From assembly GCA_902363805.1 (NCBI GenBank), contig CABJBF010000003.1, positions 386,564-450,563 of the forward strand: DNA of 64,000 bases. Reading direction: 5' to 3'. Shown here one piece after another: positions 1 to 64,000 of this stretch. Source of the stretch: Eubacteriaceae bacterium (GTDB taxonomy: Bacteria > Bacillota > Clostridia > Lachnospirales > Lachnospiraceae). Under the pieces are notes generated by a model. The model was not told where the DNA came from. It saw only the letters and a program-made list of their open reading frames with translations, and searched no databases. The stretch's first letter is position 1. Each line of letters begins with the position of its first letter. Position numbers and translations under genes: made by a program.

Positions 1-665
1 ATTTTTCCATCTTTTATAAATATTACTCTTGATGCATAACTTGCTGTAAATGAATCATGAGTTACCATTAAAATTGTAGCTTTATAATATTTATTTAAGT
101 GCGAAAATCTTTAAAGTAACATCTTTGCTGACTTTGAGTCTAATGCTCCTGTTGGTTCATCAGCTAATATTAATTCAGGATTTGTAACAAGTGCTCTTGC
201 TGAAGCTACTCTTTGTTTCTGACCTCCTGACATCTGGTATGGGTACTTATTTAAAACTTCTTCTATTCCAAGTTGTGTTGCAACTTTTTTTACTGCTTCG
301 TCAATCTTTGTTGCGGGTACATTCTGGATTGATAATGACAAAGCAATATTTTCATAAGCTGTTAATGTATCAAGTAAATTAAAGTCCTGAAAAATAAATC
401 CTAACTTTTCTCTTCTAAATTTATTTAACTTGTTGCCTTTTAAGTTTGTTATGTCTTCACCGCCTACAAATATATGTCCGCTTGTTACCTTATCAATTGT
501 AGAAATACAGTTAAGTAAAGTTGTTTTTCCACTTCCTGAAGCTCCCATTATGGCAACAAATTCTCCTTCATCCACGTCAAATGAGATATTGTCTATTGCT
601 TTTGTAAGATTTAATTTGTTTCCGTAATATTTTTCTATTTGTTCGATTCTTAATATGCTTTCCAT
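1..665 (-). pseudogene. BceA/VraF-type ABC ATPase, interrupted by an in-frame TAA, runs off window
   Basis: ATP-binding subunit of a peptide-detoxification ABC transporter. Visible are Walker A (GASGSGKTT), a Q-loop (FIFQDFN), the signature (MSGGQKQR) and Walker B (LILADEPTGALDS). The start at 665 has AAAGGAGAT just upstream; a GTG 18 bases earlier has no site. A TAA at 111-113 follows SAKMLL. In the same frame the family sequence continues ([19 protein letters not shown], with the H-loop) to the window edge, so one substitution (GAA to TAA at an expected Glu) breaks the gene. The kinase and regulator of the same module lie just upstream and are intact. The permease would lie beyond base 1. 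A real nonsense mutation and a sequencing error cannot be told apart here. Confidence 0.85.
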
Positions 666-750
666 ATTTAAATCTCCTTTCACATTTTTTATACTGACAT
701 AATTTTATATGAAAAACACATATTAGTCGTTTTTTTAATATTACATAACA

Positions 751-764
751 TTACAATTTTGTAA
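751..764. promoter_or_regulatory. BceR-type operator upstream of the ABC gene
   Basis: The sequence TTACA-ATTT-TGTAA is an exact match to the TNACA-N4-TGTAA inverted repeat known for BceR-like regulators. It sits about 90 bases upstream of the ABC ATPase start, inside a longer palindrome (ACATTACA...TTGTAATGT). Binding by the adjacent regulator is inferred. Confidence 0.7.
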
Positions 765-787
765 TGTTACCATTTTAAATTATTTTC

Positions 788-1810
788 CTAAACCACCGTG
801 TCAAAATAATCATTCTTTCCAAATGTTATTCTGACTTCAGTGTATTTTCCTTCCTCCGATTCAATATCTATTTTATGTCCAAGCTGCTCGCACAGTCCTT
901 TCGCAATATAGAGACCCATTCCTGTTGATTTTGCATATTTTCTTCCATTTTCTCCTGTAAATGACTTGTTAAATACACGTGATAAATCTCTTTTTGGTAT
1001 TCCAATTCCATTGTCTAGGATATGCAGTACAACTCCTTCTTCACTTTTTTCACTATATATTTTTAATTCTTTTTCGCCATGGTCTTTCATATATTTAAAT
1101 GAATTACTCATTATCTGATTGATTATAAATTCCATCCATTTGTTATCTGTAACTACTTCATTTTCAACATCTTTAACTGAAAAATTTATTCTATTTTCAA
1201 GAATCATATCTTTATTTTTCATTGCCACATTTTTTATTAAAGACTGCAGAGAAACTTTTGTAAATTTATAATCTTCCTTTGCATTTTCTGACCTGACAAA
1301 ATAAAGAACCTGTTCTGTATAGTCATCAATTCTCTTAATCTGTTCTACATATTTTTTATCCATTTTATCATTATGACACATAAGTCTAAGACTCAATATC
1401 GGGAGCTTGACCTCATGAACCCACATTTCCACGTAGTCCTTAAAATCATTAACACTGTTTTCATAAATTTTAACATTTTCAATCATTGATTTATTTATAT
1501 CCTGCAAAATCTGATAATGAATTTGCCCCTCATAAAATGAAGGTTCCTTCATTGTTTCACTTACAAAATATTTTTTATCAAGTCCCTCTGTATTATTTAT
1601 AAGTTCATCATAATAATTCTTTTTTCTGAAAAAGTCCCAGAGTATAGAGAATATAAATGCAAATAGCCATAATACTGCGTACATCACTATGGCTTCAAAT
1701 TTTATTCTAAATACAGAAAATATGGAAAATGTAATTACAAAAAACATTATCCATATTATCACTGTTATTTTATTGTCTTTTATATATTTGCCAAACTTCA
1801 TGTTAAACAA
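788..1810 (-). CDS. BceS-like intramembrane-sensing histidine kinase
   Basis: A 340-residue kinase with two transmembrane helices near residues 15-55 and almost no extracellular loop, the layout of Bce/Nsa-type kinases that sense through their ABC partner rather than by binding ligand. The dimerisation/His box (VEMWVHEVKLPILSLRLM) is near residue 130, and the ATPase N, G1 and G2 boxes follow (NQIMSNSFKYM, DNGIGIP, STGMGLYIAKGL). Its start overlaps the end of the response regulator gene by 13 bases, so the two are translationally coupled. It should phosphorylate the regulator at 1798-2466 and control the downstream ABC genes, whose ATPase is broken. Confidence 0.88.
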   Translation of the reverse strand: MFNMKFGKYIKDNKITVIIWIMFFVITFSIFSVFRIKFEAIVMYAVLWLFAFIFSILWDFFRKKNYYDELINNTEGLDKKYFVSETMKEPSFYEGQIHYQILQDINKSMIENVKIYENSVNDFKDYVEMWVHEVKLPILSLRLMCHNDKMDKKYVEQIKRIDDYTEQVLYFVRSENAKEDYKFTKVSLQSLIKNVAMKNKDMILENRINFSVKDVENEVVTDNKWMEFIINQIMSNSFKYMKDHGEKELKIYSEKSEEGVVLHILDNGIGIPKRDLSRVFNKSFTGENGRKYAKSTGMGLYIAKGLCEQLGHKIDIESEEGKYTEVRITFGKNDYFDTVV

Positions 1811-2466
1811 TACCCCTGTTTTTTTCTTGTTTCTATTGCATTTTCGTATCCTATCTCTGTCAGTTTTCCCCTTAATCTGCTTATGTTTACGGTAAGTGCA
1901 TTATCATTTACAAATTCATTGTTATCCCACAAATCAGTCATTAACTCATCTCTTGATACAATACGGTTTCTATTATTAAGAAGCATCTGGAAAATAATCA
2001 TTTCATTCTTTGTAAGAACCAGTTCCTGTCCATTTCTACTTATTGTGCCTTTACTAAAATTTACCTGGGCATCTTTGTAATTTGCAATATTTTTTCCACT
2101 ATCTGCTCTCTTTAATATGGCTGCAATTCTTAACAGCAAAATTGTCGGGTTGTATGGCTTTGTTATGTAATCATCTGCTCCATAACTCATAGACAGGACT
2201 TCATCTGTTTCACCTGTTCTGCTTGTAACCATAATAATTGGAACATCCGATGTTTTTCTTATTTCACGAAGCAGCATTTCTCCATTTATTCCCGGAATAT
2301 TTATATCAAGCAATAATAAGTCTGCATTTTTTTCTAATATATCATTCTTTGCATTATCAAATTGCTTTAAATACTCTGCTTCGTAACCTTCATTTGTCAG
2401 AAGCTCTGTTAACTCCTGACAAATTGTTTTTTCATCTTCTATAATTAATATTTTTTTATTTGACAT
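1798..2466 (-). CDS. OmpR-family response regulator (BceR-like)
   Basis: A 222-residue regulator. The receiver domain has the acidic pair (IEDEKT), the phospho-acceptor Asp in LLLLDINIPGING near residue 53, the Thr/Lys switch (MVTSR, YITKPYNP), and a C-terminal winged helix (residues ~130-220, NALTVNISRLRGKL). It starts only 14 bases after the stop of the serine dehydratase alpha gene, so it may be co-transcribed with that operon as well as forming the BceRS pair with the overlapping kinase. The matching operator is at 751-764. Confidence 0.88.
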   Translation of the reverse strand: MSNKKILIIEDEKTICQELTELLTNEGYEAEYLKQFDNAKNDILEKNADLLLLDINIPGINGEMLLREIRKTSDVPIIMVTSRTGETDEVLSMSYGADDYITKPYNPTILLLRIAAILKRADSGKNIANYKDAQVNFSKGTISRNGQELVLTKNEMIIFQMLLNNRNRIVSRDELMTDLWDNNEFVNDNALTVNISRLRGKLTEIGYENAIETRKKQGYCLT

Positions 2467-2479
2467 TTTTACCCCTTAT

Positions 2480-3340
2480 TTATTTTAAATAATTCTTTGC
2501 CGATTCAGTAACTGCAAGACCTCCTGTACTCGTCTCTTTAAGGCAAGGCGACATACTATTTCCTATTCTTCTCATGCTATCTATTACATCATCAGGTTCT
2601 ATTGCACTTTCTATTCCTGCCATTGCCAGTTGTGTTGATGTGACTGCATTAACTGCCCCATATGAATTTCTTTTTATACATGGTACTTCTACTAAACCTG
2701 CCACCGGATCACATGTAAGTCCAAGCATATTTTTTAATGCAAGTGCTGCTGCATTAATTATTTCTCTTACTTTTCCACCTTGAAGAAATGCCAATGCTCC
2801 TGCTGCCATGGCACTTGCTGAACCTATCTCTGCCTGACATCCTCCTGCTGCTCCTGCAATAAATGCATTTGTTGCAATAACTTTTCCTATACCTGCTGCA
2901 ACATACATTGCTTTTATCATTATTTCATCTTCTATATTGAAATGTTCCTGATAACTTATTAATACTGCCGGCAACACCCCGCATGCCCCTGCCGTAGGAG
3001 CTGCAACAATTCTTTTCATACAGGCATTAGATTCACCCATTTTAATTGCTTTTTCCATAACCAGCCCTATAAATTCACCACATATGTTTTTGTTTTCTTT
3101 ATTATACTTGTGTAACTTTTCTCCATCTCCACCTGCTCGTTTACTAGCTGATTTTAGATTTCCATCATAGTTTTTGTCCGCTTCTTTCATAGCTTCATAC
3201 ATAATCTTCATTTTACCAAATGATTTTTCTTCAGTTCTTCCATTTTCTTCCATATCAGATTTTTGAATAATTTTCCATACTTCTATTTTTTCTTTATTCG
3301 ATAATTCTTCTAATTCCTTTAAAGTATTATAGCTATACAT
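2480..3340 (-). CDS. sdaAA: L-serine dehydratase, iron-sulfur-dependent, alpha subunit
   Basis: Converts L-serine to pyruvate and ammonia with the beta subunit. The 286-residue length is usual for the two-subunit anaerobic enzyme. The conserved blocks are present: APTAGACGVLPA near residue 112, and GLTCDPVAGLVEVPC near 208, which supply cysteines for the oxygen-sensitive 4Fe-4S cluster. The start has an upstream CGGAGAAA site. It follows the beta gene by 18 bases and is followed closely by the BceR-like regulator. Confidence 0.95.
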   Translation of the reverse strand: MYSYNTLKELEELSNKEKIEVWKIIQKSDMEENGRTEEKSFGKMKIMYEAMKEADKNYDGNLKSASKRAGGDGEKLHKYNKENKNICGEFIGLVMEKAIKMGESNACMKRIVAAPTAGACGVLPAVLISYQEHFNIEDEIMIKAMYVAAGIGKVIATNAFIAGAAGGCQAEIGSASAMAAGALAFLQGGKVREIINAAALALKNMLGLTCDPVAGLVEVPCIKRNSYGAVNAVTSTQLAMAGIESAIEPDDVIDSMRRIGNSMSPCLKETSTGGLAVTESAKNYLK

Positions 3341-3358
3341 AGCATTTCTCCGTTTCCT

Positions 3359-4018
3359 TTATACTCCTGCAAAATAAGTAACTTTTAATATTCCTTCAAC
3401 ATTTTTTAACCACTCTATTCCTTCTTTTGGAATTTCCTGATCACATTCTACAACCATTACTGCACTTCCACCTTTCGTAGCTCTGTATAATTGCATCGTT
3501 GCTATATTCACACATTTGTGTGCAAGCATGGATGTTACTTCTGAAACATGGCCCGGTTGGTCCATATTGTGAACAATAAGAGTTTGGCATTCACCAGAAA
3601 AATTTGTCTCAATTCCATCTATTTGTGCAATATTTATTCTTGAGCCTCCTATTGATTCTCCTAAAATTTCCAGCCTATTGCCATATATACTTTCTAATCT
3701 AATTAAAGCAGAATTTGGGTGTGCTTCTACAAGTTTTGCTTCACCAAATTCTATTTCTATATTTTTTTCTTTTGCAATTTCAAAACTTCTTGAAATCTTG
3801 TAGTCATCAGGATGCATACCTAATAATCCCGCTACAATTGCTTTCCTTGTTCCATGTCCTTCACCTGTTGCTAAAAATGAACCATAAAGCAATATTTCTG
3901 CTTTCTTTATTGGTTCTTCCAGCAATTTTCCTGCTACGTATCCTATTCTAACCGCACCTGCTGTATGAGAACTAGAAGGCCCCACCATTATCGGTCCAAC
4001 AATATCAAATATATCCAT
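3359..4018 (-). CDS. sdaAB: L-serine dehydratase, iron-sulfur-dependent, beta subunit
   Basis: A 219-residue partner of the alpha subunit. The N-terminal block DIVGPIMVGPSSSHTAGA is diagnostic of the family. The C-terminal ~75 residues form an ACT domain (HVSEVTSMLAHKCVNIATM), which in the family may sense serine. The start is preceded by TTAGGAGTAGAAT. First gene of the sda operon; its promoter lies in 4019-4130. Confidence 0.95.
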   Translation of the reverse strand: MDIFDIVGPIMVGPSSSHTAGAVRIGYVAGKLLEEPIKKAEILLYGSFLATGEGHGTRKAIVAGLLGMHPDDYKISRSFEIAKEKNIEIEFGEAKLVEAHPNSALIRLESIYGNRLEILGESIGGSRINIAQIDGIETNFSGECQTLIVHNMDQPGHVSEVTSMLAHKCVNIATMQLYRATKGGSAVMVVECDQEIPKEGIEWLKNVEGILKVTYFAGV

Positions 4019-4122
4019 ATTCTACTCCTAACCATATACTAACATTTTTGTTTATTATATACCCACATATCTAATAAATACAGTATTTTACCTCTTATTT
4101 TATATAGGACATTATAGTTTAT

Positions 4123-4164
4123 ACATAAAAATAATACTGAGCTAACATTAAGTAGCTCAGTATT
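4123..4164 (-). terminator. Rho-independent terminator after the P-type ATPase
   Basis: A 12-bp perfect stem (4133-4144 with 4153-4164), an 8-base loop, then ATTTTTAT on the minus strand. It sits between the ATPase stop (4178) and the sda promoter region. Confidence 0.85.
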
Positions 4165-4177
4165 CGTGCCTTTAGTT

Positions 4178-6610
4178 TTATAACATTTTTTCTTTTTTTC
4201 TTTTTTCTATTCTTCTTGTTATTCTTTTTCCAATCTTTTCAATTATCATTGTTCCGTATCTCATCATTGGTTCAGTAACAATTGCAAATACGACAAACAG
4301 CATAATGCATTTTGTTGACATTCCTCTAATTGCAAATAAATCACCTAAATAGATACTGCACAATAAAAGTCCAACTATGCTTCCTCCCCATACACACCAG
4401 CGAAGTGTATTCATCGGTTTACTTATGTTATATAAAATCATAAAGCCTACTATAGATAAGAGCATAGTGCATGCTGTGGAAATATCTGCTTCATTCACCT
4501 CAAATACCTGTCCAAATACAACCAATGCTCCAACTACAAGAACATCCGTGATTCCGGCAGGAAGCGCCTTTATTAAAACATTTGTTAAAAAGCTTCCTTG
4601 TATAATGTTTTTATTTGGTTGCAGTGCTAAGAAGAATGCCGGAATTCCTATTGTAAACATACTGATAAGCGATACCTGAGATGGCTCTAACGGATAATTT
4701 ATCATAAAGCACACTGAAAACAGTGATAACAAAAATGAAAATATATTTTTAACCAAAAACAAACTTGCTGAACGCTCTATATTGTTTACAACTCTTCTTC
4801 CTTCTAATACAACTGAAGGCATTGATGCAAAATTTGAATCAAGCAATACTAATTGAGAAGCCTGTGCTGCCGCATCACTACCTGACGCCATAGCCACAGA
4901 GCAGTCCGCATCTTTTAATGCAAGCACATCATTTACACCATCCCCTGTCATTGCAACAGTTCTTCCTGCTTTCTTTAGTGCCTGCACGAACTGTCTTTTC
5001 TGGTTTGGTGTAACTCGTCCAAATACTGTATATCTAAGCACTGCTTCCTGAATGTCTTCTTCACTCTCAAGCGTTGTTGCGTCTATATATTTTTCAGCAT
5101 TTTCAATTCCTGCCTGTTGTGCTACCTGTGATACCGTAATAGGATTATCACCGGAAATTACTTTTATTTCAACGCCCTGATTTGCAAAATAATTGAATGT
5201 TTCAGGCGCCTCTTGCCTGATTGGATTTGACAAAAATACAAGAGCAATAGGCACAACTTTTTCTGTCAATTCTTTTCCATTTATTTCACCATCATATTTT
5301 CCAAATACAAGAACTCTATATCCTTCACTACTGTAATTTTCTATTTCTTCTTTATATTTTTCATAGTCATCTCTAAGGACAAATTCCGGTGCTCCTAAAA
5401 CATAATTTGCATCATCAAATGCTGCACCTGAATATTTAAATTCTGACGAAAATGAACTTATTGATACTGCCTTTTTTCCTGATGGAGAATTAAAATAATT
5501 CTTAATTGCTTCCATAGTTATATTATCACTTGACATTCCTGCCGCAAAATCACTAAGCATTTCTTTAATAGATGGCATATTTTCTTTATCATATCCGTCC
5601 ATTGGAACTGTACCGTTAACTTCCATTGTATTTTCAGTTATAGTTCCTGTCTTATCTACACACAAAACATTTACCCTTGCTAAAGTTTCAATGCACTTCA
5701 TATCATGCACAAGAACTTTTTTCGATGCAAGTCGCATTACACTTACAACTAATGCCACGCTTGCAAGCAAATACAAACCTTCCGGAATCATTCCTATAAC
5801 TGCAGCTACCATAGAAGTAATGCTCTTGCTAAATGATGCTTTCGCAAATATAAACTGCTGTCCAAAAAGCAATACTCCAATCGGTATAATTATAATACCT
5901 ACAACTCCTACTAATTTGTCTAAAACGCGAATCATTTCTGACTGTTCTTCGTGGTTCATTGCCTTTGCTTCTAATGTAAGTTTTGATATATAGGAATCTT
6001 CGCCTACTCTATCAAGTCTTGCATAACACTCTCCTGAAACAACAAAGCTTCCTGACATTAATAGATCCCCCGGTTTCTTTGTTATTTCATCAGATTCACC
6101 TGTAAGTAATGATTCATTTGCTGAGACCTCACCTTCAACTACGATGGCATCAGCACATATCTGATTGCCTGCCTTAAAAAGTACAATATCATCAAGAACA
6201 AGTTCTTCTGCAGGAATCTCCCATTTTTGTCCGTCACGAACAACTACTGCCTTTGGTGCATTTAATACCGAAAGCTTGTCCAAAGTATTTTTTGCTCTTA
6301 TTTCCTGAAAAATACCAATGCATGTATTAGCAATGATAACCGGTAAAAATGTAAGATTTCTAAAAGAACCTGCCACAATTAATAATACAGCAAGTACCGC
6401 AAATACTAAGTTAAAATACGTAAATACATTACTTTGTATTATTTCCTGTACAGATTTTGATGGTGGATCAACCGGTTCATTTGTCCAGCCATTTCTAGTA
6501 TATTCTTCAACCTGTTGTCTGTTTAATCCATTATTAACGTCAGCCATGTATCTGTTAGTCTGCACACGTTCACGATGTTCTTTATTTTTTCTAAATTCTT
6601 TATCCTTCAT
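4178..6610 (-). CDS. CtpE-like P-type cation-transporting ATPase
   Basis: An 810-residue membrane pump. The actuator loop TGES is near residue 170, the phosphorylation motif DKTGT near 317, and the hinge MTGDGVNDVLALKDADCSVAM near 600. About ten membrane segments are expected. The M4 motif is MIPEGLYLLASVAL. The PEGL form resembles mycobacterial CtpE (reported as a calcium pump) more than SERCA-type PEGLP pumps, so calcium is a guess and the ion is not fixed by sequence. The start has CTAGGAGCG upstream. A structured leader precedes it (6651-6739) and a strong terminator follows. Confidence 0.9.
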   Translation of the reverse strand: MKDKEFRKNKEHRERVQTNRYMADVNNGLNRQQVEEYTRNGWTNEPVDPPSKSVQEIIQSNVFTYFNLVFAVLAVLLIVAGSFRNLTFLPVIIANTCIGIFQEIRAKNTLDKLSVLNAPKAVVVRDGQKWEIPAEELVLDDIVLFKAGNQICADAIVVEGEVSANESLLTGESDEITKKPGDLLMSGSFVVSGECYARLDRVGEDSYISKLTLEAKAMNHEEQSEMIRVLDKLVGVVGIIIIPIGVLLFGQQFIFAKASFSKSITSMVAAVIGMIPEGLYLLASVALVVSVMRLASKKVLVHDMKCIETLARVNVLCVDKTGTITENTMEVNGTVPMDGYDKENMPSIKEMLSDFAAGMSSDNITMEAIKNYFNSPSGKKAVSISSFSSEFKYSGAAFDDANYVLGAPEFVLRDDYEKYKEEIENYSSEGYRVLVFGKYDGEINGKELTEKVVPIALVFLSNPIRQEAPETFNYFANQGVEIKVISGDNPITVSQVAQQAGIENAEKYIDATTLESEEDIQEAVLRYTVFGRVTPNQKRQFVQALKKAGRTVAMTGDGVNDVLALKDADCSVAMASGSDAAAQASQLVLLDSNFASMPSVVLEGRRVVNNIERSASLFLVKNIFSFLLSLFSVCFMINYPLEPSQVSLISMFTIGIPAFFLALQPNKNIIQGSFLTNVLIKALPAGITDVLVVGALVVFGQVFEVNEADISTACTMLLSIVGFMILYNISKPMNTLRWCVWGGSIVGLLLCSIYLGDLFAIRGMSTKCIMLFVVFAIVTEPMMRYGTMIIEKIGKRITRRIEKRKKEKML

Positions 6611-6650
6611 ATACGCTCCTAGATTATAATGCCATGTTCTAAAAATCTAA

Positions 6651-6740
6651 GCCCACATATATCTATTCATAAGTGGGTGAATGACTTTTGACGGATTGTA
6701 AGAGTTCGTAACACAGAACAATCCGTAAGCATCAAAGTCG
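6651..6740 (-). promoter_or_regulatory. Structured 5' leader of the P-type ATPase gene
   Basis: Two hairpins stand between the likely promoter region and the ATPase start. One has a nested stem: 6691-6699 pairs with 6718-6726 (9 bp), with outer pairing of 6683-6688 and 6734-6739. The other pairs 6652-6656 with 6673-6677. Such leaders before cation ATPases are often metal-responsive, but I do not see the conserved core of yybP-ykoY, NiCo or M-box, so class and function are unassigned. Confidence 0.45.
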
Positions 6741-6744
6741 TGTT

Positions 6745-7050
6745 TTTAACCTCGATATCATTTTATAACAATATTTTACCAATTTTTTTAGTTAATATCG
6801 TAAAGAATTTATTAAAATTATGTTACTTTTTTAAATAATATGGTTGTGAGACTTAATATAGAATTATCAATGTAATAAAATTAACATAAACTACTACTTT
6901 TTTTACAGTGGCAATAGATACTTTCTTAATAAAAACTGCGATAAAATTTGTTGTATTTTTACTATTTTAACAAAGTATGGTATTATTTTACCTCTTTTTT
7001 ATGTTTATTAAACAAATATAACAATAATCTATAAATATTTCATATAAAAA
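6745..7050. other. AT-rich intergenic region without a recognisable gene
   Basis: About 300 bases of T/A-rich sequence between the ATPase leader and the next terminator. No ORF with a ribosome site, repeat or RNA gene was recognised. It probably holds the ATPase promoter on the minus strand. Confidence 0.5.
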
Positions 7051-7100
7051 ACAAGAGTAGAAAGTTTAACTATCCAAACTTTCTACCCTTGTTTTTATTT
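7050..7100 (-). terminator. Rho-independent terminator after the small 70-residue gene
   Basis: A long, nearly perfect stem (7052-7068 with 7076-7091) around a short loop. On the minus strand a six-T run follows. It sits directly after the stop at 7112. Confidence 0.85.
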
Positions 7101-7111
7101 TTTTATAGTTT

Positions 7112-7324
7112 CTACTGAGCTGCCACCTCTGCAAGTTTTGAAGTTATTCTTCCACTAACTTCTATGTAATATTCAAGGTCGGCATCTGATAATGAATCTT
7201 CATCAATAGCGTCCAACTTATCCATTGTATCAGTATATTTCTTTAAATATTTTGCATAATCTGCTGCCATACTTAATGAGTTGTCTGATTCTGAATTTTT
7301 GTTTTGGTATGTTGTAAACCCCAT
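7112..7324 (-). CDS. Small acidic helical protein, resembles the C-terminal part of DUF6591-type proteins
   Basis: A 70-residue product without signal peptide or membrane segment. The conserved-looking part (YAKYLKKYTDTMDKLDAIDED, then SDADLEYYIEVSGRITSKLAEV) resembles the C-terminal half of larger Clostridial lipoproteins of the DUF6591 type, from memory. It could be a truncated relic or a free small protein. It starts 18 bases after the Mor-like gene and is followed by a clear terminator, which supports a shared transcript. The ribosome site (GTGAGTAAC) is weak. Confidence 0.5.
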   Translation of the reverse strand: MGFTTYQNKNSESDNSLSMAADYAKYLKKYTDTMDKLDAIDEDSLSDADLEYYIEVSGRITSKLAEVAAQ

Positions 7325-7341
7325 TGTTACTCACATTTTCA

Positions 7342-7704
7342 TTAGAATTCTGTTGCTGATTTGTCATAGTTCTTTTCCTCCTTCATTTCTTTTACAATCT
7401 GACGTACTCTTCTTTCCGTCAAACTTAAAAGTTTTGCCATTTCTTTCGGTTTCATCGTATCCAAATTTTCCCCAATAAATTGTCTTGTATACTCTTTTGA
7501 ATACAATCTTTGCGGAAATTGAATAGATAGCCCACGATAATGTGTCCAAATTTTCTTTGCTCCTGATTCTCCTACCAATTCTGCAAGTTCCTTGTACACT
7601 TCGCAGTAATTTTCCGTGTTACCACTCAATTCCATCACCTCTGAGTCTAATTCTACGGAAACATCTTTGAAGTTACCATTTGCTGTTTTCCATGTAAATT
7701 CCAT
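7342..7704 (-). CDS. Mor-like helix-turn-helix DNA-binding protein
   Basis: A 120-residue protein. Residues ~30-110 match the layout of Mor/Mor-like regulators: a helical dimerisation part (YKELAELVGESGAKKIW), the FPQRLYSKEYTRQFI strand/helix, then a helix-turn-helix (MKPKEMAKLLSLTERRVRQIVKEM). Mu Mor activates phage middle promoters; bacterial Mor-like proteins are widespread and mostly uncharacterised. A good AAAGGAGGG lies ~35 bases upstream of this ATG, nearer a TTG in another frame that stops after 18 codons, so a short leader ORF or a start-region frameshift is possible. Confidence 0.7.
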   Translation of the reverse strand: MEFTWKTANGNFKDVSVELDSEVMELSGNTENYCEVYKELAELVGESGAKKIWTHYRGLSIQFPQRLYSKEYTRQFIGENLDTMKPKEMAKLLSLTERRVRQIVKEMKEEKNYDKSATEF

Positions 7705-8150
7705 TGAAATTTGCCAGGTATTTTTCCAATTTTACCCAGCCCTCCTTTCTGAATACCTGTTGGTTGATTCATAAGAGGGCATGTTTTTTACACGAATTAT
7801 TCATTTTATTTTGGAATTTTTTTGATAGAAGATTTGTGATAGATGAAACTTTTGATATTTTTTTAACTTGGGATTTTAAATTTTAAATAAGAAATTTTTA
7901 TATCTAATTCTTTGATTTTTTTGCTGAAGATTTTTATACACTTTCAATTTCTGAAGATTATTTATTTATCTTGATTTGACTTATAATTATACTGAACCTA
8001 TGGGACGAATACGGCGCCCCGACCGCCTTTGCAGAGAGTATGAAGATAAAAATATTCCATACTCTTTTGTCCCTTATATTCAATACTTTTTTTAATCTCC
8101 ATTTTCCATACTTTTATAAATGCCCATATACCTATACTACTTTAAATACC
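7705..8150. other. Intergenic region, no gene recognised
   Basis: About 445 bases. It contains the AAAGGAGGG near 7737-7750 and three scattered copies of TTCCATAC (near 8054, 8104 and 8157); the last is the 3' end of the alkyltransferase-like gene. No ORF with a start signal or structured RNA was recognised. Confidence 0.4.
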
Positions 8151-8771
8151 CTATATTCCATACTTCTTTAAATCAACTTTTCCATTTACTACTTCAACCC
8201 CATCGGCTTCAAGTAGTTTTGCCTGAGCTCCTTTTCCACCAAAAGCAAACTCTCCTGCCAATTCTCCTTTAGAATTAACTACACGAAAGCATGGAATATT
8301 GTCCGGATCAGGATTTTTGTGAAGTGCATTTCCTACTGCTCTTGCCATTTTAGGTTCGCCTGCCATTTCTGCAATTCTTCCGTAAGTTGCCACATGACCT
8401 TTTGGGATTTTCTTAACCGCCTCATAAATTCTTTTTGTCGGGCTGTCTGTGATAATATCATAACTTTCAGATATCATTCTCTTTATTTCTTTTTCGGGAA
8501 CAGTTCCATCAAGAATTATTGTATTCCAATGTTCTTTATTTTGATGATATCCGGGAATTACAGATTTATAGGTTTCTCTCCAAAAATCTCTCCATTCAGG
8601 GTTAACTTTTATATTTAAGTTGATAAATCCATCTCTTTCATATATCCATAAAAATGCCTTCTTGCTTTTCTTTACTCTTACAAGCTGCCAGTTAGCATCT
8701 CTAAATGGTGTTTCTACATATGTATCTTTAAATGTCAAACCAAATTCTACTGCTTCCTGTCTTGTTCTCAT
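8151..8771 (-). CDS. MmcQ/YjbR (DUF419) domain fused to an alkyltransferase-like (MGMT/ATL) domain
   Basis: The N-terminal ~105 residues are an MmcQ/YjbR-like domain (TPFRDANWQLVRVKKSKKAF, WRDTYKSVIPGYH-like strand and the WNTIILDGTVP block). The C-terminal ~100 residues are the methylated-DNA-protein cysteine methyltransferase domain (GHVATYGRIAEMAG) with the reactive Cys in IPCFRVV near residue 161. Canonical MGMT has PCHRV, so the His-to-Phe change leaves it uncertain whether this is a true methyltransferase or a lesion-binding ATL. I chose the ATG at 8771 because AAGAGGAAA precedes it; a longer start at 8828 lacks a site. The fusion implies DNA alkylation repair, by inference. Confidence 0.82.
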   Translation of the reverse strand: MRTRQEAVEFGLTFKDTYVETPFRDANWQLVRVKKSKKAFLWIYERDGFINLNIKVNPEWRDFWRETYKSVIPGYHQNKEHWNTIILDGTVPEKEIKRMISESYDIITDSPTKRIYEAVKKIPKGHVATYGRIAEMAGEPKMARAVGNALHKNPDPDNIPCFRVVNSKGELAGEFAFGGKGAQAKLLEADGVEVVNGKVDLKKYGI

Positions 8772-8881
8772 TATCTTTTTCCTCTTTATGATTATTCTTA
8801 AACTTTTTCTTTTTTCTTCTAACTTCATTTTTATTTGCTATTTAACACTATAAAATTTTATATTATTCCACACTTTCAAAA

Positions 8882-9463
8882 TTATTTCGTAAGAAAATGT
8901 TCTCTGTTAGGATACTTTTCTCTGTACGCTGCCAATGCGGCTTTTTGTAAAATAGAAAATTCTTTATCTAAATTAAATGCATGTGGAGTGGAAAATGCAA
9001 TCGCACTTATTTGTTCAGCGATTTTTTTTGCTATTCCTTCATCTGATAACTGTCCCATTCCAAAAACTGCTGACGTAAATCCTCTTCCATTTTTACTTAC
9101 TTCTATAAATTTAAAAAATACATTTTTAAGTTCCAAAAACAAAATTTCACGCTTTTCATCCTGTATTTCATCTGAATTCAATAAACATAAGCCATTAATT
9201 ATTTCATACAACTGCTTTCTTTTGCTTCCACTAATATCTACAGAATTACCCTCAGATAAATATTTCATTTCCATGAGGTATCCAACAAATTTATCTTTTT
9301 TAGGTTTCCTTTTTCCATATCTTGCAATCCATAATTTTTCTCTAAATGAATCAAGTTCACTATTATCTTTATTATCATTTAATATTCTAAGTCTGTTGTC
9401 TGCATTTGTTTCATTATAAAATTCTTCTATCCATGTATTCTGCATATTTCCGTTTTTCTCCAT
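8882..9463 (-). CDS. Hypothetical protein (DUF6553-like), last gene of the sugar-sensor operon
   Basis: A 193-residue soluble protein. It is helical and highly charged, with a conserved-looking core FRRKLWIARYGKRKPKKDKFVGYLMEMKY-like stretch near residues 40-67 and AVFGMGQLSDEGIAKKIAEQI near 133-153. It resembles a Lachnospiraceae family of unknown function (DUF6553, from memory). It starts 6 bases after the stop of the galactose-binding protein gene, so it is probably co-transcribed with the sensor system. The functional link is unknown. Confidence 0.6.
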   Translation of the reverse strand: MEKNGNMQNTWIEEFYNETNADNRLRILNDNKDNSELDSFREKLWIARYGKRKPKKDKFVGYLMEMKYLSEGNSVDISGSKRKQLYEIINGLCLLNSDEIQDEKREILFLELKNVFFKFIEVSKNGRGFTSAVFGMGQLSDEGIAKKIAEQISAIAFSTPHAFNLDKEFSILQKAALAAYREKYPNREHFLTK

Positions 9464-9468
9464 ATTTA

Positions 9469-10497
9469 TTATCTGCTTATAAAATCATCTACATTATTAA
9501 TATCAACTTTTTTATATTGGGATACATAATATTTCCCACTGTCCAAGTTATGTTTTTTCAAATCATTTCCTTTAAAAATATCCACAACTAATTTTGCTAT
9601 TTCCATAGACTGGTCTTCCTTATCGTTGTACACAGTCCCCTGCATTTGACCTTCTTTTACTGCAATTAATGCATCATTAAGTCCATCTATTCCACATATA
9701 ATAGGCCATTCATCCTCGCCATAACCTGATTTTTTATAAGCTTCCACTGCACCAATCGCCATCTCATCATTATTTGAAATAATCATTTCTATATTGTTGC
9801 CATACTGATCTATTAGCTGTGTCGTTCTATTTTCTGCCTGTCCTCTGTTCCAATCAGCAAATTGGTAACTAAGTTTTTCTAAATTAATTCCATTATTAAT
9901 AATTGTTTTTACTGAACAGTCTGTTCTGCTTATTGCATCCTGATGCCCGGCCTCACCCTCTAGCAAAACATATTGTATTTTTCCATCATTATTTTTATCT
10001 ACATTTTTATTCGCTTTTATATAATCTGCTGCAATCTGTCCCTGCATTACTCCTGACTGTTCTGCATCACACCCAACATAATATAATTTGTTCCATTGCA
10101 TCAAATCCTCTTTTACCGGTTCTCTGTTAAAGAAAATAATTGGAATATTATTCTGTCTTGCCAGTTTAATAATTTTACCCGGAGCTGTTCTGTCAACTAA
10201 ATTAACACACATTATATCGCAACCTGCATCAATCATTTCCTCAACAACTTCATCCTGATCACGCTGACTATCATCTCCATTTTTTTCAGACACTATTATT
10301 CTAAAATTATCATTTTCCATTGACTTTAGATTATCTTTAAGTTCCTGTGTCATTGCATTTATGAATGGATCATCCTGCGTGTATGTTACAACACCTACCC
10401 TAAGTGTTTCATTAAAATTTTTTTCTTTTTTCTGACATCCTGTAAAATTGTAAATCAATACAAATGCCATTATTAAACTAACAATTCTTTTATTCAT
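9469..10497 (-). CDS. Galactose/glucose-binding lipoprotein of the sensor operon (canonical MglB fold)
   Basis: A 342-residue substrate-binding lipoprotein with lipobox FTGC at residue ~21. The E. coli MglB contact residues appear in normal order: Asp and Phe in YTQDDPF, Asn in VNLVD, the GHQDAISR block (His, Asp, Arg), Asn in NNDEMAIG, Asp in GIDGLNDA, and Asn in TVYND. The calcium loop DKNNDGKIQ is also present. It overlaps the upstream binding-protein gene by 8 bases and belongs to the kinase/regulator operon, so I infer it presents galactose or glucose to the Cache kinase. It is the best internal comparator for the permuted MglB at 18599-19873. Confidence 0.88.
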   Translation of the reverse strand: MNKRIVSLIMAFVLIYNFTGCQKKEKNFNETLRVGVVTYTQDDPFINAMTQELKDNLKSMENDNFRIIVSEKNGDDSQRDQDEVVEEMIDAGCDIMCVNLVDRTAPGKIIKLARQNNIPIIFFNREPVKEDLMQWNKLYYVGCDAEQSGVMQGQIAADYIKANKNVDKNNDGKIQYVLLEGEAGHQDAISRTDCSVKTIINNGINLEKLSYQFADWNRGQAENRTTQLIDQYGNNIEMIISNNDEMAIGAVEAYKKSGYGEDEWPIICGIDGLNDALIAVKEGQMQGTVYNDKEDQSMEIAKLVVDIFKGNDLKKHNLDSGKYYVSQYKKVDINNVDDFISR

Positions 10498-11464
10498 AAG
10501 AATACAAAAACCTTTCTATTTCATTAGAAAATAAATCATTTTGATAAAGTTCTTTTGAATCAACATCATAGCCTTTCATGGTGTAAAATGAAATATTAAT
10601 TTTCTTACTTATTTCTTTTACACTATTGTATCCAATCTCATATCCATCAGGAATAATAAGACATTTTACATTGCCATGCTGAAGCAAATTTAATGATTTC
10701 ATACTATTTCCAATACCATATATCTGCGCTCCGTTATATATTCCATTATCACTTTTTTCGCCTAAGTCATCTAAAGAATAATTATCCATAATAACTAAAT
10801 AATCTACTTTATCCTTGCCATTTACAACATCACAAATATCCTGATCCGTTTTACCATTATATGTCCAACCTATATCTATGTTAGTCCCTTCTATGGCATC
10901 ACAAAATCCTTTATATTTGTCAATGGTTTCTTCTTTCGCATACTGGGCAAAAACAATGCCTGCTTTCTTATTTTCTTTTTCGCCTGAATCTGCTATCAGT
11001 CTCTTTCCTATCTCATATCCGATATTGTAGTGATTAGGTTTTATTACCGGATAGCCTGATTCACCATCATTCCCACTCACAAAAACATCTTCTGTAATTA
11101 ACATGAATGGTATTTTGCCACATACGTTTTTTAATTGTGTTCTCGTATCGCTTCCTGGTGCAGGGCAAATAATAAACCCATCTATATTATTTTGCTTCTG
11201 CTCATTTATTAATTCGATTTCATCTTCTACTTCCTCAATATCATCTGTGTTACATATTATTAAATGTATTTCATTTGCCTTAGCTGAATCTTTTAGTCCT
11301 TTAATAAGTGCCTCCCAATTTTTATCTCCTGAATTTGGTATAATTACTGCCACTTTTTTTTCAGGAGTATTCTGGTCAAATATTTTAGTAATAAAAAATA
11401 TTGCCATAACACAAAGTAATATTTCTGCAATAAGAAAGGCTATTTTATTTTTTTTCATTTTCAA
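10490..11464 (-). CDS. Membrane-anchored periplasmic-binding-protein-like sensor subunit
   Basis: A 324-residue type I binding-protein fold (KKVAVIIPNSGDKNWEALIKG, IDGFIICPAPGSDTRTQL, DYLVIMDNYS). The N-terminal hydrophobic segment (residues ~9-26) has no lipobox Cys, so it is probably held by an uncleaved membrane helix. It overlaps the kinase gene by 20 bases. Binding proteins placed between a YesM-like kinase and a transporter operon act as external sensor subunits in Clostridia (for example XylFII-LytS). That role is inferred here and the ligand is unknown. Confidence 0.78.
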   Translation of the reverse strand: MKMKKNKIAFLIAEILLCVMAIFFITKIFDQNTPEKKVAVIIPNSGDKNWEALIKGLKDSAKANEIHLIICNTDDIEEVEDEIELINEQKQNNIDGFIICPAPGSDTRTQLKNVCGKIPFMLITEDVFVSGNDGESGYPVIKPNHYNIGYEIGKRLIADSGEKENKKAGIVFAQYAKEETIDKYKGFCDAIEGTNIDIGWTYNGKTDQDICDVVNGKDKVDYLVIMDNYSLDDLGEKSDNGIYNGAQIYGIGNSMKSLNLLQHGNVKCLIIPDGYEIGYNSVKEISKKINISFYTMKGYDVDSKELYQNDLFSNEIERFLYSYE

Positions 11465-13400
11465 CCTTCCTTTCTACATTTTGTTTTTCTAAATTTGTGA
11501 GATTACTTTCATTATATGGAATTGCAGGTATATGAATTGTAACCTTTGTTCCTTCGTCAGCTTCACTTTCTACACTTAATCCATATTCATTGCCAAACAT
11601 TAGCTTAATTCTTGAATGAACGTTTATGACACCAACTCCTGAACCATGTTTAGGTGTTTTATTATTATCCTTAAGAATATTTTCAACCTCTTCTTCTCTC
11701 ATTCCCATTCCATTGTCTTCAACGGTTATAAAGATTTCATTATCTATCTTTTTACCTCTGACAATTATTTCACCGTCATCATCTATATCCATATTTCCTA
11801 CACCATAATATATAGCATTCTCTAACAATGGCTGAATAACAAGTTTCACAATACAATAGTCATTAATTTCATCATCTATTTCAAATCTGATTTTGAATCG
11901 TTCTTTATATCTTGCCATCTGTATATTCATATAGCTTCTGCTGTGTTGTATTTCATCAGATATTTTTATGATTGTTCTTCCTTTAGACAAACTTATACGC
12001 AATAACTTAGCAAGTTCTGATATCATAAACACAGCTTCTTTATTTTTATTTGCCTCAACCATCCATGTAATTGATTCGAGCGTATTGTATAAGAAATGCG
12101 GATTAATCTGACTTTGCAATGCATCCATTTCGCTTTTTCTTAGTTCAGTCTGCTGCCTGATTATTTCCTGCATTAACTCTTCTATCTGTTCATATGATTT
12201 TCGCACTGAATATCCTAAATGTCTTATTTCCGATGAACCACCTATATAAATATCATTTTTTCCACCTGCTTCATACGCCTTAACAGATTCATTCAGGTTA
12301 AGTATTGGTCTTGATATTTTTCTTGATATAATTCTGTTTACCTCAAGAAGCATCATCACTAAAATAATTACAGTCGTAATTATATAATATCTGAATTGCT
12401 TTATACTCACTGTCTGTACCTTGTCCGGAATTACACCTACTACCTTCCATCCTGTGTATGAAATACTGCTTATTATATAATTATTTTTATGTCCATTAAA
12501 CTCTAATTCATGTATTCCTTCTTCACATTTTGCCATTTTATTATTATTTTCCTTAAAAATACCCCTGTCTATCTCAGTTATTCTAGGATGATAGATAATT
12601 TGTCCATCTGAATCGCATAAATAATAATAAATTCCATTTGAATCTTTATTGATTCTATCTAAAGTTTCTTCAATGATTGAATATTTCATATCCACCAGTA
12701 GTACTCCACTTACCGGCTTTTCCCCATCATTTACATCCACCGAACGGCTCAGCGACACAACCCGATAATATTTATAAGCACCATCTTCAAACAGATTCTG
12801 TATATGAGGAATAGAAAAATGAATATTTTCAATTTCACTTTTAGCCATACTAAACCAACTCTGACTTTTAACATCAACATTATCTTTTTCAGATGCTATA
12901 GGCTCTGATGCTATCAGATTTCCGGAATTGTCATATAGTGCCATACTTTGAATCTTATCTGAATTAATTTCATACAATAAACTAAACTGTCTGTTAAACT
13001 CCTGACTCGAAACATCATATTGCTGAACTATATTGTAATTTGCAGCATTTGAAATCTGTCTTATATTTAATAAGTCAGAGTCCATTTTATCTACTATACT
13101 GTCTATAATTCCCTGTGTACTTGATATTAAAGTTTCTTTATTTGAAATTTTAAATCTATTATAAATAAGCATTCCCATAACAATAGTTGTCACTATTGTT
13201 AACGTTGTAAAGACCGCCATGATAATAGATTGAATGTCTAATCTAATAAATTCGCCACGGTGAAACCAGCTTCGAAATCTTTTTATTTTTACATTTTTGC
13301 TTTCTTTTTTTTTAACTTTATTCAATCTTCCCATATTCCCTGTATATATTATGATGTTTGGGGCAAAAGCCCCGATTTTGATGACTACGGATTGTTTCAT
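11445..13400 (-). CDS. YesM-type Cache sensor histidine kinase
   Basis: A 651-residue kinase of the LytS/YesM class. Two membrane helices (~52-75 and ~350-370) bracket a ~270-residue extracellular Cache sensor. A HAMP-like linker follows (ISRPILNLNESVKAYEAGG). The His-kinase box is SQINPHFLYNTLESITWM, and the ATPase has N (QPLLENAIYYG), G1 (VEDNGMGM) and G2 (GSGVGVINVHSRI) boxes. The first ~40 residues are a basic cytoplasmic tail; an internal ATG (MGRLNK, residue 23) is a possible alternative start. It is paired with the YesN regulator 18 bases upstream and overlaps the binding-protein gene downstream. Confidence 0.9.
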   Translation of the reverse strand: MKQSVVIKIGAFAPNIIIYTGNMGRLNKVKKKESKNVKIKRFRSWFHRGEFIRLDIQSIIMAVFTTLTIVTTIVMGMLIYNRFKISNKETLISSTQGIIDSIVDKMDSDLLNIRQISNAANYNIVQQYDVSSQEFNRQFSLLYEINSDKIQSMALYDNSGNLIASEPIASEKDNVDVKSQSWFSMAKSEIENIHFSIPHIQNLFEDGAYKYYRVVSLSRSVDVNDGEKPVSGVLLVDMKYSIIEETLDRINKDSNGIYYYLCDSDGQIIYHPRITEIDRGIFKENNNKMAKCEEGIHELEFNGHKNNYIISSISYTGWKVVGVIPDKVQTVSIKQFRYYIITTVIILVMMLLEVNRIISRKISRPILNLNESVKAYEAGGKNDIYIGGSSEIRHLGYSVRKSYEQIEELMQEIIRQQTELRKSEMDALQSQINPHFLYNTLESITWMVEANKNKEAVFMISELAKLLRISLSKGRTIIKISDEIQHSRSYMNIQMARYKERFKIRFEIDDEINDYCIVKLVIQPLLENAIYYGVGNMDIDDDGEIIVRGKKIDNEIFITVEDNGMGMREEEVENILKDNNKTPKHGSGVGVINVHSRIKLMFGNEYGLSVESEADEGTKVTIHIPAIPYNESNLTNLEKQNVERKVENEKK

Positions 13401-13418
13401 GCTACACGTTGTTTTATA

Positions 13419-15023
13419 TTATTTATTTAATCTCTCATTTCTGTACTTTGATGGAGATACTCCGAATTTCTTCTTAAACACATAGCTAAAATAATTTGCA
13501 TCTAAATATCCTACCTGCTCAGCTATTTTATAGCTTTTTTCATTTGTATCAAGTATCAATCCGGCTGCGATATCCATTCTGTAATCTGTAAGATATGTAA
13601 CAAATGATTTACCTACTTCTTTCTTAAATACAGATGAAAAGTAAGAATTTGATACTCCCATTAAAGAGCATACTTTATCCAGTGATAAATCAGGTTCCAT
13701 ATACCTGTCTGTTACTATATTTTGTGCATCATTAACCAAACTTCTGGATTTACTGTTTCGAACACTTTTTAATTTTTCACTTACTCCTAATGAACATTTA
13801 ATAAGCCAGTTTTTCAAAGTGCTTTCGTCCATCTGAGGCACCCTTTCGTAAGGATTATTTATATCTCCTAAAAAGTCATTAAAATCTATAAAATTATTGG
13901 CACAAAATCTATAAAATGCCCCTACCATTTCCATAATCACTAAATTATACTGACTTACAGTATTTGCATTTTTATGTAATTTTTCAATTTCTTTACTAAC
14001 CGCATCTTCTATTGATTTGTTGTCTCCTAAGTATATCGCTTTAAACAAATCATGCATTTTAGAATCTTCTGACTGTAAAGTCATATTCTGCTCATTAGGT
14101 GCAATTTCTTCAATATTAATTGCCCTGTTTGTTCCATATAAAACTCTATATGATACTGCTTCTCTTGCTCCTTCATAAGAATTGTTTATGTTTAATATGT
14201 TATCACATACTCTTCCTATACCTGCTGTAACAACAGCACCAATAACTCTGTTAACCCATTTGCAGAATTTATCACAAATATCCGTAAACTCTACCATTTT
14301 TTCTTTAGAGCTTAATTCAACAATTAGTACTGTATTCCCCAAATAAATAAATTCTTTGCAATTAAATTTTTTCGCAATTCTTTCTTTTATTTCTCTTTCT
14401 ACAGACATTGATAATAGCAAGGGTTCCATATTTTCAGGAACATGATGTGTAGATGTATGGAAAACCACACAACAATAGAACGGACCCTTTAAATCTATTT
14501 TATAGGAATCGACAAATTTTACATATTCTTCTTCATCAACTCTTCCTTCAATCAACGAAACAAACAAATTTGTCTGAAGAATTGGGAGTACATCATTAAA
14601 ATAATTTTCAAGTTTCTGAACATTTAATTTTTCTTCTCTTTCCAAATCTAGTGAGTTTTTTACTCTCTTTAAACATTCAGTTAATTCGTCAGAATTTATC
14701 GGTTTTAACATATATTCTTCAACTTCAAGATGAACTGCCTCTTTTGCATATTCAAATTCGTCAAATCCGGTAAATATAATTATGTGAATATTTCTATAAT
14801 CATCATTAAGCCTTTTGGACAACTCAAGTCCATCCATATATGGCATTTTAATATCTGTAATAACAACATCCGGTTGAGTTTTTTCGACAAGTTCTAATGC
14901 CTTTACTCCATTTGTTGCACTTCCGACAACTTCAAAGCCTAACTCATTCCACGCTATTTTTTGTTCAATAACATCAATAACTTCTGCCTCATCGTCAACC
15001 AGGATAACTTTATATTTATCCAT
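13419..15023 (-). CDS. YesN-type AraC-family response regulator
   Basis: A 534-residue regulator. The N-terminal receiver domain (residues 1-125) has IVDDEAEV-type acidic residues and the phospho-acceptor in DVVITDIKMPYMDG near 55. A ~290-residue middle region follows, and the C-terminal AraC double helix-turn-helix ends in the classic YLDANYFSYVFKKKFGVSPSKYR. First gene of the sensor operon. Its position between the sensor proteins and the mglBAC operon suggests it activates mglBAC when the kinase detects sugar. Confidence 0.92.
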   Translation of the reverse strand: MDKYKVILVDDEAEVIDVIEQKIAWNELGFEVVGSATNGVKALELVEKTQPDVVITDIKMPYMDGLELSKRLNDDYRNIHIIIFTGFDEFEYAKEAVHLEVEEYMLKPINSDELTECLKRVKNSLDLEREEKLNVQKLENYFNDVLPILQTNLFVSLIEGRVDEEEYVKFVDSYKIDLKGPFYCCVVFHTSTHHVPENMEPLLLSMSVEREIKERIAKKFNCKEFIYLGNTVLIVELSSKEKMVEFTDICDKFCKWVNRVIGAVVTAGIGRVCDNILNINNSYEGAREAVSYRVLYGTNRAINIEEIAPNEQNMTLQSEDSKMHDLFKAIYLGDNKSIEDAVSKEIEKLHKNANTVSQYNLVIMEMVGAFYRFCANNFIDFNDFLGDINNPYERVPQMDESTLKNWLIKCSLGVSEKLKSVRNSKSRSLVNDAQNIVTDRYMEPDLSLDKVCSLMGVSNSYFSSVFKKEVGKSFVTYLTDYRMDIAAGLILDTNEKSYKIAEQVGYLDANYFSYVFKKKFGVSPSKYRNERLNK

Positions 15024-15204
15024 AATACTTTCCTTATCTCACTCTAAATTTAATGCAATATTTTTCTCAGGCAATCTTCATACATTTAATAGAAAATCTA
15101 CCTCTTTTAATTTTATTTTTTCCGTTTATCTTTTGTCAATTTATTATAACAAATAATCTATTCTAATAAAATATTTTATATAAAAGTCAACATTTTTGTT
15201 ACGA

Positions 15205-15250
15205 CAAAAGCCGTTCCCATTATCCTATAGATAATCAGAACGACTTTTTG
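15205..15250 (-). terminator. Terminator of the mglBAC operon
   Basis: Stem 15206-15216 with 15238-15248, plus an inner ATTATC/GATAAT stem. All pairs form on the minus strand (one G-U), while the plus strand has a mismatch, so it acts mainly for minus-strand transcripts ending after mglC. Confidence 0.7.
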
Positions 15251-15338
15251 AACGTATGATTAAAATATTTATTAACATGTCAGGATTGTGGGAGTTTGTA
15301 TTATAAGAAACAATCCGTATGACATATTTTTCATTATT

Positions 15339-16991
15339 TTATTTCTTCTGTACATACTTGAGACAGTCAAGAGTAACTGCTGCAAGAATGATGATACCTT
15401 CGAAAATGAACTGAAGGTTTGTATCAATACCAAGGATTGTAAGTGAGTATGTAAGAGATGTAAATATAAGAACACCTGTTACAACACCTGAAATCTTACC
15501 AATACCACCTGTAAATGAAACACCACCTACTACGCAGGCTGCGATAGCATCCATGTCCCATCCTTGTCCATAAGCTGCACTACCTGAACCAACCATTCTG
15601 TTACATTCAAGCCATGAACCAAATCCATAAAGGATACCTGCAAGAATGAAAGCTCCCATTGTTACTTTGAATACTGAAATACCTGAAACTGCTGCTGCTT
15701 CCGGGTTTCCACCTACTGCGAATAAATTCTTTCCAAAAGTTGTCTTATTCCAAATGAACCAAACAACTGCTATTGCAACTATTGCCCATAAAATAATTGT
15801 TGGGAATCCTCCAATCTGAGGAATAAATATATTTGGAATTGCTGCATCGATTGCACCAAATGAAACACCCTTTGTTGCGTAAGTTACAAGACCAAATATA
15901 ATAAGCATGTTGGCCATAGTTGATATGAACGGATGCATTTTGAACTTAGCCATAAAGAATCCGGCTATCATTGCAAAACATGTTGTAAGGATTATACAAA
16001 CAACTAAAGCTAAAATTGCTCTTGCGCTCGGAGCCATATTTGAAAAATCAAATATATGTCCAAATACGCCACCTGTGTTTATGCCGTTATGCATTATGAT
16101 TGTTGATGCAACCATACCCATACCAACCATACGACCAACCGAGAGGTCAGTTCCTGTCAAAAGGATTAAGCCTGCAACACCGAGGGCAAGGAACATTCTA
16201 GGTGATGCCTGCTGTAAAATGTTAAGTATATTTGTGTATGTAAGGAGTTGGGTATTTTTAACAACCGGAGTAATTGCGCATAACCCAATAAATATCAAAA
16301 TGATAACAATATACAAACCATTTTTATATAGGAACTGTGACAAGTTGAAAGTATATTTATAATTTTCAATTCGCTGCTCTGTTTTCTGAGCAAATGTATA
16401 TTTTGATGTACGCAATAAATCAATTAAATGATACTTATGCATAAATGCATCATGTTTTCTATCTTTAATTTCCTGACACTTTGACTCGTGAGTCATTTTT
16501 GAATCATACAATTTATTTTTATATACATATTTTTCATCTTTAATTTCATCTGAATCAGACAATTTGCTTAAAGCATTTTCATGTTCTGTCTTCAATTCAG
16601 CGCAAGTCTTTTCATACTTGTTTTTTTCATCAATTTTTTCGCTTTCACAACTAGCTACTACTCTATTGTAATATTGGCTGTTGTAATTCTTTGAAAGATA
16701 ATCTTCAGCCTGGGCAATAAGTTTTGATACCTTATCTTTATTTGAATTTTCAACTGCTTTTGCCTGTTCTAAAGCCTTCTTATCACTTTCAATAATTTTT
16801 GCTTTTTCTTCTTTAGTTAAATTTTTATTTTCTTTTACGATAGCAATATGATTCTTTAAACTTCTGACTTTATCAGAACCATCTGCGCGTAATTCGTCAA
16901 TCTGACTTTGTATTTTACCTACATATTCATCTATCGGCTTAAGAAGTTTTTCTTCTTCCTCAGCTGAAAGAATAACGCCTTTTTCTGCCAT
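15339..16991 (-). CDS. mglC: Galactoside ABC transporter permease MglC with a long N-terminal coiled-coil extension
   Basis: The C-terminal ~325 residues (from ~226) are a normal MglC/RbsC permease with about ten membrane helices. Conserved blocks are GVAGLILLTGTDLSVGRMVG, the EAA-like region KTTFGKNLFAVGGNPEAAAVSGI, and IAACVVGGVSFTGGIGKI. The first ~220 residues are an extra, highly charged, predicted cytoplasmic coiled coil with three Cys, absent from E. coli MglC (336 residues in total). The reading frame is continuous and starts at a sensible ATG 19 bases after mglA, so this is a real fusion. The extension might brace the ATPase or bind a regulator. Confidence 0.9.
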   Translation of the reverse strand: MAEKGVILSAEEEEKLLKPIDEYVGKIQSQIDELRADGSDKVRSLKNHIAIVKENKNLTKEEKAKIIESDKKALEQAKAVENSNKDKVSKLIAQAEDYLSKNYNSQYYNRVVASCESEKIDEKNKYEKTCAELKTEHENALSKLSDSDEIKDEKYVYKNKLYDSKMTHESKCQEIKDRKHDAFMHKYHLIDLLRTSKYTFAQKTEQRIENYKYTFNLSQFLYKNGLYIVIILIFIGLCAITPVVKNTQLLTYTNILNILQQASPRMFLALGVAGLILLTGTDLSVGRMVGMGMVASTIIMHNGINTGGVFGHIFDFSNMAPSARAILALVVCIILTTCFAMIAGFFMAKFKMHPFISTMANMLIIFGLVTYATKGVSFGAIDAAIPNIFIPQIGGFPTIILWAIVAIAVVWFIWNKTTFGKNLFAVGGNPEAAAVSGISVFKVTMGAFILAGILYGFGSWLECNRMVGSGSAAYGQGWDMDAIAACVVGGVSFTGGIGKISGVVTGVLIFTSLTYSLTILGIDTNLQFIFEGIIILAAVTLDCLKYVQKK

Positions 16992-17009
16992 ATCAAATAC
17001 TCCTCTCTT

Positions 17010-18518
17010 CTACAAATATTTAGCACTAAGTCTTAATAATTCTTCCTGATTTGTTTCTTTTGTATTAACTATTCCTGCAAGATGTCCGTTAGACATAACA
17101 CCAATACGATTTGTAATTCCTAAAATCTCAGGCATTTCAGATGAAACAACTATTATTGTTTTTCCCTGCTTTGCCATGTTAATTATCAGTTCATAAATTT
17201 CGTATTTTGCACCAACATCAATACCTCTTGTAGGGTCATCCATCATAAATACATTTGGTGAACGTTCAAGCCATTTACCAAATATGGCTTTCTGCTGATT
17301 TCCTCCTGAAAGATTTGAAATCATATCATCAGGTCCCATACATTTAGTATGCATTACCTTTATTTCTTCTGCAGTTGCACGAACCATATCATCCTTTGAC
17401 AATGCAATGCCTCTCTTGTAATGGTTCATATTTGCAATCGTTGTATTAAATGTAATGTCACCCTTAAGGAAAAGACCATTCGCTTTTCTTTCTTCTGTTA
17501 TCAAAGCAAATCCATGATCCATGGCATCTTTAGGCGATGAAAAATTCATTATCTTTCCATCATAAATTACATTACCGGCTGCTCTTGTTCTCATACCAAA
17601 TATAGTTTCAAGGAGTTCTGTTCGACCGGCTCCTACTAATCCATAAAATCCAAATATTTCACCTTTTCTTATGTCAAATGAAATATTTTGAAGTTTCGGT
17701 GCATACTTAGTAGACAAGTTTTCAACTGAGAAAATTACTTCTCCCGGTTCATTATCTACAGGTGGGAATCTGTTATCAAGAGAACGACCAACCATTGCTG
17801 ATATAAGTTCATTCATGTTTGTATCTTTACTGTCCTTTGTCATTACCAGACTTCCATCTCGTAAAACTGAAATTTGATCACATATTTCAAATATTTCATC
17901 CATCTTATGTGAAATATATATTAATGAAATTCCCTGACTCTTTAACTGTCTCATCATTTTAAACAGCTTTTCTACTTCAGGTGCTGTTAATGATGATGTT
18001 GGTTCGTCAAGTACTATTACTTTTGAGTTATATGATATAGCCTTTGCAATTTCACACATCTGTCTCTGTGATACAGACATTTTCTTCATTGGCTGTGTCA
18101 TATTAACTGTAATTCCTAATTTTCTAAATAAATCGGAAGCTTCTTTTTTCATTCTACCTTCGTCAACCACGCCTAATGAGTTCTTAGGATATCTGCCTAA
18201 AAACAGGTTGTCAACAACGCTTCTTTCGAGACACTGATTAAGTTCCTGATGAACCATAGCAACTCCATTTTCAAGTGCGTCTTTAGGTCCGGAAAAATTA
18301 ACTTCCCTGCCATCTAATATTATAGTTCCTTCGTCCTTTTGGTAAGTTCCGAAGAGACACTTCATCATTGTCGATTTGCCTGCTCCATTTTCACCCATAA
18401 GGCCCATTATTGATCCCGGTTTAACATTTAAATTAATATGTTTCAGAACCTTATTTCGGCCGAATGATTTACTCATGCCATTAATCGACAAGATGTATTC
18501 ATTCTTATCTTCCACCAT
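17010..18518 (-). CDS. mglA: Galactoside ABC transporter, twin-ATPase subunit MglA
   Basis: A 502-residue ATPase with two nucleotide-binding domains, typical of sugar CUT2 importers. The first has Walker A GENGAGKST (~42-50), signature MSVSQRQMCEIAKAI and Walker B KVIVLDEPTSSL. The second has the degenerate GLVGAGRTE, LSGGNQQKAIFGKWL and FMMDDPTRGIDVGAKYEIY. It energises import through MglC of the sugar delivered by MglB. An intercistronic hairpin separates it from mglB. Confidence 0.95.
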   Translation of the reverse strand: MVEDKNEYILSINGMSKSFGRNKVLKHINLNVKPGSIMGLMGENGAGKSTMMKCLFGTYQKDEGTIILDGREVNFSGPKDALENGVAMVHQELNQCLERSVVDNLFLGRYPKNSLGVVDEGRMKKEASDLFRKLGITVNMTQPMKKMSVSQRQMCEIAKAISYNSKVIVLDEPTSSLTAPEVEKLFKMMRQLKSQGISLIYISHKMDEIFEICDQISVLRDGSLVMTKDSKDTNMNELISAMVGRSLDNRFPPVDNEPGEVIFSVENLSTKYAPKLQNISFDIRKGEIFGFYGLVGAGRTELLETIFGMRTRAAGNVIYDGKIMNFSSPKDAMDHGFALITEERKANGLFLKGDITFNTTIANMNHYKRGIALSKDDMVRATAEEIKVMHTKCMGPDDMISNLSGGNQQKAIFGKWLERSPNVFMMDDPTRGIDVGAKYEIYELIINMAKQGKTIIVVSSEMPEILGITNRIGVMSNGHLAGIVNTKETNQEELLRLSAKYL

Positions 18519-18544
18519 ATCTACACTTCCTCTTTCTTTTTTAA

Positions 18545-18573
18545 AGAAGGGAGGCTTTATCTGCCACCCTTCT
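18545..18573 (-). promoter_or_regulatory. Intercistronic stem-loop between mglB and mglA
   Basis: On the minus strand AGAAGGG-T-GG pairs with CC-T-CCCTTCT across a short loop, 25 bases after the mglB stop. Stem-loops here usually protect or partly terminate the transcript, so the binding protein is made in excess over the transporter. That role is inferred. Confidence 0.6.
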
Positions 18574-18598
18574 TATTAAATTATCCAAACTTACAATT

Positions 18599-19873
18599 CT
18601 ATTTTGAAAGAATTGATGTATATGAAGCTGCATTATCTGTTTTAACCATGTTAATTGCAAATGCGTCATATTCGCTTGGGTTACCTAAACGGTTAGTAAT
18701 ATTTGATTCTGTCTGTCCGTCACCACCGATGTAATCTACTTTAAGGTTAAGAAGATCATCATATTTTTCAAGTAATGGCTGATATGTTGAACTAAGGAAG
18801 TTATCTGATGCATTGTAAATGTTAAGCCATACTTTCTTTTCTGCGCTCTTGCCTGAATCAAGCTGATTTGAAACTTTGTCATAAATCTTTGTTGAATCTG
18901 TAAAGTCTTTATAGTTATCTGCTGTTACAGCAACGTTTAATGCGTAATATGATCTTTCTTCTTCACTGTATCTGTAATCTTCATCCTTTGTGAGGCAGTT
19001 ACCTGCATCATCAGGTGTTCCTATACCTGTATCAATATCTACACCATCAAGTGCGTTACGAAGAACTCTAAGTGTAAGATATGCCTGAACATCTGCATGC
19101 TGTGAAATTGTTCCGCCGTATCCTTCTGCTATAGCTGCTACTGCATCACTATTTGCATCGTATCCAAATGTTGGAACCTTGTTATCTTTAGCCCATGCAT
19201 TAAACATTGACATTCCCATACCATCGTTATTTGAAACAACTACATCAATCTGCTTTCCGAATGAAGCTGTCCATGTTCCAATTGCATTTCCTGCTGTTGC
19301 TGCATCCCATGTTGCTCCTGCTGAGTTCTTCATTTCCTGTGATGCTAATTCTCTGATTGTGTATGTCTTTCCGTTAACCTCTAAAGTTGCATCCTTTACA
19401 GCCTTTGATGTTCCATCAACATTTGTTCCTGCTGGTGATGAATCAACGCTTCCATCTTTTTCAACTGCTGTTCCAAGTGCTGAACGAACACCACATGTAC
19501 GAGCGATTGAATCGTTATGTCCGATATCTCCGATTGCAAGAACATAACCGATTACTCCATCTCCGTTTCTATCAATTTTATCGATGTTCTTCTTAATGTA
19601 ATCAAGTACCATCTGTCCCTGAAGTTCTGCACCCTGGTTAGCATCAAATCCTACATAATATGTATCTTTGTTGAAATTAAGTGCTGTTGTATCAAGTTCA
19701 CCTGTTGAGCTGTTTGATGGCTGACGGTTAAACCAACATAATGGTTTATCCTTATTTGCCACTGAACTTGCTGAACCTGAGCTACTTGAGCCTCCGCCAG
19801 ATGTTCCACAACCTACCATTGATACTCCGAGCACTGCGGCTACTAAAACTGTTAATAATTTTGACTTTCTCAT
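18599..19873 (-). CDS. mglB: Galactose-binding lipoprotein MglB, circularly permuted
   Basis: A 424-residue secreted lipoprotein (lipobox VGC, Cys22, Gly/Ser linker). After the linker it starts in the middle of the usual fold: KPLCWFNRQP (~43-52) matches canonical VPVVFFNKEP. Lobe 1 then continues, with calcium loop DRNGDG (101-106) and GHNDSIAR (His119, Asp121, Arg125). Lobe 2 follows with Trp189, Asn216 and Asp239, and ends at VTADNYKDF. After a ~20-residue linker the missing N-terminal part appears at the C-terminus (~348-424): VWLNIYNASDNF (Asp357, Phe359 for E. coli Asp14, Phe16) and FAINMV (Asn408 for Asn91), ending at SYTSILSK. Only E. coli Asn256 is changed (Gln258). Start has AGGAGG; the stop is clean. 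Lobe 2 also has a ~40-residue insertion near 138-185. Confidence 0.9.
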   Translation of the reverse strand: MRKSKLLTVLVAAVLGVSMVGCGTSGGGSSSSGSASSVANKDKPLCWFNRQPSNSSTGELDTTALNFNKDTYYVGFDANQGAELQGQMVLDYIKKNIDKIDRNGDGVIGYVLAIGDIGHNDSIARTCGVRSALGTAVEKDGSVDSSPAGTNVDGTSKAVKDATLEVNGKTYTIRELASQEMKNSAGATWDAATAGNAIGTWTASFGKQIDVVVSNNDGMGMSMFNAWAKDNKVPTFGYDANSDAVAAIAEGYGGTISQHADVQAYLTLRVLRNALDGVDIDTGIGTPDDAGNCLTKDEDYRYSEEERSYYALNVAVTADNYKDFTDSTKIYDKVSNQLDSGKSAEKKVWLNIYNASDNFLSSTYQPLLEKYDDLLNLKVDYIGGDGQTESNITNRLGNPSEYDAFAINMVKTDNAASYTSILSK

Positions 19874-20072
19874 TAAACATTCCTCCTATTTGTTAATATT
19901 GTCGTTTTTTTTCCTGTCTCATTGACTAAATTTATTATAAATTTTATAGTCCCTAAAAAAAATAGAATATTTTTAGATAAAATATCAAAATTTTACTGTT
20001 TTTTAATGATTTTTATAGATATTTTTACTAAAATCGTTTTTATTGTTGATGTGGATTTTATGTTGTCTTAAT
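19874..20072 (-). promoter_or_regulatory. Promoter region of mglBAC
   Basis: About 200 AT-rich bases upstream of mglB. A TATAAT-like box lies near 19931-19940 on the minus strand; no convincing -35 box was seen, consistent with a promoter that needs the YesN activator (inferred). Confidence 0.35.
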
Positions 20073-20107
20073 CAAAAAAAAGTGCAAACCAATAACTGAT
20101 TTGCACC
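20073..20107 (-). terminator. Rho-independent terminator after the AlbA_2-like pseudogene
   Basis: A 9-bp stem (20082-20090 with 20098-20106, with G-U), followed on the minus strand by a run of eight or nine Ts. Confidence 0.85.
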
Positions 20108-20133
20108 TCTTGAAACTATAAATATATTATATT

Positions 20134-21135
20134 TTAGGATTTTTTCTTAATTATATATTTCGTACCTCTTCCTTTACCTTCGGCCGTTACAATTCCCTTT
20201 TGAATCAAATCTTTCAATATCTGTATTGTCTTTGATTTGCCAAATGAAACATACGGCGCAATTTCGCTAATCGATTTAAGAACTGTCCTACTTAAAATTT
20301 TATATACTGTTCTTTCATCTTCCGTCAAATTCATGTTTTCTTCAAAAACGGGAAGCATAATCTTAATTGTATTTTCTGACACTTCAAAATCCGACTTTCT
20401 TAATCCTGCTTCATATAGTTGCTTTATTCTTGTAATTCCGGTTCCAAAAATCTCAACAAAACCAAGTATATAAAATACATTTGCAAGATTTCTATTTCTT
20501 AAAACGGAAAGTTTACCTGACAAATATTCTTCTTCCGTTATCCCTGATGGCAATCCACCCGGAGAAATAATCTCTATTCTATCATCAAACATCAATACTC
20601 TGATTTGGGACTCCACATCCCATACTCTATGAATTAGTGCATTTGCAATTGCTTCTCTAAAAGCTGCTTCCGGAATTCTTTCTACGTTTTTTCGTTCTGC
20701 CCCTTGTATCACTTCATATCTATAGTAATCTCTGAATACATCCAGTGTCTTATCATACACATCTAAAACAGATATATTATCAAACGTTGCTCTTTTTTGA
20801 ATAATACTGATATTTTGACCGAACTTAACAATATCAATTCCAGGAAAATGTGATTTATATAAATACGGCTTTTGGACTCCGCCTTTTACTGTAAGCTTTA
20901 TTGTATTATCGCTTTGTATTTCGAGTGTATAGTCCGGTTGAGGCTAAATGCTATCATTAATTTTATTTTCTATATCCAAACAGGATTGCCTTACATTAGG
21001 CATCCCCTTAACATTACCGTTATCGTCTATCCCGAAAAAAATCTCGCCTCCATCATAATTTGAAAAAGCACTTACAGTTTTTAAAAATGTATTTGTAATT
21101 GTTTCTTTAAATTCTAATTTTTTTGTTTCATGCAT
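20134..21135 (-). pseudogene. Schlafen/AlbA_2-domain transcriptional regulator, broken by an amber codon
   Basis: Two fragments read in the same frame. The first (21135-20947) is the AlbA_2 N-terminus (KKLEFKETITNTFLKTVSAFSNYDGGEIFFGIDDNG). A TAG at 20944-20946 stops it at NDSI. The frame continues PQPDYTLEIQSDN..., then the HATPase-like RecG-type region (AFREAIANALIHRVWDVESQIRV, DDRIEIISPGGLPSGIT, GTGITRI) and a C-terminal winged helix. Family members usually have Lys at the stop position (AAG to TAG). The stretch after VQKPYLYK also looks shortened relative to the family. A shortened C-terminal protein could start at 20760. Confidence 0.8.
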
Positions 21136-21172
21136 ACTACTTGTATCCTTTCCATTTTTATTTATTATATGT

Positions 21173-21227
21173 AAAAACGCACGAAAAATTAAACATAAAA
21201 AAATACGTTTTATTTTTCGTGCGTTTT
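21173..21227 (-). terminator. Terminator of the Fic gene, 17-bp perfect inverted repeat
   Basis: 21173-21189 pairs perfectly with 21211/21212-21227, with T-runs at both ends, so it can stop transcription in either direction. It lies directly after the Fic stop at 21234. Confidence 0.85.
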
Positions 21228-21233
21228 TGATTG

Positions 21234-22286
21234 TTATTCAGAGTCACTGCGTACATAAAATGTAGCTCTTCCGTTTCCTTTTTTTATAAGAACCCCTTCT
21301 TCTACTAATTGTTTTAAAGCTAACTCTACTGATTTTTTTCCTATAGAAGGGCATAACTCAACAACGTCACTCTTAGTTATTTTTCCTATTTTATTATATA
21401 TTGCACGTCTGACAATTTCTTTTGCAGGAATTTTTTCACTTACAAGTTCTACTCTTTCCTCAAAATCTCTGTATGAAGCAAGAATAATCCTTAACATATA
21501 TTTCACAAAAGACGTTACATCTTCCTTATTTTCATGCCAACCATCTTGACAATTTTCTAATGCTTTATAATATAAATCTTTATTCTTTGCAATCTTATTT
21601 TCAATAGAAATATATTTACCTACAACATATCCACTTCTATATAAAAGAAGCGCTGTAAGCAAACGGCTCATTCTTCCATTTCCATCACTAAATGGATGTA
21701 TACAAAGAAAATCATGTATAAAAATAGGAATAAGCAAGAGCGAATCCAACTCTTCGCTATCAATCATTTTGTTGTAATTCTCACAAATATCGTCTATTGC
21801 AGACGGCGTTTCATATGGTGCAAGCGGTGTGAAAAGCACGTACTCTTTTCCTTTTTCATCAGTAGCAGCAATAACATTTTGTGATACCTTAAAATGACCA
21901 CCAATATTTTTTTCCGTATATTTATATAAATCACGATGTAACTGCAAAATATAATTTGCTCTTATTGGAATGTACTCATAATTCTCATGAATCGTGTTCA
22001 GGACATCTCTATATCCAAGAATTTCTTCCTCATCACGATTTTTCGGAGTTGTCTTTTCCTCACATAACTGCCTTAATCTTGTACTTGTAGTCCGTATTCC
22101 TTCAATTGCATTCGATGCCTCTGTACTCTGTCGCTTTGCTATTTCAATAAGTTTATCTAACTCTTCCGGTTTCTGCTTAAGATATATTTCCTGTCTTCCC
22201 TTATATTCATGAATCTGTGCAACAAGTGAAATTATTTCACTATCCCATTTTTTTTCTTTCAACGATGAATAATCAAATTTTCTCAT
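21234..22286 (-). CDS. Fic-domain AMP transferase with built-in inhibitory helix and C-terminal winged helix
   Basis: A 350-residue class II Fic protein. The N-terminal inhibitory motif (S/T)xxxE(G/N) is present as SNAIEG near residue 60; its Glu would block ATP orientation. The catalytic motif HPFSDGNGRMSR is near residues 198-209, with the flap region before it. The C-terminal ~70 residues form a winged helix (KSDVVELCPSIGKKSVELALKQLVEEG). Such proteins transfer AMP to target hydroxyls and may regulate transcription; the target is unknown. It is transcribed towards the broken AlbA_2-like regulator but separated from it by a strong terminator. Confidence 0.92.
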   Translation of the reverse strand: MRKFDYSSLKEKKWDSEIISLVAQIHEYKGRQEIYLKQKPEELDKLIEIAKRQSTEASNAIEGIRTTSTRLRQLCEEKTTPKNRDEEEILGYRDVLNTIHENYEYIPIRANYILQLHRDLYKYTEKNIGGHFKVSQNVIAATDEKGKEYVLFTPLAPYETPSAIDDICENYNKMIDSEELDSLLLIPIFIHDFLCIHPFSDGNGRMSRLLTALLLYRSGYVVGKYISIENKIAKNKDLYYKALENCQDGWHENKEDVTSFVKYMLRIILASYRDFEERVELVSEKIPAKEIVRRAIYNKIGKITKSDVVELCPSIGKKSVELALKQLVEEGVLIKKGNGRATFYVRSDSE

Positions 22287-22434
22287 AATCCATCTCCTAA
22301 TTTGTTATTTATCTCCTAAATTATATTGCATTTTAGGAGATAATTCAATTATTAGGACATAAAATCCTTATATATAGCATTCCTTTTTTTAGAAAGTATA
22401 TTCTATTTTTAGAATAATACATAATCACATATTC

Positions 22435-22785
22435 CTATTTAATTGCCTCGCTCCATTCACTTTCCTTAAAACCTGTTAACACTGTATTTTCTCCAACTAT
22501 AAGCGGACGCTTCACAAGCATGCCATTAGTTGCTAATAATTGTAACTGCTTATCTTCACTCATTGTAGGCAACTTATCTTTAAGTTTCATCTCTTTATAT
22601 AGTAGTCCGCTGGTATTAAAAAATCTTTTAATTGGCAAACCACTTTTATTAAACCATTCTTTTAATTCATCATATGTTGGATTGTTTTCCACTATATGAC
22701 GCTCTGTGTATTCCACATTATGTTCGTCCAACCACTTTTTAGCCTTTTTGCAAGTTGAACATTTTGGATAACATATAAATAACAT
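22435..22785 (-). CDS. ArsC/Spx-family thioredoxin-fold protein
   Basis: A 116-residue protein with the N-terminal CxxC of the family (YPKCSTCKKAKKWL, Cys9 and Cys12), the middle IVENNPTYDELKEW helix, and the C-terminal LVKRPLIVGENTVLTGF block with the conserved Arg-Pro. It resembles the Spx/MgsR/YffB group more than arsenate reductases, and no ars genes are near. It could be a redox-sensing RNA polymerase partner or a thiol oxidoreductase. The start follows AAAGGATGG. Confidence 0.85.
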   Translation of the reverse strand: MLFICYPKCSTCKKAKKWLDEHNVEYTERHIVENNPTYDELKEWFNKSGLPIKRFFNTSGLLYKEMKLKDKLPTMSEDKQLQLLATNGMLVKRPLIVGENTVLTGFKESEWSEAIK

Positions 22786-22962
22786 TTTTTCACCATCCTT
22801 TATTAATTTCTTTTAAATATTCTATAAATTTCTTAACTGCAAAATTCAATATTTTTCTATCCTTCATTGCCAATGTAATCTAGCTTATTTTGCCGATTTT
22901 ATTATGAATGTCTGCATAATTTATAAAAATGGCACTATATAAACCGGCATTCCAACAGATAC

Positions 22963-23739
22963 CTATAACAAGTGACTGTATATTTCTAAATCTTCGTTCT
23001 TAAATACATTAAATATTACCTTTTTGATTCTGTCATCTTTTTTCAAAAATTGCATTACTGTTTCCGTAGCAATTTCAGCAGCCCTCTGCTGTGGGAATCT
23101 AAAGACTCCTGTGGACAAGCAACAAAATGCTATTGATTCCACACCTGTATCAGCAGCAAGTTTTAAACATTCTTTATAACAACTTGCAAGCAAATTTTCA
23201 TCTTCTTGGGTAACTTTCCATTGTATAATAGGTCCCACTGCGTGAAGAACATATTTTGCCGGAAGGTTGTATCCTGATGTAATCTTTGCTTTTCCAGTTT
23301 CCTCTTCATGCCCCTGCTTTGTCATAATCTCATGCATTTTCAAACGAAGTTCTACTCCTGCATAAGTATGAATAAAATTATCAATACAGGCATGCATAGG
23401 TGAAAAGCATCCAAGCATCTGTGAGTTGCAAGCATTTACGATTGCGTCACATTTCAAAGTAGTAATATCTCCCTGCCAGATATATAATCTTGAATCGGAT
23501 TTCACAGGTGTAAGAGTTGCAACATCTGTGATACCACGCTCTATATTTCTTTCAGTAAGATACTCATCCTGTATTTCCAAAAATTCATGACTTATTGGTC
23601 TTGGTGGTCTAACATTCATAAGTGAGCGCAACAGATTCTCCTGTCCCTGCTTATCCGCGGGAATACTCTGTCTACCAAACCTTATTTCTTCTTTTAAAAG
23701 ATACTTAATCAAATATTCTCTTCGCTCATTCTGGTTCAT
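22963..23739 (-). CDS. Zinc-dependent macrodomain, protein-ADP-ribose hydrolase
   Basis: A 258-residue macrodomain of the Zn-Macro type that removes ADP-ribose placed by class M sirtuins. A ~75-residue helical N-terminus is followed by DAIVNACNSQMLGCFSPMHACIDNFIHTYAG, whose Cys/His residues fit the zinc site. GKAKITSGYNLPAKYVLHAVGP and STGVFRFPQQRAAEIA line the ADP-ribose pocket. Its start codon overlaps the stop of the sirtuin remnant (ATGA), the coupled layout of intact SirTM/macrodomain operons. Here the sirtuin is destroyed, so the hydrolase is an orphan. Confidence 0.9.
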   Translation of the reverse strand: MNQNERREYLIKYLLKEEIRFGRQSIPADKQGQENLLRSLMNVRPPRPISHEFLEIQDEYLTERNIERGITDVATLTPVKSDSRLYIWQGDITTLKCDAIVNACNSQMLGCFSPMHACIDNFIHTYAGVELRLKMHEIMTKQGHEEETGKAKITSGYNLPAKYVLHAVGPIIQWKVTQEDENLLASCYKECLKLAADTGVESIAFCCLSTGVFRFPQQRAAEIATETVMQFLKKDDRIKKVIFNVFKNEDLEIYSHLL

Positions 23740-24058
23740 AATACCTGTCCCCTTATATCTGTAATTGCCTTTGCCATATCACCGCCGATACCGATTGCGC
23801 GCTTTCCGAAACTTTCCGGTACGACTGCTTCATCCATCTTTCTAAACATTTCTTCCGCATCATATGTCTTTGGATGACATCCTCTCTGGCATTGTATTTT
23901 ACCATAATCTCCCTATGTTGCAAATATTCTGTTTTCATCAAACCCTGCTTTATAAAACTGATGGTCCACATTGGTAGTCATTACAAAATACTCCTTGCTT
24001 TTCACAATATCATAAAGCTCGGTATAAAGCGGCAATTCCGGAGGAGCAAAGCTTTCCA
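23736..24058 (-). pseudogene. Class M sirtuin (SirTM) remnant with an amber codon
   Basis: Only the C-terminal part survives. The segment ELYDIVKSKEYFVMTTNVDHQFYKAGF and DENRIFAT is followed by TAG (23913-23915) where sirtuins have Gln (TQGDYG), then in the same frame GDYGKIQCQRGCHPKTYDAEEMF with the zinc-ribbon Cys, ending at the TGA that overlaps the macrodomain start. The NAD-binding N-terminus is missing. The 5' end is joined out of frame to a pyridoxamine-oxidase-like fragment near 24055-24060, so a deletion fused two genes. Confidence 0.85.
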
Positions 24059-24168
24059 TCCTGCTCGAAACCAAACATAAATGGACGACATTTTGCCTTT
24101 CCATCTCTTCCAACTGTTGCTAAATACTGAACCGGGTTTTTCTGTAAAAATTCTACTACTTTCTGCAT
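24059..24168 (-). pseudogene. Pyridoxamine 5'-phosphate oxidase-like (FMN-binding) N-terminal fragment
   Basis: After a good GGAGG at ~24180, an ATG at 24168 opens MQKVVEFLQKNPVQYLATVG followed by GRDGKAKCRPFMFGFEQDGKL, the N-terminal strand pair of PNPOx-like flavoproteins. The family sequence stops near 24060, where sirtuin sequence begins in another frame. The remaining ~100 residues are lost. Confidence 0.75.
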
Positions 24169-24360
24169 TTTATAGTACCTCCTTAAATTATATAAATTGT
24201 TTTTACAAAGCTTATATAATGTGCAAAATATCATATACAGCCGGACAAATTTGTAATAAAATATATTTATATAAGCCAAACGTGAAACGATGAATTTTAT
24301 ACAGAGGAAAGTCTTTTTTCCTTCAACAATATTTTATTTATAGAAAGGAACGGTGAATAT

Positions 24361-26571
24361 ATGAAAAAAACATCTTTAAAATTACTGCTATTTAGCTTTT
24401 GTATGAGTTTTATTATGATAATTCCTACAAATGTAAATGCAGAAGAAATCATTCCGGTCAATATATCTGTAAAGTATGGCCAGACAGAAGCCCGAAGAAT
24501 CTTAGATATGATTAATGAACTGAGAACCAGTCCTACTGACGCATGGGCTTGGGATAAGACTGATACCAAACAAGTTGCATATCCCGGTTTAAAAGAACTT
24601 GTCTATGACTATGATTTAGAGCGACTTGCAATGAAACGTGCAGCAGAAATTGCACTATCCTACGACCACACCCGCCCAAATGGTCAAAATCCTTTTACTA
24701 TTTATACTGAAGAAAATATAACCAGATGGGATACAGGTGAGAATATTGCAGTAGCAAGTCCTAATGTTTATTCTAAGGCAGAAGCAGTAAATAACGGATG
24801 GCGTGAAGATAACGAACCTTATGCCGGTCAGGGGCACCGTAGAAATATGTTAGGTTATAAATTTACCTGCGTTGGAGTTGGTCATGTTACTTATAATGGC
24901 TATGACTACTGGGTGGAAGAATTTGCCTCCAGACCTTCCATTAATACAACAGAAACACCGGCAAATGACAGTGAACAAACTGTTACTGTTTCAGTAACTA
25001 AAAGTTGGATTACAAATTATAAGACATCTTTTGACCAAGATTCATATGTTCTTAGATTAGGAGAAACATTAACTCCAAATATTACACCTATAATTTCTCT
25101 TATAAATCAATTTGGACCAATCGGAACCGTGTTAGATACTCCAACCGTTTCCATTAATGACCCTTCTATTGCCACCTATAGTGATGGAAAGATTATAGGA
25201 CTTAAAGAAGGTACCACCACGTTAACCACATCACTGTACGGATTGCCATCAACAACTTCGGCAACAATAATTGTACATGACTGTGATAATCATTGGAATC
25301 AGGGAGTAATTACAAAAGTTCCAACCTGTATAGTGGAAGGCGAAAAAACTTATACCTGCGCTATTTGTAATAATACAAAAATTGAAAAAATTGGCATAGA
25401 TGCAACAAATCACCTCCACTCTGAAATTCGAAATCAAAAGGAAGCTTCCTGCAAAGAGGAAGGATATTCCGGTGATAAATATTGCCCTGACTGTGGAACT
25501 AAACTTTCATCAGGCAATACTATTGCAAAAACAGAAAATCATAGTTGGAATAACGGAGTAATCACTAAAGAACCTACATGTGTAGAGACAGGCGTAAAAA
25601 CTTATACTTGTGGAATTTGTAATAAAACAAGAACAGAAAACATTGCAAAAACAACAGAACATCTTCATACCGAAATTCGTAATAAAAAGGCTGCTACCTG
25701 TGGCGAAACCGGTTATACCGGCGATACATATTGTACTGATTGTGGCACTAAAGTTTCATCCGGTAAGACCATTGCAAAATTAACTACTCATACTTGGGAT
25801 GAAGGAAAGGTCACAACAGAACCTACCTGTACAGCGAAAGGTGTTCGAACATTTACTTGTAGTATATGTGCCAAAACCAAAACTGCGAGCATTGCAGCAA
25901 CAGGACATCAGCATACTGAAATCCGCAAGAAAAAAGACGCAACCTGCGGCGAAGATGGTTATACAGGAGATACATATTGTACTGATTGTGGAAAGAGACT
26001 GGCATATGGTCAAACCATAAAAAAAACCGGCAACCATACTTGGGATGACGGAAAGACTACAACCGAACCTACCTGTACAATAAACGGCATAACAACTTTT
26101 ACCTGCACTACATGTGGCAAAACAAAAACAAGAAGCATAAAAGCAGCAGGACATAGTTATGGAGAATATGTGGTTGTAAAAGAGCCGACATCCACAGAAA
26201 AAGGACTGAAATCTAAAACCTGTAGCGTATGTGGAAAAGTATATTCTGTGACATTGGCAAAAACCGATTCTTCTAATGCAAATATAAAAAATACGACAAA
26301 TTCAGAACAGAATACACAGACAAATCAGTATACCACTAAAAAGATTAAACTAAACCGCAGAAAACTGACTTTGAAAAGAGGCAAGAGTTTTAAATTAAAG
26401 GTTACTTTAACACCGATAAACAGTCGTGACAAAATTACTTACGTAACTTCAAACAAAAAAGTTGTCAAAGTCTACAGAAATGGCAGAATCAAAGCTCTGA
26501 AAAAAGGTAAAGCTAATATTACAGTAATTTCAGGTAATAAGAAAGTTATCTGTAGAGTAACGGTCAAATAA
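24361..26571 (+). CDS. Secreted CAP/SCP-domain protein with tandem Cys-pair repeats and a C-terminal Big2-like domain
   Basis: A 736-residue exported protein. It has a signal peptide (1-29), then a CAP/SCP domain (~40-205) with the conserved His/Glu/His surface (SYDHTRPNG, TGENIA, GHRRNMLG). An Ig-like Big2 segment (~215-300) follows. Residues ~305-630 hold about nine alternating modules of two kinds: W-x-x-G-x-x-T-x-x-PTC...TYTCxIC, and ATCxExGYxGDxYCxDCG, each with a CxxC. A Ser/Thr/Gln linker leads to a basic Big2-like C-terminal domain (IKLNRRKLTLKRGKSFKL). No LPXTG or SLH anchor was seen. The ribosome site is AGAAAGGAA. It is one of the few plus-strand genes. Confidence 0.88.
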   Translation: MKKTSLKLLLFSFCMSFIMIIPTNVNAEEIIPVNISVKYGQTEARRILDMINELRTSPTDAWAWDKTDTKQVAYPGLKELVYDYDLERLAMKRAAEIALSYDHTRPNGQNPFTIYTEENITRWDTGENIAVASPNVYSKAEAVNNGWREDNEPYAGQGHRRNMLGYKFTCVGVGHVTYNGYDYWVEEFASRPSINTTETPANDSEQTVTVSVTKSWITNYKTSFDQDSYVLRLGETLTPNITPIISLINQFGPIGTVLDTPTVSINDPSIATYSDGKIIGLKEGTTTLTTSLYGLPSTTSATIIVHDCDNHWNQGVITKVPTCIVEGEKTYTCAICNNTKIEKIGIDATNHLHSEIRNQKEASCKEEGYSGDKYCPDCGTKLSSGNTIAKTENHSWNNGVITKEPTCVETGVKTYTCGICNKTRTENIAKTTEHLHTEIRNKKAATCGETGYTGDTYCTDCGTKVSSGKTIAKLTTHTWDEGKVTTEPTCTAKGVRTFTCSICAKTKTASIAATGHQHTEIRKKKDATCGEDGYTGDTYCTDCGKRLAYGQTIKKTGNHTWDDGKTTTEPTCTINGITTFTCTTCGKTKTRSIKAAGHSYGEYVVVKEPTSTEKGLKSKTCSVCGKVYSVTLAKTDSSNANIKNTTNSEQNTQTNQYTTKKIKLNRRKLTLKRGKSFKLKVTLTPINSRDKITYVTSNKKVVKVYRNGRIKALKKGKANITVISGNKKVICRVTVK

Positions 26572-26672
26572 AGACTATACAATAAAAGACACTCAAACAA
26601 TTAGTCAAACTTTTGGTGCTTTAACGCCCTAATTATATATTTAATAAATATAATTTTAAAAGAATGATTAAC

Positions 26673-26729
26673 AAAAAATCCTTTATGAAATACAAGTTTT
26701 ACAAAAACTGTATCCATAAAGGATTTTTT
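26673..26729 (+). terminator. Terminator downstream of the CAP gene
   Basis: A long hairpin (outer AAAAATCCTTTAT/ATAAAGGATTTTT, inner ATACAAGTTT/AAACTGTAT with one mismatch) with a six-T run on the plus strand, about 100 bases after the CAP stop. Flanking A-runs make it potentially bidirectional. Confidence 0.75.
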
Positions 26730-26920
26730 GCTATTATCATCAAATATATTTACTACGCATAACTCTCTTATCCATCTTTATTCCGACCCAATATTGAATC
26801 ATCTTATACCTCCCTTGTATGTTCATACTAATCCAAAAGTTATATTTTCTCTATCAAAAATCATTGACATCCCACAATTTTGCTATGCCAAAAGTATTTT
26901 ACATATTGTAAAATTACGAT

Positions 26921-28546
26921 TTATCGGCAATCTATTGCTACCACAGTAAATACTGCTTTTTTCTGCTTTTGTGTCAATGGTTTTAACATTCCCACTTCAA
27001 GCATTATTTCAACTATATAAGGAATAAATTCTCCCCATGTAAATGCGTTACTGTTATTGTATCTAACTAATTTTTCCAAATGCTCCGGATACTTTGACTT
27101 ATTTACCTCATAAAGTCTTTCATCCACTTTTTTCCCTTCTTCAAATATAAATTTCGGAATCTGTATATGATTTGCTACAAAATTGTTTATGACAGTTACT
27201 AAATTTCCATCTTTTACATTTATTACTGTAACCTGATTTTCTCCATCAACAACATATCCCTTTGCTGATAGATTGGAAAAACTACTTACACTTATTTTTT
27301 CTTTATCACAACCATTTGATAAATATGAATACAAGTCTTCCCAATCTTCCTGTGTATTACTCCTCCAGTCTATTTTTCTATCGCTATATATACAATTATA
27401 CTGCTTACTTTGAAGCACCTGTTTATTATCTCTCCATACCTGATCATACATATAACCACAACCTGCATATTTATCATCTGCCTTCTGCCTAACACAATCA
27501 TCTGTTACAGTTGCATACGCAATAAAATTCCCTCCGTCCGGTCTTTTTACTGCAAGTTCTTCCCAATTTTCCCAAACGTTTCCGAAAGAGCTTAGCGCCA
27601 TCATTACCAAATTGTATTTCAGATAATTTTTGTCATTATTAGGGCATATCATTCCCCAATTGTCCTCTGCTTTATCAAATTTTTCAAATAGGTCCTTGAA
27701 GAATTTTTCACATAAAAATTTTGCAACTTCTTTTTTAATATTTGCCTCTTCTGAAAAATCTTCTCTGCTATCTGTTATGTACATATTTGTCAGGTATTTA
27801 GGATTTTTTGAGCTGTCAACCTGATTAATATATCCCCATTCCACAAGTTTTCGTAATTCTCCTTCAATATAGGCAATAGGCACTTCCAACTCTTTTGAAA
27901 TATCAGTTATTGTCTTTGCCTGATAATAACAACTCCATGCAATATTCTGTTTAAGCCTTGAATCAAACATATCCTTTGTATCACCGTTTTTCCCCGGGCT
28001 TCCACTATGTCCCATATTAATAAAATATATAGGATTTACACTTAAATTACTGTTTTTAACCATATCAATTTTCTCCTTTAATCCACTTCTGATGTCAGAT
28101 AAATGCCATTTTACGGTTCCAACAGAATTATTAAGTTTCTTTGCAATATCCATTACTGACATTTCCTTATAGTATTTCATATATGTAATTACTCTTTGTC
28201 TGTTGGATAACATCCCAATTTCTTTTCTCAGTTTTTTGTATGTTTCTCCATTTTCAATATTATCAAAGCCACTCTCAGTTACCGGATATTCTATTTTTAG
28301 AATGTCTATGTGTTTATTTGAAATTTCATTATCAACAAATCTTGCATATACATTGCTCGCTATTCTATATACATATCCTTCTATATTTACAATATTATCT
28401 GTCTTAAGAAATGATTTATATATCTCAAGCATAATATTCGAAGCAAGTTCTTCAGCATCCGCAATGTTTCTCATTTTAGACATCGCAAATCCAAATATCT
28501 TCTGCTGGTATTCAACTATTAATTTGTCTGCATCTATCTTATTCAC
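26921..28546 (-). CDS. ECF-type sigma factor with a ~370-residue C-terminal extension
   Basis: Residues ~1-165 are a sigma-70 family ECF factor: region 2 (YQQKIFGFAMSKMRNIADAEELASNIMLEIY) and region 4 (LSNRQRVITYMKYYKEMSVMDIAKKLNNSVGTVKWHLSDIR). The rest (~165-541) is soluble, with a winged-helix-like part (TITDISKELEVPIAYIEGELRKLVEWGYI) and a long region with W-rich blocks of unknown function. No anti-sigma gene is adjacent, so the extension may sense a signal directly, as in other ECFs with C-terminal domains. The ribosome site is CACGGAGGTAG. The C-terminus (VFTVVAIDCR) is plausible. Confidence 0.82.
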   Translation of the reverse strand: MNKIDADKLIVEYQQKIFGFAMSKMRNIADAEELASNIMLEIYKSFLKTDNIVNIEGYVYRIASNVYARFVDNEISNKHIDILKIEYPVTESGFDNIENGETYKKLRKEIGMLSNRQRVITYMKYYKEMSVMDIAKKLNNSVGTVKWHLSDIRSGLKEKIDMVKNSNLSVNPIYFINMGHSGSPGKNGDTKDMFDSRLKQNIAWSCYYQAKTITDISKELEVPIAYIEGELRKLVEWGYINQVDSSKNPKYLTNMYITDSREDFSEEANIKKEVAKFLCEKFFKDLFEKFDKAEDNWGMICPNNDKNYLKYNLVMMALSSFGNVWENWEELAVKRPDGGNFIAYATVTDDCVRQKADDKYAGCGYMYDQVWRDNKQVLQSKQYNCIYSDRKIDWRSNTQEDWEDLYSYLSNGCDKEKISVSSFSNLSAKGYVVDGENQVTVINVKDGNLVTVINNFVANHIQIPKFIFEEGKKVDERLYEVNKSKYPEHLEKLVRYNNSNAFTWGEFIPYIVEIMLEVGMLKPLTQKQKKAVFTVVAIDCR

Positions 28547-28822
28547 TATCTACCTCCGTGATAAACAAATGTGCACTTTTTGTTTTCATCTATATAGTGT
28601 ATTAAATGTTAAAATAGGTTTGGTATAAATTTTTATTAATTCATCTAATCATATATATACTTTACCCCCTCTTCTTTCAATGTATTTTGATACATCCATT
28701 TATCATTTTGGTTATTTTATCACAGTATTCTCACCTTGACACTATTACACAAAACATATCGCAGAGCAAATCTCTGTGCTATAATAAATTGTTCTTAGTC
28801 TAAACTAAAACTTTTTAATTGA
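28547..28822. other. Divergent intergenic region between the ECF gene and a plus-strand gene remnant
   Basis: AT-rich. It contains a TTGACA-like box near 28736 and TATAAT near 28779 on the plus strand, but with no proper 17-base spacing. A small GCAGAG/CTCTGTGC inverted repeat lies near 28760-28778. No gene. Confidence 0.35.
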
Positions 28823-29356
28823 CTAGAAAAAATATATCAAAAGACAAAGTATGGCATTAAACTTTCATCTTACAAGGAAGCTCTTGACTTTTACCTCGGC
28901 TGCGGCAGAAATAATAATGACAAAGCAACTTACAAATGTATTCATAATGGCGGAAAATTTGATGACACTTTCACCGATATAGAATATGACTATTACCCTA
29001 ATGTTTATGAAAGATATGTACCAATGGGCGATAACTATGCAATGTACTGTGGTGAATGTGGCAAATATTTCTACGGTCCTACAAAGCATGATGATTGGGA
29101 CATACATATGTTTTATATTTGTAATGTGTTAGGTCTACCTGGTTCAGGCTGGGCATGGGCATGGGATACTTACGATACTTTCTATAAAAAAGAAGACCAC
29201 GAACATACAGATACTATGCAGCGCTCCTATTGTCAAAATAAAGGTAAACAAGTATCCCAGAAATTACTTGAAAGTAAATATACACCATATAGAACTGATG
29301 TACCAATGAGTTATCCGCCAACAGGACCTGTTTGGTGGTATATAGATAAATTCTAA
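28823..29356 (+). pseudogene. C-terminal remnant of an unknown Trp/Tyr-rich protein
   Basis: An open frame of 177 codons with no convincing start: a TGA precedes codon 1, and the first ATG (29024) has no ribosome site and lies inside coding-like sequence. Features are GIKLSSYKEALDFYLGCG, CGECGKYFYGP and a C-terminal YPPTGPVWWYIDKF. It looks like the end of a secreted Lachnospiraceae protein whose 5' part is gone; I do not recognise the family. Its last ~45 codons are repeated exactly at 36536-36678. Confidence 0.6.
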
Positions 29357-29364
29357 CAAATAAA
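29222..29364 (+). repeat. 143-bp perfect direct repeat, copy 1
   Basis: Identical over 143 bases to 36536-36678, in the same orientation. It covers the 3' end and stop of the gene remnant. The sequences diverge immediately outside both ends. Confidence 0.95.
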
Positions 29365-29491
29365 CACAGTTTTCACCTTTCATTTGATAATTATAAAATA
29401 TTGTTTCTTTGTCAAATTTCATTATTGAATTAATAATATATTCTGCTTTATTTGCAACATATCTTAATATTTATTTATAATCCCCTATAAT

Positions 29492-29530
29492 AAAATACAT
29501 TCTCGTAAAAATTATTCGAGAATGTATTTT
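29492..29530 (-). terminator. Terminator of the DMT transporter gene
   Basis: A 14-bp perfect stem (29492-29505 with 29517-29530), an 11-base loop, and T-rich flanks on both strands. It lies 5 bases after the stop at 29535. Confidence 0.85.
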
Positions 29531-29534
29531 TATT

Positions 29535-30437
29535 TCAATTTTTATTTTTTCTTTTTTCTTTAACAGGCAGAACTATCATTACTGTTGAAAAAAGTATCAA
29601 AAATATTCCCATTCCAAGTTTCCACGTCATTTCTTCATTAAAGATAATCAAACCTATTACTACACCTGTCAGTGGTTCAAAAGTACTTAACAATGATGCC
29701 ATTACCGCACCACATAAAAATGCCCCTTTTTGAAACAAAACCAATGCTATTACAGTTGTAAAAAATGCTAGGCATATATCTGCTGAAAATTCACTAATAT
29801 TTCCTATTAATCTAAGCTTTCCTACTAAAATTGAAAATATTCCTACTTCTATTGACGCAAATAAACATAGCCAAAACGATAGTACCATTACAGATTCATC
29901 TTTTAATCTGAATTTTTCCAATAAAATGACATAAAGTGAATATACTATTCCCGAAATAACAGCCAAAACCATTCCTCGCATTCCTGCGTGTTTTTCAGGT
30001 GAATACAACATAACTATTCCTATAATACACAATATGGCACAGAAAATTTTCTTTTTTTCCATCTTTGTTCTAAACAATATTGCCATAAGTATCATAACTG
30101 AAATAGGATAAGTAAAATGTAAGGATGTTGCTAATCCCGAATCTATATAATTGTAAGAAATATATAATAAAATTGGTGTGACAGCATATAAAACAGATAA
30201 TCCAAATATTTGAATTAGTTTCTCTTTGCCTATTAACAAATTTCTCCCATAAAATCCTTTTAAAATTATTGCCATAAACAAGCTTGCAAATAAGAATCTC
30301 CAAAACACAACTGAATATGCATTACTGCCACTTTTATATGCCATCTTTGTCAAAAAAGGCATTGTTCCAAAAAGTATTGCTGATGTAATTATATACAGTT
30401 GTCCCTTACAGTTTTTTAACATTTTTTCCCCTTTCAA
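29535..30437 (-). CDS. EamA/DMT-family membrane transporter
   Basis: A 300-residue protein with ten predicted membrane helices in two EamA repeats (first: AILFGTMPFLTKMAYKSGSNAYSVVFWRF; second: GMVLAVISGIVYSLYVILLEKF, ending STFEPLTGVVIGLIIFNEEMTW). These export or import metabolites such as amino acids or sugar derivatives; the substrate cannot be told. The start follows AAAGGGGAAAAA. It is downstream of the first PTS operon but separated by a hairpin, so read-through would be partial. Confidence 0.9.
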   Translation of the reverse strand: MKGEKMLKNCKGQLYIITSAILFGTMPFLTKMAYKSGSNAYSVVFWRFLFASLFMAIILKGFYGRNLLIGKEKLIQIFGLSVLYAVTPILLYISYNYIDSGLATSLHFTYPISVMILMAILFRTKMEKKKIFCAILCIIGIVMLYSPEKHAGMRGMVLAVISGIVYSLYVILLEKFRLKDESVMVLSFWLCLFASIEVGIFSILVGKLRLIGNISEFSADICLAFFTTVIALVLFQKGAFLCGAVMASLLSTFEPLTGVVIGLIIFNEEMTWKLGMGIFLILFSTVMIVLPVKEKRKNKN

Positions 30438-30448
30438 ATATAAAATTC

Positions 30449-30484
30449 AGGCCCCGAAGTTTTTTATTCTCCGGAGCCCACTTA
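30449..30484 (-). terminator. Hairpin between the ceramidase-like and DMT genes
   Basis: On the minus strand GGCTCCGGAG pairs with CTTCGGGGCC (two G-U pairs, valid only on this strand) around an A-rich loop. A T-rich stretch follows. Probably a weak terminator that sets apart the DMT gene. Confidence 0.6.
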
Positions 30485-30496
30485 TGAATAAAACAG

Positions 30497-31756
30497 CTAG
30501 TTACAACCTTTTTCCATTAATTCAACCAATTTTTCTGTTATTTTTTCAGGCTCCCCCTGTCTAAAGTTAGTGCTTCTTCCCTCATAACAGGTTTCGTATT
30601 CATCCGCCTTTACCAAATAACCAACCATCCCATTTGTATATCCCCATATTATGGAGTAGTCAGCTTTGCTTGCTGCCTTTATTTGCAATCCAAAACACGA
30701 AAACAGTTCTGCCGGTATCTGACATATTTCCAAATCTCCCAGTCTGATTATTGATGCATCAAACTCATTCTTAACATGTTTTTCATTGTATTGCATTTTC
30801 AAAAAAGCCAAACCACTAATTAATAATTTTCTTTGATCAAAATTTTCTTCTTTTTCTAATTTTGCTTCATCTTCAGTTATTTCTATTTTTAACTTATTCA
30901 ATACATCATTGCTTTTATCGAATTCATCTAAATAATGGTATTTATCCACTTTAATATCTGTAAATGATACACGTTTATATTCACCTGAGCACTTCAATTG
31001 AGCAATGATTGCGTCTCCTAATCTTTCTATTTCATCGAAACCTGCGTTTTTTCTGTACTGTCTGTTTCCCATATCCCCACTTGCTCCCTGCATCATAAGT
31101 GGCGATACTCCCCACTCTTTTTCAATTTTTCTTTTAATATACCCGATAATATCTGTTGTCATTTCAAGACTTAAGGGATCATTAACAGTTGCATGACACG
31201 CTATATTAAAACAACCTGCCACTACATTTCCGTTCTTGTCAACAAACTTAATTTCCAATATATTTTTATCTTCTATTTTTCCTTTACCATTTCTGTTTCC
31301 ATACAAACCATCTATAACTGTATTTCTGATGTATGGTGTAACTTCTGTAAATCTTTTATCAAAACAGTTACCTACAGCTTCCTCGAATTTTTCCAACAGA
31401 AATTTTCTATATCCCGGAACAACTTTTATCTCATCTAGTCCAAAAGCATTTTCTTCTAATGTTTCAGGTCCTGTATGTGTATGAATAGTGCCTATTATTA
31501 TGTTATCGTATGGCACATTATATTTTTCTTCTATAGACTTTCTCATTATATCCGCCAGTTTAAAATCTATTTCTATTATATCTATTTCTCCCCAAACCAT
31601 TAATTTATTATTAATTTTTAACACAATTACCGTCCACTCAAAACGATCATGTACCTTATCCGTTTTTTCATCTCTTAATGGATTTCCACTGACATAACAC
31701 GGTAAATATTGTTCTTTGGGCGTGATTTCAACTGTACTTGTTGATACTAAAATCAT
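30497..31756 (-). CDS. Neutral-ceramidase-like (PF04734-type) protein in a PTS operon
   Basis: A 419-residue protein without signal peptide. It matches the N-terminal catalytic domain of neutral ceramidases: STSTVEITPKE start, IIIGTIHTHTGPE with the zinc-binding His pair (~95-105), FNIACHATVND with a further His (~183), and MMQGASGDMGNR (~221). Characterised relatives hydrolyse ceramide N-acyl bonds. A cytoplasmic copy in a PTS operon suggests hydrolysis of an amide-bearing phosphorylated sugar instead, which is inference. It starts ~20 bases after the IIA gene. Confidence 0.78.
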   Translation of the reverse strand: MILVSTSTVEITPKEQYLPCYVSGNPLRDEKTDKVHDRFEWTVIVLKINNKLMVWGEIDIIEIDFKLADIMRKSIEEKYNVPYDNIIIGTIHTHTGPETLEENAFGLDEIKVVPGYRKFLLEKFEEAVGNCFDKRFTEVTPYIRNTVIDGLYGNRNGKGKIEDKNILEIKFVDKNGNVVAGCFNIACHATVNDPLSLEMTTDIIGYIKRKIEKEWGVSPLMMQGASGDMGNRQYRKNAGFDEIERLGDAIIAQLKCSGEYKRVSFTDIKVDKYHYLDEFDKSNDVLNKLKIEITEDEAKLEKEENFDQRKLLISGLAFLKMQYNEKHVKNEFDASIIRLGDLEICQIPAELFSCFGLQIKAASKADYSIIWGYTNGMVGYLVKADEYETCYEGRSTNFRQGEPEKITEKLVELMEKGCN

Positions 31757-31776
31757 AAGTTACTCCTTTCCTAAAT

Positions 31777-32187
31777 TTATTCATCATCATCATCTATATT
31801 TGCATTTATTTCATTTACAAACTGTATTGTTTCCTTAGCCATTTCAATTGATTGACTAAGTTGCTCTTTATTTATGCATTCTTCTGGTCGTAACACCAGC
31901 TCCATTGCAAGAGGTACATTTATGCCTGTAATAAGGAATACATTTTCACCCATATATGGAATAAACTTTTGATTAACACTTCCTGACAAAACATCTGTCA
32001 TTACAACAACTTTATCATCCTTTTGAAAACCATCAAAAATCTTTTTTATCTCTTCTTCAATATTGTAGTCTTCCGTAACATATGCTGAAATAGTATACAA
32101 ATTTTCTTTTACTGATGTTAAAAATTCAACTGTTTCCTTTAATCCATCTGCCATTCTATAATGAGATGCAAAAATATATCTGACCAT
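31777..32187 (-). CDS. PTS mannose/fructose-family IIA component
   Basis: A 136-residue cytoplasmic phosphocarrier. The phospho-accepting His9 lies in IFASHYRMADG, and VVVMTDVLSGSVNQ is the conserved D-x-x-x-G-S loop. It receives phosphate from HPr and passes it to IIB (33872-34354). It is separated from the IID gene by an intercistronic hairpin and followed by the ceramidase-like gene. Confidence 0.9.
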   Translation of the reverse strand: MVRYIFASHYRMADGLKETVEFLTSVKENLYTISAYVTEDYNIEEEIKKIFDGFQKDDKVVVMTDVLSGSVNQKFIPYMGENVFLITGINVPLAMELVLRPEECINKEQLSQSIEMAKETIQFVNEINANIDDDDE

Positions 32188-32222
32188 TATTTTTCTCCTG
32201 TTTTATGATTTTCTCCATTTTA

Positions 32223-32275
32223 TAGGAATTTTACCACAAAGACACACTTGCTTTTCCTTGTGGCAAAAATTCCTA
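32223..32275 (-). promoter_or_regulatory. Intercistronic stem-loop between IID and IIA genes
   Basis: Stem 32223-32239 with 32258-32275 (TAGGAATTTT.CCACAA / TTGTGG.AAAAATTCCTA, one bulge), 13 bases after the IID stop. There is no long T-run in the operon direction, so RNA processing or a stability boundary is more likely than full termination. Confidence 0.6.
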
Positions 32276-32287
32276 CAGACTAAAATA

Positions 32288-33097
32288 TTATGCTAATATT
32301 CCTGTTGCTGCACCTATACATCCAAGTACCAACAATCCTAAAATTATGTACGTTAATTTAACACCTTTCTTTAAAAGTTTATATATGACTACTGTTAAAG
32401 CTAAGGGTAACATGCATGGTAATATTGCATCTAAAATATCTGTTTGTATATTCATAGACACATCACCATACTTAAACTTCAGTCCCGTTGTCATTGTTAC
32501 TACACTTGGAATCATTGCTCCTACTACAAACAATCCTAATATAGAAGCACTTTCAGTAAATGCACTCAGCTTATTTCCTATTGCAGATATAAAATTAGCA
32601 CCAAGTTTGTAACCATAATTCCACCATGAAAGCCTCCATATATAGAATATTGCGTATAAAACACACCATATAATTAATCCTATAGGATTGCCCTTAGTTC
32701 CCATATACCCAGCTATTGAGCCAAATATTGTAGGTAATAATATCCATCCCAATGAATCACCTACACCTGCCAAAGGTCCCATTAATCCAACTTTAAGTGA
32801 CTGAACGGCATCCATAGCTTCAAGTCCGTCTTTATCTTCCATTGCCAATCCTGCACCTAAAAGTAATCCATGAAAATATGGCATTGTATTATAATATTTA
32901 AACTGGTTCATCATTGATTTCTGATAATCGTCATCATCAGGATATATTTTTCTTAATGCCTTTGCCTCTGCAAATGCTACTGCACCACCAAGCTGTGTTT
33001 CATAATTGAACAGATTTACATTAATCCATGATCTTAGTGCACAACGTCTTAAATCTTTTTTTGTTAACACCGGTGTTTTATCACTCATCTTCGTCAA
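32288..33097 (-). CDS. PTS mannose-family IID component
   Basis: A 269-residue membrane component. Diagnostic blocks: LRSWINVNLFNYETQLGG, FKYYNTMPYFHGLLLGAGLAMED and VGLMGPLAGVGDSLGW. With IIC it forms the sugar channel. It overlaps the IIC gene by 17 bases. Confidence 0.93.
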   Translation of the reverse strand: MTKMSDKTPVLTKKDLRRCALRSWINVNLFNYETQLGGAVAFAEAKALRKIYPDDDDYQKSMMNQFKYYNTMPYFHGLLLGAGLAMEDKDGLEAMDAVQSLKVGLMGPLAGVGDSLGWILLPTIFGSIAGYMGTKGNPIGLIIWCVLYAIFYIWRLSWWNYGYKLGANFISAIGNKLSAFTESASILGLFVVGAMIPSVVTMTTGLKFKYGDVSMNIQTDILDAILPCMLPLALTVVIYKLLKKGVKLTYIILGLLVLGCIGAATGILA

Positions 33098-33854
33098 ATC
33101 CTCCTTCCACTATAGTTGTTTCTTTTGTTGAAACAATTTGTCTCTTATAATATTCATATGCAACTGCTGCGCCTATAATAGCTACAGGTAATACGCTTAA
33201 ATTCATATACGCAACTAATATAAAACCTATTGCCACAAAGCCTATGTACTTCTTTGTAGGCATATATGTAAGCAACATTCCAATACCAATAACAGGTAAC
33301 ATTCCACATGCTATTGATAATCCTCCTGTAAACCATTTTGGCATTGAATTAACTATAAAATCTGTTACGTTTTCACCAAATGCCAAAATAATAAAAGTAG
33401 GTAAAGCTGCACTTAGGAAGAATAAAACCGGTCCTAAGTAAAGAATTCTTTCCATCTTTTTAAATTTCTTTTCCATACAATATTGCTGTGCTTTTCTTAC
33501 AACAAATCCATTTAAAACTTTTGCAATTACATCAAGTTGAACACCTAACGCTCCTGCTGCTATACCTACTGCAACTCCTACTGACATATCCTGTCCTGTA
33601 TGAATCGTAAGTGCTGTAGCTACTACTGCAGCCATTCCGTAGTTAGGAACACTTGAGCCACCGATTGCTGCTACACCAAGTGCCATTAACTGAATACTTG
33701 CTCCAACTACTAACGCTGTCATTGGATCTCCCATAACTATACCCACAAGCACTGCATAAAACATATAGTTATCTGTTATTATCTGTGGTCCATAGTTATC
33801 TACATACTGTAATCCTGCTATAACAGCTGCTGCGATTACAAACCCTATTCCCAT
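33081..33854 (-). CDS. PTS mannose-family IIC component
   Basis: A 257-residue multi-helix membrane protein with the family blocks PQIITDNYMFYAVLVGIVMGDPMTALVVGASIQ and SVGVAVGIAAGALGVQLDVIAK. It forms the transport pathway with IID. The acidic C-terminus (GGFDEDE) overlaps the IID start. Confidence 0.93.
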   Translation of the reverse strand: MGIGFVIAAAVIAGLQYVDNYGPQIITDNYMFYAVLVGIVMGDPMTALVVGASIQLMALGVAAIGGSSVPNYGMAAVVATALTIHTGQDMSVGVAVGIAAGALGVQLDVIAKVLNGFVVRKAQQYCMEKKFKKMERILYLGPVLFFLSAALPTFIILAFGENVTDFIVNSMPKWFTGGLSIACGMLPVIGIGMLLTYMPTKKYIGFVAIGFILVAYMNLSVLPVAIIGAAVAYEYYKRQIVSTKETTIVEGGFDEDE

Positions 33855-33871
33855 CGTCTTGTCCTCCTTTT

Positions 33872-34354
33872 TTATTTAATAAATTTTTCTAATGGTTCCG
33901 GTTTATCATTTGGCACATACTGCACCAGAATTTTAGTTCCTTTTTCGATAATTTTTTTGAAAATAGGTTCATCTTCTTTTTTCACATAAGCCCTTTTACT
34001 TACTTTTGTGCTTTCTGTGTTTTCAGGAATTTCAGTTCCACCTAAAATTAAAGTTCCTATCTCATTTCCGTTTTCAATCAAGTCCAAAATTATCTGTGGA
34101 TCATTACATATAACAAAAACTTTCTGACCATCATACTTACCATTCTTAAAATTGGTATATGCTGTTTCTTTATTAATAATTGATAAAGAACATCCTGACG
34201 GTTTTCCCATTCTCATAGCCTCCTTTATCATTGGGGTATTGGCTGTTTTGTCATCAATTACCATAACCCTGTTTGCTCCAGACTTTGGTGTCCACTGGGA
34301 AGCTACTATTCCATGTAACAATCTGTTATCCAATCTTGCTAATGATATTCCCAT
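33872..34354 (-). CDS. PTS mannose-family IIB component
   Basis: A 160-residue phosphotransfer protein with the active His14 in LDNRLLHGIVASQW, and the RVMVIDDKTAN and MGKPSGCSLSIINKETA blocks. It phosphorylates the incoming sugar. It is the first PTS gene of the operon, after the Cof-type phosphatase. Substrate specificity cannot be deduced from the sequence. Confidence 0.92.
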   Translation of the reverse strand: MGISLARLDNRLLHGIVASQWTPKSGANRVMVIDDKTANTPMIKEAMRMGKPSGCSLSIINKETAYTNFKNGKYDGQKVFVICNDPQIILDLIENGNEIGTLILGGTEIPENTESTKVSKRAYVKKEDEPIFKKIIEKGTKILVQYVPNDKPEPLEKFIK

Positions 34355-34405
34355 AATTTTTCTCCTTTCTGCTTTTAGTTCTTTTATTATAAAAATACAT
34401 TCGTA

Positions 34406-35230
34406 TCAACGAATTTCTGTAAGAATATCTGTAAGAAACTTTCCTACTCCGTCATTATTATTGTTATCAATAACTATCTTTGCGTGTTTCTTTACTTCTT
34501 CCATTGCATTTCCCATTGCCACAGAAATTCCTGCATATTCCAGCATTGATATATCGCTTTCACAATCCCCTATTGTAACTACAGCGTCCATGCTTATTTT
34601 TAACTTGTCACATAGCCACTTTAAAGCTATACCCTTGCTTGTTTCTCTTGAACACGCCTCAACTGCCAATATATTAGACTGCATAATTAATATTTTCTGA
34701 TACTTATTCCTAAACTCAATAATTTTTTTCCCATCGTTAGGATTATTAAGTAAAGTTCCTATTTTTTCAGGAATAGCATTCTTATTTCTTATAACATCTA
34801 TCAAACTTCCTTCAGTTACACTTGACGCTTTAAAAAATTCATTAAATGTATTTATTAAAAAGTTCGTTATATTTTTTGTTGAATAATACAATTTTTCATT
34901 ACTTACAAAATATGTAAATATTTGCTCTTCTTCCAATTTCTTTATTAAATCAATCGATTCAAATAAATTCATTGAAACTACTTTTAAATTTTTATGTTCA
35001 ATACAATCCTTTATAATTCCACCATTCTCTCCAATAAAGTATCTTACTCCTATTGGCACAAGTTCTTTCTGAACAATCTCATCATTTGAAATTCTTCCTG
35101 ATGTCGGAACAATGTAAATACCTTTGTTTATAAGTTTTTTCATAGCACATATGCTTTTAGAAGAAATTTTTTTTTTGTCATTTAATAAAGTACCATCTAG
35201 ATCCAATGCTATCAGTTTTATTTTCTGCAT
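34406..35230 (-). CDS. Cof-type HAD sugar-phosphate phosphatase
   Basis: A 274-residue HAD IIB hydrolase. Motif I is IALDLDGTLLNDKKK, motif II VPTSGR, the Lys motif SKGIALKWLCDKL, and motif IV GDCESDISMLEYAG. Cof enzymes remove phosphate from small phosphometabolites. As first gene of the first PTS operon it probably acts on a product of the imported sugar. It is divergent from the PucR regulator. Confidence 0.9.
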   Translation of the reverse strand: MQKIKLIALDLDGTLLNDKKKISSKSICAMKKLINKGIYIVPTSGRISNDEIVQKELVPIGVRYFIGENGGIIKDCIEHKNLKVVSMNLFESIDLIKKLEEEQIFTYFVSNEKLYYSTKNITNFLINTFNEFFKASSVTEGSLIDVIRNKNAIPEKIGTLLNNPNDGKKIIEFRNKYQKILIMQSNILAVEACSRETSKGIALKWLCDKLKISMDAVVTIGDCESDISMLEYAGISVAMGNAMEEVKKHAKIVIDNNNNDGVGKFLTDILTEIR

Positions 35231-35331
35231 ATAACCTCCTTATAATATCTTTTCACCTTTTATAATAATCAAATATTAACACACATCATTTACAGTTTAT
35301 AGCATATGAAGCATAATTTTATAATACATTT

Positions 35332-35348
35332 TTGTGCTTGTAGCACAA
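35332..35348. promoter_or_regulatory. Inverted repeat in the divergent promoter region, candidate PucR operator
   Basis: TTGTGC-N5-GCACAA lies centrally between the Cof/PTS operon and the pucR-like gene. It overlaps plausible -35 positions on both strands: ~24 bases before a TATACT box (~35358) for the regulator, and ahead of TATTAT for the operon. Confidence 0.5.
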
Positions 35349-35383
35349 TATAATTATGATATACTAAAAAAGGAGGTATTATT

Positions 35384-36394
35384 ATGTCACTTACACTTGA
35401 GTATTTTTATCAAAAAACAAATCAAAACTATAACTTAAATTTATTAACTGATTCCGTTAGTCTAAATAAAAAAATAACCTGGGTCTATCTTTTAGATGAT
35501 GTTAATAATAGTTCTTTTGTGAGAGGTGGAGAACTTATTATCACAACTGGTCTGACTACTAAAAACACAAAAAAATTAGATTATCTAATTAACGAGGCCT
35601 ATACTAAGGGAGCCTGTGGTGTAATAATCAATACCGGTATGTATATTAAGACTGTTCCCTCACGAATTATTGAGTTTGGAGAAAAAAATAACTTTCCTAT
35701 ATTTTCAATGCCATGGGATACTCATATAGCAGATATAATGCAGGAATATTGTAATGAAATTATTTCCGAGCAAAAAATTGTTTCTCTTAAAAACAGTGTT
35801 TTTCTAAGAAGCATTCTACGTTCCTCTTCAGAAGAAGACAAACAGATTCTTAATCAATTTATCGGTTATAGAATTGTTGCTAGTAAGATTCCTTTAAGTC
35901 TTCTACATTTTGCTAAAGTAGAACTTGATAACATTTATTATTATATCTGTTCATCTAATAACATAAATTTTGCCAACCAAAATATAGGTTTAAGTAATAA
36001 AATTGAATCAATCAATGATATGCACCAATATTACATACAAGCCAATAAGGCTTTAAAGGTTTCATTTATAAAAGAACAATATTTGATGTATTTTTCTGAC
36101 ATAGGTCTTTACGACATAGCTCTATCTATTGATGATAAATATGTTCATAACTATGCCCATAAATTGCTTTCACCAATAAAAGATTATGAGCTTTTAAACA
36201 CCTTTCGAGTATATCTTGAATGTAATGGAAGTGTTAACCTAGTTGCCAATAAACTATTTGTACACAGAAATACAATTAATTATCGTATCCATCAGATAAA
36301 GGAACAATTATGCTTAGATTTAGACATACCTGAAAACAAATTAAAATATCTTTTTGCCTTTTACATATGCGATTGCGATAATGAACAATTTTAA
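35384..36394 (+). CDS. PucR-family transcriptional regulator
   Basis: A 336-residue regulator. The N-terminal PucR domain (residues ~1-125) has RGGELIITTGL and GACGVIINTGMYI. The C-terminal HTH_30 domain has ECNGSVNLVANKLFVHRNTINYRIHQIKE. The start follows AAAAGGAGGTATT. Divergent to the first PTS operon and presumably its regulator, responding to a small metabolite. Confidence 0.9.
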   Translation: MSLTLEYFYQKTNQNYNLNLLTDSVSLNKKITWVYLLDDVNNSSFVRGGELIITTGLTTKNTKKLDYLINEAYTKGACGVIINTGMYIKTVPSRIIEFGEKNNFPIFSMPWDTHIADIMQEYCNEIISEQKIVSLKNSVFLRSILRSSSEEDKQILNQFIGYRIVASKIPLSLLHFAKVELDNIYYYICSSNNINFANQNIGLSNKIESINDMHQYYIQANKALKVSFIKEQYLMYFSDIGLYDIALSIDDKYVHNYAHKLLSPIKDYELLNTFRVYLECNGSVNLVANKLFVHRNTINYRIHQIKEQLCLDLDIPENKLKYLFAFYICDCDNEQF

Positions 36395-36535
36395 AGAATT
36401 AAATGTGCTTCTTATTGCGTGAATTGTATAAGATGGTGATTATCATGACAGGATTATGATTAAACATCTGCGTATTCTTATGCAGATTAGTGTACTTAAT
36501 TCTTCACATACTGATATACTCCGGTATCCAATTAA

Positions 36536-36678
36536 CGCTCCTATTGTCAAAATAAAGGTAAACAAGTATCCCAGAAATTACTTGAAAGTAAATATACACC
36601 ATATAGAACTGATGTACCAATGAGTTATCCGCCAACAGGACCTGTTTGGTGGTATATAGATAAATTCTAACAAATAAA
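36536..36678 (+). repeat. 143-bp perfect direct repeat, copy 2
   Basis: Exact second copy of 29222-29364. Here it carries only the last ~45 codons and stop of the unknown protein, with no coding sequence upstream. The two copies bound a 7.17-kb block (29365-36535). Confidence 0.95.
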
Positions 36679-36740
36679 ATGTCACGATATAATTAAACAG
36701 CTAATATGTTTCTAAAATTTTGGATACATATTTATGAACT

Positions 36741-36796
36741 AAAAAACAAATGGATGTTTCTCTGCAATTACAGGAGACATCCATTTTGTTTTAGTT
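36741..36796 (-). terminator. Terminator between the two PTS regions
   Basis: A long hairpin (AAACAAATGGATG... with ...CATCCATTTTGTTT, small bulge) with an A6 at the left that gives T6 on the minus strand. Likely ends transcripts coming from the second PTS operon and the asnS remnant. Confidence 0.75.
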
Positions 36797-36822
36797 TGAA
36801 TTATTTCATTATTATAATTCTA

Positions 36823-37073
36823 TTAATCTCTGTCTTTTGACAAAGACCCAAACGAATCGAAGTTCTCCATCTTGTCGTGATATACAATCTGTAATGTATC
36901 AAAATAAGATCCATCATTCAATACGATAAATCCGAATGTCTTAGAATCTCGAATGCTTCGAATCCAGCCCCCCAACTGTTACCTCTTTGTCCAGATATGC
37001 TTCTCTGTTCTTAAATAACTCACGAATTGTTGTCAGTTCAATACCATTTACTCCTTCAAATAATTCTTCTATC
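36823..37073 (-). pseudogene. asnS: N-terminal fragment of asparaginyl-tRNA synthetase, frameshifted
   Basis: Minus-strand reading gives EELFEGVNGIELTTIRELF and then NREAYLDKEVTVGG, the start of AsnRS. A six-C run on the plus strand (36968-36973) breaks the frame. After a one-base shift it continues GGWIRSIRDSKTFGF and VLNDGSYFDTLQIVYHD, the OB-fold anticodon-binding domain. It then loses similarity (DSFGSLSKDRD, stop). About 80 of ~460 residues remain. A functional copy must be elsewhere; this may be debris from a recombination event at the island edge. Confidence 0.82.
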
Positions 37074-37286
37074 TTTTTCTATTATCAGAATCTTCAAACA
37101 GATGCCTCCCGGCAGTCTTAACAGCTGTTATAACACTCCAGGAGCGCAGAGTAAATAAGAAACAACAGTTTTGAGTTATATTTTGATATATATCACAAAA
37201 TAATTATTGTATATTTATGCATAAATCAAGTTCAAAATGCAAAAAAATAGAATAATTTTCCATAATCATAACTAGCACTTCTTTTT

Positions 37287-38471
37287 TCACTTTTTTATTT
37301 GAATTTTTACAAGTAACTTAGATGTCAAAGCCGAAGCTAATAAAAAAGCGGTACATCCTGCTGTAAGTTTTCCAACGATCACAGGGACAATCATCTTTGG
37401 ATTAACTCCTGCTGTAAAAGCAAGGTGATCTCCAAACGTAAATGATGCCGAAACAGCAAATGCAATATTTATGATTTTTGACTTTTCATTCATATCACCA
37501 ATCATATTAAACATTGCTATATTGTTTGCCAAAGTTGCTATTAACCCTGCTGAGCCTACTTCATTCATTCCAAATGTTTTTCCTACTTTTGATAAAATAC
37601 TTCCAAATGTTTTTGTCATCCATTTCACCATTGGAAAAGCACCTATTAAAATAGTTCCGATCTGTCCACAAATTAAAAAAGAATTTTCAAGTGGGATTGT
37701 ACCATTAGAATCTTCTTCTACCATAACCCGAAACAGAGGAAAATGAATTCCTGTTTGATATTCAAACACTGCAATTGCTATAAAAATTGTAATTAATATC
37801 TTCAAACCTGTTCCAAATTTTTGAAATCCTTTCAGCATTTTTTCTGGCCAGACCCAAAGACCAATTACAATCAGCGCTGCCATCAAAATTACTGGAAGCA
37901 TATTCCTAATGATCGATAAAAGACTCATCTTATAAGACGTAAAATTCATTACAATTCCTCCGACCAAACATCCGATAGGTATTGTTATTATTCCTGCCAA
38001 AACACCTGCACCAAGATAAGGATAATCTTTTTCTTTCATCAAGGACATTCCTACTGGCAAAGTAAAAACTAACGTTGCCCCTAACATATTTGCTACTAAT
38101 AACCCTGAGAAGTTTCCTACCGCATTATTCCCTGCAAGTTCCATTGCCAAAGGATATCCCCCTGTATCACTTGCAAGTAAGGTTCCAGCAAACATAGATG
38201 CATCAGCTCCTATCAGCTGATATATAGGTACAACAATTGGTTTTAGCACTATTGCTAAGACTGGTGCCGCCGCAATTACCCCTGCCATTGCCAGCATCAT
38301 CGGTCCTATTGCATGAAATCCTTCCTCGAATTGTTGCCCATATCCCCATCGGTTTCCCTGGATTCTATCAACTGCTCCGATAAGCATAAAGATCATCATT
38401 ATGAAAATAATTATCGAGTTCACAGACAAATTATTTATCCACATCTGTATACTTTCTATAAATTCACTCAT
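37287..38471 (-). CDS. eutH: EutH-type ethanolamine transporter
   Basis: A 394-residue membrane protein with ~11 helices and the EutH blocks IQGNRWGYGQQFEEGFHAIGPMMLAMAGVIAA and GTLLASDTGGYPLAMELAG, plus SAGLIATLANNIAMFNMIGDMNEKSKIINIAF. EutH moves ethanolamine across the membrane. No other eut genes (EutABC, shell proteins) are present. It ends a PTS operon with a sugar-amine deglycase-like enzyme, so it may export or import the amine part of the substrate (inference). Confidence 0.92.
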   Translation of the reverse strand: MSEFIESIQMWINNLSVNSIIIFIMMIFMLIGAVDRIQGNRWGYGQQFEEGFHAIGPMMLAMAGVIAAAPVLAIVLKPIVVPIYQLIGADASMFAGTLLASDTGGYPLAMELAGNNAVGNFSGLLVANMLGATLVFTLPVGMSLMKEKDYPYLGAGVLAGIITIPIGCLVGGIVMNFTSYKMSLLSIIRNMLPVILMAALIVIGLWVWPEKMLKGFQKFGTGLKILITIFIAIAVFEYQTGIHFPLFRVMVEEDSNGTIPLENSFLICGQIGTILIGAFPMVKWMTKTFGSILSKVGKTFGMNEVGSAGLIATLANNIAMFNMIGDMNEKSKIINIAFAVSASFTFGDHLAFTAGVNPKMIVPVIVGKLTAGCTAFLLASALTSKLLVKIQIKK

Positions 38472-38541
38472 ATTTGTCTCCTCTGCAACACTTTATAAGG
38501 TTTCTTCTTCACATTTTACCATTTAAAAAAGGAGGTTCGGA

Positions 38542-39210
38542 CTAATCCGCTCCTCCCCTTGCTGAAATAATTTCATCAATTATTCTCGACAGCTCTAATG
38601 CCGTCTCGACACTATATTTACAATCACTTAATTCTTCTGGTTTTCCGTATCCATACTTACAACCAACAAATGGAATCTGATTATATCTGGCAGCCTCTTT
38701 ATCATAACTTCGATCACCTACCATAACTGCAAGTTCTGGCTTTTCTCTCAGTAATAGTTCTTCCAGACTATACTTTTTGTTATTTTTTTCTGTAACCCCC
38801 TGGATCACATCAAAATAATCATTTACTTCTAATTTTCTTAAAATAACATCTAACTCCCATTTTGATGCATTAGAACAGATTGCCAACTTATATCCTTTTT
38901 CTTTTAACCCTTCTAACATTTGATGGATTCCTTCAAATGTTTTTGCTGACTCTTTCATTCCATCAATCCAATATTTCTGAATTAATGTTTTGAATATCTC
39001 CACTTGTTCAGATTGATTCTCTCCAAAGAAATATCTTACATCCTGCTCAAATGGAGCCCCGATCCGTTCTATAAATTCTTTATCCGAAAACCCAGTTTTT
39101 CCTACTTCTTCCAAGGCTTTTCTATATGCCTTTACTGCATATACTTCTGTCTGATTGATTGTGCCATCTACATCAAAGATAACAATTACTTTAGAAGATT
39201 CCAATTGCAC
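38542..39210 (-). CDS. HAD-family phosphatase (phosphoglycolate phosphatase-like)
   Basis: A 222-residue HAD IA hydrolase. Motif I is VIFDVDGTINQTE, the cap follows, motif II is AICSNAS near residue 111, and motif IV VMVGDRSYDKEAA. It overlaps the IID gene by 20 bases, which indicates translational coupling within the second PTS operon. The likely substrate is a sugar phosphate produced in this pathway. Confidence 0.88.
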   Translation of the reverse strand: MQLESSKVIVIFDVDGTINQTEVYAVKAYRKALEEVGKTGFSDKEFIERIGAPFEQDVRYFFGENQSEQVEIFKTLIQKYWIDGMKESAKTFEGIHQMLEGLKEKGYKLAICSNASKWELDVILRKLEVNDYFDVIQGVTEKNNKKYSLEELLLREKPELAVMVGDRSYDKEAARYNQIPFVGCKYGYGKPEELSDCKYSVETALELSRIIDEIISARGGAD

Positions 39211-40036
39211 ATCCTAAAATGCATAAGACAAATATGCCAAGTATAATATAAATTGTCTTAACATTTTTATTAAACAGGGCTACACAAAGGAATGTAGCTC
39301 CTAACGGAAGAATTCCCGGGAAAATCTGATCGAAAATTGATTGTAATGTTGTTTCAGTTCCTGCCAATGTAAAACTTAGGGTTGTTTGTAACGAGACCAT
39401 CGTTCCTATCATTGCACCTATTACTGTCATACCAAGAATGGATGCCCCCATGGAAAGCTTGTCCATCAAATGATTTTCTTCTGAATTCTCAAGGAATTTT
39501 GTTCCCATCTTATATCCATACTTTCCACCAAGAATTTTCGTAATAAAATGAATTGCTGTATATAATAGGAAGTAAATCACTGCGCCAAGAATGTTTCCGC
39601 TTTTTGCAAGTCCAATTCCAATTCCTGCAGCAATTACTCTAAATGTTCCCCAAAAGAAGGAATCTCCTATTCCAGACATAGGTCCCATCAGACCAACCTT
39701 TACATTATTAATAGAAGATGTATCAAAAGTATCTGATTTTGCATTTTCTTCTTCCATTGCCACACCAAGTGTCATAAGGAATGGAGAAACATGTGGAGTT
39801 ACATTGAATGTTTCTGTATGTCTTTTCAACGCTGCATAAAAATCATCATCATTTGGATATATTTTACGCAATGGCTTTTCAATTGCATACATATATCCAT
39901 ACGCCATCATTTTATCAAAAGACCATGATCCCTGAATCGTAAATGATCTCCAGAAAATACTTCTATAATCCTTAGGAGTCATGATTTCCTTTTTTTCATT
40001 TATTTTGTCTAATTCTGTTCTTTTATTTTCTTCCAT
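39191..40036 (-). CDS. PTS mannose-family IID component (second operon)
   Basis: A 281-residue membrane component with FWRSFTIQGSWSFDKMMAYGYMYAIEKPL, TPHVSPFLMTLGVAMEE and VGLMGPMSGIGDSFFWGT. The FTIQGSWSFDKM block resembles IID proteins of the Agr/Gfr-type (amino-sugar, glycated amino acid) PTS rather than glucose/mannose ones. It shares its first base with the end of the IIC gene. Confidence 0.92.
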   Translation of the reverse strand: MEENKRTELDKINEKKEIMTPKDYRSIFWRSFTIQGSWSFDKMMAYGYMYAIEKPLRKIYPNDDDFYAALKRHTETFNVTPHVSPFLMTLGVAMEEENAKSDTFDTSSINNVKVGLMGPMSGIGDSFFWGTFRVIAAGIGIGLAKSGNILGAVIYFLLYTAIHFITKILGGKYGYKMGTKFLENSEENHLMDKLSMGASILGMTVIGAMIGTMVSLQTTLSFTLAGTETTLQSIFDQIFPGILPLGATFLCVALFNKNVKTIYIILGIFVLCILGCAIGIF

Positions 40037-40785
40037 CAGAAATCATCCTCCTCTTCAAATTGCATATTATTTACTACAAGAAATGCGATACATAATCCTA
40101 CAACTGCAACACCAATCACATCCATTCCAAGGTACATAACTGCTACAAATCCGAGGAAAAGGTATGGAAGTATTTTGTTGTTAGACATAATTTTAATCAA
40201 AAGCGCAAGTCCTACACAAGAAAGTACTCCTGCTGCAACATTAAATCCATTCAGTACCACCTCAGGAATCATATTCAGTACACTATTAATTCCATCAGAA
40301 CCGAAGAATAATGCGATGAAAACCAAAAGTGCTGAAGGGATTCCAATTGACAGTGGCACTACTGTTAAATGTAACAGGTTTGCTTTTTTCAGATTTCTCT
40401 CATCAAGTGCTCTTTCAATCTGTTTTCCTGCCCAACTTCCAGGAATCGCGTAACAGAAGTTTCTCCACAGCTGCAGGAATACAGACAGTGGTAATGCAAG
40501 TGCTACAGCTGTTCCTGCTCCTGCTCCTGTCTGAATTGCAATTGCAATACTTAAAATACTAGAAGCATATACTTCCGGTGGAACAGCACTTCCAACCATA
40601 ATAGATCCCATGAACATTGATTCCAATGTTGCTCCAATAATTACACCTGTTTGAAGATCTCCCATAATCAGACCTATAATTGGACCTGTAAACAACGGTC
40701 TAGCCATCATAGATGCTCCAAACAACTGCTCATCCATTGCTGCAAGAAGAGCGACAATAGACACAAGAATTGCCGGTATTAACAT
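40036..40785 (-). CDS. PTS mannose-family IIC component (second operon)
   Basis: A 249-residue membrane protein with ASMMARPLFTGPIIGLIMGDLQTGVIIGATLE, then GSAVPPEVYASSILSIAIAIQTGAG. It forms the translocation path with IID. The acidic tail (FEEEDDF) leads directly into IID. Confidence 0.92.
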   Translation of the reverse strand: MLIPAILVSIVALLAAMDEQLFGASMMARPLFTGPIIGLIMGDLQTGVIIGATLESMFMGSIMVGSAVPPEVYASSILSIAIAIQTGAGAGTAVALALPLSVFLQLWRNFCYAIPGSWAGKQIERALDERNLKKANLLHLTVVPLSIGIPSALLVFIALFFGSDGINSVLNMIPEVVLNGFNVAAGVLSCVGLALLIKIMSNNKILPYLFLGFVAVMYLGMDVIGVAVVGLCIAFLVVNNMQFEEEDDF

Positions 40786-40820
40786 AATATTTCCTCCTTC
40801 TTTCTTACTACTATAACGGT

Positions 40821-41291
40821 TTAGATTAAACTTTCTGCCATGACTTTTTTATCTGTAGGAACAGCTCTGCATTCAACTTCTGCACCTGCCGCAACCATCT
40901 CATGAATCTGTTCTTTCTCTTTTTCAGATACTGCAAGAGACGGAGTAATCATTGTTCTTTCACTTGTCAGTTTCATATTACCAAGATTAACGTGATCAAC
41001 ATCTTTTACATTTTTCACTAGTTCTAACGCATCTGATGTATTATCAACAATCAGAAACAGCTTATATTTATTCGTCTTTGTTCCATTCAACAACGGAATC
41101 GCATCTTTCAGTGTTTTTACAACAAACTTCACGCCCGCCGGAGCAGCCATTTTCAATGAATTGCTACGGAGTTTATCTGCTGCCACTGCATCATTTACTA
41201 TCAGAATACAATCTGCTTTCAATGAATTTGTCCATGCAAAAGCAACCTGTCCATGTATCAATCTCTCATCTACTCTTAATAATTTAATCAT
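40821..41291 (-). CDS. PTS mannose-family IIB component (second operon)
   Basis: A 156-residue phosphotransfer protein with the active His13 in VDERLIHGQVAFAW and the DAVAADKLRSNSLKMAAPAG block. It is only distantly similar to the IIB at 33872-34354, so the two operons probably move different substrates. Confidence 0.92.
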   Translation of the reverse strand: MIKLLRVDERLIHGQVAFAWTNSLKADCILIVNDAVAADKLRSNSLKMAAPAGVKFVVKTLKDAIPLLNGTKTNKYKLFLIVDNTSDALELVKNVKDVDHVNLGNMKLTSERTMITPSLAVSEKEKEQIHEMVAAGAEVECRAVPTDKKVMAESLI

Positions 41292-41713
41292 TAGAAATCC
41301 TCCTCTATATTGCTATTTTCTTCAATCATTTTTTTCAGATCTACAATTCCTTCTCTTCCCATCTGAATTGCATTTTCTATCAATTCATCTGTTGAAACAT
41401 CTGAATCCAAATCCTGTGCCAAACCAATCAGTAAAGGAAGATTCAACCCTGTTATAATATGTACCTTCTCAGATTGAATGTATGAGGAAAACGCATTAGC
41501 GATGCTTCCACCCATAATATCTGCAACAATAATCAGTTCATCTTCTTCATCCAATTCATGAATCTTCTTTTCTGCTTCTTTATGCATATCAAACCCTGGT
41601 TCAACATATGCACTGATTTCTGAAATATTTTCATTTTCACCCATGATTAATTTGAATGTCTTCATAATCCCTGATGCAAATCTTTCATGAGTTGCTACTA
41701 ATAATTTCCTCAT
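41291..41713 (-). CDS. PTS mannose-family IIA component (second operon)
   Basis: A 140-residue phosphocarrier with His9 in LVATHERFASGIM and ELIIVADIMGGSIANAF. Its last base is shared with the IIB start. It accepts phosphate from HPr. Confidence 0.9.
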   Translation of the reverse strand: MRKLLVATHERFASGIMKTFKLIMGENENISEISAYVEPGFDMHKEAEKKIHELDEEDELIIVADIMGGSIANAFSSYIQSEKVHIITGLNLPLLIGLAQDLDSDVSTDELIENAIQMGREGIVDLKKMIEENSNIEEDF

Positions 41714-41743
41714 ACTATTCCACTTCCTTATTTCATCTTAATT

Positions 41744-42760
41744 TTAGTACTCTACTGTTCTGTAATATCTTCTGATTTCCAGACTATGATTTCTTACATG
41801 CTCAAAATGTGCGCTAACTCTTTCAAGCTGTGCAGCCATAACGAGTGGTGAAACAAGTCCTCTTACGCTTGGATCAACTCCTTTAAGTTCATAATCCTTT
41901 GTATCCCATACCTGAACTACATCTGAATATTTTCTTACAAATTTTTCAACACGATCAAGTAATGGTCTTGTCTCATCTTCACCTTTGAAAAGCATAAAGC
42001 TCATATCTTTTTCAGTCATTTCCACTGTTCCATGGAAGAACTCTGCTGCATGGATAGATTTTGTTGCGATCCACTGCATCTCTTCAAGTACGCACATTGC
42101 GAAGCAATATGTTTCTCCCCATGTGTTTCCAGCTCCTACACACATATGGAATTTTGTATCTTTATGTTTCTCTGCAAATGCAAGAGCACGCTCGTCATTA
42201 TCTTCTCTTACTTTCTGAAGTACTTCCGGCATCTGTTTCAGAGCATCAATAAACTTTTCATACTCTGGAAATTCTCCGTTGTTTTTCATGAATCTTGCAC
42301 CCAGTGCAAAATACTGAATATAAATTTCTTCAACAAGATTATCATTGGATGCTGTTCTGTTTTCAAACACATAATCTGCATACTCAGTAAGTGGGCATTC
42401 CTTTTCACCTACAAGAACGATTACTGTTGCACCAACTTCTTTTGCATATTTTGCTGCATTGATTGTCTCTACTGTTGTTCCTGAAAGAGATGCTGTAATT
42501 ACAACAGAATCTTTTGTGAGTTGTTTTGGTTTGGCTGTAACTAGTTCTGCTGCAATTTCATAATACCACGGAATTGTTGAATTTGTCTTAATGAGATAAG
42601 ATAATGGGCTTGCCATCGCATAAGTTCCACCAGTTCCCACAAGATAAAGGTTCTTATATCCCTTCTCACAAATAGCATCTACTGCCTGATTGATTTCTTC
42701 AATATTGTTTACTGCCTGAGTTAATACTTCATTGTAAGTTTTGTCTTCATATCCGTACAT
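41744..42760 (-). CDS. SIS-domain FrlB-like deglycase (fructosamine-6-phosphate deglycase type)
   Basis: A 338-residue double-SIS protein: LYLVGTGGTYAMASPLSYLI and VVITASLSGTTVETINAAKYAKE in the first domain, GAGNTWGETYCFAMCVLEEMQWI and IHAAEFFHGTVEM in the second. The C-terminal RNHSLEIRRYYRTVEY resembles FrlB/GfrF-type fructoselysine- or glucoselysine-6-phosphate deglycases, which release an amine and glucose 6-phosphate. That PTS plus deglycase pairing is also seen in the Salmonella gfr operon. The amine released is unknown; eutH in the same operon points to ethanolamine. First gene of the operon. Confidence 0.82.
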   Translation of the reverse strand: MYGYEDKTYNEVLTQAVNNIEEINQAVDAICEKGYKNLYLVGTGGTYAMASPLSYLIKTNSTIPWYYEIAAELVTAKPKQLTKDSVVITASLSGTTVETINAAKYAKEVGATVIVLVGEKECPLTEYADYVFENRTASNDNLVEEIYIQYFALGARFMKNNGEFPEYEKFIDALKQMPEVLQKVREDNDERALAFAEKHKDTKFHMCVGAGNTWGETYCFAMCVLEEMQWIATKSIHAAEFFHGTVEMTEKDMSFMLFKGEDETRPLLDRVEKFVRKYSDVVQVWDTKDYELKGVDPSVRGLVSPLVMAAQLERVSAHFEHVRNHSLEIRRYYRTVEY

Positions 42761-42832
42761 ATTCTGGTTCCTCCATAATCAAAATAATAATTAATAATTT
42801 TAAATTTTAACTTTATGCGCATAGCTTAGTGT

Positions 42833-42887
42833 TGTAACCACTTCGCATTTTCAATATACCACGCTATTTTTGTAATGTCAACCACTT
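42833..42887. promoter_or_regulatory. Paired direct repeats flanking the promoter, candidate GntR operators
   Basis: TGTCAACCACTT (42876-42887) covers the -35 box and TGTAACCACTT (42833-42843) lies just after the transcription start. Both differ by one inserted base and lie 43 bases apart, so a repressor bound to both could block RNA polymerase. The divergent GntR protein is the likely ligand (inferred). Confidence 0.55.
42853..42881 (-). promoter_or_regulatory. Near-consensus sigma-A promoter of the second PTS operon
   Basis: TTGACA (complement of 42876-42881), a 17-base spacer, then TATATT (complement of 42853-42858), about 90 bases upstream of the deglycase start. Such a strong promoter implies repression as the main control. 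Confidence 0.85.
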
Positions 42888-43024
42888 TTATTTTTTATTA
42901 TACAAATTTCGCTTTTAGGTTTCTTTTTCTATTTTTGTTTGGTATAATAAGCTCAGAAAACCTTATTTGTTACTTTTTGCGCTACACCGTGTCTAGTAAT
43001 TCTGTTATTTTAGGAGATATAACT

Positions 43025-43768
43025 ATGGATCTTTCATACCAACAACTTGCAGAAATTATACGAGAAAAAATCAACAGCAATGAATATGTTTTTGGTCTTG
43101 CTCTTCCTTCTGAGCGTGAATTAGCAAAATCTTTTAATGTACGCCGTTCCTTAGTTCGCTCAGCAATTGAACAGCTGTGTACTGAAGGCATTTTAAAAAA
43201 ATATCATGGAAAGGGAACTTACTTTATGCTAAAAGATATTGATTTTTCTTCCAAGCATTTTAAAGGTATGAGTGAGTTGCTAAAGAAAGCCGGCTATGAC
43301 CCTTCTAGTAAAATTTTAAATACAATGACTCGAAAAGCCGGTTACAAATTTTCAAAGATTTTCGATGTATCAGAAGATACGGAGATTTTTCAGGTGCTTC
43401 GACTTCGTCTCGGAAATGAACAGCCTATAGCTATTGAAAATACTTATATTTTACATGACAGTATCCCTGATATTGAAAATATTGATTTTCAGATTTACTC
43501 TTTGTATGATCTTTTTCGAACCAATAATATAAAGATTTATGATATTAGCCATGTTTTTTCTACAACAAAAGTTCATAACACGGACGCACGTTTTCTTAAT
43601 TTGGAAAATGATACTTCTGTTATTTACGTTGATGTTACATCCTCGCTGATTGATAACCAGGTTGTCGAATATACGGAAGTTATTGTACGGCCTGAATTCA
43701 GCAAATATTATACGGATGGCATTTTCAAAAACGGTATTTATCAAGTAAATGCACAGTTTGTTATATAA
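43025..43768 (+). CDS. GntR/HutC-family regulator with UTRA domain
   Basis: A 247-residue regulator from the ATG at 43025, which follows TTAGGAGATATAACT. A frame open 50 codons further upstream has hydrophobic, non-family sequence and covers the promoter, so I rejected it. The winged helix has FGLALPSERELAKSFNVRRSLVRSAIEQL. The UTRA effector domain follows (VLRLRLGNEQPIAIENTYI, VEYTEVIVRPE). UTRA regulators usually bind sugar phosphates. Divergent from the deglycase/PTS operon; an extended -10 (TGGTATAAT) lies at 42940-42948. Confidence 0.9.
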   Translation: MDLSYQQLAEIIREKINSNEYVFGLALPSERELAKSFNVRRSLVRSAIEQLCTEGILKKYHGKGTYFMLKDIDFSSKHFKGMSELLKKAGYDPSSKILNTMTRKAGYKFSKIFDVSEDTEIFQVLRLRLGNEQPIAIENTYILHDSIPDIENIDFQIYSLYDLFRTNNIKIYDISHVFSTTKVHNTDARFLNLENDTSVIYVDVTSSLIDNQVVEYTEVIVRPEFSKYYTDGIFKNGIYQVNAQFVI

Positions 43769-43794
43769 TTTTTTAGAGAGGATTTACAACAATT

Positions 43795-44517
43795 ATGCCT
43801 AAGATTTATCAGCTTCTAACAGATGAAATTGAAGAATTTGTTTTACAATATATAAATGAACATCAATTAAAACCACATGACAAACTTCCAACTGAAAGAG
43901 AACTTTCCACATCGTTAAATGTAAACCGAATTACACTTCGTAATGGTTTGCAGAAACTGATCGACAAGGGAATTATCTATAGTCATCGTGGAAAAGGTTA
44001 TTTTGTTTGTCCCAAAAAAATAAATCGGACATTGTGTTATTTCAGTTTTCCCGAAGCAGATAGTCTGTTAAAAGACCATTCTTATAAAGCTGAAGCTCAA
44101 AATTTCTTACCAACAATTATGAGCAATATTATTCATAATTTTTTATGTATAACAAATGATTATAATATTACTATTTCGTCTTTTCTAGAAAGTGTTGATG
44201 AAACAATCATCGCTTTTTCTTGTGATGCAATAAAAACTGAATATAATACCATTTACCCTGGTTTGTTTCAGATGAAAGAAATCCCACCAACCTTAGTACA
44301 GTCTTTTTTCATACGAATTTATGAAAATGATGCTCTTGATTCTTTATCTTTAATTACAAAGCAAACCTTAACTGAGCTTTTACAATTATCTGAAGAAGAC
44401 ACTTTACTTCTTGTAACAAACTTTATATCTGAAGATGATGTTCCTATTGCCTGCACAGTTTCTGTATGTGTTGGAACTCGGTTAAACCTGATTGGAAATA
44501 TTCATTCACCAAATTAA
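43795..44517 (+). CDS. Second GntR-family regulator
   Basis: A 240-residue protein starting 27 bases after the first GntR gene. The winged helix is LKPHDKLPTERELSTSLNVNRITLRNGLQKLIDKG followed by the wing HRGKGYFV. The C-terminal part is UTRA-like but more divergent. Two tandem GntR genes facing one operon suggest two effectors or a heteromeric control. The ribosome site is AGAGAGGATTT. Confidence 0.85.
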   Translation: MPKIYQLLTDEIEEFVLQYINEHQLKPHDKLPTERELSTSLNVNRITLRNGLQKLIDKGIIYSHRGKGYFVCPKKINRTLCYFSFPEADSLLKDHSYKAEAQNFLPTIMSNIIHNFLCITNDYNITISSFLESVDETIIAFSCDAIKTEYNTIYPGLFQMKEIPPTLVQSFFIRIYENDALDSLSLITKQTLTELLQLSEEDTLLLVTNFISEDDVPIACTVSVCVGTRLNLIGNIHSPN

Positions 44518-44824
44518 AAAAGAGAGATCACTGTGTGATATGCTCCCATAAGATAAAACTAAGAGATTGTGCCGTTCTTCTGCTCCGAAAATGCTTTTTT
44601 CAGATAAACTGCGTTACTTTTTATAAGGAGCTTGTGAACAGTAATACCTGTTATTGTATCTATATATAAACATACCTTTCCACTCTTGAAATCCAATATT
44701 TTCTAGTATAAAATATTCTCGTTAAATTCTTGACGAATAGCAATATAACAACGGCAGTTCTCTTACTGTGTTACCATTTAAAGCAAGAGAGCTGCCGAAT
44801 TACAAAAGAATAAGGAGTTATATC
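44518..44824. other. Intergenic region with a leader hairpin before the FNT gene
   Basis: No gene. A strong stem at 44753-44798 (CGGCAGTTCTCTT with AAGAGAGCTGCCG, one G-U) lies ~30 bases before the start of the formate/nitrite-channel fragment. It lacks a T-run and could be a leader structure or mark an old element end. Confidence 0.5.
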
Positions 44825-45048
44825 ATGGACAATCATTTTAACACTCCCGCAGAAGTCATTGATCTGAGTATCAAGGCCTGCGAGAACAAAACCCGTCTTC
44901 CACTTGGAAAAAGGATTCTGCTCGGCATCATGGCCGGTGCGTTTATTCCTTTCGGCGGTGCTACAAGCAGCACAGCAGCGCACGCAGTAGAAAATGTTGG
45001 CATAGCAAGAGCTCTTGCCGGATGTATCTTGTACTGGTCAAGCATTTT
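44825..45048 (+). pseudogene. Formate/nitrite transporter (FNT) gene, truncated by IS3
   Basis: The start at 44825 follows AATAAGGAGTTATATC. About 75 residues remain: MDNHFNTPAEVIDLSI, then LGKRILLGIMAGAFIPFGG and VGIARALAGCI, the first helix pair of FocA/FNT channels (normally ~260 residues). The IS3 end starts at 45049, after which the frame reads into the element and stops at 45082. The 3' part of the gene is not on the other side of the IS, so the insertion was accompanied by a deletion or rearrangement. Confidence 0.85.
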
Positions 45049-45072
45049 TGTAACACTTTGTTCGATAAATAC

Positions 45073-45701
45073 CTATCTGTAACGAGCTTCCATTGGTGTT
45101 AAATAATCATTATATGAATGAGGGCGAACATAATTATACCAATTGATATAATTCATGGTAAGTTCATCCATCATCTCCACACTTGAAAATGAGGTTACAT
45201 TATAAAAATTGATTTTAAAAGTGTTATAAAATCTTTCCATTGGAGCATTATCATAAGGGCAACCGGCCTTACTCATGCTCTGGATTACATTATTATCTTT
45301 ACAGAAATTCACAAAATCCCATGAGGTAAACTGTACTCCCTGATCTGAGTGCAGAATCACTTTAGGGTAGTTTTCTTTTTTCCAGTCTTGTATCCCAGTT
45401 TAGAATGCATGATTACGGCACATAAATTTAATTCTTTATTCATGTATTTGTGCATAGTGGTATTGCTTAATTCATAGCCATAACGTTTGATGAAAATACG
45501 CATAGCCCTATAGCATATAACACGATTATTATTATAGTATACATATTTTATAAGTTCAAAAATGTGTTCCAACCGTTTGTGATATTCACGCTTGGTATCT
45601 TTTTTGTAGTTATAATAACAATTAGGGCTAATACCAAACTTCTTACATAACCATCTTAAACCAAATATATTTTTGTTATCGTCAATGAATCGATATACCA
45701 C
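45073..45701 (-). pseudogene. IS3 transposase orfB with internal deletion
   Basis: The N-terminal part (WLCKKFGISPNCYYNYKK, RVICYRAMRIFIKRYGYELS) ends at residue 114. The C-terminal part begins 4 bases earlier in another frame with ILHSDQGVQFTSWDF and continues to YNDYLTPMEARYR. The segment between them in intact relatives, with the first catalytic Asp (W.TDIT block, ~80 residues), is missing. The second Asp and the Glu region remain. The product cannot be an active DDE transposase. Confidence 0.85.
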
Positions 45702-45983
45702 TAATCGATTTCCTTTGCAAAGAATGCCGCTGCTTTTTTTAGGAAAAAAATTTCCTTATCTTTTTCGTTAAGAAGCTGATTTAATCTTCGTATTTCCTTT
45801 GCGTCATTAGAATCGGATGTTGTATCGGTGGTATAAAGGCAATCTTCCCTGTATTCATTAGCCCACTTGCTAACGGAACTTTTTGCAACATTAAATTCAA
45901 CAGCAAGTTGATGTATTGATTTGTCGCCTGCCATATAGGCTTTAACGACTTTTTTTGAAGTCTTCGCTGTAACGTACTGACAT
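45701..45983 (-). pseudogene. IS3 transposase orfA, frameshifted in an A7 run
   Basis: The natural start at 45983 follows AAGGAGGACATCACT and reads MSVRYSEDFKK, then a seven-A run (45950-45956) shifts the frame. One base later it continues VVKAYMAGDKSIHQLAVEF, a helix-turn-helix (AKSSVSKWANEY) and a leucine-zipper tail (EIRRLNQLLNEKDKEIFFLKKA). Without the shift it would be a normal ~93-residue OrfA. Confidence 0.8.
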
Positions 45984-46036
45984 AGTGATGTCCTCCTTAT
46001 TTAAGTAATATTATAATATATTATTCGAACAAGGTG

Positions 46037-46975
46037 TTACAAATTTAGTTTACCACTACATTCATCTTTCTTTCCGCCGCGAGGATATGCCTCTTTCTCT
46101 ATCCACACACGCTCACCATTTTTGATATAATGCTGCCCATGAGGTCGAACGGTATGTTCTTTTGGTGATGAACGTTCCGCCGAAGTATCTGTATCTACGT
46201 CACCAGTTAAAATTTCATCATAGCTATCATCAAAAATGTCGCTTCCAGTCCGTGATGGTGTATAACTATAATCACCTGAACTGCTATCTCCAGAACTAGA
46301 GCGTCCACCGTTTGCTACTGCATCTGCAGCGGCTGCCAATCCAGCTACACCCACCGCCTTAACTATTCCCGTTAGAACGGGATGACGATTAGAAAAATCA
46401 ACTACTGCTTTAAAGGCCTTTTTGACCGTATTTCCAAAACCTCCAGATTGCTTGATATCGAGTTTTGGATTACTTACCGGTTTTATAGTTCTTGTTTCCG
46501 ATTCTGGTTTAATTTTAGGCGTTTCTTCCGTTTCAACCTTTTCTATCGGTTCTGTTAATGTTTCTTCTTTTTTCTCTACAGTTATGCTTGGCTTCATTAT
46601 CGGCTCAGGCAAGTGGATTACTTCACACGGAATAAATGGGCCATCACCAAAGTCAAATTTTTCTTTAGTTACTGGATTATAATACCAGTTTGTTGGATTT
46701 CTCCAGTTTCCGTTATGAGCCTCTAAATGCTCAGCTCTTGTAAGGAACTGAATGTATCCGGGATCTCCTTGATATTCCGGATACATTTCAGCACTCTTCA
46801 TATGATGACCTTGAAATGCAACGCCATCGTCATCATAAGCTTTGCCTTTTTCAAAAATATCTTGCTGTTGTTTTGGAGTCCACTCTCTTGTTCCTTTACC
46901 TTCCTGAACAAGTTCTTGTTCCTTATTCCAAGCAGCAAGTATCGCTTTATTGGATTCTGCTGTTCGTCTCGACAT
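46037..46975 (-). CDS. HNH-nuclease toxin-like protein, 3' end cut by the IS3 element
   Basis: A 312-residue protein. An HNH/endonuclease VII-like domain lies at the N-terminus (residues ~25-110): GVAFQGHHMKSAEMYPEYQG, then FLTRAEHLEAHNGNWRNPTNWYYNP, with candidate His57/58, His83, His87 and Asn88. A Glu/Pro-rich linker follows (~125-175), then a small hydrophobic Ala-rich stretch, and a C-terminal block RPHGQHYIKNGERVWIEKEAYPRGGKK. The stop codon lies inside the IS inverted repeat, so a few residues may be lost, although RGGKKDE looks close to a natural end. The SMI1 gene 5 bases upstream suggests a toxin with its immunity protein. Confidence 0.75.
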   Translation of the reverse strand: MSRRTAESNKAILAAWNKEQELVQEGKGTREWTPKQQQDIFEKGKAYDDDGVAFQGHHMKSAEMYPEYQGDPGYIQFLTRAEHLEAHNGNWRNPTNWYYNPVTKEKFDFGDGPFIPCEVIHLPEPIMKPSITVEKKEETLTEPIEKVETEETPKIKPESETRTIKPVSNPKLDIKQSGGFGNTVKKAFKAVVDFSNRHPVLTGIVKAVGVAGLAAAADAVANGGRSSSGDSSSGDYSYTPSRTGSDIFDDSYDEILTGDVDTDTSAERSSPKEHTVRPHGQHYIKNGERVWIEKEAYPRGGKKDECSGKLNL

Positions 46976-46979
46976 GGAA

Positions 46980-47414
46980 TCAACCTCCTATGCCAAGCAA
47001 ATCATACAGGTCATTCAAAAAAGCTGTGAAATCATCATAGATTTCATCATCTTCAATTCTTCCGGCTTCCTGATTATAAATAGCGATTTTTTCACCAGCT
47101 TTTTCACAGAGAATAGGGTCTCCTGATGCAAGTGCACCGATGACGATATACTCTTCACTAGGTCTGTTATTGTTATCTACATCAATTACAGGTTTATGCT
47201 CAATACCATATAACTGAATACCTGCTGGTAAGAAAAATTCTCCACCATCAGAGAACAACAGCCATTCCTTGAATTTTGTAGGAAGCTTTACACTACGCTC
47301 CTTCTCAAATTCTGATATCTTTTCTTTTGTTGTTTCTTCAAGAAAACTCATTTTCCCCTGTTCGTTGAATTTATCCACAATCAATTTTAATTCTTCGGAA
47401 ATCATCTTTGTCAC
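46980..47414 (-). CDS. SMI1/KNR4-family immunity protein
   Basis: A 144-residue protein with the SMI1/KNR4 pattern: ISEFEKERSVKLPTKFKEWLLFSDGGEF, PAGIQLYGIE, YIVIGALASGDPILCEK and FTAFLNDLYDLLG. In polymorphic toxin systems this superfamily neutralises many nuclease toxins. It is directly upstream of the HNH gene and transcribed with it, so it is the likely immunity partner. Confidence 0.85.
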   Translation of the reverse strand: MTKMISEELKLIVDKFNEQGKMSFLEETTKEKISEFEKERSVKLPTKFKEWLLFSDGGEFFLPAGIQLYGIEHKPVIDVDNNNRPSEEYIVIGALASGDPILCEKAGEKIAIYNQEAGRIEDDEIYDDFTAFLNDLYDLLGIGG

Positions 47415-47432
47415 ACTCCTTATACAATTTTC

Positions 47433-48674
47433 TTATTTCGATAGAACCCCTAAGTAGTTAAATAACGTATTCAGTCTTTTAATTTCTTCGTTATATATCG
47501 CTTCTTGGTCATTAAAGCTTTGTACTCCAAGTGTAGAAACTATATGCTGCTTTGTATCAGAAATCTTTTCCGCTGAAAGCAAGTGGTCTAATAATATTCT
47601 ATAATCATGAAGAATATATAATGGAGACATTACTGATGCTATATCTATGTTATCTACCGATAATGAAAGTTTAACCAAAATCGCTTCTATCAGCTTAATG
47701 GATTGCCACGATGTGTATTTAGCATTTCTTTCAGAAGAATCATATAGTAGTTCATACAATTTTCTCATCTCGCTAACGTTAAACCCTTCAACAAGAATCT
47801 TATCGTAGGCATTTATAACTTCTGCAACTGCAGTCTCGGTAAAAACAACCGGTCTCTTAACCTTTTTCTCATGTTCCTGACACTCATCGGTTAAATGCGA
47901 TAAATCGACGGAATGCTTTTTCTTTATGTTTGAAATAAATGCTTCTTTGTTTATCAAGATTCTTTTTTCGATTATCGGCTCACTAAATACGCATTTCATC
48001 TGGGCTTGATAGAATTCAGAATCAATCAATAAATGGTCTGATGGAACATTAAATGGTTTCAATATCCCTTTTGTTTTATCATCCATATCATCGATATTGC
48101 CAAGCCACATTATCAATTTCCCATTAGTATTAAATCCAAATGGAACATTCCAGTCATACTGATACAGTCCTGAAAAATCTTTCTTTGCAATATATCCGTA
48201 GCTTTCTGAGAATATTTCCACTTCATATTCTGGCATGGCCAAGAAAAACACTAGAGCTTCCTTTTCAAAATATACTGGGGTCAGGAAACCTTTGACAGAA
48301 TGCTCTTCATCGTAACACAAACCGGGAATATTGTAATAATCCCTATGGTCATAATCGTAATTTTGCTCAGTACAATATTCAAATTTTTTCTTATAGCCAG
48401 TAGGATGAAATTCACCTATAGTCTGGTTTTCCTTAACAGCAGTTCTATATGCGCCATCAATCATCTGTTTCGTATGTTCAGGCAAGAACTCATTTCCACA
48501 TTTTTTACAACGCAATACAAGAATAGGAGAAAAAAGCAAAATCCTACCTTCGATAGTACAAGTTAAATCTGTTTCAATAAGCTCACAACATCCATTACAG
48601 TTAGAGCACTCATCAAACCTATAGGTCTGATATTCTGTTATAAATTCATCGTATGAAGCAAAGCAACATTCCAC
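47433..48674 (-). CDS. Hypothetical protein with N-terminal Cys-rich zinc-binding region (GTG start)
   Basis: A 413-residue soluble protein, not recognised. The N-terminus carries CSNCNGCC (~22-29) and RCKKCGNEF (~55-63), a likely zinc ribbon. The middle is aromatic-rich (Trp/Tyr/Phe, residues 90-220) and the C-terminal half helical, including a TETAVAEVINAYDKILVEGFNVSEMRKLYELLYDSSERNAKYTSW-like helical run. It starts at a GTG with AAGGAGAGG upstream, and precedes the SMI1 gene by 18 bases. It may be part of the toxin-immunity unit or a separate stress gene. Confidence 0.6.
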   Translation of the reverse strand: MECCFASYDEFITEYQTYRFDECSNCNGCCELIETDLTCTIEGRILLFSPILVLRCKKCGNEFLPEHTKQMIDGAYRTAVKENQTIGEFHPTGYKKKFEYCTEQNYDYDHRDYYNIPGLCYDEEHSVKGFLTPVYFEKEALVFFLAMPEYEVEIFSESYGYIAKKDFSGLYQYDWNVPFGFNTNGKLIMWLGNIDDMDDKTKGILKPFNVPSDHLLIDSEFYQAQMKCVFSEPIIEKRILINKEAFISNIKKKHSVDLSHLTDECQEHEKKVKRPVVFTETAVAEVINAYDKILVEGFNVSEMRKLYELLYDSSERNAKYTSWQSIKLIEAILVKLSLSVDNIDIASVMSPLYILHDYRILLDHLLSAEKISDTKQHIVSTLGVQSFNDQEAIYNEEIKRLNTLFNYLGVLSK

Positions 48675-48947
48675 AATTACCTCTCCTTCCTTAACATCTA
48701 TTTCACTGTCCGAAAATGCCCTTATTATCGAGTTGCCGGATTTGTTGCCAGTTTTCAGCTCTTACTCAAAAATACCTGACATCTAATCTACACACTCAAT
48801 TTGCGTTATCTAATCCGAGGTTACAACCTAACACACATTTTTGCAGTAGATATGTTTCCATATAAAACAACCGAGCCTTTTCAAGAGTTAGGCTTCTAAT
48901 CCCAACTTCCGAAAAAGCCCGGAAATACGCCACTTTCTGGCTTTTAT
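48675..48947. other. Intergenic region at the recombinase-module edge
   Basis: Contains the terminator of the 42-residue gene at its right side (48905-48947: AAAAGCC...GGGCTTTTT on the minus strand). The remainder (48690-48900) has no ORF or clear repeat. As the first non-module DNA next to the serine recombinase it could hold an attachment site, but no core was identified. Confidence 0.4.
48909..48946 (-). terminator. Terminator of the recombinase operon and Cys-rich small gene
   Basis: On the minus strand AAAAGCC-N18-GGGCTTTTT begins just after the stop at 48948, giving a GC-rich short stem followed by five Ts. Confidence 0.65.
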
Positions 48948-49076
48948 TTATCTTTCCTTGACATCAGTACTACCGTCTCCACATGTGTGGTCCCCAAGTA
49001 AAGAACACATATTAGTAGGGGCGTCACAGGATAAAGAACAAACATTTTTTACTTCTAGTTCTTCCAGATTACTCAT
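48948..49076 (-). CDS. 42-residue Cys/Ser/Thr-rich peptide gene directly downstream of the serine recombinase
   Basis: A complete small ORF, too short for standard gene calling. It has a textbook ribosome site (TAGGAGGACTGGAT) 8 bases before the ATG, and a terminator right after the stop. The N-terminal ~11 residues (MSNLEELEVKN) are acidic and leader-like. The rest has four Cys in VCSLSC, MCSLL and HTCGDGSTD, with many Ser, Thr and Gly. This leader/core layout is that of a ribosomally made, modified peptide precursor, but no modification enzyme is next to it. A small metal-binding or recombination-linked protein is the alternative. Confidence 0.6.
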   Translation of the reverse strand: MSNLEELEVKNVCSLSCDAPTNMCSLLGDHTCGDGSTDVKER

Positions 49077-49104
49077 ATCCAGTCCTCCTAGTTAAATGTT
49101 TATT

Positions 49105-50751
49105 TTATTTACATGTTACCTCAACATCGCTCATTCCTTTCAGAACAAATGTTAGTTTATATGGTTCTATTGTACCATCATCGAGCACCGTGCCTACTAT
49201 AACTTTTTTTACAATGCTCTCAAAAACAACTCTGTCAAATTCATCAAATACATTTGCATCTTTTATATTATTACGAATTTCACACATTCGGTTTTTAATA
49301 GTTTTTTGATTCAAATTATTATCTGTTAGCATTCTCTTTTCATTTTTTAACTTTGAAATATTGTATGACAACTCTTCATATTTTTTATTGTAGGCTTCTT
49401 CACTAATTTTATCATCCAACATCATATCGGTCAATTTATTACGTTTATCCTCTTGCTTTGCCAACGATTTATCTATGCGTTTTAACTTATTTACACAGTC
49501 ATCACTGTTTAAAGATTCTTCAATAGTTGCCAACAAATTGTCTAATACATCATCAAAATTATCTGCCATTAAACTCATCATCTCTAAAAAAGAATTTTCT
49601 ATTATTGACTCATCAATTGCCCTACTATGCTCACACGTTGCTATTCCATTTCTTGTTTGATTTGAACATTTCCATACTGGTTTTAATGTACTTCTTGATT
49701 GATGATGTATTCTTCTTGTATAAATTTCTCCACAAAAACCACATTCGCACATACTACTGAGAGCATACATTTTATTATTTCTTATACGTATTACAGGGTC
49801 ATTATTTACCGCACTTCTGTATCTACCTTTTCTTATTTCCTGTGCTCTATCCCAAACCTCTCTTGATACTATAGGCTTATGATGATTCTCAATATAAAAT
49901 TTGTCTTCTTCACCTCTGTTTTCCAGACGTCTTTTTGAGATTGGATCAACAGTATATGTCTTTCCTAATAACAAATCTCCTTTATACTTTTCATTTTTTA
50001 TTATTCCTATTACACCACTATCACTCCATTTACAAACTCCTTTTTTATTCAATCTGCCTTGTCTTTTTAGTTCTTTGGCAATTGATATTCCTCCCATACC
50101 TGACAAATATAAATCAAATATAAGCCGCACTGTTTCAGCTTCCTCTTCATTAACTGTAATAGACTTGTCTTCTTTATGATAATCATATCCAAGGCAACCA
50201 TTAAATCCCATTAATTCTCCACGCCTCATCTTCATCTTGACTCCCATTTTTACATTAGCCGATAAGGATTTCACCTCATTCTGAGCAAGCGTTGATAATA
50301 AAGCTAATTGCATCTCGCTTTCCATCGTTGAAGTATTTATATTTTCTTTTTCAAAAATAACTGTGACGCCTTTACTTTTAAGCATTCTAACATATTGTAT
50401 GGTATCAACTAAATTTCTTGAAAATCTTGATATTGATTTTGTAAGTATAATATCTATTTTTCCATTCATACAATCGTTAATCATTCTCAAAAAATCATCT
50501 CGCTTTTTTGTTTTAGTTCCTGTAATTCCCTCATCAGCATAAATGCCAACTAAAATCCATTCTTTACTTTGAGATATTTTTTCTTGATAATATTGCTTTT
50601 GTGACGTAAAACTATTTAGCTGTTCTTCATCATCTGTGCTTACCCTAACATAAGCCGCCACTCTTTTCCTATTAAATTCAAATGCGTTTCCTTCAAATTT
50701 TCTATCTCTAATAACAGGTTCATCACTCGCTTTAATAACCTTGACATCCAT
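49105..50751 (-). CDS. Large serine recombinase (TnpX/phage-integrase type)
   Basis: A 548-residue site-specific recombinase. The resolvase domain has AAYVRVSTDDEEQLNS with catalytic Ser38, YADEGITGTK and ILTKSISRFSRN with the catalytic Arg pair. The recombinase domain follows (GISIAKELKRQGRLNKKG), then a zinc beta-ribbon (CECGFCGEIYTRR ... WKCSNQTRNGIATCEH) and a ~110-residue coiled coil near 420-530. It integrates or excises mobile DNA. It is the only recombinase in this operon with intact catalytic residues. Confidence 0.93.
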   Translation of the reverse strand: MDVKVIKASDEPVIRDRKFEGNAFEFNRKRVAAYVRVSTDDEEQLNSFTSQKQYYQEKISQSKEWILVGIYADEGITGTKTKKRDDFLRMINDCMNGKIDIILTKSISRFSRNLVDTIQYVRMLKSKGVTVIFEKENINTSTMESEMQLALLSTLAQNEVKSLSANVKMGVKMKMRRGELMGFNGCLGYDYHKEDKSITVNEEEAETVRLIFDLYLSGMGGISIAKELKRQGRLNKKGVCKWSDSGVIGIIKNEKYKGDLLLGKTYTVDPISKRRLENRGEEDKFYIENHHKPIVSREVWDRAQEIRKGRYRSAVNNDPVIRIRNNKMYALSSMCECGFCGEIYTRRIHHQSRSTLKPVWKCSNQTRNGIATCEHSRAIDESIIENSFLEMMSLMADNFDDVLDNLLATIEESLNSDDCVNKLKRIDKSLAKQEDKRNKLTDMMLDDKISEEAYNKKYEELSYNISKLKNEKRMLTDNNLNQKTIKNRMCEIRNNIKDANVFDEFDRVVFESIVKKVIVGTVLDDGTIEPYKLTFVLKGMSDVEVTCK

Positions 50752-50847
50752 TTTTGTGACCTCCTTTTTGTAATTTTCTTAAGTATATATATAAACTTAA
50801 ATATGAACAAACCTACAGAAAAGCCAACATAAAATGTCGGCTCTTCT

Positions 50848-51003
50848 TTAAAAACTTACTATGTCATACTCATTCATCAGTTTTCTCTTAATTCTTGAAT
50901 ATTCATCCATTGAAATGTATTCTTTTCTCATTATCCATCCTAAAACAGCCAGTTTTTTTGTTAACTCTAGTTCTTTTGATTTTTCATTATGTTGAATCTC
51001 CAT
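50848..51003 (-). CDS. 51-residue SHOCT-like small protein, coupled to MazF
   Basis: The start overlaps the MazF stop (TAATG). The product is MEIQHNEKSKELELTKKLAV..., with a C-terminal IMRKEYISMDEYSRIKRKLM that has the layout of short SHOCT-type domains (E-Y-x-x-I-K-x-K-L). Such small proteins often accompany serine recombinases in Clostridial elements. It could be an accessory or an antitoxin-like partner of MazF; no direct evidence favours either. Confidence 0.6.
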   Translation of the reverse strand: MEIQHNEKSKELELTKKLAVLGWIMRKEYISMDEYSRIKRKLMNEYDIVSF

Positions 51004-51368
51004 TACATATCAACTCCAAGCTGTTTTATTATTGCGTCATTCACTTTTTTCATGACTTCTGATGTTTCTGGAATATGCCCAACTTTACTTATTATTTTCT
51101 TTTTTGCCACAACTGTAATTTGTTCTACTAACAATAATGATTCTTCTTCAAAGTATCCTTTCACATCCTTTGGTGTAACCAATATATGTGTTATAATTTT
51201 TTTCTTTGGTACTCTGCTTGTGCAAGGACATATATTTATGTTTTTTGAAAACTTATTATTTTTATTATTGCTTACTACTACACACGGACGAACACCTGAC
51301 TGTATCGAAGTTTTCGGATGTTGACCTAAATCCACATATATAACATCTCCTCTAATAATTTGCTTCAT
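51003..51368 (-). CDS. MazF/PemK-like endoribonuclease-fold protein
   Basis: A 121-residue MazF-type protein: RGDVIYVDLGQHPKTSIQSGVRPCVVVSNN, NICPCTSR, and LLLVEQITVVAKKKI. The conserved Arg in GVRPCVVV and the Thr/Ser of CTSR are present. MazF toxins cut mRNA. No MazE-type antitoxin precedes it; the gene before it (4-base ATGA overlap) is a degenerate resolvase-like gene. It may instead serve the recombinase module. Confidence 0.85.
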   Translation of the reverse strand: MKQIIRGDVIYVDLGQHPKTSIQSGVRPCVVVSNNKNNKFSKNINICPCTSRVPKKKIITHILVTPKDVKGYFEEESLLLVEQITVVAKKKIISKVGHIPETSEVMKKVNDAIIKQLGVDM

Positions 51369-51745
51369 ACCTTTTCCCTCCTCTTGAGCTGTAAATTTAA
51401 TTTTCCTTCGTCAACTGTTATTATCTGCCCTCCTGCCTGAATAACTTTTCCTATTTTCTGATAGGCATCTTCTATATTTTGTGAAATTGCTGCCATATTG
51501 CATACTAAAATTCCGTCTGCTTTTTCGTTTTGTATTTCTCTTACCATTTTATTAAAGTGCGTATTTACAACACTGCAGCCCATAATGTTTTTGTGCATAA
51601 TCTTAATAATTCTCAAGTTATGTGCCTTAGCATATTCACTAATGTAACTAAGCTGTTTTTCTTCTTTCCAATCCACATTTTTATCTGTTGCATTTGCTAC
51701 AGATAAGTATGCAATCACATTTATACTTTTCTTTCTTTTACTCAT
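51365..51745 (-). CDS. Resolvase-like domain protein, catalytically degenerate
   Basis: A 126-residue protein with the fold of the serine-recombinase N-terminal domain only (VIAYLSVANATD, QLSYISEYAKAHNLRI, ADGILVCNMAAISQNI, GGQIITVDEG). The active-site pattern YxRVS has become YLSVA, losing Arg and Ser. The R-x-x-R pair of the catalytic loop has become A-x-x-Q. It therefore cannot cut DNA. It may dimerise with the active recombinase or act as a directionality factor. Confidence 0.75.
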   Translation of the reverse strand: MSKRKKSINVIAYLSVANATDKNVDWKEEKQLSYISEYAKAHNLRIIKIMHKNIMGCSVVNTHFNKMVREIQNEKADGILVCNMAAISQNIEDAYQKIGKVIQAGGQIITVDEGKLNLQLKRREKV

Positions 51746-51757
51746 TGTTTTCTCCTT

Positions 51758-52078
51758 TTAATTTGGTATTTCCTTTATCATTTGTACAAACTGCTGACTG
51801 AAATATGTCCTCATTTCCGGTGAGAGTTTTCTTAATTCTTCATCAACAGATATGTTTCCCTGTTTATTTTGTATAGCAAGAATTGTATTTGCATCCGTAT
51901 CTAATTCCGTTACCAATGCATATAACAAATCTATGCTAATTCTTCTGGTTCCCTCTTCCACTTGCGTAATATGAGAAACACTTTTTCCAACAGCTTCGCT
52001 AAGCTCATCTATTGTCATATTCTTATCTCTTCTTAACTGCCGGATAATAGATCCGACGTTCCAACCTTCATATTTCAC
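51758..52078 (-). CDS. XRE-family transcriptional regulator (GTG start)
   Basis: A 106-residue protein. The Cro/CI-type helix-turn-helix is at residues ~8-65 (IIRQLRRDKNMTIDELSEAVGKSVSHITQVEEGTR), with a helical tail. Its GTG start overlaps the TGA of the 43-residue gene (GTGA), so translation is coupled. It probably regulates the recombinase module. Confidence 0.85.
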   Translation of the reverse strand: MKYEGWNVGSIIRQLRRDKNMTIDELSEAVGKSVSHITQVEEGTRRISIDLLYALVTELDTDANTILAIQNKQGNISVDEELRKLSPEMRTYFSQQFVQMIKEIPN

Positions 52079-52206
52079 TTTACCTTTTCCTCTATGTACT
52101 CATCCGCTTCCTGCTCTGTCGGACAGGCAACTACTCGCCTGCCCGATGAGTCATAAACAACAACCTCTGAGGGATAAATTACTTTCTGATATTCCTTAAC
52201 ATTCAT
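52075..52206 (-). CDS. 43-residue small protein between resolvase-like and XRE genes
   Basis: An ORF overlapping its neighbours at both ends (11 bases with 52196-52567 and GTGA with the XRE gene). It reads MNVKEYQKVIYPSEVVVYDS, then GRRVVACPTEQEADEYIEEKVK. A beta-hairpin then helix is predicted. Family not recognised. The tight overlaps argue it is translated. Confidence 0.6.
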   Translation of the reverse strand: MNVKEYQKVIYPSEVVVYDSSGRRVVACPTEQEADEYIEEKVK

Positions 52207-52567
52207 AATCGTAATTGACTGTTGCAAAACATCCCTCATCCAAAAGATAAACTCCTACTTCGTTTTCTTTCATTACAGAAAGAAATGCTTCTTTTTCAAT
52301 AGGATCATCACTTATGTCATTTAATGTTCTTAATACAATAAGGTTAATGTTCTTATTTGCCATTTCATCTAAAAACTGATTAATAGTTTTTCTCTGAACT
52401 CCTGTTTCACCACTTGCATCTAAAAACCAGTAATTCACATTTAGGAGTCTTTTCTTACATTCATATCCGATGCGTTTTGTAACATCAATTACCGTGTTAA
52501 AATCCTTCTGTGACTTGATAAATATCACTCCATTTGCAACTTCTTTTCCATCAAAAATTTTCCACAT
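52196..52567 (-). CDS. Second resolvase-like domain protein, catalytically degenerate
   Basis: A 123-residue single-domain protein with weak resolvase N-terminal-domain similarity: NGVIFIKSQKDFN, YWFLDASGETGVQRKTINQFLDEM, NINLIVLRTLNDISDD and VGVYLLDEG. The catalytic loop Arg pair is replaced by Asn and Asp (LNDISDD), and the YxRVS motif is not conserved. It is unlike the 126-residue paralogue in detail, which suggests a conserved non-catalytic role and not recent decay. Confidence 0.65.
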   Translation of the reverse strand: MWKIFDGKEVANGVIFIKSQKDFNTVIDVTKRIGYECKKRLLNVNYWFLDASGETGVQRKTINQFLDEMANKNINLIVLRTLNDISDDPIEKEAFLSVMKENEVGVYLLDEGCFATVNYDYEC

Positions 52568-52650
52568 AAATCTATATACCTACTTTCATATTATTTGACT
52601 AATCAATGTGCACGTTTCTTAATCACAATTAAACTTTACAACTTTTAAAT

Positions 52651-52700
52651 CCTCATTTTTATGAGGTTTCATACGTAGTAACTACGTATCATATGCGTAG
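52651..52700. promoter_or_regulatory. Operator-like palindromes and hairpin before the resolvase-like operon
   Basis: TACGTAGT-A-ACTACGTA (52672-52688) overlaps CTACG-N9-CGTAG (52682-52700), giving three CTACG-type half-sites in 30 bases. A CCTCAT-TTTT-ATGAGG hairpin (52651-52666) follows on the minus strand. The position between the 98-residue XRE gene and the next gene suggests an XRE operator. Confidence 0.55.
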
Positions 52701-52701
52701 T

Positions 52702-52998
52702 TTATATATTTTCCAGAATTCCTTTTAATATTTTCATTGCTAATTCTTTCTTTTCTTCTGGAACGTCAGTTAATAATTCACTACTATTCCTTCCTATTAT
52801 TAAATAATCTAATGTTGTATCCAAAATAGATGCCATTTCTACAAAGGTCTCTATGGTTGTGCTATGATTTCCCAATTCTATTCCACTGTAGGTTCTATGG
52901 GATATATTTAGCTCTTCGGCAAAGCTCTCCTGTGTATAACCTTTTGCCTTTCTTAATTCTTTGATTCTTTTTCCGCTTTCTTTTACGTTATAGTTCAT
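52702..52998 (-). CDS. XRE-family repressor
   Basis: A 98-residue protein with a helix-turn-helix at residues ~9-65 (RIKELRKAKGYTQESFAEELNISHRTYSGIELG) and a short C-terminal tail typical of SinR-like or phage-type repressors. The start follows AAAGGAGAAAGAA. A structured leader with a terminator lies upstream (53084-53199), and operator-like repeats lie just downstream. Confidence 0.88.
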   Translation of the reverse strand: MNYNVKESGKRIKELRKAKGYTQESFAEELNISHRTYSGIELGNHSTTIETFVEMASILDTTLDYLIIGRNSSELLTDVPEEKKELAMKILKGILENI

Positions 52999-53083
52999 TA
53001 TTTCTTTCTCCTTTCCTGGCAGATACCAGTTCAGGTAGAAAAAAACTAATTACTAATCATTTATCTGAAGTTCAGTTACGTAC

Positions 53084-53199
53084 AAAAAAAAGACGCAAAG
53101 AGAAAGTCAGTTAATAAACTGATATCTTTCCCCTGCGTCTCTGGTGCTCCTACGGTCACATATATATGTTTAACCGCATGCCCTTATCAGGTGGACCTT
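53084..53199 (-). ncRNA. Structured leader or small RNA with terminator upstream of the XRE repressor
   Basis: On the minus strand nested helices form: GGU/ACC, CCU/AGG and CGGU/ACCG, closing a small AU hairpin (ACAUAU/AUAUGU). A long stem follows (GACGCA...UGCGUC with inner ACUG/CAGU-type pairing) and a run of eight Ts. Such a compact junction plus terminator ~85 bases before a start codon fits a riboswitch or attenuator. I could not match a known class. An independent small RNA is the alternative. Confidence 0.5.
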
Positions 53200-53210
53200 A
53201 TTATTCAATT

Positions 53211-53378
53211 TTATATATATATTTGTCCATGTAAAGAACATTTTTTTAAATATTTTTCAGTACATTTTTTAAATCTTAGAACTCTTCCACAACGATTACA
53301 TTTAATTGCAATAGATAATTCGCCAGATGAATAATCAAATAATCTCTTTTTGCATTTCACACAACGTATCTGAATCAT
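53211..53378 (-). CDS. 55-residue Com-like zinc-ribbon protein
   Basis: A small ORF reading MIQIRCVKCKKRLFDYSSG, then IAIKCNRCGRVLRFKKC. Two CxxC pairs about 22 residues apart match the zinc-ribbon arrangement of phage Mu Com and Com-like proteins (mRNA-binding translational regulators). GGAGGTG lies 17 bases upstream, closer to a GTG in another frame that ends after 18 codons. It ends 12 bases before the structured RNA, so it could regulate or be regulated with it. Confidence 0.6.
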   Translation of the reverse strand: MIQIRCVKCKKRLFDYSSGELSIAIKCNRCGRVLRFKKCTEKYLKKCSLHGQIYI

Positions 53379-53717
53379 ATTCTTCAATCACTAACACCTC
53401 CATTTTAGAGGTTATAATCATACAACAACTTATCATACCACAACCTCTCATTAGAATGTCAGTCAAAAGGGAACGTCAAACTGAACATTTATACTGTTTA
53501 GCACATTATTAGTAGCGACACAATATATTGTAAGAACATTTGTTCGATTAGTCAAGTATCATTTCATATTGTTCAGTTACAAATTTACGTTCGTTAAATT
53601 AAAACAAAATCCTTAAATACCTAAATATCACGGTGCAACGAAATCGCTAGTCCAAATTATTGGAAATCAACAGTTCAGACTAGGAAATCACCTTAGTTAG
53701 CCGTTGCAACTGCAAAT
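53379..53717. other. Intergenic region with a paired structure at 53635-53707
   Basis: No gene. TGCAACG/CGTTGCA (ends 53634-53640 and 53702-53708) encloses CTAGTC/GACTAG (53647-53652 and 53678-53683). This looks like an element end or small RNA fold but has no terminator and no recognised family. Confidence 0.35.
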
Positions 53718-53870
53718 TTACCTGCTTAAAGATTTATTCATGCCATAGACTTCTCTCATTGAAATATTCTTAGATAGGTCAATACTTTCAATAATGACTT
53801 TATATGCATCAAGAACACTGCTGTCGAAAATTACATATACAAGTGTTAAATCCACTCCACCAAGCTGTTC
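53718..53870 (-). pseudogene. Fragment of an unknown protein
   Basis: A ~50-codon open stretch with protein-like composition (LGGVDLTLVYVIFDSSVLDAY, then KVIIESIDLSKNISMREVYG) ending in TAA at 53718. No start codon or ribosome site; it adjoins IS21 debris. Family not recognised. Confidence 0.35.
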
Positions 53871-53879
53871 TTATCAATC

Positions 53880-54390
53880 GTTGTTTTCGGCAACAGCCAT
53901 TAGTTTGGAATAAGCAATATTGGATTGGCATATTTCGCCATAACCTTATATGTCCTATCATTGCGATACATTTCTAAAACGACTGTAAATCTATCAGTCG
54001 AACATATTTGGTAACGGAACACCATTTACCTACTTTCATACCCAAATCACATGCCATATAGATTTTGCCACTGCCTGTTGTACTGATAATAAATAAGTTA
54101 CAATGCTCAGTAGGTGAAAAGTCTTGTTGTCAGAAATTTTCTAGTCTTTTGTCCAGAAGTATAGTTGATATCCATTCCACTAACATCCTACTGTTCTAAT
54201 TCTGCTCTTTTGACTAAACATGCAGGACATTTGTTTTACCACATGTATATTAGATATCGACCAACATTCCCCTCTACTCATTAAAAGAAGTATCTGTCAT
54301 TCCTGTATTAGTTAATTGGTTCCGAAACGCATCTACCGTTGCAAACAAACACATTTCCATCAATTTATTGATTGTATTTTGGTTTGTCAT
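53880..54390 (-). pseudogene. IS21-family IstB ATPase remnant
   Basis: Reading from an ATG at 54390: MTNQNTINKLMEMCLFATVDAFRNQL, stop codons, GMLVD, DINYTSG-like, then NLFIISTTGSGKIYMACDLGM (degenerate Walker A) and YVRLIDL, ending near YKVMAKYANPILL. At least three stops and shifts make it non-functional. The IstB helper normally follows IstA; no clear istA was found. Confidence 0.75.
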
Positions 54391-55122
54391 TGGCAGTTGT
54401 TATCTCCTGTAATAATCAGCCCCTGATAATGTCATATTTATTTGATGTAGATTAAAATTTATTTTCTGACAGCCAATGCTCTTATAATTGAGAGCATATG
54501 TACAGCTCAATTACTTTTTAGCTATGTCTTCCAACTATCCTGTAAAATATTTGTCTACCAGTTTTAAATGTCCCATACAATTACAGTAAGTCTGTTACTC
54601 CACTGATTTAGAGGTAAGGATACCATAGACAACCTGATATGTATTTTTCACCGCTATTCTTTGCCTATTTGCAAAAGCTACCACCGTTCCATCCCTGATA
54701 TTTTTGATGATTATAAGGCATATGCTGAACATTCTCAAAAGTACATACTATTGCATCGAAATATCCATTCATTAATCAAACATCTTAAATTAACAATATA
54801 AGCTTGCGCTTATTGCATTTAAATTTTAAAAACTCTCCATTTATATAATTAAACGATTTGTTATCCCGTTTTTTACGACAAAAGCGAATAGTTTTGTTTA
54901 ACATGCTTATCCTATAGTTCTACTTAATATTAATCAATTAATTACATATATGATTTTTATCCCAATTAGGTATCAATACAACTATATAACTCATTAATTA
55001 TCATACACTTTTTTTTAATTCTTCATTGTATCTAGAATTAATTCATAAGCTTATAAACTAAATTACGAAATTTTATTTCATTTTCCCCATATAATTTACT
55101 ACAACCTTATTGGCTATTACTT
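54391..55122. other. Decayed DNA without recognisable genes
   Basis: About 730 bases with many stops in all frames and no ribosome site. Isolated minus-strand words (IRDGTVVAFANRQRIA) suggest old transposase debris but are not enough for a call. Very AT-rich near 54950-55120. Confidence 0.4.
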
Positions 55123-55854
55123 TCATTTCTGTTGATAAACATGTACATAATCAATAATAAAGTCCTGAGGCCATTTATCTATATCAATACCTTTTTTACC
55201 TGCTTCATAACCACCTACTGCTAAATTAATGATTAATCTAAAATGATTATCAAATGGCCATTCCTGACTGTTAAAATTTTTACATTCACTTTTTTTTGCA
55301 ACATAACATACTTTATCATTTACTGAAAAAATCATTGATTCCTCATTCCATTCTAGTTCATAAATATTAAAATTATTAATTTTTTCATTTATTTGAATTC
55401 TTTTATGAAATTTATTGTTTTTATAAAAGTTGTATTCACCTGAATGTAAACTAAAAAAGATTTCGCCTCTAGTGTGTCCAAAATGTTCAACAATATCAAC
55501 TTCTCCACAGTACGGCCAATTTGTTCCATCATATGAAATCGGCAACATCCAAATTGCTGGCCAAGTTCCCACCGCTAATGGAATTTTAGCTCTCACTCGT
55601 ATTTTTCCATATTTCCATGACTCTTTGCTTATTATTTTTGCAGATGTAAATTGATTGCCTTTCCAGCTCTCATAATTTGAACGAATAACCAATTTATTAT
55701 TACAAATCATTATATTTTCATCCCGATTATCAGTATAGTATTGCAACTCTCCATTTCCCCATCCATGACCTCCTACAGAAAATTCCCATTTATCTAAGTC
55801 AATTTTATTGCTGCTATCAAATTCATCTTTCCATACACAAACATATTCCTTCAT
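55123..55854 (-). CDS. GH16-family beta-glucanase without signal peptide
   Basis: A 243-residue single catalytic domain. The GH16 signature E-x-D-x-x-E is present as GEVDIVEHF (Glu118 nucleophile, Asp120, Glu123 acid/base). WKDEFDSSNKID at the start, YGKIRVRAKIP (~82-92), GTWPAIWMLP and FRLIINLAVGG are the other family blocks. The protein begins directly with the domain, so it lacks a Sec signal. It may act inside the cell, leave through the nearby ABC exporters, or serve after lysis. Substrate (laminarin or mixed-linkage glucan) is a guess. Ribosome site AGAAAGGAAGAGG. Confidence 0.9.
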   Translation of the reverse strand: MKEYVCVWKDEFDSSNKIDLDKWEFSVGGHGWGNGELQYYTDNRDENIMICNNKLVIRSNYESWKGNQFTSAKIISKESWKYGKIRVRAKIPLAVGTWPAIWMLPISYDGTNWPYCGEVDIVEHFGHTRGEIFFSLHSGEYNFYKNNKFHKRIQINEKINNFNIYELEWNEESMIFSVNDKVCYVAKKSECKNFNSQEWPFDNHFRLIINLAVGGYEAGKKGIDIDKWPQDFIIDYVHVYQQK

Positions 55855-55890
55855 AGTACCTCTTCCTTTCTCTTGTAAAATAGTGTTATG

Positions 55891-56832
55891 CTACAAGCAT
55901 TTGAATTTTTTCCAAATTTCTATCTCTTTCTTAATGCAATTAGTTTTTAAGAGATTCAGTTTGTCTATATTTGTAGCAACATTATTAGCTGAATACATAT
56001 AATCTTTTAGCAAAATATTCTTAATTCTTTCCCATTCTATTTTCAAATATATAAATTCTTTTTTTAAATATTCATATATATTTTTATTAATATATTTCTT
56101 ATCATATAAGCATTTTACTAATTCCAAATTTGCTTTTTGTCTATTCTCCATTTTAAATACTTCAAATGCATAGAATTTACATAAATTCTCTCCTTTTTCA
56201 TTGACTTGAACTTTCCAAAAATCGTTTTCTCTATAAAAAAAATCTATATTATCCAATAAAATATTTGCATGATATAAAACATCATTCATATTCAATTCGT
56301 AATCAATCTCATTTTTAATGTGTATTATATAACCTGTAATATTGCTCTCTTCATCGTTAATACATTTCAAAAATCTTTTATATGGTATACTTTTCACACC
56401 ATATCCTCTATTATCATCATCTATTATCACAATTTCCTGTTTGGCTTCATCATAATCACTTAAAAGAGAATAATGATAATTATGTTCTTTATGCCATGAT
56501 GAACTATTGGGTAACCAGTTATATAAGTCAACCCGTATCATTATATTATTATCATGAAGCATATTAATTAAATTATTTGCATTTTTTTCTGAATACTCAA
56601 CTAAAAAGTACTCTTTACAGATAACTTGTCCAATAATATCATCCTGTATTCTACTTGAATTATTAAGTGCTATATGCTTTGGTGACCATTCATTATAGGC
56701 TTGATATTTATAACCGTTTAGGTACGCTAATTCTTTATATTTTTTGTTGTATGAAGTTAATATACTAAAATTATTATTAAATCCACAATTAAGCCAAAAA
56801 TCATCAAATGGCTTTATTTCCAATTTTTTCAT
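55891..56832 (-). CDS. BtrH N-terminal-like (C39-like) protein
   Basis: A 313-residue soluble protein. The first ~150 residues match the BtrH_N pattern: DDFWLNCGFNNNFSIL with Cys17, a central KEYFLVEYSEKN, then DLYNWLPNSSSWHKEHNYHYSLLSDYD with candidate His, and IVIIDDDNRGYGVKSIPY. BtrH is an acyl-ACP:aminoglycoside acyltransferase; relatives occur in peptide and polyketide clusters. The C-terminal half is helical and unassigned. It is 36 bases upstream of the GH16 gene. Ribosome site AAAGGCGG. Confidence 0.7.
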   Translation of the reverse strand: MKKLEIKPFDDFWLNCGFNNNFSILTSYNKKYKELAYLNGYKYQAYNEWSPKHIALNNSSRIQDDIIGQVICKEYFLVEYSEKNANNLINMLHDNNIMIRVDLYNWLPNSSSWHKEHNYHYSLLSDYDEAKQEIVIIDDDNRGYGVKSIPYKRFLKCINDEESNITGYIIHIKNEIDYELNMNDVLYHANILLDNIDFFYRENDFWKVQVNEKGENLCKFYAFEVFKMENRQKANLELVKCLYDKKYINKNIYEYLKKEFIYLKIEWERIKNILLKDYMYSANNVATNIDKLNLLKTNCIKKEIEIWKKFKCL

Positions 56833-57174
56833 TTTTATAATCCGCCTTTCTGCAAAAGACTCAATATGTCATGAAACATATTGACTAACTTTCGCTTTTC
56901 TATTCTATCTTCCTTCTGATATTATCTCCTTATAAGACCGACACACTACAAAACATATGAAGATAAATGGCAGTGCTGTATAGCATCGACCTCACATTTT
57001 AAATATTGTCGGTCATTCGTTAAGACATCAATGAGTAGCAGATAACCATATCATGTAAACTTATCTCTTCCAAAGTCGACTCGATTTTGCTGGATGACCA
57101 GTCACTGTCAGTTTTATAATTATAAATCAGCAGATGGTTATTTTATTGTCTTTAAAATTCTCAAAATAACTGTC
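56833..57174. other. Intergenic, promoter side of the BtrH-like gene
   Basis: Holds the upstream region of the BtrH-like/GH16 pair on the minus strand and, from ~57095, the first debris of the IS110 element. No other gene was recognised. Confidence 0.4.
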
Positions 57175-58323
57175 ATGGACTTAATGTTCGCCAAACCCGA
57201 GTCTATGCCTACATTGATATTACTGTTTCCAACAATCATACAAAATATAAACAAGCTCGCTTTTCTTATTTTACAAAAGCTTCGCAAGAGTTGTGTAACT
57301 AGACTATCAAATACACTTGTACTGATGTCTGTATAGAATCTACTGATAAGTATTGAATCCCTATTTTCAATATCTTATAAATGAATAACATTTGAGTTAC
57401 TCTTTCTCACCCCCAATATATCGAGCCCCCAAATGCAACAAGACGGATTGTAACGATATCAGGTGGATTTGTAATTTATACATGTGCGTAATGTTTAAAC
57501 TATCCTTTATCACATCTGCTGACATATGTGAATCAAGAAATTTAGTAAGATACCGTTTCAAACTCACTTATATAATTACCGTTGAGAAGAATCGAGTTCA
57601 TAACTGTCTTACTATATCTAATTTAAAGTTAGATAATGTTTTTCGTATATATTTGGTAAATTATCTCATTCTAATGCAGAACATATTTTACAACATCCTG
57701 AAATAACTTTTGATGTAGCATCTTTTGTATATGACAAATGTAAACTCCAATAAAAAATACATGCTACTGTTGATGGTGCTGTATCTACGGAACAAACTGT
57801 GAAGCTTAGACAGTGTCTTAATCTCATCAATAAATTAGAAAAACATCAGGCAGAAATATAGACATCTTTCGTCTCAGTGATAAATACAAAAGCGTCCTTA
57901 ATATTATAATAATCGTACTGGAATTCGATAAAAACTCATTTACTGCTATTCAGGCACTCCCAGAAATCGGAGACTATATACCTGTCTTCATCGCTGCTAA
58001 AAGTCTCGTGTCATGGGGCGAATGTTGTCTCACAACATTCAATGCAACCATAATTTAATCAAATTCAAGGGACATCCTGAATTCATCAGTCGTTGTCGAC
58101 GAATGAATATATGTCGTAGTCGCAAGAAAGCTTTCTTTGCAATCTGTCATATAATCCTTACCTCTATCTAATACATACTCACAGACTTAAAACTTTATAC
58201 AGCAGAAGGATTTCTTGAATCGCGCATTACGAATAAGGAAAATTTTTTTACTGTTTCACAGGCACTTAATCTACTTAAAGAACGAGGTTACACCAACAAA
58301 GTTAATACTGTTTCTGTTACTTG
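57175..58323 (+). pseudogene. IS110-family transposase remnant
   Basis: Plus-strand pieces in shifting frames follow the IS110 order: RVYAYIDITVSNNHTKYKQARF, DVCIESTDKY (stop) IPIFNIL, NKTDCNDIRWICNLYM, SADICESRNLVRYRFKLTYII and EKNRVHNCLTISNLKLDNVF, then VDGAVSTEQTVKLRQCLN, the transposase_20-type region (SEIGDY, SWGEC), HPEF, and a C-terminal AEGFLE ... LNLLKERGYTNKV. Many stops and frameshifts show old decay. It separates the BtrH-like/GH16 pair from the ABC genes. Confidence 0.85.
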
Positions 58324-58574
58324 AAGGTGTTGTGTATATATTTACTTTTTAAAGCACCACATAAGATGGTTTATTTGCCATCCCCTTTGTTTCTTGGCTG
58401 TATTCTACTTATTTGTTTCAAACTTCTCCTAATACTTTTACTTAATTCTGCTTTATAATATCTTTTTTTACAAAACATATATTAATAAATAATTGTCAAT
58501 TGATAGAGTTTTATTTAAATATCCCCTATAAGATAAATGTAATCACTAATTACCTGTATAGGCAATGTAAAGAT
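58324..58574. other. Intergenic, 3' side of the ABC operon
   Basis: No gene. AT-rich with no strong terminator hairpin recognised after the ABC gene stop at 58575. Confidence 0.35.
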
Positions 58575-60404
58575 TTAAATATAATATTGAGCCTGTGTAC
58601 TCCATAATCTATAATATTCTCTTTTTAATTGCATTAGTTCCTCGTGATTGCCAACTTCAACAAGCTCCCCTTTATTCATCACTAAAATTTTATCGCTTTT
58701 TTTGCAACTGGATAATCTATGAGATACATATAATATTGTTTTTTTATTGTGTGCGATATTTACGATATCTGACAATAGTTCATCTTCTGCGATTGGATCT
58801 AACGCACTTGTTGGCTCATCCATTATAAGCATTGAAGAATTCTTATACATAGCTCTTCCTAAGGCAATTTTTTGTTTCTCTCCGCCTGAAAGCTCTACCC
58901 CTTGGCTAATATCACTAGATATAATAGTACTTTCTCTGTCTGGGAACTTATCAATTATTTTATCAATCTTTAAAGCTTTAAATACTTCGTCAGATTTTAA
59001 ACCTGTTTCAGTCTTTCCAAATGTAATATTTTCCTCAATTGAATAGGCAAACAATTCAAAATCTTGAAACAAAGTAGCAATATGATCTAGATACCTTCGA
59101 ACATTAAGTTGATTTATATTGATTCCATTAATTAATATTTCACCTTTTGTAGTCTCATATAGTCCACATATTAATTTTACAATTGTTGATTTTCCTGCTC
59201 CATTTGTCCCAACAATTGTTACAATATTATTTTCATTAATTTTAAAAGATACATCCTTTAATGTATATTCCTCAGAATTTGGATACTTAAAAAAAACATG
59301 TCTAAATTCAATGTTCTTAATCTTCTCAATACTTTTTCCTTCATCTTTCTGAATAAGTTCATCACCTTTTTCAATATACTTTACAAAATAGGACATATAT
59401 TGACATTTTATAGGTATCCATGCATATAATCTTGTTATATTCATAACTGCATTAATTCCATTTTTGAATGCTCCTATATATAATGTTAATTCGCCTAATG
59501 TTATAATTCCTAAAAATGCCTTGAATCCTATGAAAGCATAAATAATTATTTCAACAAAGAATTCATAAACACGGTTAATATAACTATTTATTAATGTTGC
59601 CTTTACTTGCTTTCTTTGATTCATCTCAATATTTTTATCGCATTCTAATAACCTCTTATCTATTAACTTACCTAATTGAAATAATCTAATATCTTTTCCG
59701 AATTTATACTCGTTCATAAAGTCTGTATAGTAGCTGAATAAAGTATTATTTTTCACATTGTCTTGAAAGGCTTTGTCTAAAATTCTAGATAGCTTTTTTG
59801 TATTTCTAAAAGTCAAGTATATTAATATTCCAATCGAACCAAATATAATAACTATACTCCAACTAGAATTCATAATTTTTTCTAAGAATCCACTAATATT
59901 CGCTTTATGCTTATAAAATAGTTGAACACATAATATAAACGAATACACTAACGTAACAATCTCTTTGAGTAGCATGCTGAAATCTTCACTTAAAAACTGT
60001 ATTCCCCCACTTGTTTGAACTCCTTTATTCGCAGAAACAAGCATTTCTCTCACTTCATTGCTTTCTATGTAATCATATTTAAGAGTCGTAGTTTTCATAC
60101 CTACCATCTCTTTTAATTTGTAGTCCATTAATTTTCCGGAAATATTTTTTACTTTTCCAATAACTGCTCTACATAATGTTAATATCAGATTAAATATAAT
60201 CATCATAGAAACAAGCGTTGTAATATCATTAAAATTCTTTTTTTCTGCAAGATTATCAAGAATCTCTGCTCCATAAAATAAATTTATATACATCAATGTT
60301 GTTTCTATCAAAGCATTCATTATTGATAAATAAAAAAATTTTTTTGAAATATTATAAGAAAACTTTACTATTTTTCCTATATTGTATTTTTTTAACATAC
60401 ACAC
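58575..60404 (-). CDS. ABC exporter half-transporter (TMD-NBD fusion)
   Basis: A 609-residue fusion of six membrane helices (residues ~20-330) and an ATPase: Walker A VGTNGAGKSTIVKLICG (~395), signature ELSGGEKQKIALGRAM, Walker B SMLIMDEPTSALDP, and H-loop VSHRL. It resembles lantibiotic/peptide or lipid exporters. No N-terminal C39 peptidase is present, so any leader must be removed by another enzyme. It follows the second exporter gene by 3 bases, so the two probably form a heterodimer. Confidence 0.9.
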   Translation of the reverse strand: MCMLKKYNIGKIVKFSYNISKKFFYLSIMNALIETTLMYINLFYGAEILDNLAEKKNFNDITTLVSMMIIFNLILTLCRAVIGKVKNISGKLMDYKLKEMVGMKTTTLKYDYIESNEVREMLVSANKGVQTSGGIQFLSEDFSMLLKEIVTLVYSFILCVQLFYKHKANISGFLEKIMNSSWSIVIIFGSIGILIYLTFRNTKKLSRILDKAFQDNVKNNTLFSYYTDFMNEYKFGKDIRLFQLGKLIDKRLLECDKNIEMNQRKQVKATLINSYINRVYEFFVEIIIYAFIGFKAFLGIITLGELTLYIGAFKNGINAVMNITRLYAWIPIKCQYMSYFVKYIEKGDELIQKDEGKSIEKIKNIEFRHVFFKYPNSEEYTLKDVSFKINENNIVTIVGTNGAGKSTIVKLICGLYETTKGEILINGININQLNVRRYLDHIATLFQDFELFAYSIEENITFGKTETGLKSDEVFKALKIDKIIDKFPDRESTIISSDISQGVELSGGEKQKIALGRAMYKNSSMLIMDEPTSALDPIAEDELLSDIVNIAHNKKTILYVSHRLSSCKKSDKILVMNKGELVEVGNHEELMQLKREYYRLWSTQAQYYI

Positions 60405-60407
60405 CTC

Positions 60408-62207
60408 CTACACAGCGCTTGTTTCTTTATAATGCTTACTTTGATTAATATACATTTCTCTGTATATTTCATTATTCTCCATCAAATCATCATGAGAACC
60501 AATATCCGCGATTTTTCCTTTTTCCATTAAGATAATTTTGCTACAAAATTTTGTTGTCGCTAATCTATGTGAAATAAAAATTGCCGTTCTGTTTTCAGCT
60601 ATTTCATTGTACTCTTGATATAATTCACTCTCCGCTATGGGATCAAGCGCAGCTGTCGGTTCATCTAATATTATCAAACTTCCTTCCTTGTAGATTGCTC
60701 TTGCCATCATCAATCGCTGTTTTTCCCCACCTGATAACTCTACTCCTTCCTTATCAATAATTTTAGTTAATATACTATTTTCTTTATTATTTAACGATTG
60801 AATTTTCTCATAAAAATTTGCTTCCTTAGCACTTTTAACAAATCTATTTTCATCATAGTCAGCTGAACCAATAATATTTTCTTTTACAGTAAAAGCAATT
60901 ACATTGATATCCTGAAAAACGGCAGTAATAAGTTTATAGTATTCTTCTTTATTATATCTGCAAATATCAAACCCATTGATTAAGATAGTACCCTCCGTGG
61001 GCGAATACAATCTACATAATAGTTTAACTAACGTTGTTTTTCCTGCTCCATTCCTTCCTACGATTGCTATTTTTTCATTAGCATTAATGTGGAAATTTAA
61101 ATTAGATAATATCTTCTGTCCATTTTGTGCTTTATAGCTTACATTTTTAAATTCTATATTCACTCCTTTTTCCTGAATGGATCTGTGCAACTCATATATA
61201 CTTTCTGCGCTTTCATTATCTTTTTGCTCAACAATCTTTATATAATCCCGAACATATATATCTGCTCTAATAAGGTTGGATGTATCGTTAATCACTCGGT
61301 ATACCCAATTTGAAAACCCTGAAACAATCCCCAAATAAAAGGTAAACACAGCAAGTGACATTGTTCCATTCAATACTTGTGAAATCAACAAATAGTAAGC
61401 TACGCCATCTCTTATTGCAACAAATACAGCGTCTGATATGTCTATTTTTATCCACGATGCTTCTATTTTTTTTTCATAATTTTTTTTTCTTAAATATACT
61501 GCCTCAAATTTTTTTTGAAACCATTTGCTTAGCTGGAACACTACTATTTCTTTTGCATATTTATATTCCGTAGTCCTACTATATAAATAGTCTATTTCTC
61601 TTTCTATGTTAGAATTAGTATTCTTATGCATTTCTAAAAATTTTCTTGCCCTGTTATTCAAAAAAATATTAAAACCGCACATCAAAAAAATAATTATGAT
61701 GATACTAATATCTAACTGAAAAAGCAAAGTCGCATATAATATTAATCCTAGCAATCCACATAATAAGCTAGGAACACTCCTTATCATCAATTCGACACCA
61801 ACCTCATTACTAGAAATTGACTCTCTTGCATTTTTTATTGTAACCTGTAATCTGTTTGCTTCTAATTCTTCATAATCCATATTCATTATGGAATGTAATA
61901 ACAGTTCTGTAAACTTATCATTCCGACTCCATAATATATATCTTTCCAACCACTTTTCTGATAAATCACTAATTACTTTCAGTATAAATTCTGTAAAAAT
62001 GACTCCAACTAATATTGCAATAAAAATGCGAATTTCTATATGTATAGTTAACATCTGAACAATAATTGAAGGTATAGCAGATGAAAAAAATGGCAAAAAT
62101 ACACCTAATATAATAGTCATGGGAAAAAACACTTTTGCATATGGAAACCAATTAAATATTTTTTTATATAAATACTTTGTATGTTCTAAAATATCTCTTA
62201 ATTTCAT
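60408..62207 (-). CDS. ABC exporter half-transporter (TMD-NBD fusion), partner
   Basis: A 599-residue fusion with six membrane helices and an ATPase: Walker A VGRNGAGKTTLVKLLC, signature ELSGGEKQRLMMARAI, Walker B LIILDEPTAALDP, H-loop FISHRLA. Both catalytic Glu residues in the pair seem to be kept. It starts 16 bases after the S8/DUF1611 gene with CTCCTTA (TAAGGAG) upstream, so protease-like protein and exporters form one operon. Confidence 0.9.
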   Translation of the reverse strand: MKLRDILEHTKYLYKKIFNWFPYAKVFFPMTIILGVFLPFFSSAIPSIIVQMLTIHIEIRIFIAILVGVIFTEFILKVISDLSEKWLERYILWSRNDKFTELLLHSIMNMDYEELEANRLQVTIKNARESISSNEVGVELMIRSVPSLLCGLLGLILYATLLFQLDISIIIIIFLMCGFNIFLNNRARKFLEMHKNTNSNIEREIDYLYSRTTEYKYAKEIVVFQLSKWFQKKFEAVYLRKKNYEKKIEASWIKIDISDAVFVAIRDGVAYYLLISQVLNGTMSLAVFTFYLGIVSGFSNWVYRVINDTSNLIRADIYVRDYIKIVEQKDNESAESIYELHRSIQEKGVNIEFKNVSYKAQNGQKILSNLNFHINANEKIAIVGRNGAGKTTLVKLLCRLYSPTEGTILINGFDICRYNKEEYYKLITAVFQDINVIAFTVKENIIGSADYDENRFVKSAKEANFYEKIQSLNNKENSILTKIIDKEGVELSGGEKQRLMMARAIYKEGSLIILDEPTAALDPIAESELYQEYNEIAENRTAIFISHRLATTKFCSKIILMEKGKIADIGSHDDLMENNEIYREMYINQSKHYKETSAV

Positions 62208-62223
62208 TATCTCTCCTTATTTC

Positions 62224-63678
62224 TCATGAAAAAAAACCTATTATTTTATTCATTAACTCTTTCATATCATTACTATCACCCAAAATATATGCATTTTTTC
62301 CAGTACTTCGTATTATCATAGTTTTTATTTCTTCTGCTTCGGTTCCTCTTATCTTTCTCCTTTTCCCATACATTCCCTTCCAAGTTTGTTCTGGTATCAT
62401 CGGAAACACTACCAATCCTAAAACTTTACATTCTCCTAGTTGCTCTATAACATTGATACTCCTCCTAATATAATTTATTTCGTCATAATAATTTATACAT
62501 AAAACCACTGCATCCGGATTTGTAGCCATCAAAAAATTTACCTGTTCATATGTATAATATGATGTGTTTTTATATTCATATGGCACAGTTCCCGATTGTG
62601 ACCCAACAATAATAAGATCATTTCCATCAGCTATTTCATTCATTTTATAGTTTAAATATCTTATTTGTTCCTCTTCATCCAAACAAACCATCCTATTATA
62701 TCCAACAGGATAAACACAATCTAACCCAAATAACAATGCATTTGGTTCAGTGCCTAATTGTCCTACTTGATATCCTTCATCTATTAGCCGTTTTCGCAAT
62801 TCTAATTGCAATGTAAACTTCCCCTGTTTAGAACTTGTTCCAAAAATTCCAAGAACCGGTTTATTAATATAGAATAGTTTTCCTTCTCTAAGTGGTGGGA
62901 GATATTTATCAATTACCGCTGGAAAATATATATTGTCATTTTTATACTCCGCCTTATCAATCCTATCAAAACTATATATATTTTTACCTCTATTAATCGC
63001 TTCTTTGATTAATGAATCAACTATGTTTTCTTTACCTATATAAGACAATAGTTTCTCTGTGTGACCAATAACAAGCGTATCAAATAAATCCCATTTAATA
63101 TCATCAATGTTTTTAATACAATATTCTTTAACTGATTTATCAATCATTACATCTGTCGTTTTTCTTCCAACATTTGAAGAATACTTTGTATCATATACTT
63201 CCATAACTTTAAAATCCAATAATTCTGGATACCGAACAAAATTGTGCATTTCTTTGTTAAATGGGAAAATTACTGCCCGGTCTATTTTATACTCAAAAAC
63301 TTTTTCTTCTTTTTCTTCATATGCTATTATTTGTATTGCAATCGATTTAAAGTATTCTAAAATTTCCTCGAATGATTTAATACCATTTTTATATATATTT
63401 ACAATTTTATTAGTAGCATGAGCACATGCAAAACTACTACCCTTTACTATTATATTATCTGGTTCGCACCATTTAACTCTCTGCATTCCACCTTTAGCTG
63501 CTACATTTAATATTTTATCCTCATAAAAGATAAAATCATCTACTTTTCTGCACAGATCACTCCCATCAACTCCAATTACACAATCAAATGCCGCAGGATA
63601 TGAAATTGCCCCTTCATTATCAAAAGCTGAAACCAAAATTACCCCTTTATCGTATAACCTTTTACATATATTATACAT
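62224..63678 (-). CDS. Half-subtilisin (S8) domain fused to a DUF1611-type P-loop domain
   Basis: A 484-residue protein. Residues 1-95 are the C-terminal half of a subtilisin fold: VSAFDNEGAISYPAAFDCVIGVDG with the oxyanion Asn21, and VKGSSFACAHATN with the nucleophile Ser82. The Asp and His halves of the triad are absent. Residues ~120-270 form a Rossmann-like part, and ~275-484 a DUF1611/DgcN-type ATPase (Walker A GIFGTSSKQGKFT, TEPNALLFGLD, IIVGSQSGTVP, DAVVLCINYYDE). The start overlaps the 62-residue ORF end, and a TAA lies just upstream in frame, so the short form is what is encoded. Confidence 0.78.
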   Translation of the reverse strand: MYNICKRLYDKGVILVSAFDNEGAISYPAAFDCVIGVDGSDLCRKVDDFIFYEDKILNVAAKGGMQRVKWCEPDNIIVKGSSFACAHATNKIVNIYKNGIKSFEEILEYFKSIAIQIIAYEEKEEKVFEYKIDRAVIFPFNKEMHNFVRYPELLDFKVMEVYDTKYSSNVGRKTTDVMIDKSVKEYCIKNIDDIKWDLFDTLVIGHTEKLLSYIGKENIVDSLIKEAINRGKNIYSFDRIDKAEYKNDNIYFPAVIDKYLPPLREGKLFYINKPVLGIFGTSSKQGKFTLQLELRKRLIDEGYQVGQLGTEPNALLFGLDCVYPVGYNRMVCLDEEEQIRYLNYKMNEIADGNDLIIVGSQSGTVPYEYKNTSYYTYEQVNFLMATNPDAVVLCINYYDEINYIRRSINVIEQLGECKVLGLVVFPMIPEQTWKGMYGKRRKIRGTEAEEIKTMIIRSTGKNAYILGDSNDMKELMNKIIGFFS

Positions 63679-63859
63679 TACGAATTATTCTTTTCATAAT
63701 TTCATATTTATTTGATATTGATTCACAGTATTCCTTAGGGACCGTATAGTCAAATTTCATATTAATTGAATTTTCATCCTCGGTATAATCTGGATATTTT
63801 TTTAAGAAATGCCGGTACTCCTCTTCATATAACATATATTCTTTTAAATCATTATCCAT
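63671..63859 (-). CDS. 62-residue acidic small protein
   Basis: Starts after AAAGGAAATAG and overlaps the next ORF (ATGGATAATG) and the S8/DUF1611 gene by 8 bases. Sequence MDNDLKEYMLYEEEYRHFLK, Asp/Glu/Tyr-rich, no Cys. Not recognised. It could be a chaperone/recognition element or a precursor peptide for the adjoining exporter cluster. Confidence 0.6.
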   Translation of the reverse strand: MDNDLKEYMLYEEEYRHFLKKYPDYTEDENSINMKFDYTVPKEYCESISNKYEIMKRIIRNV

Positions 63860-64000
63860 CTATTTCCTTTAGTAACTCCTCTTTTAAATAATCTTGTAAG
63901 TTTTTATCTAGTTGCCTACAACCAGATTGCTTTATCAACTCTGTATCCGCATTTTTTACAGCAATTTTGTGCGTTACATTTTTCATCATATTTATATCGT
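63852..64000 (-). CDS. Partial or small gene at the window edge
   Basis: The frame is open to the last base of the window. An internal start (63989 or 63986) would give a 45-residue product, MMKNVTHKIAVKNADTELIK then QSGCRQLDKNLQDYLKEELL, without a visible ribosome site. So it is either a small peptide gene or the C-terminus of a larger gene beyond the window. It overlaps the 62-residue ORF. Confidence 0.5.
   Translation of the reverse strand, partial: DINMMKNVTHKIAVKNADTELIKQSGCRQLDKNLQDYLKEELLKEIDG

Follow-up and report, generated by a model that had tools for sequence, protein, structure and literature searches.

The window analyzed here, a 64,000-nucleotide stretch of DNA from a Eubacteriaceae bacterium (GenBank assembly GCA_902363805.1, contig CABJBF010000003.1), encodes on its minus strand (18599..19873) a predicted 424-residue MglB-type sugar-binding lipoprotein, which its open reading frame (ORF), Pfam domains, alignments and structural model place in the Type Ic or TpMglB-2 family. 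Our results support reading the product as a naturally occurring circular permutant of an MglB-type glucose/galactose-binding lipoprotein, and the gene falls within the Type Ic (circularly permuted) MglB class known from earlier work, nothing having been found against this membership. The order of the protein's parts, its residue equivalences with E. coli MglB, its structural match to TpMglB-2 and its gene neighbourhood were all obtained directly by computation.

The ORF opens with an ATG codon. Peripla_BP_4 (PF13407) matches residues 68-277 through profile positions 93-256 of 258 only, and Peripla_BP_7 (PF18610) matches residues 345-415 completely (1-71 of 71), its 142.5 bits lying above the curated cut-off of 36.8. 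PF13407 is entered only at position 93, so that the usual opening part of the fold is absent from the front of the protein, and a separate domain occupies the C-terminus. The core (residues 40-327; 18893..19756, minus strand) runs from N-lobe strand 4 to the canonical C-terminus, corresponding to E. coli mature residues 78-309; by alignment, eight of the ten sugar contacts fall within it, as do the calcium residues. The displaced N-terminal block (residues 344-424; 18602..18844, minus strand), delimited by PF18610, profiles and the model, corresponds to E. coli mature residues 1-77 and contains PF18610 together with contacts D357 and F359.

A rotation scan, in which the mature protein was aligned globally to E. 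coli MglB from different starting points, agrees with this. Unrotated, the permuted MglB scores 111.5; at the ten best rotation points listed, which place one of residues 335-344 first, it scores 211.0, compared with a median of 99.5 over 135 rotations sampled at steps of three residues. In the rotated alignment, identity to E. coli MglB amounts to 78 of 224 positions in the core and 22 of 74 in the block. An earlier note on this DNA had placed the canonical first block at the C-terminus, with the rest of the protein in front, and had suggested aligning it with E. coli MglB in both orders; the Pfam layout and the gain on rotation bear its reading out. The non-permuted paralogue that it reported nearby is likewise confirmed at 9469..10497 (minus strand; Pfam, NCBIfam and rotation scan), scoring 485.5 unrotated and higher in no rotation. 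The NCBIfam equivalog for MglB (NF011924) matches the permuted protein in two stretches with 86.3 bits, below its cut-off of 420, which the canonical paralogue (225.4) also fails to reach.

Equivalents for all ten E. coli sugar contacts are found in the rotated alignment (D14/D357, F16/F359, N91/N49, H152/H119, D154/D121, R158/R125, W183/W189, N211/N216, D236/D239 and N256/Q258, E. coli residue first). Nine are identical, the exception being Gln258 for Asn256, and these equivalences agree throughout with the list drawn up in the earlier note. That note was partly right in describing the calcium loop as kept: D101, N103, D105 and D210 occupy calcium-ligand positions, but E. coli Q140 and Q142 are replaced by V107 and G109, so that, measured against E. 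coli, the predicted calcium site is incomplete. A putative signal peptide (19808..19873, minus strand) was recognized by eye, with SMVGC at residues 18-22 placing Cys22 in a lipobox-like motif. Methionine at position -3 of a lipobox is atypical; of the good start and lipobox that had been claimed, the ATG stands and the lipobox is only lipobox-like. Cys22 is the likely lipidated residue, judging from this motif.

Natural permutation of this protein is not new. Brautigam et al. (2016) reported, with a structure, that the topology of Tp0684 (TpMglB-2) from Treponema pallidum (PDB 5JX2, 6BGC, 6BGD) is a circular permutation of that of E. coli MglB, the N-lobe strands running 5-4-6-1-2-3 in the former and 2-1-3-4-5-6 in the latter (PMC4990184). 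As described there, Tp0684 binds glucose with a conformational change and prefers D-glucose, the class name Type Ic or Cluster Bc is proposed for the permuted topology, and Gram-positive homologues, many of them mammalian gut commensals, share it (PMC4990184). The statement that no natural permutant had been described is therefore contradicted by a crystal structure with the same order published in 2016 (PMC4990184), and the claim of novelty is to be corrected: natural permutants of this sugar-binding protein are already documented and occur widely. A literature search for other natural permuted binding proteins returned nothing on topic, judged by titles.

Several features tie the window protein to this class. 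Its N-lobe strands 1-3 lie at the C-terminus and strand 4 at the N-terminus, and the glucose-binding residues of E. coli MglB are conserved, nine of ten identically and with Q258 for Asn256. A phmmer search aligned residues 40-421 to residues 19-384 of the TpMglB-2 chain in one stretch, the connection before the block included; the two proteins share the same order over their full length at 42% identity. According to the paper's contact table and text, TpMglB-2 likewise has Gln in place of Asn256, has a reduced calcium site much as in the window protein, is a lipoprotein, as the window protein probably is, and is encoded by a gene clustered with ATPase and permease genes (PMC4990184). Since the permutation and the contact change both appear in the 2016 paper, the window gene belongs to a known family whose host group had already been noted (PMC4990184). 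The two differ in that E. coli Asp14 corresponds to Asn311 in TpMglB-2 and to Asp357 here (PMC4990184), and in that TpMglB-2 is treponemal, whereas the closest named relatives of the window protein, among the best 80 of 435 genomic stretches, are from Lachnospiraceae. PF18610 itself covers the displaced block, and no difference from that family was seen.

E. coli and Salmonella MglB (GGBP) are built from the same fold parts, with nine of ten contacts identical and with MglA and MglC as partners, but follow the canonical order. They are periplasmic and not lipidated. As far as the available part of the 2016 paper goes, they are also without the fourth hinge and extended connection of TpMglB-2 (PMC4990184).

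The structure prediction that the earlier note had called for matches TpMglB-2. The AlphaFold2 (AF2) model used comes from a second run on an alignment of 46 rows that included treponemal relatives; a first run, on 19 close relatives, was poor (pLDDT 49.6) and was set aside. The displaced block is modelled as strand-helix-strand-helix-strand-helix, with uneven confidence (mean 53-68 in residues 351-360, 381-400 and 411-424), and the remaining four models have pLDDT values of 52-69.

Instead of being the displaced MglB N-terminus, the block might have been acquired from a different gene and have converged on this fold, a possibility that the 2016 authors raised and left open (PMC4990184), and several comparisons speak for it. 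As a single sequence, the block is marginal: it scores 41 against E. coli MglB, compared with an average of 30.4 (sd 4.9) for shuffled sequences, and 38 of 1000 shuffles reach that score; its best local match in the window paralogue lies away from the N-terminus and is reached by 480 of 1000 shuffles. A first profile test with 207 close rows yielded a score of 16.5 and a probability of 0.7%, single E. coli sequences scored almost equally for LsrB (18.5) and MglB (19.1), and the paper gives 13% identity between the block and the E. coli N-terminus (PMC4990184). Against acquisition stands the alignment of a canonical profile with a permuted profile of 326 rows including treponemal ones, in which block columns 2-68 fall onto E. 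coli MglB residues 26-93 with a score of 24.6, although neither profile is deep (Neff 1.6 and 2.4) and hhalign gives this match a probability of only 10%. Column shuffles average 13.2 (sd 2.4) with a maximum of 22.4, none of 200 reaching 24.6; of eight E. coli relatives, MglB scores highest, with 65 columns at the right place compared with 40 for LsrB; and E. coli D14 and F16 have identical equivalents in D357 and F359. We regard acquisition as improbable. True displacement of the MglB N-terminus is mildly favoured, short of proof, because of the profile match and because D357 and F359 stand at the places of Asp14 and Phe16. The profile comparison thus adds some support for true permutation on a point left open in the available 2016 text (PMC4990184).

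The permuted order recurs widely. At least 7996 protein candidates were scored against a threshold of E 1e-3, which at least 7989 passed, and all 120 among the matches listed carry both PF13407 and PF18610. Relatives are encoded in 435 stretches of genome contigs, the best 80 of which belong by title mostly to Lachnospiraceae or other Clostridia. PF18610 was detected in 10 of 100 genomes sampled from the family of one relative's genome and in 2 of 398 sampled from the corresponding phylum (that centre genome being counted in both draws), and is absent from all 14 control genomes. A relative 44% identical over 90% of the query is encoded on a Treponema saccharophilum plasmid; among viral contigs, 37 stretches matched the search pattern and none was confirmed as a relative. 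The permuted kind is common among gut bacteria, and in Lachnospiraceae and their relatives.

The earlier note had proposed a search for homologues of the same order and had conceded that read or assembly errors rearranging a canonical gene would undo its reading. All 88 loci compared, which had been selected because they resemble the query or carry PF18610 and which include at least four repeats of places already counted, are collinear with the permuted MglB over more than 300 residues; three are complete genomes by title (L057, L073, L078), and the TpMglB-2 crystal structures show the same order. No support was found for an assembly or sequencing artefact, which we reject on the collinearity of all 88 loci and to which we assign a negligible probability; the order stands. 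Two relatives, P0012 and P0020 (525 and 479 aa), were considered as duplication intermediates and rejected, internal core stretches being repeated instead; these repeats are either real tandem duplications or assembly errors, and both proteins were left out of the profile sets.

Downstream of the permuted gene, as the earlier note held for an mglBAC operon, lie mglA (ATPase of a sugar ABC transporter, 502 aa; 17010..18518, minus strand) and then mglC (permease, 550 aa; 15339..16991, minus strand). The protein is almost certainly a Type Ic MglB, one that would bind glucose and/or galactose and hand it to MglA/MglC. By analogy with TpMglB-2, and with the D-glucose preference seen there, the lipoprotein, probably tethered by Cys22, would bind glucose and/or galactose between its two lobes, close on the ligand and deliver the sugar to the transporter encoded downstream. 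Strands 1-3 of the N-lobe are supplied by the C-terminus, so that both chain ends lie in the same lobe.

Next downstream of mglC, and on the same strand, are a response regulator with receiver, GGDEF-like and AraC-type HTH domains (13419..15023), a sensor histidine kinase (dCache_1, His_kinase, HATPase_c; 11445..13400), a second sugar-type binding protein assigned by Pfam (10490..11464) and the canonical paralogue. This two-component locus (9469-15023) thus holds two binding proteins of sugar type, including a canonical MglB, and adjoins the permuted mgl operon. The arrangement invites a reading of the permuted MglB as mainly a sensor or chemoreceptor subunit and not the transporter's binding protein, and response regulator and kinase matches do lie downstream in 57 of the 66 loci where the downstream DNA extends to 7.9 kb or more (54 of these 66 also match the second binding protein). 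We consider this very unlikely: in 79 of the best 80 of 435 loci an mglA match follows in the same orientation, the two-component locus has binding proteins of its own, and the protein may serve in both transport and sensing, as the 2016 paper states for E. coli MglB (PMC4990184). A role as the binding protein of MglA/MglC is preferred.

MglC itself is longer here, at 550 aa in the window compared with 336 aa (from the CDS length) in E. coli and Salmonella. Its permease domain is matched from residue 254 and its first hydrophobic window lies at residue 217; the first 200 residues (16392..16991, minus strand) form a charged, Pro/Gly-poor N-terminal extension. D/E/K/R make up 39% of residues 1-215, where Pro occurs once and Gly three times, no Pfam match precedes residue 254, and residues 1-200 found nothing significant among PDB sequences (best E 0.1). 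Among the best 80 of 435 loci, MglC is matched in 75, and in all 75 the match includes the extension; four of the other five have less than 2 kb downstream of mglB. The fifth, L029, has 4.9 kb there, with a partial MglA only and an unusual gene order.

The following co-occurrence counts concern the type of extension found on the window MglC, and one genome is common to both draws. In the family draw, with up to 14 MglC candidates scored per genome, 28 of 100 genomes yield at least one MglC-like match at E 1e-40; the extension is present in all 10 PF18610 genomes (nine matches beginning at residues 1-7 and one, in G402, at residue 80) and in none of the other 18, where every match begins at residue 196 or later. 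In the phylum draw, with up to three candidates per genome, 51 of 398 genomes match at E 1e-30, and the extension is found in both PF18610 genomes compared with none of the other 49, none of whose matches starts before residue 185. Next to its permuted MglB, T. saccharophilum encodes a permease of 562 aa that aligns from residue 11 of the window MglC onward, at 43% identity overall. The permease tp0686 is similarly distributed, an extension on it being unmentioned in the available part of the 2016 paper (PMC4990184). Given the shared operon and ancestry, this pattern reflects co-inheritance and is not independent evidence of function. It is conceivable, though we think it rather unlikely, that the permuted binding protein belongs to a derived transporter subtype inherited as a unit, whose permease MglC carries, ahead of its membrane part, a charged and probably helical and cytosolic extension; this would act on MglA as a regulator or couple uptake to the neighbouring two-component system, permutation and extension having been selected together. 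Mutual dependence of the MglC extension and the permuted MglB is the testable point that remains.

A stable stem-loop is predicted between mglB and mglA (18544..18574, minus strand; z -2.59, with 3 of 200 shuffles folding equally well). No U run follows it, and it could stabilise the upstream mglB message.
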